This document shows, piece after piece, positions 1-37,726 of a stretch of 37,726 nt of DNA. Both the position numbers and the translations under genes were made by a program. Each line of letters begins with the position of its first letter. Positions within the stretch are counted from its first letter, which is position 1. A model generated the notes under the pieces. That model was given only the letters and a program-made list of their open reading frames with translations. It ran no database searches and was not told the DNA's origin. The stretch comes from a virus, in the IMG/VR virus record IMGVR_UViG_3300005582_000036, positions 1 through 37,726 of that record; one strand, 5' to 3'.

Positions 1-1054
1 GAAGGGTCTTTCTGTGGATGACATTGGAAATTTCGACAACCTTAACATAAAGGCTTTCGTACTTTTCCTTGATGGTTTCGCCGAGTGCGGTGTTGAAGTC
101 CCAAGCTGAGACAGTACCGGCGTTGTTGCGAAGGTCGGTGAGAACTTCACGGTCGATTTCGAGGTTGATTTCCTGTGCAAGAACAGCGGTCAACTCAGCT
201 TCGGCATCAAGATTGTGCTGTGAGCGGAGATCCTGCTGTGCTTCATAAGACCATACAGCCTTGAGCTTACGGGTCTTAGCAGCGATTTCTTCTGATTCAA
301 TTACGAGATTGATTTCAGGAAGATCTTGGTTGCACTCCATGTTGTATTCGTAGCTCAAAACTGCGTTGTTTGAGCCGGGAGCGCCGTTCCAAGTAAGGGT
401 GAGTTCGCCTGTGGTTGTCTGAAGAGTACCAGATGTAACCTTTGGTGAAGGAGAGCCGATATCTGAGAAGGTGAAAGTTCCGCTAGCAGACACGGTGAAT
501 GTTTGAATAGCAGTAGCGCCATCATAGATAGTGCCTGTTATTGTTCCGGCAAGGATTGGCGTGTGTTCAAGAGGAGCGAACACGCTTACAACACCAGCGC
601 CAGCATCAGTGCTGGTTGTTTCATTCTGGATGAACTGGCTGGAATAGAAGATGTCGAGATTGGCAGTACCATCGGCTCTCTGCATGAGTGAGTTGGCATC
701 GTCGCCGGGGAATCCGCCGTTATTGTCAGCACCACGGGTAGCGCCCTTGTTGCTTGAATAACGGAAGCGGAGATAGTAGACCAAGCCGGTTGGGCCAAGG
801 AGAGGCTGTACGGAAACGATCTTATTTGCGATAAGCTGTGGGTAGATACGACGAACAAGTGGAATTGAAATCCTCTTGAACTGTGCGACATCTCCAGTAT
901 CGGTTGAGACTTCGTTCATGAGTCTCTGGTTTTCGAGCAGAACTGCGGTAGCGGAGCGGACATAACGATCTTGAATGCCTTCAAGGAGTCCGGTCTGCTT
1001 CCAACGAGTTTCTAGCTCCCTAGCCTCGTTCAAAAATCTAGAATTAGCGTTCAT
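1..1054 (-). CDS. Major capsid protein, T4 gp23-like (3' end outside window)
   Basis: Forms the hexameric lattice of the phage head. About 351 residues are visible; the C-terminus lies beyond position 1. After a short N-terminal helix, the stretch VRRIYPQLIANKIVSVQPL followed by PTGLVYYLRFRYSS matches the conserved start of the gp23 fold. Later KLKAVWSYEAQQDLRSQH and LDAEAELTAVLAQEINLEID match the most conserved gp23 block. Between them (about residues 145-230) lies a Gly/Thr-rich beta segment, probably an inserted domain. The ATG at 1054 has AGGA a few bases upstream and follows the scaffold stop by 31 nt. It is the last visible gene of the minus-strand head operon. Codons are strongly C-ending (AAC, CTC, ACC, GGC), unlike the A/T-ending accessory genes, as expected of a very highly expressed gene. 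The T4 homologue is N-terminally processed by the gp21 protease; LLE tripeptides near the N-terminus could be cleavage sites (inference). Confidence 0.93.
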   Translation of the reverse strand, partial: MNANSRFLNEARELETRWKQTGLLEGIQDRYVRSATAVLLENQRLMNEVSTDTGDVAQFKRISIPLVRRIYPQLIANKIVSVQPLLGPTGLVYYLRFRYSSNKGATRGADNNGGFPGDDANSLMQRADGTANLDIFYSSQFIQNETTSTDAGAGVVSVFAPLEHTPILAGTITGTIYDGATAIQTFTVSASGTFTFSDIGSPSPKVTSGTLQTTTGELTLTWNGAPGSNNAVLSYEYNMECNQDLPEINLVIESEEIAAKTRKLKAVWSYEAQQDLRSQHNLDAEAELTAVLAQEINLEIDREVLTDLRNNAGTVSAWDFNTALGETIKEKYESLYVKVVEISNVIHRKTL

Positions 1055-1085
1055 ATGTTTTTCCTATTCTTTAAGCTAAAAGGAG

Positions 1086-1985
1086 TTACTTAGTTTGTTT
1101 CAGACCCGACAGGACCAACAATTGGTCCATGTCAGAACCTCCAGCAGAGGAGTTGTTATGTTCCGAAATAACAACATTATCGCTGGAAATGCTTCCTCTC
1201 CCCGATACATTCTTTGCTTTCTGCGCTCTTTCATTCTGTTCGGAAATAACTGCTGACTTCCTTTCCTTGGCCACAAATCTGCGGCTTTCGGTGATGAGGT
1301 CATTAGCTTGACGAACTGCTTCGTTCAGCTTGGTGTTTTCGGTGCTGATACGAATGTTTCTTGCTTCAAGGATTCTCATTTGGCCCCTCATAGCTTCAAC
1401 TTCACGGGTAGCTTCTTCAAGTCTTTCGCCGCTTACACCGTATTCATCATTGCTGATGTAGTTTGAGGCGATATTAACGATCTTGTCGAGAGCGACCTTG
1501 TGTTCTGCAAGTCTTGGGTCTGTGAGAACATCACGGCGGGCTTGTTCGTAGATTTCGCTGCCCTTGATCTGGAGGAACTGATCGACCTTGTCAACGATGT
1601 ATTCTTTCATCTCGGCCAGTTTATGGTCGTATTCTTCATACATATCGACTTCAAGGTTTTCGTTCTTAGCTCTTTCAGATTTAAGCATCTGGTATGCTTC
1701 TTCATATCCTTCTTCGAGAGCGGAGTTATATTCCTGACCTTGAACTTCAAGGCGATTTCTGAGGTCTCCAATTATTGAGTAGGCTTCTTCATAGCCTTGT
1801 TCTGCAATCTTTTCAGCCTCAGCTAGTTCGCTGGTGAGTTCGGCATAGGCTTCCTCAAGTTTCTGATTATACTCAAATTCAAGGGATTCCTTGGCCTGCT
1901 CAAGTAGTTCGCCAACGGCGTTAGCGACTTCATTAACTTCATTCTCCGGTAGGAGATTCTTCAATGCTTCTACGATCTTGTCCAT
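1086..1985 (-). CDS. Prohead core scaffold protein, T4 gp22-like
   Basis: Probable internal scaffold around which the capsid shell assembles, later digested by the protease. The 299-residue product is highly charged, Glu-rich and almost entirely helical or coiled-coil in character. It has three repeats of a GYEEAY-type motif in the first 110 residues and a Ser/Asn-rich tail. The call rests on coiled-coil composition and on its position between protease and capsid protein, the T4 order 21-22-23; sequence similarity alone would be weak. The ATG at 1985 is chosen because it overlaps the protease stop by one base (TAATG) and has GAGG upstream. A longer reading from 2042 would run into the protease gene and carries an uncharacteristic N-terminus. 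Confidence 0.8.
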   Translation of the reverse strand: MDKIVEALKNLLPENEVNEVANAVGELLEQAKESLEFEYNQKLEEAYAELTSELAEAEKIAEQGYEEAYSIIGDLRNRLEVQGQEYNSALEEGYEEAYQMLKSERAKNENLEVDMYEEYDHKLAEMKEYIVDKVDQFLQIKGSEIYEQARRDVLTDPRLAEHKVALDKIVNIASNYISNDEYGVSGERLEEATREVEAMRGQMRILEARNIRISTENTKLNEAVRQANDLITESRRFVAKERKSAVISEQNERAQKAKNVSGRGSISSDNVVISEHNNSSAGGSDMDQLLVLSGLKQTK

Positions 1986-2671
1986 TAGCCTAACCTCGCT
2001 GTAATGTTTCGTGTTTGTTGTTCGATTATTCCGCCCAAACAAGCCAACAATGCATCTTTTCTGACATTATGTATGCGGCTACTTTCGTTTTTAACCGCAT
2101 TTTTAGAAATTTCTGCATTATTTGCAGTTGGGGCATAACTTTCTTTCTTACCACTCGACACTTTCTCCTGAAATGCTGAGTGTGTGCTTGGATCTGCTAC
2201 AGCATCGAAGGTAATGAGTTTGTAGCTTTCACCAATCACAAGGATTCCATTCTCGTCGCTTCTTCCGTTTCCTACTCCACGGCTTGATATCCCCACACGA
2301 ACTCCATCGTTCAGTAGGGCCTTTAGAATTTTCCCATGTGGTGTATTGAGGATTTCTCCCTCTCCCATTAGGTTGTTGCCTTCCCACCATAGTTTAGTAA
2401 CGATGTGAGAGCATTTTTCAAAGTGGATTATAGAATCGGTTGGGTGATCGAGTTCTCCGATCAGGCCACGGTTTTGGATAATCGGCAGAAGTTTCTTAAC
2501 ATTTTCGTCAAGAACTCCGTATGGATAGATTCTTTTATTTTTATTGATTGCTTCTGCTTCTTGGAATTTACCTTTGAACTTAGTCAGTCCCCTATCGGAG
2601 ACTGACTCGTTAAGACTCATGGTAAATCCTCCGTTGTTGCAGCAATCAACTAGAAGGAATTGATTTTCCAT
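1985..2671 (-). CDS. Prohead maturation serine protease, T4 gp21-like
   Basis: Cleaves scaffold and capsid precursors inside the prohead. Length 228 residues, close to T4 gp21. The motif GELDHP (His76), the segment GISSRG (Ser129/Ser130) and the following FDAVADPS (Asp160) correspond to the His, Ser and conserved acidic positions of the gp21-type prohead protease family. The N-terminal KGKFQEAEAINKNKRIYP resembles the conserved entry to the protease domain. The C-terminal 60 residues are low in conservation and may be self-cleaved. The ATG at 2671 directly follows the upstream stop (TAAATG) with AAAGGAG ahead, so translation is probably coupled on both sides. Confidence 0.92.
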   Translation of the reverse strand: MENQFLLVDCCNNGGFTMSLNESVSDRGLTKFKGKFQEAEAINKNKRIYPYGVLDENVKKLLPIIQNRGLIGELDHPTDSIIHFEKCSHIVTKLWWEGNNLMGEGEILNTPHGKILKALLNDGVRVGISSRGVGNGRSDENGILVIGESYKLITFDAVADPSTHSAFQEKVSSGKKESYAPTANNAEISKNAVKNESSRIHNVRKDALLACLGGIIEQQTRNITARLG

Positions 2672-4492
2672 TTATACTCCTTTGAATGATTGTCCGTATC
2701 CTTCAACCATTTTTGGCATAACTGGCTTTGGAGCCATTGGGTTGTGGAGGTTTGGCCAAGTATCCTTCTGGAAACTTCCAAGACCTTCATCATCGATTAC
2801 ACTTTTTTCTTTCATTTTTGCGAATAATGATTTTGGCGTGAATGGATTTTGAACATTTGGCCAAGTGTCTTTGCCATAGTTTGCAAGGGCGTTGTGTCCC
2901 ATTTCATTTGAGTTGCCGTGATAAGACTTGCCATCGCTAACAGGAGCGGCATCTCTCCAGTCGCCGCTATTGTTAGAAGGAACAGCATACTGCTTTGCGT
3001 TCCACTTGGTCATTGAGTTGTCGCCAAGAGCGTCAATTTCGACACCTTGATCCCATCCTTTTTGTGAATGATCTCCACCTTCGCTCTCGATGAGTTCTGC
3101 GAGGAAGTCAGCGATTGATTCAGCGAGTTCCATGTCTGGAAGTCTGGTTGAGTTCATAATTGCATAACATTCACGCATCATATCGGCAACTTCGACTCTT
3201 GTTGCTTCATCTCCGCTTTCGTTTGCGATGCGGTAGATGTCGTTGAGTGCGCTGTAAAGGTCGCCAAAGATGCGAACTTCGTTGTTGTGGTTTTCATCAA
3301 GCTGGTTGAACAAATTCTGTGAAACGCTTGAAAATTCACGATAAGCGTCTTCGCAGTCATTGCAGTCGCTGCTTACATCCTTGCCGTATCCAGCGAGGTG
3401 TGCAATCTTGCGAACTCTATCGGTGAACACATTGTGTGCTGTGCGAAGAATTGCTTCTGCCATGAATGAGCAAGTATCGTCATCGTAATTGCTGACGCTT
3501 GCTGAAGACAAAGCTGAGTCAATCTGCTGTGCAAGTTCTGTTTCGCTGATGTAAAGAATGTCTGGCCATCTGGAAACTATTGCCTCAAGGGTTTCTTCAA
3601 GAGCCCTGTTATCGCTGATATTGTTGTAACGCTTCAGATCAGACATGGCCTTGACGAAAGTTTGATCTTCACTGATATTCTTCATGTTTCCACGGAGAAC
3701 TTTTAGTTCTGTGTCCATGGTCTTGAATCCCATGCTTAGAACTTTTCCTTCTTTACGGTTTTTGCTTGAAGGCATGGCCACTGCGCTTACATTGCCATTA
3801 TCATCAGACTTGACTGCTGTTTCGCTGAGTACTGATCCATTTTCAACAAAATTGATGTATCCAAGAACATTCTCGCACATTCTTGCCCATTCCTTCATGG
3901 TTTTAGGCTTGAGCTTTGATGCATAGAACTTTGCCTTGCCGCTTTTTTTGCCCTTGGGGCGACCTAGCTTTGCTGCTCTTTCTGCTGGCGACATTCTGGA
4001 AATTTTTGCGTTGCGAGCAAGCTTTCTCTTAAGAATTGTTGCAGGGCTTTGCTTCTTGCCTGCGAGAGGTGATTTCTTCTTTCCGATCTTAACTGCTTCG
4101 TTTACAGACATTTCCCTCTTAACTGAAGGCATTGACATGTAAGACTCGAAAAGTTCACTTGCTGCGTTGTTGTCGTTCTCAAGAAGCTTGTCGATCATAA
4201 CGCTGATTGTTTGGCGGGCTGCTGACTTTGCGCTTTCTTCTTCAACAACAAGGAGTTCAATGTTTTCAAGAATCACCTGATTGTCGGAGACAGTATAGGT
4301 GGCATGAATAAAATTGTCGTCTGATGTCTTATAAGTAACATCAGATTCACCAAATGCGTGAAGTTGTACTTCGTCAAGTCCGAGGCTTGCCGCAAGTAAT
4401 TCTTCAGCTTCAATGAGTTCCTTTTCCACATGTGTCAATGAGCTTTCTTCAAGATTCTTGAAGACATCGTAAGAAATAAGTTTTCTCTTCAT
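2672..4492 (-). CDS. Large head-cluster protein with basic AT-hook-like segment, unknown function
   Basis: First gene of the minus-strand operon that continues through protease, scaffold and capsid; 606 residues, not recognised as a named family. Residues 1-130 are acidic and helical. Residues 136-200 are strongly basic and contain LGRPKGKKSGK, which looks like an AT-hook minor-groove DNA-binding motif. The middle is helical, with a CNDCED pair near residues 376-381. Near the C-terminus the word DTWPN followed by NP occurs at about 542 and 577, a 35-residue spaced duplication. Position suggests a prohead core or internal protein, replacing the small T4 gp67/gp68 genes in this slot (inference). 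The start at 4492 has CGGAG about 9 nt upstream, and the stop touches the protease ATG. Confidence 0.72.
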   Translation of the reverse strand: MKRKLISYDVFKNLEESSLTHVEKELIEAEELLAASLGLDEVQLHAFGESDVTYKTSDDNFIHATYTVSDNQVILENIELLVVEEESAKSAARQTISVMIDKLLENDNNAASELFESYMSMPSVKREMSVNEAVKIGKKKSPLAGKKQSPATILKRKLARNAKISRMSPAERAAKLGRPKGKKSGKAKFYASKLKPKTMKEWARMCENVLGYINFVENGSVLSETAVKSDDNGNVSAVAMPSSKNRKEGKVLSMGFKTMDTELKVLRGNMKNISEDQTFVKAMSDLKRYNNISDNRALEETLEAIVSRWPDILYISETELAQQIDSALSSASVSNYDDDTCSFMAEAILRTAHNVFTDRVRKIAHLAGYGKDVSSDCNDCEDAYREFSSVSQNLFNQLDENHNNEVRIFGDLYSALNDIYRIANESGDEATRVEVADMMRECYAIMNSTRLPDMELAESIADFLAELIESEGGDHSQKGWDQGVEIDALGDNSMTKWNAKQYAVPSNNSGDWRDAAPVSDGKSYHGNSNEMGHNALANYGKDTWPNVQNPFTPKSLFAKMKEKSVIDDEGLGSFQKDTWPNLHNPMAPKPVMPKMVEGYGQSFKGV

Positions 4493-4535
4493 ATTGATTT
4501 CTCCGGTTTCTTAGACCACCTGACTCCCTCTACTT

Positions 4536-4556
4536 ATCCGTTATAATTCAACGGAT
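4536..4556. promoter_or_regulatory. 21-bp palindrome (copy 1), possible operator or leader hairpin
   Basis: Arms ATCCGTT and AACGGAT flank a 7-nt AT-rich spacer containing TATAAT-like sequence on the plus strand. It lies 44 nt before the start codon of the 606-residue head gene. A second palindrome with the same layout is at 12760-12780; the single differing arm position is changed on both sides, so pairing is kept. Confidence 0.5.
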
Positions 4557-4569
4557 TACAAAACATTTC

Positions 4570-4630
4570 ATGCGGTTCGGCTCTTTCCGATGAGAGTATG
4601 TATACTTCATGCTTAAATTTTGAACCGCAT
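4570..4630 (-). promoter_or_regulatory. Potentially structured 5' leader element of the head operon
   Basis: The perfect 9-bp arms ATGCGGTTC (4570-4578) and GAACCGCAT (4622-4630) enclose 43 nt. Read on the minus strand, the interior contains a second stem (ATGA-AGTA pairing with TACT-C-TCAT, one bulged base) and a CTCT/AGAG pair. If transcribed as part of the leader of the minus-strand head operon it would form a two-level folded RNA about 80 nt before the start codon. It does not fold as a tRNA: there is no D-arm, T-arm or CCA pattern. Function unknown. Confidence 0.4.
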
Positions 4631-4682
4631 AATTGTTTTTATTTTCACTCTATCACCTTGTGACAGATTACTAATCCAACAT

Positions 4683-4692
4683 CATATATAAG
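4683..4692 (+). promoter_or_regulatory. Candidate promoter box (CATATATAAG)
   Basis: AT-rich box 31 nt upstream of the ATG at 4724, resembling the T4 late-promoter core TATAAATA and the ACTATATAT boxes elsewhere in this window. Identification is by pattern only. Confidence 0.3.
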
Positions 4693-4723
4693 TATGCAAC
4701 AACTTGTAAAATTGGACAAATAA

Positions 4724-5086
4724 ATGAAAACATTTCAGCAATATTTGAATATAAAGGAGATTGCCTCCTACGATCACGAACCAATTCACAACAAGAAAAA
4801 TGACATGGATCAAAATTCATTGGCTTCTTTAGAGGTTGTCAAAAGGGCTATTAAGAAGATCATGGAAATCAAACCTCAAGAATTGGTCGCTTTTTTGAAT
4901 CAGCATAGGAATGATCCTGAAATAAAAGAAATTTTGAATGATTACAAGCTGGATTCTTTTCAAAATATAGGTAGAAAACATCATGGTGGTATGAATGATG
5001 ATAAAGGTTTGGGCAATTTTGACGGTAGAAAGCCGAATGATGATGAGTTATATCCAAACGCAGCAGATGGCTATACGGCTCACTGA
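4724..5086 (+). CDS. Putative internal head protein with capsid-targeting-like N-terminus
   Basis: 120 residues, hydrophilic, no transmembrane segment, with a Gly/Asn/Asp/His-rich C-terminal third. The family is not recognised. The N-terminus MKTFQQYLNIKE closely resembles the capsid-targeting sequence of T4 internal proteins (MKTYQEFIAE type). It contains I-K-E at residues 10-12, which fits the (L/I)xE cleavage rule of the gp21 protease. The gene lies divergently beside the head operon and 9 nt upstream of a papain-fold peptidase gene. Inference: it is packaged in the prohead, trimmed after residue 12 and ejected with the DNA. It could equally be a minor structural protein. Confidence 0.6.
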   Translation: MKTFQQYLNIKEIASYDHEPIHNKKNDMDQNSLASLEVVKRAIKKIMEIKPQELVAFLNQHRNDPEIKEILNDYKLDSFQNIGRKHHGGMNDDKGLGNFDGRKPNDDELYPNAADGYTAH

Positions 5087-5095
5087 GAGATTAAT

Positions 5096-5746
5096 ATGAT
5101 TAAACTTGGTCCTCTTTACGAAAAAAGAAAAGAAATAGTTAGTTTATTGAAATCTTTGCCACTTAAAAATGGAGACATCGTATACAACGCCGCTAATGTT
5201 CCCGGTCCATTCGGAATACCATTTTCTAAACTGATTCAATATTTTACAAATTCACCATATTCACATGGAACTTGCATTCTTGTCGAAGAAGGTGAAACAT
5301 ATGCAGTTGATGTATCAGATTGGGGAACAAGAAAATTGCGTTTGATAGACTGGTTTGATGATTGGCAAATGACTGAATTTTGTGTTTATCGTTTGAAGAA
5401 TAGATCATTTTTGGATGATGAGTGTTTTAAGAAAAATATTTATAAATTTTTGGAAGAAGATCCAAGTTATGATTTTAATTTTAATGATTCTTCAAATTTT
5501 TATTGCACTGAATCTGTAAAGTGGATATATGGAAAATGCGGATATGATTTGGGTGGTTCATATTTGTTGAAGGATATTGTTCCTTGGTGGTTTTATTACA
5601 TGATTTTGGGCGGAAACTTTTTCACTAAGATTTTTTCTGGAGCATCATTACCCACCAAAATTCCAATTTCAATTGTTGGAAATGAAAAAAAAGGAATGAG
5701 GGCAAGTAACTTGACTGAATGTGTCTTGAAATATCCAGTCAAATAA
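5096..5746 (+). CDS. YiiX/YaeF-like permuted NlpC/P60 papain-fold hydrolase
   Basis: 216 residues. NGDIVY at the start of the domain, YSHG with His57, and FYCTESV with Cys137 in the order His before Cys are the signature of circularly permuted NlpC/P60-type papain-like enzymes such as YiiX. These act on amide or thioester bonds in peptides, lipids or peptidoglycan. No signal peptide is visible. A hydrophobic stretch with WWFYYMILGG around residues 162-175 may contact membrane. It is co-transcribed with the upstream putative internal protein and followed immediately by a bidirectional terminator. Possible roles are cell-wall or lipoprotein processing at infection or lysis; the substrate cannot be told from sequence. 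Confidence 0.72.
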   Translation: MIKLGPLYEKRKEIVSLLKSLPLKNGDIVYNAANVPGPFGIPFSKLIQYFTNSPYSHGTCILVEEGETYAVDVSDWGTRKLRLIDWFDDWQMTEFCVYRLKNRSFLDDECFKKNIYKFLEEDPSYDFNFNDSSNFYCTESVKWIYGKCGYDLGGSYLLKDIVPWWFYYMILGGNFFTKIFSGASLPTKIPISIVGNEKKGMRASNLTECVLKYPVK

Positions 5747-5780
5747 AAAACACCCAACTTTTTGAGTTGGGTGTTTTTTT
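5745..5780. terminator. Bidirectional intrinsic terminator
   Basis: Stem CACCCAACT (5751-5759) with AGTTGGGTG (5765-5773) and a 5-nt loop, flanked by an A-run on the left and seven T on the right. It can end transcription of the plus-strand peptidase gene (stop at 5746) and of the convergent minus-strand gene ending at 5810. Confidence 0.9.
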
Positions 5781-5809
5781 GATTTTTTAAGATTTGAAAT
5801 TCTTATAAT

Positions 5810-6100
5810 TTAATATTTTTCGCCAAGATCGGTGAGAATTTCTTCAATTTGGTCTTGCCTTAGTTTAATATGCACCATTGCGTCCTTTGAAGAAAGAATT
5901 AATTCACCACCATAAATTACTGCGTGAACCTCTCCAAGCTCATGAGGGCCACGAGTTTCAGGAGGTGAATAAGGTGCGGCTTTTCCACTTGGATCAAATC
6001 TATTAGGACCACCAGTCATAAGAGCTTCGTGATACTGTGCTTCTGTGATGATTCCGCACAGATACTGTGCCTTTAATTTACTTGCAATTTTCTTGTTCAT
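5810..6100 (-). CDS. Hypothetical protein, 96 residues, SHOCT-like N-terminus
   Basis: Not recognised with confidence. Residues 4-28 (KIASKLKAQYLCGIITEAQYHE) resemble the short SHOCT-type helix pair (chain grows as K-L-x-x-Y-x-x-G-I-I-T-x-x-x-Y). A Pro/Gly-rich linker follows, then a beta-rich C-terminus. A clear SD (CAGGAG) precedes the ATG at 6100. It lies in the portal-to-protease interval where T4 carries the small core genes 67 and 68, but shows no visible similarity to them. Downstream is the bidirectional terminator, so the portal transcription unit probably ends here. Confidence 0.65.
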   Translation of the reverse strand: MNKKIASKLKAQYLCGIITEAQYHEALMTGGPNRFDPSGKAAPYSPPETRGPHELGEVHAVIYGGELILSSKDAMVHIKLRQDQIEEILTDLGEKY

Positions 6101-6157
6101 ACTTCTCCTGAATTAAGGGGATGAATTATTTATTCTTCATTTTTTTTTTAAGAAAAT

Positions 6158-6415
6158 TCATTTTTTTGTGAACCAAAATTTATTTGCTTCTTGCAATGAC
6201 TTATCTGTAATTTCGTAACCTGAATTATCGCCAATCACTGCATCGACATTGCAATGAGGGCATAAGCATGTTTTTTGATTATCTGTGTAAGATTTTATTT
6301 CACTAATTTGAAAAATTTTTCCACAATACATGCATCCAGCTTGTTTAGATGATTCAACTATTGCACGATTTTTCATCGTGACTGTTGGCAATTGGGAAAC
6401 ACTAATTTTAATCAT
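6158..6415 (-). CDS. Small zinc-ribbon protein
   Basis: 85 residues. Cys28-x2-Cys31 and Cys52-x2-Cys55 form a four-cysteine zinc site. The order CMYCGKIF ... CLCPHCNVDAVIGDNSGY ... FWF matches a small uncharacterised bacterial cytoplasmic protein family with the pattern CxxC-(20)-CPHCGxDSVxxD. Its ATG overlaps the portal stop by one base (TAATG), so it is translationally coupled to the portal gene. The role is unknown; a host-derived regulator or a small head-cluster protein are both possible. Confidence 0.72.
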   Translation of the reverse strand: MIKISVSQLPTVTMKNRAIVESSKQAGCMYCGKIFQISEIKSYTDNQKTCLCPHCNVDAVIGDNSGYEITDKSLQEANKFWFTKK

Positions 6416-13258: not shown

Positions 13259-14953
13259 AGTTTTATTGCCGACTCTTATACTTGTTGTTTTGCATGTTGA
13301 TGATGTTGTATAACATCCAGTTTTAGGTGGTGCTGGAGGAGTAGGGCTGGTGCAATCACATGATTTAGGCAAACAGTTTTGATTTCGGCATTTAATACAA
13401 CCAGCGTTGTTTTTAGGCTTCCAAGGTTTTTGATACTCGGGTGATCCGGGTATGCAATAATTAGGTTTATTACATCCGCATGCAGCAATCTTTGTTCTTT
13501 GAAGTTTTCCATCAACAAGTTCAAATTGTGCTTTGTCACTTTCGCCTAGCCAATTTTTCTTATCGATTAGGTTAAGACAGTTTGTTGCGCTTTGTAATAT
13601 TTCTGCTTCAGTAGATTCTATTGCTTCTTGAAGTATCATGTTTTCATCGAAGTAATATGATGATTTTGCCGCAACCTCTATTTCTGCTGAGAACAATGGG
13701 TTCATAGCTAAAGAGGCTACACCAACAGAATCAGAAAGTTTTATTGTTTTGCTTGATCCTACATGTAAAGCTTTGATTGTCCCGTGGTCTTGGTATTCAA
13801 AATCCTGATCAATATTCTTAATGACATCGTCATAAGTTAATTTACTAAGCATTTTGATTGGAGATTCATACATCTTCCATTCAACAAATATTGACATGAA
13901 AAGATTTTGGAATCTTCCTCCTGCTTTTTTATCTGCAATCATAATTTCTTGACATACTGATCTAAAAAACTTGTTATTTGCTGATGCACTGCTTACAGCA
14001 ACAAGTAAATAAACTGACATAGTATCTCTTGCTTTCACCAAAGCAGCTTTGGGTGCGAGTTTATCTACTAAAATGTATGAATTTGCAACTTGTACGAGAA
14101 TATACCAAAACATGCTTGAGAAAACTCGACTGAAGCTATGAGGCTCATTGATAATTTGATCATCTCTTCCATCACTAGGAAGACTTGATGGGCTAACATA
14201 TTGGAATTTTTGTGAAATGTCACGAAGGCAATTATTCAATTCGCCGCTTGTTCCTTTTGTTAAACCATATAGTCCTATTCCCATGTCTGCCGCAAGTCTT
14301 GTTAAGACGCTTGATTTTGTCAGGTCTTTAGTTTCTTTTGTAGCCGCATCGATTAATGCTTCATATTGAAGGTTGTTGAGCATGGCTACCATATCGCCAA
14401 ATGCTTCATGAAATGCCCAAATCTCATCTGAAACCAAGTTCCAAAGATCAGGTCTTAGAATATCGAGGAGAGCATGACCAAATTCGTGTGAAACTACAGT
14501 TCTTGAGTCGCATGCAAATACTGTTTTTTTTCTTAATTTGTCTGTGAAGTAAAAGAACTTCAAAGCTTTTCTGTCATAAAAAGCATTGATGTCAGTTCCT
14601 GCTCTGGATACGAGAGAAATATTTGATGTAGCTGCCCATTTTACAATTTTCTTGGGGGATTTTGCCATCATGTAAACAAGTGCTTCATTTACGATTTGCT
14701 TTAGACCAGCAGCTTGCTGTTGTGATGTTCCAAGAGCATATCCTCCACCAGATTCTCCTTGAGAAGTCATTGGCAAAGCCGTTGATGTTGGCATTAATTT
14801 TTCGATTACGAGAGATGGTGCTGAAGCGTCGATTAGGTATGTTTTGTTGAGATTAGTTTTTGTTGTTGGAATTGCTTGAGAATCAACAAGTGGATCGTTC
14901 TCAAAAATGAATCTAGTGTTTTGTCTAAACCAATTCAGTATTCCTTGCAACAT
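13241..14953 (-). CDS. Thermolysin-like (gluzincin) metallopeptidase with Cys-rich tail
   Basis: 570 residues. VVSHEFGHALLD (HExxH at 156-160) and EAFGDMVAML (Glu183 as third zinc ligand, Asp187) reproduce the thermolysin/fungalysin (M4/M36-like) zinc site. EPHSFSRVFSSMFWYIL carries His272 in the position of the thermolysin catalytic His. No signal peptide is seen; the N-terminal 100 residues may act as propeptide. The C-terminal 75 residues are rich in cysteine (CGCNKPNYC ... CIKCRNQNC ... CDC ... CYTTSSTC) and proline, looking like an extracellular or metal-binding module. The ATG at 14953 has AAAGGAG upstream and an ACTATATAT box 33 nt ahead. It could be virion-associated or released by lysis. 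Confidence 0.82.
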   Translation of the reverse strand: MLQGILNWFRQNTRFIFENDPLVDSQAIPTTKTNLNKTYLIDASAPSLVIEKLMPTSTALPMTSQGESGGGYALGTSQQQAAGLKQIVNEALVYMMAKSPKKIVKWAATSNISLVSRAGTDINAFYDRKALKFFYFTDKLRKKTVFACDSRTVVSHEFGHALLDILRPDLWNLVSDEIWAFHEAFGDMVAMLNNLQYEALIDAATKETKDLTKSSVLTRLAADMGIGLYGLTKGTSGELNNCLRDISQKFQYVSPSSLPSDGRDDQIINEPHSFSRVFSSMFWYILVQVANSYILVDKLAPKAALVKARDTMSVYLLVAVSSASANNKFFRSVCQEIMIADKKAGGRFQNLFMSIFVEWKMYESPIKMLSKLTYDDVIKNIDQDFEYQDHGTIKALHVGSSKTIKLSDSVGVASLAMNPLFSAEIEVAAKSSYYFDENMILQEAIESTEAEILQSATNCLNLIDKKNWLGESDKAQFELVDGKLQRTKIAACGCNKPNYCIPGSPEYQKPWKPKNNAGCIKCRNQNCLPKSCDCTSPTPPAPPKTGCYTTSSTCKTTSIRVGNKTSRKVC

Positions 14954-14986
14954 GTTGCTCCTTTGAGTTAGTTATTCACGACATGA

Positions 14987-14995
14987 ATATATAGT
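14987..14995 (-). promoter_or_regulatory. Candidate promoter box (ACTATATAT)
   Basis: Perfect copy of the recurrent box on the minus strand, 33 nt before the thermolysin-like peptidase ATG at 14953. Confidence 0.4.
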
Positions 14996-15012
14996 GATCA
15001 GAGGTGGTAAAG

Positions 15013-15534
15013 ATGAATCGTGAGCAAATGATTCGTGAGGCAAGAACAATTGAGGCTATGCGCCGAGGATATATGGGAATGGAGGGGAAAATCTCTGTAA
15101 TTGCCAAGCGTCTAGGCCAACCTATAATTCAACAAGGTAGTCGATCATTTGAACAGACATTTCTGAGCGATCCTTTTGACTTAGAAAAAGACGATGAAAT
15201 GCCTACTATAGGAGAGAACGATCACAGTTACGAGATAGGTTTGCATTATGATGGTTTGTCCCGTGGTATAAATCTTTCAGTTTATGTGCATTTTCATCAT
15301 CGTGAAATAATTTGCGAATTTAATGGTCAAAAGGTTTATTGGGAAATAGGTGGCGAGTTAGAATCTTATGTGCCTCACGAGTCTTGGGAAAATCAGTTGG
15401 AAAAAATTTATGATAACGCCAAGAAAGTAGAAAGATTACAGAGACCTCAAGAAAGAAAGAAGTTGGTAGAAGCTGCCAACAAGAAAAGGCAAGAATTGCT
15501 TAATGAGTTCAAACAAAAGTGGGGCCTAACATAG
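15013..15534 (+). CDS. Hypothetical protein, 173 residues
   Basis: Not recognised. The N-terminal 40 residues are basic and helical (REQMIREARTIEAMRRGYMG). The centre (85-120) is beta-rich, with YVHFHHREIICEFNGQKVYW. The last 50 residues form a charged helix ending in EFKQKWGLT. The start at ATG 15013 is preferred because GAGGTGG lies 5 nt upstream; the GTG at 15004 is inside that SD. It is the first gene of a plus-strand operon of three or four genes (15013-16709). Confidence 0.7.
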   Translation: MNREQMIREARTIEAMRRGYMGMEGKISVIAKRLGQPIIQQGSRSFEQTFLSDPFDLEKDDEMPTIGENDHSYEIGLHYDGLSRGINLSVYVHFHHREIICEFNGQKVYWEIGGELESYVPHESWENQLEKIYDNAKKVERLQRPQERKKLVEAANKKRQELLNEFKQKWGLT

Positions 15535-15543
15535 GGGTGTCGT

Positions 15544-15906
15544 ATGAGCGAAGAATTGCGTGACATCATTCTCAATGGATTTTTGGTTTATCCAAGCAAT
15601 GGTAAATTTATTGTTAAAAAAGAAGCTGTTCCAGAAAGCAACTTCACAATCGAGGCAAAAGAATGTGACAGTTATGGACAAGCAATTGAGTTTGCGATAG
15701 AAATGTTGAAAAAACCAAGGATTTTGAAATGGTCTGGTGTGGTTAGATACAATAGGGGTTTGGGCATTGAATATAAAAACCTTAGTTTTATTGAATCAGA
15801 AAACTACGAACAAGCATGTGAAGTTGCCAAATTACAAGTTGAAGATTTTTTCAAGAATCAAAAAGTAATTATTTCTGAAATAAAAGTGAGATTAAAGAGT
15901 AAATAG
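15544..15906 (+). CDS. Hypothetical protein, 120 residues, two similar halves
   Basis: Not recognised. It has two alpha/beta half-units: FLVYPSNGKFIVKKE ... SYGQAIEFAIEMLKK and VVRYNRGLGIEYKNLSF ... ENYEQACEVAKLQVEDF. The 'Y-x-Q-A-x-E-x-A' helices suggest an internal duplication. It starts 10 nt after the previous stop with GGGGTG upstream. No signal peptide or membrane segment. Operon position suggests joint expression with 15013-15534 and the tail-anchored protein downstream. Confidence 0.7.
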   Translation: MSEELRDIILNGFLVYPSNGKFIVKKEAVPESNFTIEAKECDSYGQAIEFAIEMLKKPRILKWSGVVRYNRGLGIEYKNLSFIESENYEQACEVAKLQVEDFFKNQKVIISEIKVRLKSK

Positions 15907-15936
15907 TATAGCTAATTCCTTAAAAAAGGGGTGATT

Positions 15937-16494
15937 ATGGACGATGTGAAAATCGAAAAGTGGACTCTTGAAGACGGTCGCAGGGCTGAACGCAGAGTTA
16001 CTGAAATCAAAAACTCCAACGGAGAATGCGAAAAAGTTGTTGAATTATTGGTTGAAGACGAACGCCCTTTGAAACTACAACAAAGGGTCGTTGAAAAATG
16101 CAAACCCATGCTTTATGAACGAAAACTAGAAACAATCGACCCTAATACTGGAAATGTTGTTGAGCAAAAGATAGAATCTTTGGAATCAAAGGTTCCGATG
16201 CAAGTTGTTGAACACATTGCAGCATCATCCAATCCTCAATCTGATCTAGGCGAAAACAAGCCTGTTACCAAACAGGAGATGATTGATGCAATAGTTGCAG
16301 CTATCAAAGCAAACCGTGAGTTGTCTTTGGCTTCTCATGCTGAGAAGAAGTGTGTGAAAGCTCAAGGACTAGCAGAAGAGTTCCAGAAATTGCAAATTCC
16401 TCAAAAAGATGGTATGTCAATGATGGATAAGATTCTTTTGGTGGTTATTGCATCACAAGTTGTTGGTCTTGGATACATCATTTTCTTTATGTGA
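15937..16494 (+). CDS. Tail-anchored membrane protein, 185 residues, unknown function
   Basis: Charged soluble N-terminal part with repeated short beta-hairpin-like phrases (KWTLEDGRRAERRVTEI; KLETIDPNTGNVVEQKIESL), then helices, and a single C-terminal hydrophobic segment (MMDKILLVVIASQVVGLGYI, about 160-180, to the end). This is a tail-anchor topology. It may be a membrane-bound phage protein facing the cytoplasm. The ATG at 15937 follows AAAGGGG; a GTG two codons earlier is less likely. The intrinsic terminator at 16547 lies downstream, inside the next small ORF. Confidence 0.72.
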   Translation: MDDVKIEKWTLEDGRRAERRVTEIKNSNGECEKVVELLVEDERPLKLQQRVVEKCKPMLYERKLETIDPNTGNVVEQKIESLESKVPMQVVEHIAASSNPQSDLGENKPVTKQEMIDAIVAAIKANRELSLASHAEKKCVKAQGLAEEFQKLQIPQKDGMSMMDKILLVVIASQVVGLGYIIFFM

Positions 16495-16505
16495 TATGAG
16501 GTAAT

Positions 16506-16709
16506 ATGACCAGCAACGGCTGGCGTTCACTACTTAATAATGAATGGGCAGATTGTGTGCTTCACAATCTGCCTTTTTTTGTCAAAGAAGAAATAATTAA
16601 AAAACCACAGACAATAAGCATAAGTGGCTATCAAGAATCAGCAGCCACTTGGAATTGGTATGATTTTCAAGAAAAAATGTCAAGGGTCAAGAATGTCAGA
16701 ATCGGTTAA
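16506..16709 (+). CDS. Possible small protein, 67 residues, with terminator inside
   Basis: The start ATG at 16506 has GAGG 4-8 nt upstream and follows the previous stop by 11 nt, so initiation looks genuine. The product is Trp-rich (NGWRSLLNNEW ... ATWNWYDF) and not recognised. A strong intrinsic terminator occupies codons 14-25. Either this is a real short gene whose transcription is limited by the hairpin, or the frame is open by chance over the terminator. Its 3' end overlaps the convergent virion gene by 30 nt. Confidence 0.45.
   Translation: MTSNGWRSLLNNEWADCVLHNLPFFVKEEIIKKPQTISISGYQESAATWNWYDFQEKMSRVKNVRIG
16547..16580 (+). terminator. Strong intrinsic terminator within ORF 16506-16709
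   Basis: Perfect 11-bp stem GGCAGATTGTG (16547-16557) with CACAATCTGCC (16563-16573), 5-nt loop, followed by seven T. It should end the plus-strand operon beginning at 15013, or act as an attenuator for the small ORF it sits in. Confidence 0.88.
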
Positions 16710-17684
16710 AATATACGGCATTTCTGTTACTGTGACAGGAGTTGTTGCTGCTCCAGAATAGGTGTAAAGAGTTCTCTTTCCGAGCATGCCTGCTGTAGCG
16801 CCTGTTGCGTATATGATTTGCTTGGTAATTCTGCCTGATCCGTCAAGAGTATTAACTGCAAATGTGAATGATTCGCATCTTCCTTTTAGATGTTCATAAT
16901 CTTTCAAAAGATTTGTGTAGTCAATGTTTAGATCGTTGAGAAGATTGTATTCATCTTCTGTGAAGAATTCTGCAAAAGTACCTGCAACTGTAACATTTAC
17001 TGGAACAGTAAATGTATTTGGTCCTGTAGAAGTAACAGTTTGCAGACCATTTAGAGAGGGTGTGCTATTGCTGTTGGCAATATAAATTGAGTCCCCGTTT
17101 GAAAGTCCATGTCCTGTACAAGTGCATTCAGTTGGATTGTTAACGGTATTTGCAGTAATTATTTTTCCCAACCTGATAAGCGTGTTGTTCGCTGTATCGG
17201 TCAAAAATCTATTAGCAATTGTGTCTTTGTCGAAATAAGAAGGAATGTCTGCAATTCCAATTTTCTTATTGAATCTTAGTTCGATTTCAGCACTTGTATT
17301 GGAAATGTAAGTTCTAAATGAAGAAGTAGGCCTTTTTTGTCTAATTGCAATTTGTGATGAGTTGTAAACGCTTGCTATGTACCAAGATGAAAAATTGGAA
17401 TTTGAGTTAAGTATTCCAACTATTTCGTAAGATGTTGTTGTTGCTGCATTTACACCAGCAATGTTTACACTAAATGAAGACCAATTCTTATAAGATGGAT
17501 CGAAGGCATAATTAAATGTCAATACACTATTTACTGAAAGGTTGAAAGGTCCACTATTCCAACAGATAAAGAATTCGCCTATATTTTTATTGGCTGGAAC
17601 CTTAAAAGTAAGTTTATAACTTGATGAATCGCCTACTGTATAGTAGCCGTAATAATCACTAAAAGGGTTCAAATAAAAAGACAT
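16680..17684 (-). CDS. Virion structural protein with FCCH-like domain
   Basis: 334 residues, rich in Ser, Thr, Asn and Tyr, mostly beta, and typical of tail or fibre proteins. Residues about 174-236 (GKIITANTVNNPTECTCTGHGLSNGDSIYIANS, split here as a continuous domain) match the small beta domain 'ITgat.anP.vvT..aHGLsnGD.v.I...g...lNG..tVt.vt.nTFtv', annotated in phage tail proteins as ubiquitin-activating-enzyme FCCH-like. The C-terminal part has SGRITKQIIYATGATAG. It starts with ATG at 17684 downstream of GGGGAAAG. Monocistronic on the minus strand, convergent with the small ORF at 16506. Role inferred as tail, fibre or decoration protein. Confidence 0.7.
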   Translation of the reverse strand: MSFYLNPFSDYYGYYTVGDSSSYKLTFKVPANKNIGEFFICWNSGPFNLSVNSVLTFNYAFDPSYKNWSSFSVNIAGVNAATTTSYEIVGILNSNSNFSSWYIASVYNSSQIAIRQKRPTSSFRTYISNTSAEIELRFNKKIGIADIPSYFDKDTIANRFLTDTANNTLIRLGKIITANTVNNPTECTCTGHGLSNGDSIYIANSNSTPSLNGLQTVTSTGPNTFTVPVNVTVAGTFAEFFTEDEYNLLNDLNIDYTNLLKDYEHLKGRCESFTFAVNTLDGSGRITKQIIYATGATAGMLGKRTLYTYSGAATTPVTVTEMPYILTDSDILDP

Positions 17685-17756
17685 TTTTCTTTCCCCACTA
17701 TCATTAAAGACAGATTTCTAAAAAATTAAATGATTTGAATTGAAAATCAAACCACG

Positions 17757-17790
17757 AAAAAAAAGACACTACTTTATTTAGTAGTGTCTT
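17757..17790 (-). terminator. Intrinsic terminator (minus strand)
   Basis: Stem AAGACACTACT (17763-17773) with AGTAGTGTCTT (17780-17790), loop 6 nt. On the minus strand it is followed by a run of T that continues the stem. It lies 25 nt beyond the stop of the 100-residue gene at 17815. Confidence 0.9.
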
Positions 17791-17814
17791 GAAGACATTT
17801 ATTCAGAATTTGCT

Positions 17815-18117
17815 TCAAATTCCACTTTCGATAAGATCAATAAGTGGTTTTCGGACAAGAGTTGATTTAATTTGACCTTTGTTTCTAAGTGGATTATCTT
17901 GTCTCAAGTTATTTGTCTTGGCAATTTTTGATCTTGTAAAGGTTTTTACGGGAGCATACTTAGCTGGTCTAATTTTACTTCCTTCACGAAGTTCATAACC
18001 TGTGATGGAATTCTTGTCTTGTGTTGTTACCAAAATAGTTCTGCGAACAGGATGGCTATGGTTGCCTTTGTACCAAAAACGAGCAACAGGCAAATCAGAA
18101 ACAATATTATACTTCAT
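17815..18117 (-). CDS. Small basic hypothetical protein, 100 residues
   Basis: Not firmly recognised. The segment RRTILVTTQDKNSITGYELREGS followed by YAPVKTFTRSKIA resembles the small beta-barrel of WYL-type ligand-binding domains, in which a strand is followed by 'r.frldRI', but the match is partial. The C-terminal 35 residues are basic (KTNNLRQDNPLRNKGQIKST). It starts 94 nt from the ferritin-like gene end and has its own terminator, so it may be the last gene of the minus-strand unit starting at 19776 or separately expressed. GAGGG lies upstream of the ATG. Confidence 0.6.
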   Translation of the reverse strand: MKYNIVSDLPVARFWYKGNHSHPVRRTILVTTQDKNSITGYELREGSKIRPAKYAPVKTFTRSKIAKTNNLRQDNPLRNKGQIKSTLVRKPLIDLIESGI

Positions 18118-18211
18118 GTTTATTCCCTCTTAGTTCCGCACTCTCATGAAGTGACGGATTTATGAAGAATTCATCCATTAAATTGTATAGAGCGAGAAGA
18201 TAACAATCAAG

Positions 18212-18640
18212 TTATATCCCACGCAGAATTTGTCTGAATTGATCGACATCTTGACGACTGTGTTCCACCTGTTTTTCCAAAAATATTTCAAGCCATTTGC
18301 CATCAACTCCACCCAGTTCTTCGGCATGATTGATTCTTTGAGTGTAGTTTTCAACCACTCTTGCCTCCATATCCAGAGCGTATTGGATGATTTCTTTTGG
18401 TTCTGAATACTTGAAGAATTGATTTGAATCATCGGTTGGATGTCCTCCTAATCCAACAATTACATCTGAAAATTCAGTAATATGCTTCATTTCACTTGCT
18501 GCGTGTTCGATAAGCATTTCTTTGTATTCAACGCTATGCAGTCCAGTTACTTGGCTAGCATGAAAAAGATAGAATTTCAGATGCATCCATTCATTTTTAA
18601 GGTCATCGTTCAGCAGCTTGATCATTTCATCTTTAGTCAT
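18212..18640 (-). CDS. Ferritin-like di-iron protein (bacterioferritin/Dps-type four-helix bundle)
   Basis: 142 residues, all-helical. Candidate metal ligands are Glu17 in KNEWMHLKFY, Glu50 and His53 in ASEMKHITEF, Glu92/Glu97 in DMEARVVENY, and Glu122 or Glu126 with His127 in LEKQVEHSRQD. The first E...ExxH half-site is clear; the second ExxH is shifted by a residue or two, so di-iron binding is likely but not certain. Members of the superfamily store iron, detoxify peroxide or protect DNA. Its ATG overlaps the stop of the M28 peptidase gene by 4 nt (ATGA), so the two are translationally coupled, an unusual pairing. Confidence 0.82.
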   Translation of the reverse strand: MTKDEMIKLLNDDLKNEWMHLKFYLFHASQVTGLHSVEYKEMLIEHAASEMKHITEFSDVIVGLGGHPTDDSNQFFKYSEPKEIIQYALDMEARVVENYTQRINHAEELGGVDGKWLEIFLEKQVEHSRQDVDQFRQILRGI

Positions 18641-19776
18641 GGCATTTCCTCTAGTGGCATGTCTTTTTGACCGTGGTCGTGAAGCAAATCCATTTCCTTG
18701 AATGACCCATAGTCAAACTCGACTCTTTCAACTGCATTGCATACGGTCCACGCCAATTCAAAACCGTATCTTGCAACTTTTTCAAGACCTTCATAATTGA
18801 TCTTGTCAGCAGTATCTCTGGGGGTGTGATAGTATTCATGCAATCCAGTATGAAGGAACGCTATCGGCACCCTTTTATTATAGAAGGGTGCGTGATCACT
18901 TCCACCAGAACCTCTCAAAGTTACATTTTTTGCAAAAGAATATTTTTCTGTCAGTTGCTTAATGATAAAGCCAATATCTGGCGAACTTGATCCATCATCA
19001 AAAGCAACTGTTTTGCTTTTGCCAAGATAACCAATCATGTCCATATTCAACATGAAAATGTGTTTCTTGATATTTGGATTTCCTTTTGGGAATTTGGGAT
19101 TGTTCACATAATGGATACTACCAAGAAGTCCCATTTCTTCTGCTGAGAATGCCATAAGAACAATCGTTCTTTTGTTTTGCCCTTTCATAGCAGACAATGC
19201 TTCTGCCATTTCAATCAAGGCCGCAGTTCCACTTGCATTATCGTCTGCTCCATTATGAATCCTTCCTCCTCCTGTGCGACTGTATGTTGGACCATATCCT
19301 ATATGGTCCATGTGGGCACCAATCACAACTACTTCATCCTTAAGGACAGGATCGTTTCCTTCTAGAACTGCATAGATGTTCTGTGTAAAATCATCGCCAA
19401 TTTCATTCTTGGGGCCGGGATTGACTCTTTTGATGTTGAATTTATCGTATTCCGCTGAAAGTCCTTTGTCGTCAAATTTCTTCTTGATGTATTCAGCAGC
19501 AGTTTTATTGCCCTTCTTGCCAGACATTCTTCCTTCTAATTCATTTGAAGCAAGGTATTCAAGATGTGTCCTCAAATCGATTCTGTCGATTTTGGATATT
19601 GCCTCTGCAATTGTTAATTTGGGAGGTTCTTCTTTTTTTTCTGGTTTCTTTTCTACTTTATTTTCAAAGGGGCTTTCTGGATGATTTTGTTCATGTTGTG
19701 AATTTCTTTCCTTATTTAACAGTATTGCCAACAGTAAGAAGCCAAGAGCCAACACGCATATGTGCAACTTTTTCAT
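18637..19776 (-). CDS. M28-family zinc aminopeptidase, membrane-anchored or secreted
   Basis: 379 residues. N-terminal hydrophobic helix (ICVLALGFLLLAILL, 6-20), Lys/Glu/Pro-rich linker (about 33-55), then an M28 domain. Zinc ligands: His155 in GAHMDHIG, Asp178 in NGADDNASGT, Glu214 (with catalytic Glu213) in FSAEEMGLLG, Asp246 in LNMDMIGY and His317 in EYYHTPRDT. All five positions are intact. It is predicted to remove N-terminal amino acids from peptides in the periplasm or at the cell surface. AGAGG is upstream of the ATG. The gene is divergent from terminase and overlaps the ferritin-like gene downstream. Confidence 0.92.
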   Translation of the reverse strand: MKKLHICVLALGFLLLAILLNKERNSQHEQNHPESPFENKVEKKPEKKEEPPKLTIAEAISKIDRIDLRTHLEYLASNELEGRMSGKKGNKTAAEYIKKKFDDKGLSAEYDKFNIKRVNPGPKNEIGDDFTQNIYAVLEGNDPVLKDEVVVIGAHMDHIGYGPTYSRTGGGRIHNGADDNASGTAALIEMAEALSAMKGQNKRTIVLMAFSAEEMGLLGSIHYVNNPKFPKGNPNIKKHIFMLNMDMIGYLGKSKTVAFDDGSSSPDIGFIIKQLTEKYSFAKNVTLRGSGGSDHAPFYNKRVPIAFLHTGLHEYYHTPRDTADKINYEGLEKVARYGFELAWTVCNAVERVEFDYGSFKEMDLLHDHGQKDMPLEEMP

Positions 19777-19803
19777 ATAGACCTCTGTTTTGGAATAGCC
19801 TAA

Positions 19804-19846
19804 ACTATATACATTATCTTAGTTTTGTCTTAAAAAAACTATAAAT
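19804..19846 (+). promoter_or_regulatory. Candidate promoter boxes for the terminase operon (ACTATATAC, ACTATAAAT)
   Basis: Two copies of the recurrent box, at 19804-19812 and 19838-19846. They are 41 and 7 nt before the terminase ATG at 19854. The second resembles the T4 late-promoter core TATAAATA most closely. Confidence 0.4.
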
Positions 19847-19853
19847 TAATTGG

Positions 19854-21716
19854 ATGCAAATGGAAGAAACCCGTTATTTCAAAAGCGCAAAAGATTCCGT
19901 CTGGAGAAGTAATTTCAAAAGCTTGGATGATTATTACCGTTCTGGAGGCAATTATGATCCAGAAATAGGAAGGTTGCAGTATGATCCAAAGTATTACAAC
20001 TTCGACAAATTTGAATTGCAAATAGATCCTGATGAACCTTTAGAAAATATTGAAAAATATGATCCTATCAGACGCAAAAAGGAAATGATAAAATGCTCTG
20101 ATAGTTTTGCATACTTTTGTCACAAGTATGTCAAAATTCTTCACCCAATGCGTGGATTAATTCCTTTTGTGCTTTACAAATACCAAAGAAAAACCATATA
20201 CGATTACGAGACCAATCGTTTCAATATTATTTCAAAATTCCGTCAGGGCGGTTTGACTACCGTAACTCTTTTGTGGGGTTTGTGGAGATGCATGTTTCAG
20301 TTAGACCAGCAAATCATGCTTATTTCCAAAACAGATCGTGAAGCCACCGACATCGGCATGATGGCAGACCGTGCTTGCGAAAACTTGCCAGAATGGCTCA
20401 AGCCTAAGAAAGATGGAAAGTGGAACGACCACTTAAAGCAATTCACTGATACTGGTTCTGCTTTGAAGTTTTACTCTCCAGAAGCTGCTCGTGGTAAATC
20501 AGTAACATTCCTTATTGTTGACGAATGTGCGTTCATTGATGACATGGAAAAGCACTGGAAAGCCATGTGGCCCATTCTTTCAACAGGTGGTTCATGCACA
20601 TTGATTTCAACGGTAAATGGTTTGGGAAACTGGTATGAACAAACTTATCGTGAAGCTAAAGACCGCTTAAACAAGTTCCATGTGATTGATCTCGATTATT
20701 GGGAACATCCAGACTACAACGATGAGAGTTGGGTATCTGAACAAAAAGCGCAGCTTGGAGAAAAGGGTTTTCGCCAAGAAGTTTTGCGTGAGTTTCAAGG
20801 ATCAGGAGAAACTTATTTTAGTGCCAAGATCATCAACGGCTTGACCGAACAAACAAGAAGTAATTATCCAAGTCGCAAGTTATTTCCCAAATGGGCAAAC
20901 CAAGCTGGAAGAGTTGCTCAACTTGATAACGACGATAACAAGGGAGCTATGTGGATTTGGAAAGAACCTGTTGAAGGTCATGAGTATATTCTTTCCGCCG
21001 ACTGTGCTGAAGGTCAGGCTGAAAACAATGATAGCAGCGTTTTTCATATCATTGACACAGCGACTCTTGAACAGGTTGTGGAATTTTATTCCAATCTAAT
21101 CATCCCACACGAATTTTCCCAAGTTATCAATGAGGTTGCAACATTTTACAATAACGCATTAGTGGTTGTTGAGAATATGGGTCCGGGCACCGCTGTTCTT
21201 AGCGCCTTGCAGCACACTCTTTATTACGATAACTTATATTTTGAAAACAACAAAAACGCAAATGCGAAACCGGGCATAAAGATAGGCCAATCTAACAGAT
21301 CACTTTATCTTGAATCTTTGCAAAATAGGCTCACTAATCAAACAGTCAGAATCAACAGTATGAGATTTGTTTGTGAGCTACAAACTTTTGAATATAATAA
21401 AGTAACAAGAAAGGCTCAGGCTCAAAAAGGCAAACACGATGATGCAATCATGGCAATGTGCATAGCACTTTATGTTCGTGATACTCTTCTCCGTGATTTG
21501 CCTATGGGAGCAGAAAGACCAAAAGAATCAGTTCAGATAATCAAGAATGCTGTTTATGAAGAAATTAAAAAACAACTTTTGGAAGGTTCTCCAGAAGATT
21601 TGCTAGCTGATGATGAAATTGATATTCTAGCACCAGAAAAAGATTCATACTATGGTGGTTATACTTACATACCTGAAAGAAAGTATGACAAATTACTCAG
21701 GGAATTTGGATTTTGA
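19854..21716 (+). CDS. Terminase large subunit, T4 gp17-like
   Basis: DNA-packaging motor: ATPase plus headful nuclease, 620 residues (T4 gp17 is 610). The ATPase P-loop is KFRQGGLTT (128-136), a deviant Walker A in which the Lys is at the front and the usual G-K-T Lys is Leu. Walker B is VTFLIVDE (217-224), followed by CAFIDD; the coupling motif is STVNG. The RNase-H-like nuclease has Asp383 in LSADCAEG, VVVENMGPG around 440, and KHDDAIMA near 540. It opens the plus-strand operon that ends at 24032. There is no SD before ATG 19854 or the in-frame ATG at 19860, and the promoter-like box is only 7 nt upstream, so the mRNA may have almost no leader. Confidence 0.95.
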   Translation: MQMEETRYFKSAKDSVWRSNFKSLDDYYRSGGNYDPEIGRLQYDPKYYNFDKFELQIDPDEPLENIEKYDPIRRKKEMIKCSDSFAYFCHKYVKILHPMRGLIPFVLYKYQRKTIYDYETNRFNIISKFRQGGLTTVTLLWGLWRCMFQLDQQIMLISKTDREATDIGMMADRACENLPEWLKPKKDGKWNDHLKQFTDTGSALKFYSPEAARGKSVTFLIVDECAFIDDMEKHWKAMWPILSTGGSCTLISTVNGLGNWYEQTYREAKDRLNKFHVIDLDYWEHPDYNDESWVSEQKAQLGEKGFRQEVLREFQGSGETYFSAKIINGLTEQTRSNYPSRKLFPKWANQAGRVAQLDNDDNKGAMWIWKEPVEGHEYILSADCAEGQAENNDSSVFHIIDTATLEQVVEFYSNLIIPHEFSQVINEVATFYNNALVVVENMGPGTAVLSALQHTLYYDNLYFENNKNANAKPGIKIGQSNRSLYLESLQNRLTNQTVRINSMRFVCELQTFEYNKVTRKAQAQKGKHDDAIMAMCIALYVRDTLLRDLPMGAERPKESVQIIKNAVYEEIKKQLLEGSPEDLLADDEIDILAPEKDSYYGGYTYIPERKYDKLLREFGF

Positions 21717-21718
21717 AA

Positions 21719-22696
21719 ATGTATAAAAATTTATCAGACTATATCTCAAAAAAATCAATTCAACTTACAACTGTTAGAATGTCTCTTGATTTTTATCGTG
21801 AGAATTTGACAACATCGCTATCTGGACTTGTAATGAAAAGCGATGATAAAAGCCGTGATGCTCTAAGAAGAACTATAGACTGTGAAAAAATAAAAAATGC
21901 ATTGGAAGAAGCGGATTATCCTTTTATAGAATCCTTTATGATTTGCCTTGAACAAGGCAATTCAAAAAAAATATTAAACCATATACAAAAAATTGAAGAT
22001 TGGATTTTTGAGAATTCTCTCGATGAATCAATTGTCAATTTGATTGAATCTGAATTTTGGCTTTATCAATCAAACATATTGAAAAAAGAAATAGAACCTG
22101 AAGATGTTGATTATGCAATAGAATCATTAACTGATAAGTCAACATTTGTCCTTGAAGAAATGGTATTGAAAATAGAAAATGAATTGAGCAAAATTGAATG
22201 GGATAATCATCCAATTATGATAAAAGCTTTGCCTTCTGATAAATGGATTGCTGAAAAAGCTCGTGTTGAAATAGGAAATCAATTTGTTTCAAGTTTTGAT
22301 TTACTCAAAGAGACAAATGGTTTTGTTATTGAAAATATTGTTTTGAGTGAAATGCCTGAAAGAATGAAGAATCAAATTCAGGCTTTAATGCAAAGACTCA
22401 AGGAAAGCCCAAAAATTAAGCAATTGGTAACTTTGTACATGTCGAAACCTGTAGTGAATAGAGACTTATTTGAAAATAAGAGAAAACAAATAGCTTTGGG
22501 AATAAAAACATTTCTTCCTAAAGGAACAATCCTCACGAATGTTCCGATTGATGAAAACCAAGATATATGGAAAGTAAAAATAGAGAAAATAAATCTTCTT
22601 AAGTCTCTTCAAGAAGGAGATGTTTCTGGATTCAAGATTATTGGTGAATCTAATTTGAGATGGATAGAATTGTTTAGGAGACAAAATGAAAAATAA
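21719..22696 (+). CDS. Hypothetical protein after terminase, 325 residues
   Basis: Not recognised. Helical, acidic, with many Glu/Lys/Ile. The middle, VLEEMVLKIENELSKIEWD, and MPERMKNQIQALMQRLKESP suggest a helical bundle. The last 60 residues (GIKTFLPKGTILTNVPIDEN ... FKIIGESNLRWIELFRRQN) are beta-rich and look like a separate small domain. It begins 2 nt after the terminase stop (TTG at 21713 is an alternative start) and overlaps the next gene by 11 nt. Position suggests head completion or a packaging accessory, but nothing in the sequence proves it. Confidence 0.72.
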   Translation: MYKNLSDYISKKSIQLTTVRMSLDFYRENLTTSLSGLVMKSDDKSRDALRRTIDCEKIKNALEEADYPFIESFMICLEQGNSKKILNHIQKIEDWIFENSLDESIVNLIESEFWLYQSNILKKEIEPEDVDYAIESLTDKSTFVLEEMVLKIENELSKIEWDNHPIMIKALPSDKWIAEKARVEIGNQFVSSFDLLKETNGFVIENIVLSEMPERMKNQIQALMQRLKESPKIKQLVTLYMSKPVVNRDLFENKRKQIALGIKTFLPKGTILTNVPIDENQDIWKVKIEKINLLKSLQEGDVSGFKIIGESNLRWIELFRRQNEK

Positions 22697-23027
22697 TACC
22701 GAAGCACTCAAGAATTCACTTCGTCAAGCGTTGTTGAATGCTCCAGATGACTTTGCTCTCAATGATGCTAAGTCATTGATTGTCCGTGCATTGGATGTTG
22801 TGGAATCTTTAGAAAAAAAGAGATCAATTCGTGAATCAAATCAAGAGAAAAGAAAATTAGAATTATCAGTCAAAAAATATGATTATTTCAACACACTAAA
22901 GGTAATCGACAAAGAAATTAATTCTGAGAAAACAAAGTTGGAAGAAATTAAAAATAAACGAAATTCCAAAAAACTCTTGGATTATCCAGAAGAAGAAAGC
23001 GGAGAAATACAAAATGTTTTTGGATAA
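22686..23027 (+). CDS. Coiled-coil hypothetical protein, 113 residues
   Basis: Unrecognised. Residues 40-95 form a highly charged helix (SLEKKRSIRESNQEKRKLEL; DKEINSEKTKLEEIKNK) likely to be a coiled coil. The N-terminal third is a shorter helix pair. It has the best SD of the operon (TAGGAG, 5 nt before ATG) and overlaps both neighbours. Small coiled-coil proteins next to large terminase can be small-terminase-like, but no HTH is visible here. Confidence 0.7.
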   Translation: MKNNTEALKNSLRQALLNAPDDFALNDAKSLIVRALDVVESLEKKRSIRESNQEKRKLELSVKKYDYFNTLKVIDKEINSEKTKLEEIKNKRNSKKLLDYPEEESGEIQNVFG

Positions 23028-23526
23028 TTCTTATATCATAGCTGAATTACCAGATTTACTTTCAGATGAAATTATTTCTTGGTGTTATGATCAAGTTGAA
23101 GATAGTTGTTTATATATCAACGGAGATCAGTACGGTAGAGTTCACGATGTTCATGTTACTGTTTTAAGTAATTTGAAAAAACAATCTATAAGAAATATAA
23201 AACAATCTATTGTAGAAGAAGGTTTATTTAATTGTATATTAGGTGATATAAAATTATTTACGACAAACAGTAAGTTTGATGTTTTATATGTTGAAATAAC
23301 AAACAACGATATAATAGATGTAAACAAAAAACTTTCAAAAAACATAGATTTCGATAATTTTTATTCTTTTTTTATTCCTCATGTTACAATTTGCTACATG
23401 AAAAAAGGAATAGGAGAAAAATTCTTGGGTAATAAATACTTTAACGGTAAGAGTTTCAATGTGAGAGAATTAATTTATTCTTCTCCAGAAAATCAAATAA
23501 AATTTAGTCTTGGAGATTTCAAATGA
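23014..23526 (+). CDS. 2H phosphoesterase (LigT/2'-5' RNA ligase-like), possible anti-CBASS
   Basis: 170 residues. Two H-x-T-x motifs, HVTV (His47, Thr49) and HVTI (His123, Thr125), 76 residues apart, sit in the duplicated beta-strand setting of the 2H phosphoesterase superfamily. Members hydrolyse 2'-5' or cyclic phosphodiester bonds in RNA ends or nucleotide messengers. The phage anti-defence protein Acb1 (T4 57B), which degrades CBASS cyclic nucleotides, is of this fold and similar size. Alternatives are RNA-end processing or ADP-ribose cyclic phosphate hydrolysis. It sits in the terminase operon, overlapping both neighbours (14 and 4 nt). A GGAG precedes the ATG. Anti-CBASS activity is inference. 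Confidence 0.78.
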   Translation: MFLDNSYIIAELPDLLSDEIISWCYDQVEDSCLYINGDQYGRVHDVHVTVLSNLKKQSIRNIKQSIVEEGLFNCILGDIKLFTTNSKFDVLYVEITNNDIIDVNKKLSKNIDFDNFYSFFIPHVTICYMKKGIGEKFLGNKYFNGKSFNVRELIYSSPENQIKFSLGDFK

Positions 23527-24032
23527 CAAATAATTGGCGTGGAATATTGAAAATAGAAACAATTCAACATATTAGGAATGGCAAAGTCATTTGGGAAGAC
23601 CGTAATATTCACAATACTCTTCATCAATTGGGTGAAGCGTTTCTTTTAACAGCATGTTTTGCAAATGATGGCTCTATATTGCCAAACAATTATTACTTTG
23701 GACTCGATAACAGAACAACAATTTCAATTAATGATACAATTTCATCATTGATTGATGAGCCAGTATCTGGAGGATATGCCAGAATTCCAATAAGTTCGTC
23801 GAGTGGATTCACAATCACTTCAATAGGAGGCATCTATCGTGCAGTAACGCCAACTCTGATTTATACTGGAGCATCATCAGGATTCGGACCTGTTAAAAAT
23901 CTTTTCATGGTCACAACTTCCGACAACACAGGAACACTTGTCTCATCTGCGCCACTTAGTTCTTCTATAACATTGGCAAGCGGAGATAGTGTTAACCTGA
24001 AAATGTCATTGCAACTACACGATTGCCCCTAA
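23523..24032 (+). CDS. Virion-associated beta-rich protein, 169 residues
   Basis: Ser/Thr/Gly-rich. The layout is an N-terminal 'GKVIWEDRNIHNTLHQLGEA' strand-helix, then NNYYFGLDNRTTISINDTIS, EPVSGGYARIPIS, and a C-terminal sandwich ending SGDSVNLKMSLQL. The same phrases (yyvGLdnR ... E.sg.GYaR) occur in small structural or tail-associated proteins of many phages. The family is known but its place in the virion is unclear. TTGGAG is upstream and the ATG overlaps the previous stop (ATGA). It is the last gene of the terminase operon; its stop overlaps the convergent stop of the gene at 24029. Confidence 0.7.
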   Translation: MTNNWRGILKIETIQHIRNGKVIWEDRNIHNTLHQLGEAFLLTACFANDGSILPNNYYFGLDNRTTISINDTISSLIDEPVSGGYARIPISSSSGFTITSIGGIYRAVTPTLIYTGASSGFGPVKNLFMVTTSDNTGTLVSSAPLSSSITLASGDSVNLKMSLQLHDCP

Positions 24033-24475
24033 CCCATAGTGTCAAGCAGAATTTCAATAGGCTTTATTTCAATAAAATGCACAAGGTGGTGCAAAGAATC
24101 ATTGATTAACAATTTTTGATATAATTTGAAATCGCATTTAGATTCTCCTCCATCTTTATAATCAAGCAAATTTTCCGAAGTTCCTATTTTCTTTTGGATG
24201 GCAATTTTTCCTTCTCCTTCAATGTATTCTTCATCTTTATTGATGCTTGGCATCCAAATCTCAAATCCTTCATCATCTTGTTTAATGTTTTCGCCAGTTT
24301 TCGGATTATAAATTTTGTATTTACAAAAAATTTCCTGTGCTGGTTCTGATGTGTTTCCTTTTTGGAACCATACTGGCACGCAAACTCCAACTGTTTTTAT
24401 TTCTTTGCCTTGATTCAGTTCATATCTTTGTTCCTTGGTAAGGTAAAGATGATGAGAAACGGTCAGTGTCGCCAT
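24029..24475 (-). CDS. Hypothetical protein, 148 residues
   Basis: Not recognised. Mixed alpha/beta with a beta-rich N-terminus (MATLTVSHHLYLTKEQRYEL; VGVCVPVWFQKG) and a helical C-terminus (FKLYQKLLINDSLHHLVHFI). ATG at 24475 is chosen for GGAG 9 nt upstream; the frame is open to 24526 but that part has no SD. It shares a divergent promoter interval of about 50 nt, with an ACTATATAT box, with the trypsin-like gene. Confidence 0.65.
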   Translation of the reverse strand: MATLTVSHHLYLTKEQRYELNQGKEIKTVGVCVPVWFQKGNTSEPAQEIFCKYKIYNPKTGENIKQDDEGFEIWMPSINKDEEYIEGEGKIAIQKKIGTSENLLDYKDGGESKCDFKLYQKLLINDSLHHLVHFIEIKPIEILLDTMG

Positions 24476-24491
24476 GATTGTTTTCTCCAAT

Positions 24492-24500
24492 ACTATATAT
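24492..24500 (+). promoter_or_regulatory. Candidate promoter box (ACTATATAT)
   Basis: Perfect copy of the recurrent box, 26 nt before the trypsin-like ATG at 24527. Its near-palindromic core could also serve the divergent gene starting at 24475. Confidence 0.4.
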
Positions 24501-24526
24501 TTTACACAAATTATTGTGGAGTTCAA

Positions 24527-25423
24527 ATGCTTAAAAAATTAATTTATTCTCTTGCTTTGTGGATTTTTGCAATTACTCCTGTTAATTCATATCAAGACAA
24601 TCCAAGGTTTTTTGATATTGATTCCTTTGACAGGATGCCGATTCTTGAGAGAGACAAGTTCGGCAATGAAAATCCAGCACCAATAGCTAGGCGTGGTCCT
24701 GAGTTCAGGAAATATTTGGCTCCTTCTGTAAAGATCATGGTAGGTGGAGCATCAGGATCAGGAACAATAATTCATTTCGATAATTTCAAAAAAACAGCAT
24801 ATGTTGCTACATGTGGCCACTTGTGGGAACAAGGCATAATGAATGCAGAAGAAGGCAAAAAACGCAATTTGAAATGTAAAGTAATTGTTTGGTATCACAA
24901 CGACCAAAAACTAGATGCTCCTAAATCTTATGATGCAAATGTTATTTTCTATAGCTACATTAATGGCCAAGATACAGGTCTGATTACATTCAAACCAGAC
25001 TGGGAACCAAACTTTTTTCCTATTGGCCCTTCGGATTACAGGTATGTAAAGGGTCAGCATTCACATTCTGTTGGTTGTGATTCTGGAACAGAAACAGCGC
25101 ATTATGACATTGAAATGCTTGGCATAGATGGCGATGATTTGGTTACCCGCAATAATTCACCAAGGCCCGGAAGGAGTGGCGGAGGACTTATAGATGATGA
25201 TGGTAGTTATATAGGAACATGTTGGGGAACCCAGTACCGTGATGGTACTGGCAGAGGTTACTTTACACCATTGTTTGTAATTCATAAATTCTGGTCAAAA
25301 CAAAAAGGATATGAATTCCTACTTAATCAAAAACAAGTAAGCGGAAATGCCAAGCAAATTAAAATCAAAGATCATAGTGGTTCAAAAGAGGAATTCAGAC
25401 CAGAATATATTTTGTTGCCCTGA
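24527..25423 (+). CDS. Secreted trypsin-like serine protease
   Basis: 298 residues. Signal peptide MLKKLIYSLALWIFAITPVN. SVKIMVGGASGSGTII starts the protease fold. The catalytic triad is His98 in VATCGHLW, Asp149 in NGQDTGLITF and Ser217 in RPGRSGGGLID, with the GxSGG-type motif intact. This is the S1 trypsin-like fold in bacterial secreted form, without PDZ domain. Cysteines are few. ATG at 24527 is preferred over upstream in-frame codons because GGAG lies 6-9 nt ahead and the signal peptide starts there. It ends 4 nt before the convergent nuclease gene. It probably works outside the cytoplasm. Confidence 0.88.
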   Translation: MLKKLIYSLALWIFAITPVNSYQDNPRFFDIDSFDRMPILERDKFGNENPAPIARRGPEFRKYLAPSVKIMVGGASGSGTIIHFDNFKKTAYVATCGHLWEQGIMNAEEGKKRNLKCKVIVWYHNDQKLDAPKSYDANVIFYSYINGQDTGLITFKPDWEPNFFPIGPSDYRYVKGQHSHSVGCDSGTETAHYDIEMLGIDGDDLVTRNNSPRPGRSGGGLIDDDGSYIGTCWGTQYRDGTGRGYFTPLFVIHKFWSKQKGYEFLLNQKQVSGNAKQIKIKDHSGSKEEFRPEYILLP

Positions 25424-25427
25424 AAAA

Positions 25428-26204
25428 TTATGAAGTCCTAAATGCTGGACAGATTTTTCTCCAGTCGCATCTTCGGCATTGATCGCCAACTTTTCCATAT
25501 GTGTCATCTGGATTTGTTGAGCGAATATGCTTGTATGTTTCATGAAGTTCTTGTTCTGCCGTCATGATGCTTTCTTCTGTAAACCTAGTCGATATAAGAT
25601 CGCCACCATCCAAATAGTATAGGGCTGCTCGGATGTTCTCTGGTTTAGCTCCAAAATGCTTATTGACTACTCTTGCATAGCATCTTAGTTGCAAGTCTTT
25701 TCCAATTGTGCTTGCGTTTTTACGCCACTTACCTTTTTTAGTTGTTTTGTAATCAAGTATGAAAAACTTGTCGCCACGAATAATCAGTCTGTCTATCACG
25801 CCAGTAATCATGTGATTGTCAGGTGGATTCATGTCATATTTGAACATCCATTCGAGTTCTCCATCAAATCCTATAGTATCGCTTATTTTTTTGATGTTTC
25901 TAATGTGTTCGGGAAGTTTTCTTTTATATTCAGTGTCTAAAACAAAAGGAGGCTTTCCTTCTTCGACAACAATTTCGCCTTTTATGCATGAAGAGGCGAT
26001 TTCTTCAATTGGTTTTTTGCCTTGATTTTCCACATAAACTTCTGCTATTTTATGGACAAGTTTTCCGTAGCCGAAATAAGGTTGCACAGGTTCTTCGGAA
26101 ACAAGCTTGAGGTGGTAGCGATATTTATATGCCAACTGGCAAGAGTCCCAAGTTTGTTTCCTTGAAACAGAGATATGTTCGCAAATTAGTTTATTTTCTT
26201 CCAT
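25428..26204 (-). CDS. PD-(D/E)XK nuclease, Cas4/RecB-like, with probable Fe-S cluster
   Basis: 258 residues. YGKLVHKIAE (His51), GVIDRL (Asp138), FILDYKTTKKG (Asp151, Lys153) and LQLRCYA (Gln172, Tyr176) are the ordered motifs of the PDDEXK_1 (RecB/AddB/Cas4) nuclease family. Cys22 with Cys243, Cys246 and Cys252 match the one-plus-three cysteine pattern of Cas4- and AddB-type 4Fe-4S clusters. It is likely a DNA exonuclease for recombination, replication or host-DNA degradation. No cas1, cas2 or CRISPR repeats are present, so a CRISPR role is unlikely. ATG at 26204 is used since the longer frame overlaps the divergent primase; no clear SD. Confidence 0.88.
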   Translation of the reverse strand: MEENKLICEHISVSRKQTWDSCQLAYKYRYHLKLVSEEPVQPYFGYGKLVHKIAEVYVENQGKKPIEEIASSCIKGEIVVEEGKPPFVLDTEYKRKLPEHIRNIKKISDTIGFDGELEWMFKYDMNPPDNHMITGVIDRLIIRGDKFFILDYKTTKKGKWRKNASTIGKDLQLRCYARVVNKHFGAKPENIRAALYYLDGGDLISTRFTEESIMTAEQELHETYKHIRSTNPDDTYGKVGDQCRRCDWRKICPAFRTS

Positions 26205-26243
26205 ATGATATTTTAGTATTATTGTTTGATAAAGGGAAGTGAA

Positions 26244-27308
26244 ATGGGTGTTTCTTTCAAGCATTTTGAGAAATGGGCCAAAGATCGATTTGGCGATGAA
26301 AATGTTTTGGTTCGTAGTCCAGAAATTAGGATACACAGTATATTTGAACCGGGAGACGATGATTTTCACTTGTGGTGCAGCCCAGATGGCGGCAAGCTCA
26401 AGCGTAAAAATGGTGCATATCATTGTTTCAAAACTGATAAAAAAGGAAGCCTTGTCAAACTGATCATGATTGTGGATTCCTGTGACCATGACACTGCTCT
26501 GTCAAGGTTAAATGGAAGCAGGAGCATCCGTGATCTTGAGAAAGAATTGGAGGAAATGTTCTTAAAAGAAGATGGTCCTGTTATAGAATTCGACATAAAA
26601 CCAATTGGACTGCCAATGCCCAGTGGTTGTCTTTTAATTTCAGATCTTGGACTCAATAACAGATGGAGGCAAAAAGCAGAGGGTTATTTGAATGGTCGAA
26701 AACTGCCAATTGATGGTTTGTATATTTGCGTGGATGGGAGATATAAGAACAGGATCGTCATACCATATTATGACAAAAAGGGAAAATTAATTTATTACAA
26801 TGGTCGTGCGCTACACGATTCAAAATGCAAATATCTCGGCCCACCTAAAGATGTTGGTGTTGGCAAGGAAGATGTTGTATTTATGGCTGGAAAATGGCCA
26901 GAAGATGGAAGTCTTGTATACATCTGTGAAGGTGAATTCAACTCATTGAGCCTTAAACAGGCAGAACTAAATGCCGTTGCTTGCGGTGGCAAGAACATGA
27001 GTGAAAAGCAGGCATTGATTCTTAAAAACTATAGAACAGTTCTTTGCCTAGACAGAGATCATGCTGGAAAGGCCGGAACGGCCAAGATGAGTTCAATGAT
27101 AGCAACATTAGAAACTGCCAAAAACTCATCTGAAAAACTAATGTATGTGATTCCACCAAAAGGATACAACGATTGGAATGAGTTTTTGGTCAGGAACAGT
27201 CCAGCTATGTTGCATCATTACATCATCAAAAACCAAAGGCCCCTTGATTATTCGGGGCCTAGGGGTACTGTTGGAGATTACTTCGCATTTAGCGATATAT
27301 GGCAATAG
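26244..27308 (+). CDS. DNA primase with TOPRIM domain
   Basis: 354 residues. An N-terminal CHC2-like zinc segment is reduced (LWCSPDGG ... GAYHCFKTDKKGSL; Cys45, His60, Cys61). The linker has YKNRIVIPYYDKKGKLIYYN, as in DnaG-type RNA polymerase domains. The TOPRIM domain has Glu229 in YICEGEFNSLSL, Asp270 and Asp272 in LCLDRDHAG, and PKGYNDWNEFL. It synthesises RNA primers for lagging-strand replication, the counterpart of T4 gp61. The ATG at 26244 has AAAGGGAAG upstream; a TTG at 26226 is an alternative. Only 39 nt separates it from the divergent nuclease gene, and its stop abuts the convergent gene at 27309. Confidence 0.87.
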   Translation: MGVSFKHFEKWAKDRFGDENVLVRSPEIRIHSIFEPGDDDFHLWCSPDGGKLKRKNGAYHCFKTDKKGSLVKLIMIVDSCDHDTALSRLNGSRSIRDLEKELEEMFLKEDGPVIEFDIKPIGLPMPSGCLLISDLGLNNRWRQKAEGYLNGRKLPIDGLYICVDGRYKNRIVIPYYDKKGKLIYYNGRALHDSKCKYLGPPKDVGVGKEDVVFMAGKWPEDGSLVYICEGEFNSLSLKQAELNAVACGGKNMSEKQALILKNYRTVLCLDRDHAGKAGTAKMSSMIATLETAKNSSEKLMYVIPPKGYNDWNEFLVRNSPAMLHHYIIKNQRPLDYSGPRGTVGDYFAFSDIWQ

Positions 27309-27812
27309 TTATTTTTTCATCCAGTTACCTTTTCTTTTTCTCAACGCACTAGCAAGCGCCCCAGCACCAGCAGCGGCACCAAGAGCCCCACCTAATCCAA
27401 CTCTTTTTTCTATTGGCATATCTGAAAATGCATCCATGGCTGTGTGTTTTGCTCCAACCGCATGATGCAATGCATTTTTAGGATCATAATCTTTTGTGTG
27501 AGGCGCAGCCGCTCCTAAACCCGCTCCAATACCTGCACCTGCTAAACCAGCCAATAATATGCTTTTCGCATTTTCATCATAAATTTCACCATGATTATTT
27601 TTAAGCCATTCAGAAAAAGTGGGGAAACCTACAGGAGCAACTTCGTTACGAAGCTCTTTTCTTTTTTGATCACTTGCTCTTTTTTCTCTTTTGTCAGCAT
27701 GATAGCCTTGTCCACTAAATCTTGGTAAAGCGCCTCTGGCAATTTTTGTTTGATCAACATTGCCTTTAATATCATCGCTTTTTGGTGGCCGATTTTGTTT
27801 CATTTGTCTCAT
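27309..27812 (-). CDS. Glycine-zipper membrane protein, 167 residues
   Basis: A basic, hydrophilic N-terminus (about 85 residues, with KREKRASDQKRKELRNE and the phrase PTFSEWLKNNHG) is followed by two Gly/Ala hydrophobic segments: LLAGLAGAGIGAGLGAAAP and VGLGGALGAAAGAGALASAL. A hydrophilic loop of about 30 residues separates them, and the end is basic (RKRKGNWMKK). Two glycine-zipper helices suggest a hairpin in a membrane, as in glycine-zipper proteins. Pore formation, virion ejection or holin-like roles are possible but not shown. A good SD (AGAGG) precedes ATG 27812. Confidence 0.7.
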   Translation of the reverse strand: MRQMKQNRPPKSDDIKGNVDQTKIARGALPRFSGQGYHADKREKRASDQKRKELRNEVAPVGFPTFSEWLKNNHGEIYDENAKSILLAGLAGAGIGAGLGAAAPHTKDYDPKNALHHAVGAKHTAMDAFSDMPIEKRVGLGGALGAAAGAGALASALRKRKGNWMKK

Positions 27813-27879
27813 AATTTACCTCTTTTTTATTTATGTGATTTTTTTATTTTTTTCTCTTATAATTTAGTGGAGATTCAAA

Positions 27880-28452
27880 ATGGACAAAAATTACGAAGAA
27901 TTAAAAGTAGATGATGAATTAATCTTATCTGGGTTGCAAAAGGTCATAGATACAATTAATTATGAACCCAAAAAAGTTGAGCGTAAATTATACAAGTCAG
28001 AAATAACTAACGAGTTTGCATTATCAAGGGTTGATGAAAAGGCGTTGCAAGAATATCTTGAAAAAGATAGAGAAGTGGCAACATACGATTGCAATGTATA
28101 CAAATTTAACAATATAAACTTTGATTTTCTGACAAATCGTATTAGCAGATATGTAAAGGACAAAAATATCAAAAAAATAGGCATAAGTGGTAGGATTTGG
28201 TATCCAAACAATGGATACATGGGATGGCATACTAATAGCAACAACAAAGGATTCAGGTTATATTGCACTTATGCAAGAGAGAGCAATAAATCTTTTTTCA
28301 GATATCGTGATCCAGATGATGGAGAGATCGTTACTTCATGGGACAAAGAAGGCTGGAATTTTAGAATGTTTCGCATTTCTGAAAATCTTCTTTGGCATTG
28401 TGTTTACTCTGAGACTGATAGGTTTAGCATAGGATATAGTTTGTACACATGA
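27880..28452 (+). CDS. 2OG-Fe(II) oxygenase-like double-stranded beta-helix protein
   Basis: 190 residues. GYMGWHTNSNNKGFRLY holds His117 and Asn119 where Fe(II)/2-oxoglutarate enzymes have H-x-D. LLWHCVYSETDRFSIGY supplies the distal His173 and Arg181, the usual 2OG contact. FFRYRDPDDGEIVTSWD fits the strands between. Similar short proteins occur in large T4-like phages. Asp replaced by Asn would weaken classical metal binding, so activity is uncertain. The N-terminal 60 residues are helical. GTGGAG lies upstream; the stop overlaps the next ATG by 4 nt. Confidence 0.65.
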   Translation: MDKNYEELKVDDELILSGLQKVIDTINYEPKKVERKLYKSEITNEFALSRVDEKALQEYLEKDREVATYDCNVYKFNNINFDFLTNRISRYVKDKNIKKIGISGRIWYPNNGYMGWHTNSNNKGFRLYCTYARESNKSFFRYRDPDDGEIVTSWDKEGWNFRMFRISENLLWHCVYSETDRFSIGYSLYT

Positions 28453-28868
28453 AAATTACAACAATTAAAAAATTACAAGAACAGTTTGTCAATAAAGTAT
28501 GCACGGTTTTGACAACCGGAATAGGCAAAAATAATTTACAAGATCATCAATTTGCTGATTTCTTTACTGGAATAGTAGAATCAATAGATGAGGATGGAAT
28601 ATTTACAAGGCATCATTTAACTGGATGTAAGAATTTTTATTCTATGCAATTTGTAGTCGGATTACTTGAAGAGCAAGTAATAGATGAAAATAATCCCGAA
28701 TATGAAAATATAGTCAATCAAGTCAAAAAGAATACACCCAACAATAATCCCATGATTATTGGAGTTGATCCTTCAGCATCGCCATATGTTGATCCAGCGA
28801 CTCTTGCTGCGCTCTCAAAACAAGCGCAAGAATTTAACAAGAAGATGATTAACAAGGGAGGCAGTTAA
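28449..28868 (+). CDS. Hypothetical protein, 139 residues
   Basis: Not recognised. Residues 10-75 alternate strands (KVCTVLTTGI; FFTGIVESIDEDGIFTRH; NFYSMQFVVGLLEEQV) in a way that suggests a small Sm-like or SH3-like barrel. The C-terminal 60 residues are Asn/Pro-rich, then helical (ATLAALSKQAQEFNKKM). It is translationally coupled to the oxygenase-like gene by the ATGA overlap. Its stop overlaps the convergent gene's stop by 4 nt. Confidence 0.68.
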   Translation: MKITTIKKLQEQFVNKVCTVLTTGIGKNNLQDHQFADFFTGIVESIDEDGIFTRHHLTGCKNFYSMQFVVGLLEEQVIDENNPEYENIVNQVKKNTPNNNPMIIGVDPSASPYVDPATLAALSKQAQEFNKKMINKGGS

Positions 28869-30037
28869 TCATCTCCCAATTTCATCAATATAGTTGTAGC
28901 TAATTTAAGGAAATTTATTGGATTATCAGTTTCTTCAATTTGTTTTCTTAAATGTTTTCTTTCCTTAGTTTCCAAATTTTTGATTTCATCTAATAAAATA
29001 TCTGTTACAAATGAATAAAAGTCGTCTATTCGACTTGGCCAATTTTTCAAAGTATCTTTTATTTCTTGACTCAGCTTTTTTTGATTTTCTAAAACATGAA
29101 TAAATCTTTTGACTATTGCTGGAACATTTTCTAAATTATCTTCAACAGTCTTTGTTTCTTCTTTTCCCGATACAGTTGGCTTTGTTTCAGTTGATACAGT
29201 TGGCTTTGTTTCTTCTTTTCCTGATACAGTTGGCTTTGTTTCAGTTGATACAGTTGGCTTTGTTTCAGTTGAAGTCTTTTTCAAGCCACGAAAACTTGAA
29301 GAACTACCAACTACTGGTTTTTGTTTATCGTCTGTTTTTTCTTGGTCTTTTATTATATATTTATTTATAATTTTTAGAACTTTTTCTTTTTCGTCTTTTT
29401 CAATTGGAGCTTTTTCAATAGCTTTTTTAACATTTGGAATTTCCGTATCAGATTTTTGTCTCACCAATTCTATTTCTTTTGGGGAAAGTTGATATGACAA
29501 AGCTGGCATGGCACTTGAAGATTTGCTTGCAACTGTAAATAAATCTTTCAATTTTTTTCTTAATTCATTTGCATGTTTGTCAATTATTTGGAAAATCTTA
29601 ATACTTGAAGTATTTGATTCTTCTGACAGCATGGAAAATATCTCTTGAAAATTTCTATAGTCTTCAAGAGACATTTTGTTTTGATACTTACCAGTCCACA
29701 ACTTTTTGAAATCTGTCTTATCATTTGCTGCGGTTTTCGGTTTTTGATAAGACCCTGACCAATACTGACTGAAGTCTGGAGAAAGATTTTTGCCAAAAAT
29801 CATTCTTCTAGGAGATTTTGTTTGTATCAATCCCTGAGGAGTAATACTTACATTATCAATAAAATCTTTGAATTTATCCCAAAGGTTTCTGTCAACATCT
29901 GTTGTTCCAGTAATCAGTTCCTTTTTCAAGAGTGATGACCAAGAGTCAACCAAGTCATCAATCTGTTTTTCAACTTCCTGTAGTCCTTCTACAAGATTCA
30001 AATTTATTTTTTCTGTTATTTTACGAGATTTCAACAT
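28865..30037 (-). CDS. Hypothetical helical protein with TETKPTVS repeats, 390 residues
   Basis: Not recognised. A helical N-terminal part with QYWSGSYQK and KLWTGKYQN, a short self-similar pair about 23 residues apart, is followed by a charged middle. Residues 257-297 consist of the octamer TETKPTVS or KEETKPTVS repeated, a flexible Thr/Pro/Lys linker. The C-terminus is again helical (NVPAIVKRFIHVLENQKKLS onward). The layout of two helical domains joined by a repetitive linker resembles structural or adaptor proteins. ATG at 30037 has an AATATATAAAG box about 55 nt upstream and no strong SD. Confidence 0.68.
   Translation of the reverse strand: MLKSRKITEKINLNLVEGLQEVEKQIDDLVDSWSSLLKKELITGTTDVDRNLWDKFKDFIDNVSITPQGLIQTKSPRRMIFGKNLSPDFSQYWSGSYQKPKTAANDKTDFKKLWTGKYQNKMSLEDYRNFQEIFSMLSEESNTSSIKIFQIIDKHANELRKKLKDLFTVASKSSSAMPALSYQLSPKEIELVRQKSDTEIPNVKKAIEKAPIEKDEKEKVLKIINKYIIKDQEKTDDKQKPVVGSSSSFRGLKKTSTETKPTVSTETKPTVSGKEETKPTVSTETKPTVSGKEETKTVEDNLENVPAIVKRFIHVLENQKKLSQEIKDTLKNWPSRIDDFYSFVTDILLDEIKNLETKERKHLRKQIEETDNPINFLKLATTILMKLGDD
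29147..29269 (-). repeat. Tandem repeats encoding TETKPTVS units
   Basis: Repeats of 24-30 nt within the 390-residue gene. ACAGTTGGCTTTGTTTC recurs at 24- to 30-nt intervals on the plus strand. In-frame length changes would alter linker length only. Confidence 0.85.
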
Positions 30038-30104
30038 ATGTGTTACAACCTTCCATCATTGTTTGATGGTTTTGGCCAATTTCTAACTTTATATATTGAA
30101 TTTT

Positions 30105-30563
30105 TTAATATTGTTCGCTGATATATTCACCGATTTTCTTCAAAGACATAAGGCATGAATCGAATCTATGAAAATCGCTGCTTATGTATTCCAAAGCTAT
30201 TTCGTCGAATTTATCTGCTGAAATATCGTCCACATCAAAGTAAATTGCTTTTCCTCTCTTGCCAACAACTTTATATTTGTGCATTAGAATATAAGCTGCT
30301 GCTCCAAGATCGGTAACAAATCGAAAATTATGTGGATTAAAATTATATTCACCGATTTTCTTGAGACTCATGATGCAAGCATCAAATCGATGGAATTCAC
30401 TTGACAAATAATCAAGAGTAAATTGATCAAATTGTTCAGATGTATGTTTATGGTCAAGGATAAAATAAATATCTTTGCCTTTTCTACCAATTACCTTGAA
30501 ATCATGCATTAGCAAATATGCAGCGGCACCAAGGTCGCTTATGCATTTCTGATTAACTTTCAT
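30105..30563 (-). CDS. Tandem DUF5659-like protein
   Basis: 152 residues made of two copies of one domain: residues about 10-73 and 85-147. Each runs D-L-G-A-A-A-Y-(L/I)-L-M-H, K-V-(I/V)-G-(R/K)-(K/R)-G-K, I-Y-F, then S-(S)-(E/D)-F-H-R-F-D and MSLKKIGEY. The 'DLgaAAYLlm.g.kvig..gk.iyF' phrase is that of DUF5659, normally found as a single copy in phage and bacterial proteins. The copies are clearly alike but not identical, so the duplication is not very recent. The function of the family is unknown. TAAAG-type SD before ATG 30563. It is downstream of the actin-like gene on the same strand. Confidence 0.8.
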   Translation of the reverse strand: MKVNQKCISDLGAAAYLLMHDFKVIGRKGKDIYFILDHKHTSEQFDQFTLDYLSSEFHRFDACIMSLKKIGEYNFNPHNFRFVTDLGAAAYILMHKYKVVGKRGKAIYFDVDDISADKFDEIALEYISSDFHRFDSCLMSLKKIGEYISEQY

Positions 30564-30619
30564 TCTTTACCTTTCTATACAGTTCACTAATTAATTCGCC
30601 ACAAGAAGACGACTATTCT

Positions 30620-31627
30620 TCACTTCGATGCTTCTGCGGCTACCAAGCAACCTCTGGCCACCGAATACAATGGATCAGATGGCTTGATAACATCGCCAAT
30701 TTTAATTGGCAATTCAACTTTACTTATTGTTTCCTTGAACAATTCAGTAAATCCATTAGGAGAACTTGTTCCTCCTGCAATTACGACATCAACTTCACCA
30801 TCAGTTCTTACAGTTTTGTTAACATCGCTAAATCCTTTTTTCAAACCGTTTACGGTATGTTCAATCATGAGTTGATATTGTGTGTGAATCGCTCTTTCAA
30901 CAAGAGTTGATGGAGGCTTTGTCAAATCAATCTTGGTTTTTTCCTTGTTGATGAAACTGATGCTTTCTCCAGTTGCCTTGGCTGCTTGACGATCAATCCA
31001 GTCTCCTGAATTTACAATAGCAAAAGTAAAAACTGGCGATCCATACATCGCATAGCAAATGTTTACCATGCCAGCACCAAAACTTGCAGAAATTCCCGTA
31101 TATGCTTTCTTGCCCAATTCAGCATAAACAAGTGCGAGTGCTTCATTGATTGGATGTGCATCAACCTTATATCCTGTTTCACTTTTGTAAGCTTTGAAAA
31201 TGGCATCGAGAATTCTTTGATGGTAATCAGCATCTGTTTCTTGATTGACTGCATTTGCTGGAACACAATAATATAATGTTTCGCCGTCTTTTTGAACATT
31301 ATTGATTAGGCTATGAATCATGATGCTCATGATCTGGAAAGCGTCTTTTTCTTTTGGGTTAACGCAACCATGTGTCATTGGCCTTTTAAGTTCTAAAGCA
31401 CTCATAGTATAAGTCATGTTGACTGCTGCTTCTCCAAGAGCGTATGCTCTCTTTTCACGCTCGATTAGAGGAACTCCTGCCCTTTTCATCATGTCGAAAA
31501 CGAATCTGTTTTCCAAAGGCATTTCAAGGAATGCGTTTACTTCTCTGTGATATTCAAAATTTCCATTTTTGTCCCTGTTACAATGAACCAAGTTATATGT
31601 TCCGCAATCAAAACCATGACTAGCCAT
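30620..31627 (-). CDS. Actin-like ATPase (ParM/MreB/Hsp70 superfamily)
   Basis: 335 residues. The three nucleotide-site signatures of the actin-Hsp70 fold are in order: phosphate-1 GFDCGTYNLV (5-14), phosphate-2 GISASFGAGMVNICYAM (178-194) with NSGDWID (206-212), and adenosine VIAGGTSSPNGF (282-293). The connecting segment INEALALVYAE (160-170) matches connect-1. Length fits bacterial actins (ParM about 320, MreB about 335-345). It probably polymerises and could position phage DNA or heads, or segregate an extrachromosomal genome. It could alternatively be a non-polymerising ASKHA ATPase. AAAGGAG overlaps the stop of the preceding small gene at 31640, suggesting an operon; no ParR-like DNA-binding partner is obvious. 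Confidence 0.85.
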   Translation of the reverse strand: MASHGFDCGTYNLVHCNRDKNGNFEYHREVNAFLEMPLENRFVFDMMKRAGVPLIEREKRAYALGEAAVNMTYTMSALELKRPMTHGCVNPKEKDAFQIMSIMIHSLINNVQKDGETLYYCVPANAVNQETDADYHQRILDAIFKAYKSETGYKVDAHPINEALALVYAELGKKAYTGISASFGAGMVNICYAMYGSPVFTFAIVNSGDWIDRQAAKATGESISFINKEKTKIDLTKPPSTLVERAIHTQYQLMIEHTVNGLKKGFSDVNKTVRTDGEVDVVIAGGTSSPNGFTELFKETISKVELPIKIGDVIKPSDPLYSVARGCLVAAEASK

Positions 31628-31639
31628 TTTTATTCTCCT

Positions 31640-31897
31640 TTACGCTTTCTTTCCAAATTCAACTTTAGGCATGGGAGCAAAATCAGGTATTTCCCACATT
31701 GGCTCTTCAATTTTTTGAGTTGCAACCTTTTGTTCCATTTGTGGAACAACAACACTTGGAGCAGCAGTAACTTTAAGGTTATCACTGTTAAGGTTTATCG
31801 TGATTTCCAAGGAGATGGTCATATGCATTTCTCCATCTTTGGTCACAACTTTGACTGTATTGGGTTTAAGTAATTGTCCCAAGCACCCTCCACGCAA
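31640..31897 (-). CDS. Small hypothetical protein upstream of the actin-like gene
   Basis: Up to 85 residues with a non-ATG start. Candidates are TTG at 31897, TTG at 31882 just after GGAGGG, and ATG at 31822, which gives 60 residues and has GGAG at usable spacing. The sequence has a beta-strand pair (MTISLEITINLNSDNLKVTA), a Val/Pro linker and a C-terminal motif WEIPDFAPMPKVEF. Not recognised. Since it sits directly before the actin-like ATPase with a shared SD/stop, it could be that protein's adaptor or regulator (inference from position only). Confidence 0.5.
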   Translation of the reverse strand: MRGGCLGQLLKPNTVKVVTKDGEMHMTISLEITINLNSDNLKVTAAPSVVVPQMEQKVATQKIEEPMWEIPDFAPMPKVEFGKKA

Positions 31898-31908
31898 ACC
31901 GTCACAAT

Positions 31909-31917
31909 CATTATAGT
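31909..31917 (-). promoter_or_regulatory. Candidate promoter box (ACTATAATG)
   Basis: Variant of the recurrent box on the minus strand, upstream of the small gene and actin-like ATPase gene. Confidence 0.25.
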
Positions 31918-31936
31918 TATCTCTAGCAATATTAAA

Positions 31937-32884
31937 TTAACTAATCAAAATGGGCCATTTTTTGAACATTTTATTTATGCCTTCTTTGATTTCCTTTTCT
32001 GTCAACTCTGTCAAACAAGGCTTTAGTTCTTTTTGTGTCTTGGGACAAATTCGATAATTGTAACAAGGTCCGCAATCCCAATTTCCATCATCCATATGTT
32101 TTTGCACAAGAATAAAATCATAATATTTTCCATATGTTTTTCCATTAGCGAAAGTGAATATGCCAGTCATTGGTATTCCAAGACCTCCAGCAAGATGGAA
32201 TGTTGCTGTATCAACAGTTACGACATAATCGGCGCATGCCGTGTAGTAAATCCACTCATCAATTGTTGTGTTTGAAATGGTATTGATGTTAAATTTTTTC
32301 AGTTCTTTGTCTTCTTTTTTTTCAATTACAAACACATTGAAATCAATTAATTCTTCTATTACAGCTTTTATTTGATTTGGCTGAAGACACTTGGTTGTAA
32401 TTGCAGATTTAGGACTGAATACAACGATTGGTTTTTTTTCATCTTTTACCATTTCTTGCATTCTTTTTTTGTATATTGCAATTTTTCCCTTATGCAAATC
32501 AAAATGCATATTGGGATCTTTTATTTCATAACCGCAAAAAAGCCCCCATACTTCGGCACGATGTAGTTTGCATTCTTTACCATAATGACTTTCGTACTTG
32601 TTGGATGTTTTCACACAAGTTTGATAAAAAACAAGATATTTTTCTTTTTTTAGGTCTTCTGGGAAAATAATTTTATCAACAAGAGGATGATCTTTTATTG
32701 CATCTTGATATTGATTAAGGCAACAAAAGTGTATTTTTGCTTCTGGAATTATTTTTTTAACATCATCAAATATTAAGCGATGAATAAGAACATCTCCAAG
32801 CCCTCCCCAATCAGATATGAACAAGATTGAATTTCTTGCCTCGTTGAATTCCTTTAATGACATGTTTTTTCTTGATTCTTGCAT
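31937..32884 (-). CDS. GT9-family (heptosyltransferase-like) glycosyltransferase
   Basis: 315 residues (MSLKEF at 32863 is a possible later start). SDWGGLGDVLIHRLIFDDV near the N-terminus is the G-x-G-D loop of GT-B family 9 enzymes. VVFSPKSAITTKCLQPNQI lies at the start of the second Rossmann domain. ADYVVTVDTATFHLAGGLGIPMTGIF matches the conserved D-T/S-x-x-x-H-x-A-x-x-x-G donor-site motif of ADP-heptose transferases. C-terminal cysteines are present (DCGPCYNYRIC). It probably moves a sugar onto phage or host polysaccharide or a phage protein; substrate unknown. No clear SD; a hairpin lies 12 nt upstream. Confidence 0.83.
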   Translation of the reverse strand: MQESRKNMSLKEFNEARNSILFISDWGGLGDVLIHRLIFDDVKKIIPEAKIHFCCLNQYQDAIKDHPLVDKIIFPEDLKKEKYLVFYQTCVKTSNKYESHYGKECKLHRAEVWGLFCGYEIKDPNMHFDLHKGKIAIYKKRMQEMVKDEKKPIVVFSPKSAITTKCLQPNQIKAVIEELIDFNVFVIEKKEDKELKKFNINTISNTTIDEWIYYTACADYVVTVDTATFHLAGGLGIPMTGIFTFANGKTYGKYYDFILVQKHMDDGNWDCGPCYNYRICPKTQKELKPCLTELTEKEIKEGINKMFKKWPILIS

Positions 32885-32895
32885 GACTTAAAATA

Positions 32896-32931
32896 GTTAA
32901 GCCCAGCCTTGAAATAGAGGCCGGGCTTAAC
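32896..32931 (-). terminator. Hairpin between virion gene and glycosyltransferase, likely terminator or attenuator
   Basis: Stem GTTAAGCCC (32896-32904) with GGGCTTAAC (32923-32931), extended by GCCT/AGGC after one mismatch, loop 8 nt. On the minus strand it is followed by TATTTT. It lies 18 nt after the stop of the virion-like gene and 12 nt before the glycosyltransferase start, so it may partly separate their expression. Confidence 0.7.
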
Positions 32932-32948
32932 ACGATTAATCATGAAAA

Positions 32949-33527
32949 TCAGCTATAGCAAATGCTTCTTGCCGATACGATAATCTGAACTGTCTGATCA
33001 GAACCACTTGTGTTCTCAAAATTCAATTTGGTTACAGCAAGGTCACCATAGTTGAAAACTTGAGTGTCTCCGGCTTTAAGGTCAAAAATTGCTCCAGCAA
33101 GACCATTAAGCTTCACTTTTACATCACCGCCAGCAGCATCAGTTGAAGCAATCTGAACGAAGTTGGCTGGAGATCCTGTGTCGTCAACGATGTCCGCTTC
33201 ATGATCAACATAAACATCACCATCAAGAACAGTGAAATTATAAACCAAAGGATATGTATTTTCTTCTGGAATGTCGCTATAAATTGAACCATCATCTGTT
33301 ACGACTTCAATGAAAGACTGATCATAGCTAACTTGTGGATAAGCAAATCTTTTCCAATAATTGCAATCAGTAAACTGATCGCCATCATTAAGTTTACGAT
33401 AAATTTTGTTTGGACCAGTTACATAAATGGTGCGCTGAATTGAATCGACAAACTTTACTCCTGTTGCAGGATTTAAGTCTAAACTACCTTGAGTAAGGTT
33501 ATTCAAATTCACCTTGAATACGCTCAT
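32949..33527 (-). CDS. Putative virion structural protein, 192 residues
   Basis: Beta-rich, acidic, Asp/Thr/Gly-rich. N-terminal half: VKFVDSIQRTIYVTGPNKIYRKLNDGDQF and a Tyr/Trp patch (NYWKRFAYPQVSYDQ). C-terminal half: VKVKLNGLAGAIFDLKAGDTQVF ... KLNFENTSGSDQTVQIIVS, an immunoglobulin-like or jelly-roll-like domain seen in phage decoration and head-tail proteins. No family assigned. ATG at 33527 is chosen for AAGGAG 5 nt upstream rather than the frame opening at 33596. A CATAAATA-type box about 45 nt before the start resembles a T4 late promoter. Codons are more C-rich than neighbours, which suits strong expression. Confidence 0.65.
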   Translation of the reverse strand: MSVFKVNLNNLTQGSLDLNPATGVKFVDSIQRTIYVTGPNKIYRKLNDGDQFTDCNYWKRFAYPQVSYDQSFIEVVTDDGSIYSDIPEENTYPLVYNFTVLDGDVYVDHEADIVDDTGSPANFVQIASTDAAGGDVKVKLNGLAGAIFDLKAGDTQVFNYGDLAVTKLNFENTSGSDQTVQIIVSARSICYS

Positions 33528-33592
33528 TTTTCTCCTTGGAGATAAAAAGGGATCAAAACTACCTCTTACATATTTATGCACAAGTGATTCAT

Positions 33593-34204
33593 TCACAAAG
33601 GAATATTCAAGATTTCAGATTTCGGGAACATCATCTTGAAAATATTTTCACCAATTCCATTAGAAATGAGGGTTACTTTCTTTCCTGAAGAAGCAGCCTC
33701 GTACAATAATTCATTTTCAACTCCCACAATCCATTCAAAATTATTCCAGTCTTTGTTAATTTGGCAGGTGCAATTTTTCGATGCAATATATTCTAATGAA
33801 AATTGTATTTGTTTGTGATTTAAGCTATTTATTGGATAAACACCATTTGTGAGAAGGTTAGCTGGTCCATATTTACTAAAAGAAGTGCATATTGGTTTAA
33901 TTTTCAAATCAGATTCGATAAAAAGCTGCTCAATTGGATGTTCTCCTTCTTTATAAGAAATTTCTCTAACATAAGCAAATTGATTCTTTTCTGCAAAAAG
34001 TTTTGATTTAACCAATGTTCTTGGTTCTCCATGAAATAAATAAAAGAGATCATCTCTGCAACAAAGATAAACTTTGATGCCGGGAAAGGCTTGTTCCATT
34101 TGAGGCCTGAGAAGACGAAGCTGTGTCAAATATTCTTTGTTGTAACCAAAATACGATATGCAGTAATTATCTTTGATCTTCGCATAATCTGGTAAAGCTA
34201 TCAT
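33593..34204 (-). CDS. Putative glycosyltransferase-like protein, 203 residues
   Basis: It resembles one half of a GT-B-type enzyme but is not firmly assigned. CISYFGYNKEYLTQLRLLRP and IKVYLCCRDDLFYLFHG suggest a Rossmann-like first domain. The C-terminal VGVENELLYEAASSGKKVTLISNGIG follows the pattern 'G.ENe.lyEA...Gkkv..is.g' seen at the donor side of many sugar transferases and epimerases. Short for a full GT-B (usually above 300). The ATG at 34204 has GGTGG upstream, but its start codon overlaps that of the divergent small ORF at 34203. Neighbouring genes also act on sugars. Confidence 0.5.
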   Translation of the reverse strand: MIALPDYAKIKDNYCISYFGYNKEYLTQLRLLRPQMEQAFPGIKVYLCCRDDLFYLFHGEPRTLVKSKLFAEKNQFAYVREISYKEGEHPIEQLFIESDLKIKPICTSFSKYGPANLLTNGVYPINSLNHKQIQFSLEYIASKNCTCQINKDWNNFEWIVGVENELLYEAASSGKKVTLISNGIGENIFKMMFPKSEILNIPL

Positions 34205-34361
34205 GAAAAACCACCAAAATGAAATTAATTCCACGGTTGACGCATTGCAAGAATTCGTCAAGCAATTTGATGCAAATGACGACTATACTAAATTAGTAAT
34301 CGAAATTTTACTAGAAGAGCTTTTTTTAAGCAATAAAAATCTAAAAAATTCAGGTAATTAA
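34203..34361 (+). CDS. Small acidic hypothetical protein, 52 residues
   Basis: An ORF too short for routine calling, starting MKNHQNEINSTVDALQEFVK and ending NSGN, almost entirely helical. It stops 4 nt before the ATG of the next plus-strand gene, so the two look like an operon. Upstream AAAGC is only a weak SD. The start codon overlaps that of the divergent glycosyltransferase-like gene (TCATGA), leaving no room for separate promoters outside coding sequence. Codon use fits the genome. It could be real or the downstream gene could have its leader here. Confidence 0.5.
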   Translation: MKNHQNEINSTVDALQEFVKQFDANDDYTKLVIEILLEELFLSNKNLKNSGN

Positions 34362-34365
34362 AATC

Positions 34366-34734
34366 ATGGCAGCTAATCAAACCACAAACATTTATATTTA
34401 TTTGGCCAGAAGAGACAAATCATCTGTCAAAATTTTAATTGTTGCAAAGGGCAAAGAAATACTCGCATCAAGGCTTGATAACCCTGAAATATTGAACTTG
34501 CCTTCAAATATGACAGATGAATTAGTTCAATTAATTTACGATAACAGGATGTTTTGGGAGCCTTGGGCCGAGTCAGCCGATAAATTTGAAGACTTAAGGG
34601 CTGCTCTCAAAGATCGTGGTTACACTAATATACCTTTGAGTTCGCAGCCTCAAATAACCATAAAAACAACAATACCCAAAATTAACACTAATCAATTGCC
34701 ACAGAAGATAACAATGATCAGGAAAAAAACTTAG
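34366..34734 (+). CDS. Hypothetical protein, 122 residues
   Basis: Not recognised. N-terminal beta-rich (NIYIYLARRDKSSVKILIVA), helical middle with EPWAESADKFEDLRAALKDR, and a Pro/Thr/Lys/Gln-rich tail (PQITIKTTIPKINTNQLPQK). The middle resembles small phage proteins that bind nucleic acid or partner proteins, but no motif is decisive. It follows the 52-residue ORF closely, and its stop overlaps the convergent stop of the gene at 34731. Confidence 0.65.
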   Translation: MAANQTTNIYIYLARRDKSSVKILIVAKGKEILASRLDNPEILNLPSNMTDELVQLIYDNRMFWEPWAESADKFEDLRAALKDRGYTNIPLSSQPQITIKTTIPKINTNQLPQKITMIRKKT

Positions 34735-35045
34735 CAATCTGATTTTTTCAAATGCATTTTGTGGATCATAAATGAGCCGCTATCAACAGCGACATACATG
34801 TAATGTCCGTTTTCTTCTGTGATTTTACCACCGTTTTTCTTAAAATCTTTTGCCACTTCAAGTAATTCGCCATCTTGGGTTTCAATTCTTGAAACGAGTT
34901 TTTTGAGGGGTATTTTTGATTCAACTTGAACACCGACCATACTTGATCTGCCGTTTTCTTGTTGCTGCGACATCCATTTTTTGAAGTCGCTGAAATTGAA
35001 TGGTCCAAAAGGATCATCATCGTTTTTATAATTCCATCTAGTCAT
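34731..35045 (-). CDS. Hypothetical protein, 104 residues
   Basis: Not recognised. N-terminus rich in Asp/Pro/Phe (NDDDPFGPFNFSDFKKWMSQ), then a small alpha/beta domain with VQVESKIPLKKLVSRIETQD, LEVAKDFKKNGGKITEENGH and YMYVAVDSGSFMIHKM. ATG at 35045 is favoured: AAGGTGG lies 9-15 nt upstream and the start overlaps the end of the gene at 35038-35907 by 8 nt, so translation is likely coupled. It probably shares a transcript with the MptE-like gene. Confidence 0.65.
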   Translation of the reverse strand: MTRWNYKNDDDPFGPFNFSDFKKWMSQQQENGRSSMVGVQVESKIPLKKLVSRIETQDGELLEVAKDFKKNGGKITEENGHYMYVAVDSGSFMIHKMHLKKSDC

Positions 35046-35907
35046 ATTTTTCACCACCTTGTTGAAAAAAAGGAAGTAATTCTTCCTCTCTTATATATGG
35101 TGCATGTTTATATTCTTTAGTGCTTGAATGATCACTTAATTTAGTTTCAAAATGAGGATGATTTTTTATCCAATAGAAAAATCCATCAATTATTCCGTGA
35201 GCTATAGAATGTTGTGGATATTCATATAATCCATTTTCAAGTTTTATAGCACCGGGTCTTTCACCATCAAAACTGTCATCACAACAAAATAACATTATAT
35301 TTTCAGCACCAAAACGATAAGCTATATTGAGTGCGGCGCATATAGAGTTCCTATAATCATCAACCTGCCATTGGGTTTCCTTTAACCCAAATCCAGAATA
35401 TTTCTTTTCATTGACAGGATAATATTTATATTTTATTCCTTTGTACGCACTCATAAATTGATGATTTGTTCTGCATGAAGCTATGCATTTTGGCATGATA
35501 CGATTTCTTCTGGGAAGATATTTCATGCATTCTCTATATGGATTATTCACCACATACCAGTTCATGACTCTATCGGTTAGGTTCCATTTTATCAAAGAAC
35601 CATTTACACCTATGATTGTTGTTGACTTTGGCAATTTAGAAAGAATTTTCTGTTTGTTCTGAAAACCATAACCATCAGAAACAATCACAACATCACGCAT
35701 TTGAAAACTTTCGCTATCAATCCAAGCACATTTTTCCAGACTATTTTTTGTTTCGTTTTCCAAGAAGGTAAAATAATCTTTGTTGTCTATAGTATTATTC
35801 AAGTCAACAAAAGGAAATTGATCAGATGTGAAATCTCTGACCCACATCCCTTCCTCTGTTAAATAATACTTGTTACCATCAGTTGTTTTTTTAATTCTAT
35901 CAGACAT
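35038..35907 (-). CDS. DUF115/MptE-like Rossmann protein, possible glycosyltransferase
   Basis: 289 residues. MRDVVIVSDGYGFQNKQKIL, then TTIIGVNGSLIKWNLTDR and MNWYVVNNPYREC, are in the layout of DUF115 and sialyltransferase-like proteins (nucleotide loop G-x-G/S, then the acceptor strand naming another 'phantom' position). Later YRNSICAALNIAYRFGAENIMLFCCDDSF matches the conserved helix-strand 'g.ta...A..lGa..I.l.G.D'. Such proteins modify flagella, surface glycans or pterins. The position directly after the decapeptide-repeat gene and near other glycosyltransferases suggests decoration of a surface protein (inference). Start ATG at 35907, 2 nt after the repeat gene's stop. Confidence 0.6.
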   Translation of the reverse strand: MSDRIKKTTDGNKYYLTEEGMWVRDFTSDQFPFVDLNNTIDNKDYFTFLENETKNSLEKCAWIDSESFQMRDVVIVSDGYGFQNKQKILSKLPKSTTIIGVNGSLIKWNLTDRVMNWYVVNNPYRECMKYLPRRNRIMPKCIASCRTNHQFMSAYKGIKYKYYPVNEKKYSGFGLKETQWQVDDYRNSICAALNIAYRFGAENIMLFCCDDSFDGERPGAIKLENGLYEYPQHSIAHGIIDGFFYWIKNHPHFETKLSDHSSTKEYKHAPYIREEELLPFFQQGGEKYD

Positions 35908-35909
35908 TT

Positions 35910-37726
35910 TTACGCCGGTTTGTTGCAGGGTACTAAGGCAAAGCAGGGTTGTTCGCCATTTTCTCCAGTTAATTTTGTCACATCCAGATTGATCTTCACA
36001 TCAATTGGAGCCCCCTTATAAACAAGTTCGATTTCCGGTTTTTCTGGCATGACCAACTTGATTTCCGAAGGAGCGCCTATCAATTCAATTGCAGATGGTA
36101 TTCCAACAACTTGAATTTTTTCTGGTATTCCAGAAGCATCAATCTTTATTGTTGGCATAACATTTGGAACTTCTAATTTAATTGAACTTGGAAGATTTGA
36201 TGTCTCAAGCTTAATTGATGATGGTATGTTAGTGGCCAAAAGCTCTATTGTTGAAGGAACATTTTCAGAATTAATTCTGATTTCATTTGGTATGGGCACA
36301 TCTGGAGCAATAATCCTAATATCAGGAATTTTTGGCGACTCAACCCTGATTATTGCGGGTATGTCATGCAAAACCTTGATGTCTGGTATCTCGGGAATTT
36401 TCAAAGTAATTTCTGATGGTATTCCAACTTCTTCAGCTTGGATTCTTACAGGCTCCAATGGACTGAATGAATCCTGCTCTGAAAACAAATCCTTGACTTT
36501 AGTGAATGGCGTACTTGCTGGGGCACATTGCACGGTCACAACAGCACTCAGTTTTGGAGGAGTTCCCCACGAAACAGGGATGTAGGGCGGTGTTCCCCAA
36601 TCTACTGATATAGGCCCTAATTTTGGTGCTGGGGCAAATTGAATCTTCGGGAAAGTTGGCGCTGGACCAAATGAAATTCTTGATGGCAAATCATCAATAA
36701 CCTGAATGAAAAGGGGAATATCATCAACCAGAACAATTGCATCAGGAATATCATCATAAAGCTCAATAATAGTTGGTATGTCTGATGCCAAAGTTATTGT
36801 CTCAGGAAGATCATCTGCCAAATTAATTGATGTTGGAAGATCATCATTGAGGTCTATGCTTTCTGGCAGGTTTGCAATTAAATTTATGTTTTCTGGAATA
36901 GTACCAACTAAATTTATGCTCCTTGGTAGATTTTCTACAAGTGTAATGATATCTGGCACAGTAGACTCAAGCGTAATAACATCTGGAATATCTTCCATAA
37001 CATTTATTTCACTTGGTATATTATCAATTACATTGATATTTGATGGCAAATCATGACTCAAAGAAATAACAGATGGAATTTCACTAGTAACAGAAATAAC
37101 AGATGGTATGTTTCCAGTTATTGATATTAGTGTTGGTATAGTTGCCGTTACTTGAATCGAAATTATTGATGGTATTTCTAGACCAATCACAGTAATAGTT
37201 GAAGGAATGTCTTCAAGAATTGAAATTATTCTTGTTATGTCATCAATAATTGAAATAACTGTAGGTAAGTCGTCATACAACTCAATATATGGAGGCAAAT
37301 CATCCAAAAATGGTATATTGGTTGGTAATGAGTCAAATACTGTAATAACTGGGTCAATATCATCTTCTACTATAATGACAGGAGTGATATCGTCTTCTAC
37401 TGTAATGACAGGAGTGATATCGTCTTCTACTGTAATGACAGGAGTGATATCGTCTTCTACTGTAATGACAGGAGTGATATCGTCATTCACTATTATGATT
37501 GTTGGCAAACTATCTGTTACTACAATCGTGGTAGGCAAATCATCGTCTATTGTAATAGTTGTAGGTAAATCATCATCTACTGTAATAGTTGTAGGCACAT
37601 CATCAATAATATTTATAATTGTTGGTATATCTTCAACAATGGCTATTGTAGTAGGAATGTCTTCTATTATTGTGATGATTTCAGGTATATCTTCATCAAT
37701 GGTGATAGTTGTCGGAATATCACTAT
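35910..37726 (-). CDS. Giant decapeptide-repeat protein, probable fibre or surface protein (5' end outside window)
   Basis: At least 604 residues; the frame is open to the right edge, so the true start lies outside (an apparent start at 37598 is an internal GTG inside a repeat). From the edge to residue about 355, the chain consists of 35 ten-residue repeats with consensus (I/L)-P-(T/S)-x-I-x-(V/L)-x-D-D. Then comes a Pro-rich segment with WGTPPYIPVSWGTPPK, and 13-14 looser repeats of 9-12 residues (IPSEITLK, IPDIKVL, IPSSIKLE). It ends in a short conserved-looking tail with two cysteines (QPCFALVPCNKPA). One strand every ten residues suggests a beta-solenoid rod; Asp pairs could bind calcium. 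No known family recognised. The DUF115-like gene follows in the same transcript. Confidence 0.8.
   Translation of the reverse strand, partial: SDIPTTITIDEDIPEIITIIEDIPTTIAIVEDIPTIINIIDDVPTTITVDDDLPTTITIDDDLPTTIVVTDSLPTIIIVNDDITPVITVEDDITPVITVEDDITPVITVEDDITPVIIVEDDIDPVITVFDSLPTNIPFLDDLPPYIELYDDLPTVISIIDDITRIISILEDIPSTITVIGLEIPSIISIQVTATIPTLISITGNIPSVISVTSEIPSVISLSHDLPSNINVIDNIPSEINVMEDIPDVITLESTVPDIITLVENLPRSINLVGTIPENINLIANLPESIDLNDDLPTSINLADDLPETITLASDIPTIIELYDDIPDAIVLVDDIPLFIQVIDDLPSRISFGPAPTFPKIQFAPAPKLGPISVDWGTPPYIPVSWGTPPKLSAVVTVQCAPASTPFTKVKDLFSEQDSFSPLEPVRIQAEEVGIPSEITLKIPEIPDIKVLHDIPAIIRVESPKIPDIRIIAPDVPIPNEIRINSENVPSTIELLATNIPSSIKLETSNLPSSIKLEVPNVMPTIKIDASGIPEKIQVVGIPSAIELIGAPSEIKLVMPEKPEIELVYKGAPIDVKINLDVTKLTGENGEQPCFALVPCNKPA
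36660..37726 (-). repeat. Region encoding 35 decapeptide repeats
   Basis: Thirty-base period throughout, with variable sequence except at Pro, Ile and Asp-Asp codons. Two units are longer (11 and 12 residues: near positions 37176-37210). Most units have diverged at the DNA level. Confidence 0.9.
37381..37470 (-). repeat. Three identical 30-bp tandem repeats
   Basis: Perfect copies at 37381-37410, 37411-37440 and 37441-37470, with partial copies on both sides, encoding ITPVITVEDD. Identity at the third codon position shows recent amplification. Confidence 0.95.

Follow-up and report, generated by a model that had tools for sequence, protein, structure and literature searches.

The window analysed here, a virus record of 37,726 nucleotides (IMG/VR record IMGVR_UViG_3300005582_000036), carries T4-like major head, portal and terminase genes. 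At the right edge of this 37.7-kb stretch, an open frame on the minus strand (35910-37724) leaves the window after 604 residues, many of which fall into ten-residue units. What kind of protein do these units build, and where in the virion would it belong?

The repeat array and the complete protein

A preliminary description of the locus, made from the letters alone, had reported at least 35 ten-residue units followed by a Pro-rich hinge and looser repeats. We also counted 35 units, starting at residues 3, 13 ... 173 of the window part (18 units), then at 184, then at 196 ... 346 (16 units). The two runs, array 1 (37179..37718, minus strand, residues 3-182) and array 2 (36660..37139, minus strand, residues 196-355), each keep an exact 10-residue register, and spacings of 11 and 12 residues are confined to the irregular stretch at their junction (37140..37178, minus strand). 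The consensus is [IL]-P-[ST]-x-I-x-[VLI]-x-x-x. Hence the earlier register stands, but not the unbroken series, nor a universal proline and Asp-Asp pair: six units have proline at position 3 or none at all (ITPVI, IDPVI, ITRII), and each of the two positions preceding the [IL]P start is Asp in only 32-46% of the units.

The strict motif occurs 40 times, whereas 2,000 shuffles averaged 4.5 occurrences and never exceeded 12; the longest run at spacing 10 comprises 18 units, compared to at most three in the shuffles. The hydrophobic autocorrelation at lag 10 is 0.76. This confirms that the decapeptide pattern is real and exceeds chance. At the DNA level, we found only short tandem arrays with 65-93% matching, as the repeats are mostly diverged. 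Since recent copies are few, the pattern is maintained at the protein level.

The sequence to the right of the window, which the preliminary description had proposed to obtain, came from a near-identical contig (L002, 99.6% identical to the window over the gene-bearing end). It supplies the complete protein of 1010 residues (L002:9110-12139). The window thus covers about 60% of the protein (35910..37724, minus strand, 604 C-terminal residues of about 1010, counting the stop). The remaining 406 residues, at the N-terminus, are encoded past its edge and comprise an N-terminal module, a PKD-like domain and a Pro-rich linker, together with about ten further units. We call the predicted domain at residues 161-233 PKD-like because three results concur. 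The PKD profiles (PF18911, PF00801) match it weakly, with 17.4 bits in L002 against a curated cut-off of 27; even the best match in the family, in L018 (E 3e-5, 24.4 bits), is under this cut-off. The fold itself is well predicted by AlphaFold (pLDDT about 80), and Foldseek matches it to several PKD structures with a probability of 1.00 and a TM-score by target of about 0.6.

Downstream of array 2, the protein continues into a Pro/Trp-rich hinge (GPAP...WGTPP...VTVQC; 36426..36659, minus strand), conserved in most relatives, and a C-terminal domain (35913..36425, minus strand). The latter is made of units resembling those of the shaft, but here their number is fixed and each unit is individually conserved across relatives. 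Its terminal cap, MPEKPEIELVYKGAPIDVKI...CFALVPC (35913..36050, minus strand), is the most conserved stretch of the family. The C-terminal domain had no match among solved structures and PHROGs.

The family and its gene neighbourhood

The preliminary description had suggested looking for the repeat pattern in other phages, and this yielded about 60 relatives, all but one on contigs of uncultured phages. In particular, the viral contigs scanned contained about 60 loci, a number that includes overlapping pieces of the same contig; the scan of genome contigs gave one relative, in a Neisseriaceae metagenome bin, which is too little for naming a host; and the sole relative among phage records belongs to an uncultured 595-kb phage (LR756511). 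This last homologue, 26% identical to the L018 protein across 97% of the latter, has the same gene order and plan as the family, but differs in its short shaft and Cys-rich units (PPSFDCISFCH). Cys-rich units (PPSFDCISFCH, NVPSFPQCISFC) occur in relatives L069:11986-14007 and L058:9974-14221, where they would align as cysteine ladders if the strands stack.

In the common plan, the N-terminal module is followed by a PKD-like domain, a Pro-rich linker, the repeat shaft, and a 205-residue C-terminal domain. The ends are constant in size (about 270 residues for the N-terminal module with the PKD-like domain, about 205 for the C-terminal domain), and in most members measured both are 44-77% identical to those of L002. 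The shafts are far less alike and range from about 144 to 1,200 residues, the longest member having 1,711 residues in total (L043:13283-18418). The L043 shaft is three times as long as that of its close relative L009, and the tape-measure-like ORFs of the two are equal in size. In a pair of genomes about 94-96% identical over the locus, the proteins differ by exactly 20 residues, that is two units, within the array. Unit length is a subgroup trait: 10 residues in L002 and L022, 11 in L006 and L055, and 12 in L004 and L024. L055 additionally has a super-repeat of six units, which we read as a duplication. The core [IFL]P[ST]xI[ST][FIV] is common to the relatives; the turn sequence is not. An otherwise unrelated protein in two contigs (L005:7275-8339, L021:4497-5057), with no Pfam match, bears a near-exact copy of the fibre C-terminal motif (MPEKPEIELVYKGEPIDVKINLDI).

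The phage structural gene context upholds the earlier view that this is a fibre. On the parent contig, the order is a tape-measure-like ORF of 2,708 residues, two large ORFs, a baseplate wedge gene (phrog_219, E 7e-28), further tail-type ORFs, a 353-residue PKD protein, a 783-residue PKD protein, the repeat protein, and an MptE-like gene. Across the family, the upstream tape-measure-like ORF encodes 1,600-4,150 residues. The 783-residue PKD gene lies immediately upstream in all 43 loci with enough sequence, and the 353-residue one is upstream in 41 of 41. The N-terminal modules of these two proteins are homologous to that of the repeat protein (hhalign E 1e-18 and 2e-9), which points to related docking of all three, presumably on the baseplate. 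In addition, the repeat protein of L018 matches a tail-fibre PHROG (E 5e-5). A location on the neck or head could also be considered, but the gene order argues for the baseplate.

The MptE-like gene (35038..35907, minus strand; related to PF01973) starts two bases past the fibre gene. As a neighbour it had been noted before, and it proved to be conserved: it lies within 600 bases downstream in 55 of 61 loci, and we propose that the two genes are co-transcribed. The relation to PF01973 is distant: of 21 members, 12 match with an E-value no higher than 0.01 (best 3.7e-6), and the L002 member scores 17.2 bits, under the curated cut-off of 34.6. The family had no match among solved structures. The putative MptE-like product may glycosylate the fibre.

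Other genes of the window include the portal gene (6415-8922, minus strand; PF07230, E 1e-74), split by an intein (PF14890, E 2e-10, residues 114-329), genes for a Volactin-family actin-like protein (30620-31627, minus strand; PF25216, E 9e-65) and a match to glycosyltransferase family 9 (heptosyltransferase; 31937-32884, minus strand; E 9e-10), and an ORF with about 85 residues that are nearly all Asp and Glu (12357-12734, minus strand). Two distant relatives also have ORFs similar to the Volactin gene, in each case downstream of the fibre gene (L018:13582-14637, L069:17534-18553). Three peptidase-like proteins (M14, M28, and trypsin-like; 9497-10591 and 18637-19776 on the minus strand, 24362-25423 on the plus strand) all have an N-terminal hydrophobic segment, possibly a signal.

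Fold of the repeat shaft

The repeat type had not been recognized in the preliminary description, and indeed the array matched nothing in Pfam, NCBIfam, and solved structures except for a pattern-level match to gp66 of phage N4. We found no literature on a decapeptide repeat in phage tail fibres, on PDB 9lc0, or on DUF115 in phages. AlphaFold models the beta structure that had been expected: almost all units contain a single strand of about 4-6 residues, though at low confidence (pLDDT 50-68, pTM 0.53); these low values count against the fibre reading. With Foldseek, we compared both models with the PDB and the repeat model also with viral structures; none of these searches gave a significant match for the repeats, so that neither they nor the profile searches assign the repeats confidently to a known fold.

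The strand in each modelled unit would also fit a single-chain beta-solenoid rod, proposed earlier, in which each unit or group of units forms one coil, and Foldseek gave weak, insignificant matches to left-handed beta-helices and other solenoids. However, AlphaFold is usually confident on solenoids, and here its pLDDT is still 63 when the repeats are supplied as an in-register alignment. Moreover, a coil made of one unit would comprise just 10-12 residues, about as small as or smaller than the smallest coils known, which to our knowledge are those of an insect antifreeze protein with about 12 residues. Similarity between units declines steadily with distance and shows no excess at lags of two or three units. 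This is what a shaft with one unit per layer would be expected to show, and it argues against coils of two or three units. As for the hexapeptide left-handed beta-helix (LpxA, GlmU), the low-confidence repeat model resembles it weakly (E 0.7 or worse), but its period is 6 residues rather than 10-12, and the hexapeptide Pfam profile did not match the array. Overall, we regard a solenoid as unlikely.

The low pLDDT, together with a proline content of 10-25% in the shafts, would be compatible with a flexible or disordered linker whose modelled strands are an artefact. Against this, a charge-hydropathy plot places all tested shafts on the folded side (29-41% ILVFM, Lys and Arg nearly absent). Moreover, the units have an exact period, and their hydrophobic positions are retained where the turn sequences differ. 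A disordered linker is therefore a distinctly improbable account of the repeats.

Still less probable, in our estimate, is a calcium-bound fibre, in which the Asp-Asp pairs of successive units would form a ladder of metal sites. The composition of the window array (20% Asp and Glu, 1% Lys and Arg) and the acidic pair in about a third of the units of L002 and L022 are consistent with such a ladder. However, the suggestion of calcium binding through the acidic pair did not hold for the family: in three close relatives, 24-37% of the units have the pair, whereas most others of the same plan have it in about 0%, with a turn of PP, GPAP or a similar Pro/Gly sequence instead. As the pairs are not conserved, we rejected the ladder as a family trait; calcium binding is possible as a trait of the acidic-pair subgroup only.

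The nearest known analogue is the appendage protein gp66 of N4 (60 kDa; PDB 9lc0, 9yf4, 9yf5; phrog_29955), the only solved-structure match of the array in phmmer (E 2e-6). It forms a long phage tail appendage and has an exact 10-residue hydrophobic period, as does the array (lag-10 autocorrelation 0.86 in the N4 fragment and 0.76 in the array). It has been modelled as a trimer in virions, for residues 1 to about 80 (PMC12633501). By contrast, its units, NIxxVxxVxx, have no proline where those of the window are Ile-Pro, its fragment has a period of 10 where other relatives of the window protein have 11 or 12, and the phage type and remaining domains are unlike ours. Common ancestry is not established, since the match score of 142 barely exceeds the maximum of 136 among 300 column-permuted controls. 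Hence we treat the two proteins as apparently alike at the level of pattern and claim no family membership.

The C-terminal needle of T4 gp5 provides a structural precedent, as it has one strand per short repeat and three intertwined chains. Its repeat is an octapeptide, VxGxxxxx, whereas here the units have 10-12 residues with Ile-Pro, and there is no sequence match between the two.

The proposed fibre and the length of its shaft

The middle of the protein is most likely a tail-fibre shaft, built of 10-12-residue Ile-Pro repeats of varying number between constant ends. For the protein as a whole, we favour with reasonable confidence a fibre attached to the baseplate of large T4-like phages that form an uncultured lineage. 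The N-terminal module, common to the two preceding genes, would be the baseplate anchor, and is followed by the PKD-like domain and the Pro-rich linker. The Ile-Pro repeats would give a shaft of beta structure in which every unit supplies a short strand and a turn, probably as a homotrimer with one strand from each chain in every layer, by analogy with the T4 gp5 needle. Gain and loss of whole units, seen in one close pair, would make this shaft a length-adjustable spacer, which may present the fixed C-terminal domain outward.

The conservation of this last domain equals that of the anchor. Most receptor-binding tips differ in this respect; such conservation is unusual for a host-binding fibre and counts against the fibre reading. 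Given this conservation, the domain seems more likely to act as a cap for the trimer, as a docking site for some other part of the virion, or as a binder of a conserved surface feature than as a typical receptor-binding tip.

Shaft length correlates with the length of the tape-measure-like ORF in 10 genomes of one clade (Pearson 0.95; phylogenetic contrasts r 0.89, p 6e-4). In all 15 genomes, the contrasts are weak (r 0.48, p 0.07); the clade that breaks the correlation, with shafts of 409 and 1,222 residues beside tape-measure-like ORFs of 2,334 and 2,316, was set apart after inspection of the data, and we treat the correlation as no more than a lead. The slope is 0.24 shaft residues per tape-measure residue, less than a shaft spanning the tail would require. 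That the Ile-Pro repeats represent a new fibre-shaft fold, with one strand per 10-12-residue layer, any turn tolerated, and unit number tuned to tail size, is a speculative extension that we think doubtful.

Repeat-built shafts determine the reach of a phage towards its host. In this family, the turns and the length vary freely, the ends are constant, and close relatives differ by whole units, making it a good system for studying the evolution of shaft length and a possible source of designed protein rods. Since the repeat is absent from every family library searched, annotating it would put a name to a virion gene that recurs in an uncultured phage lineage.
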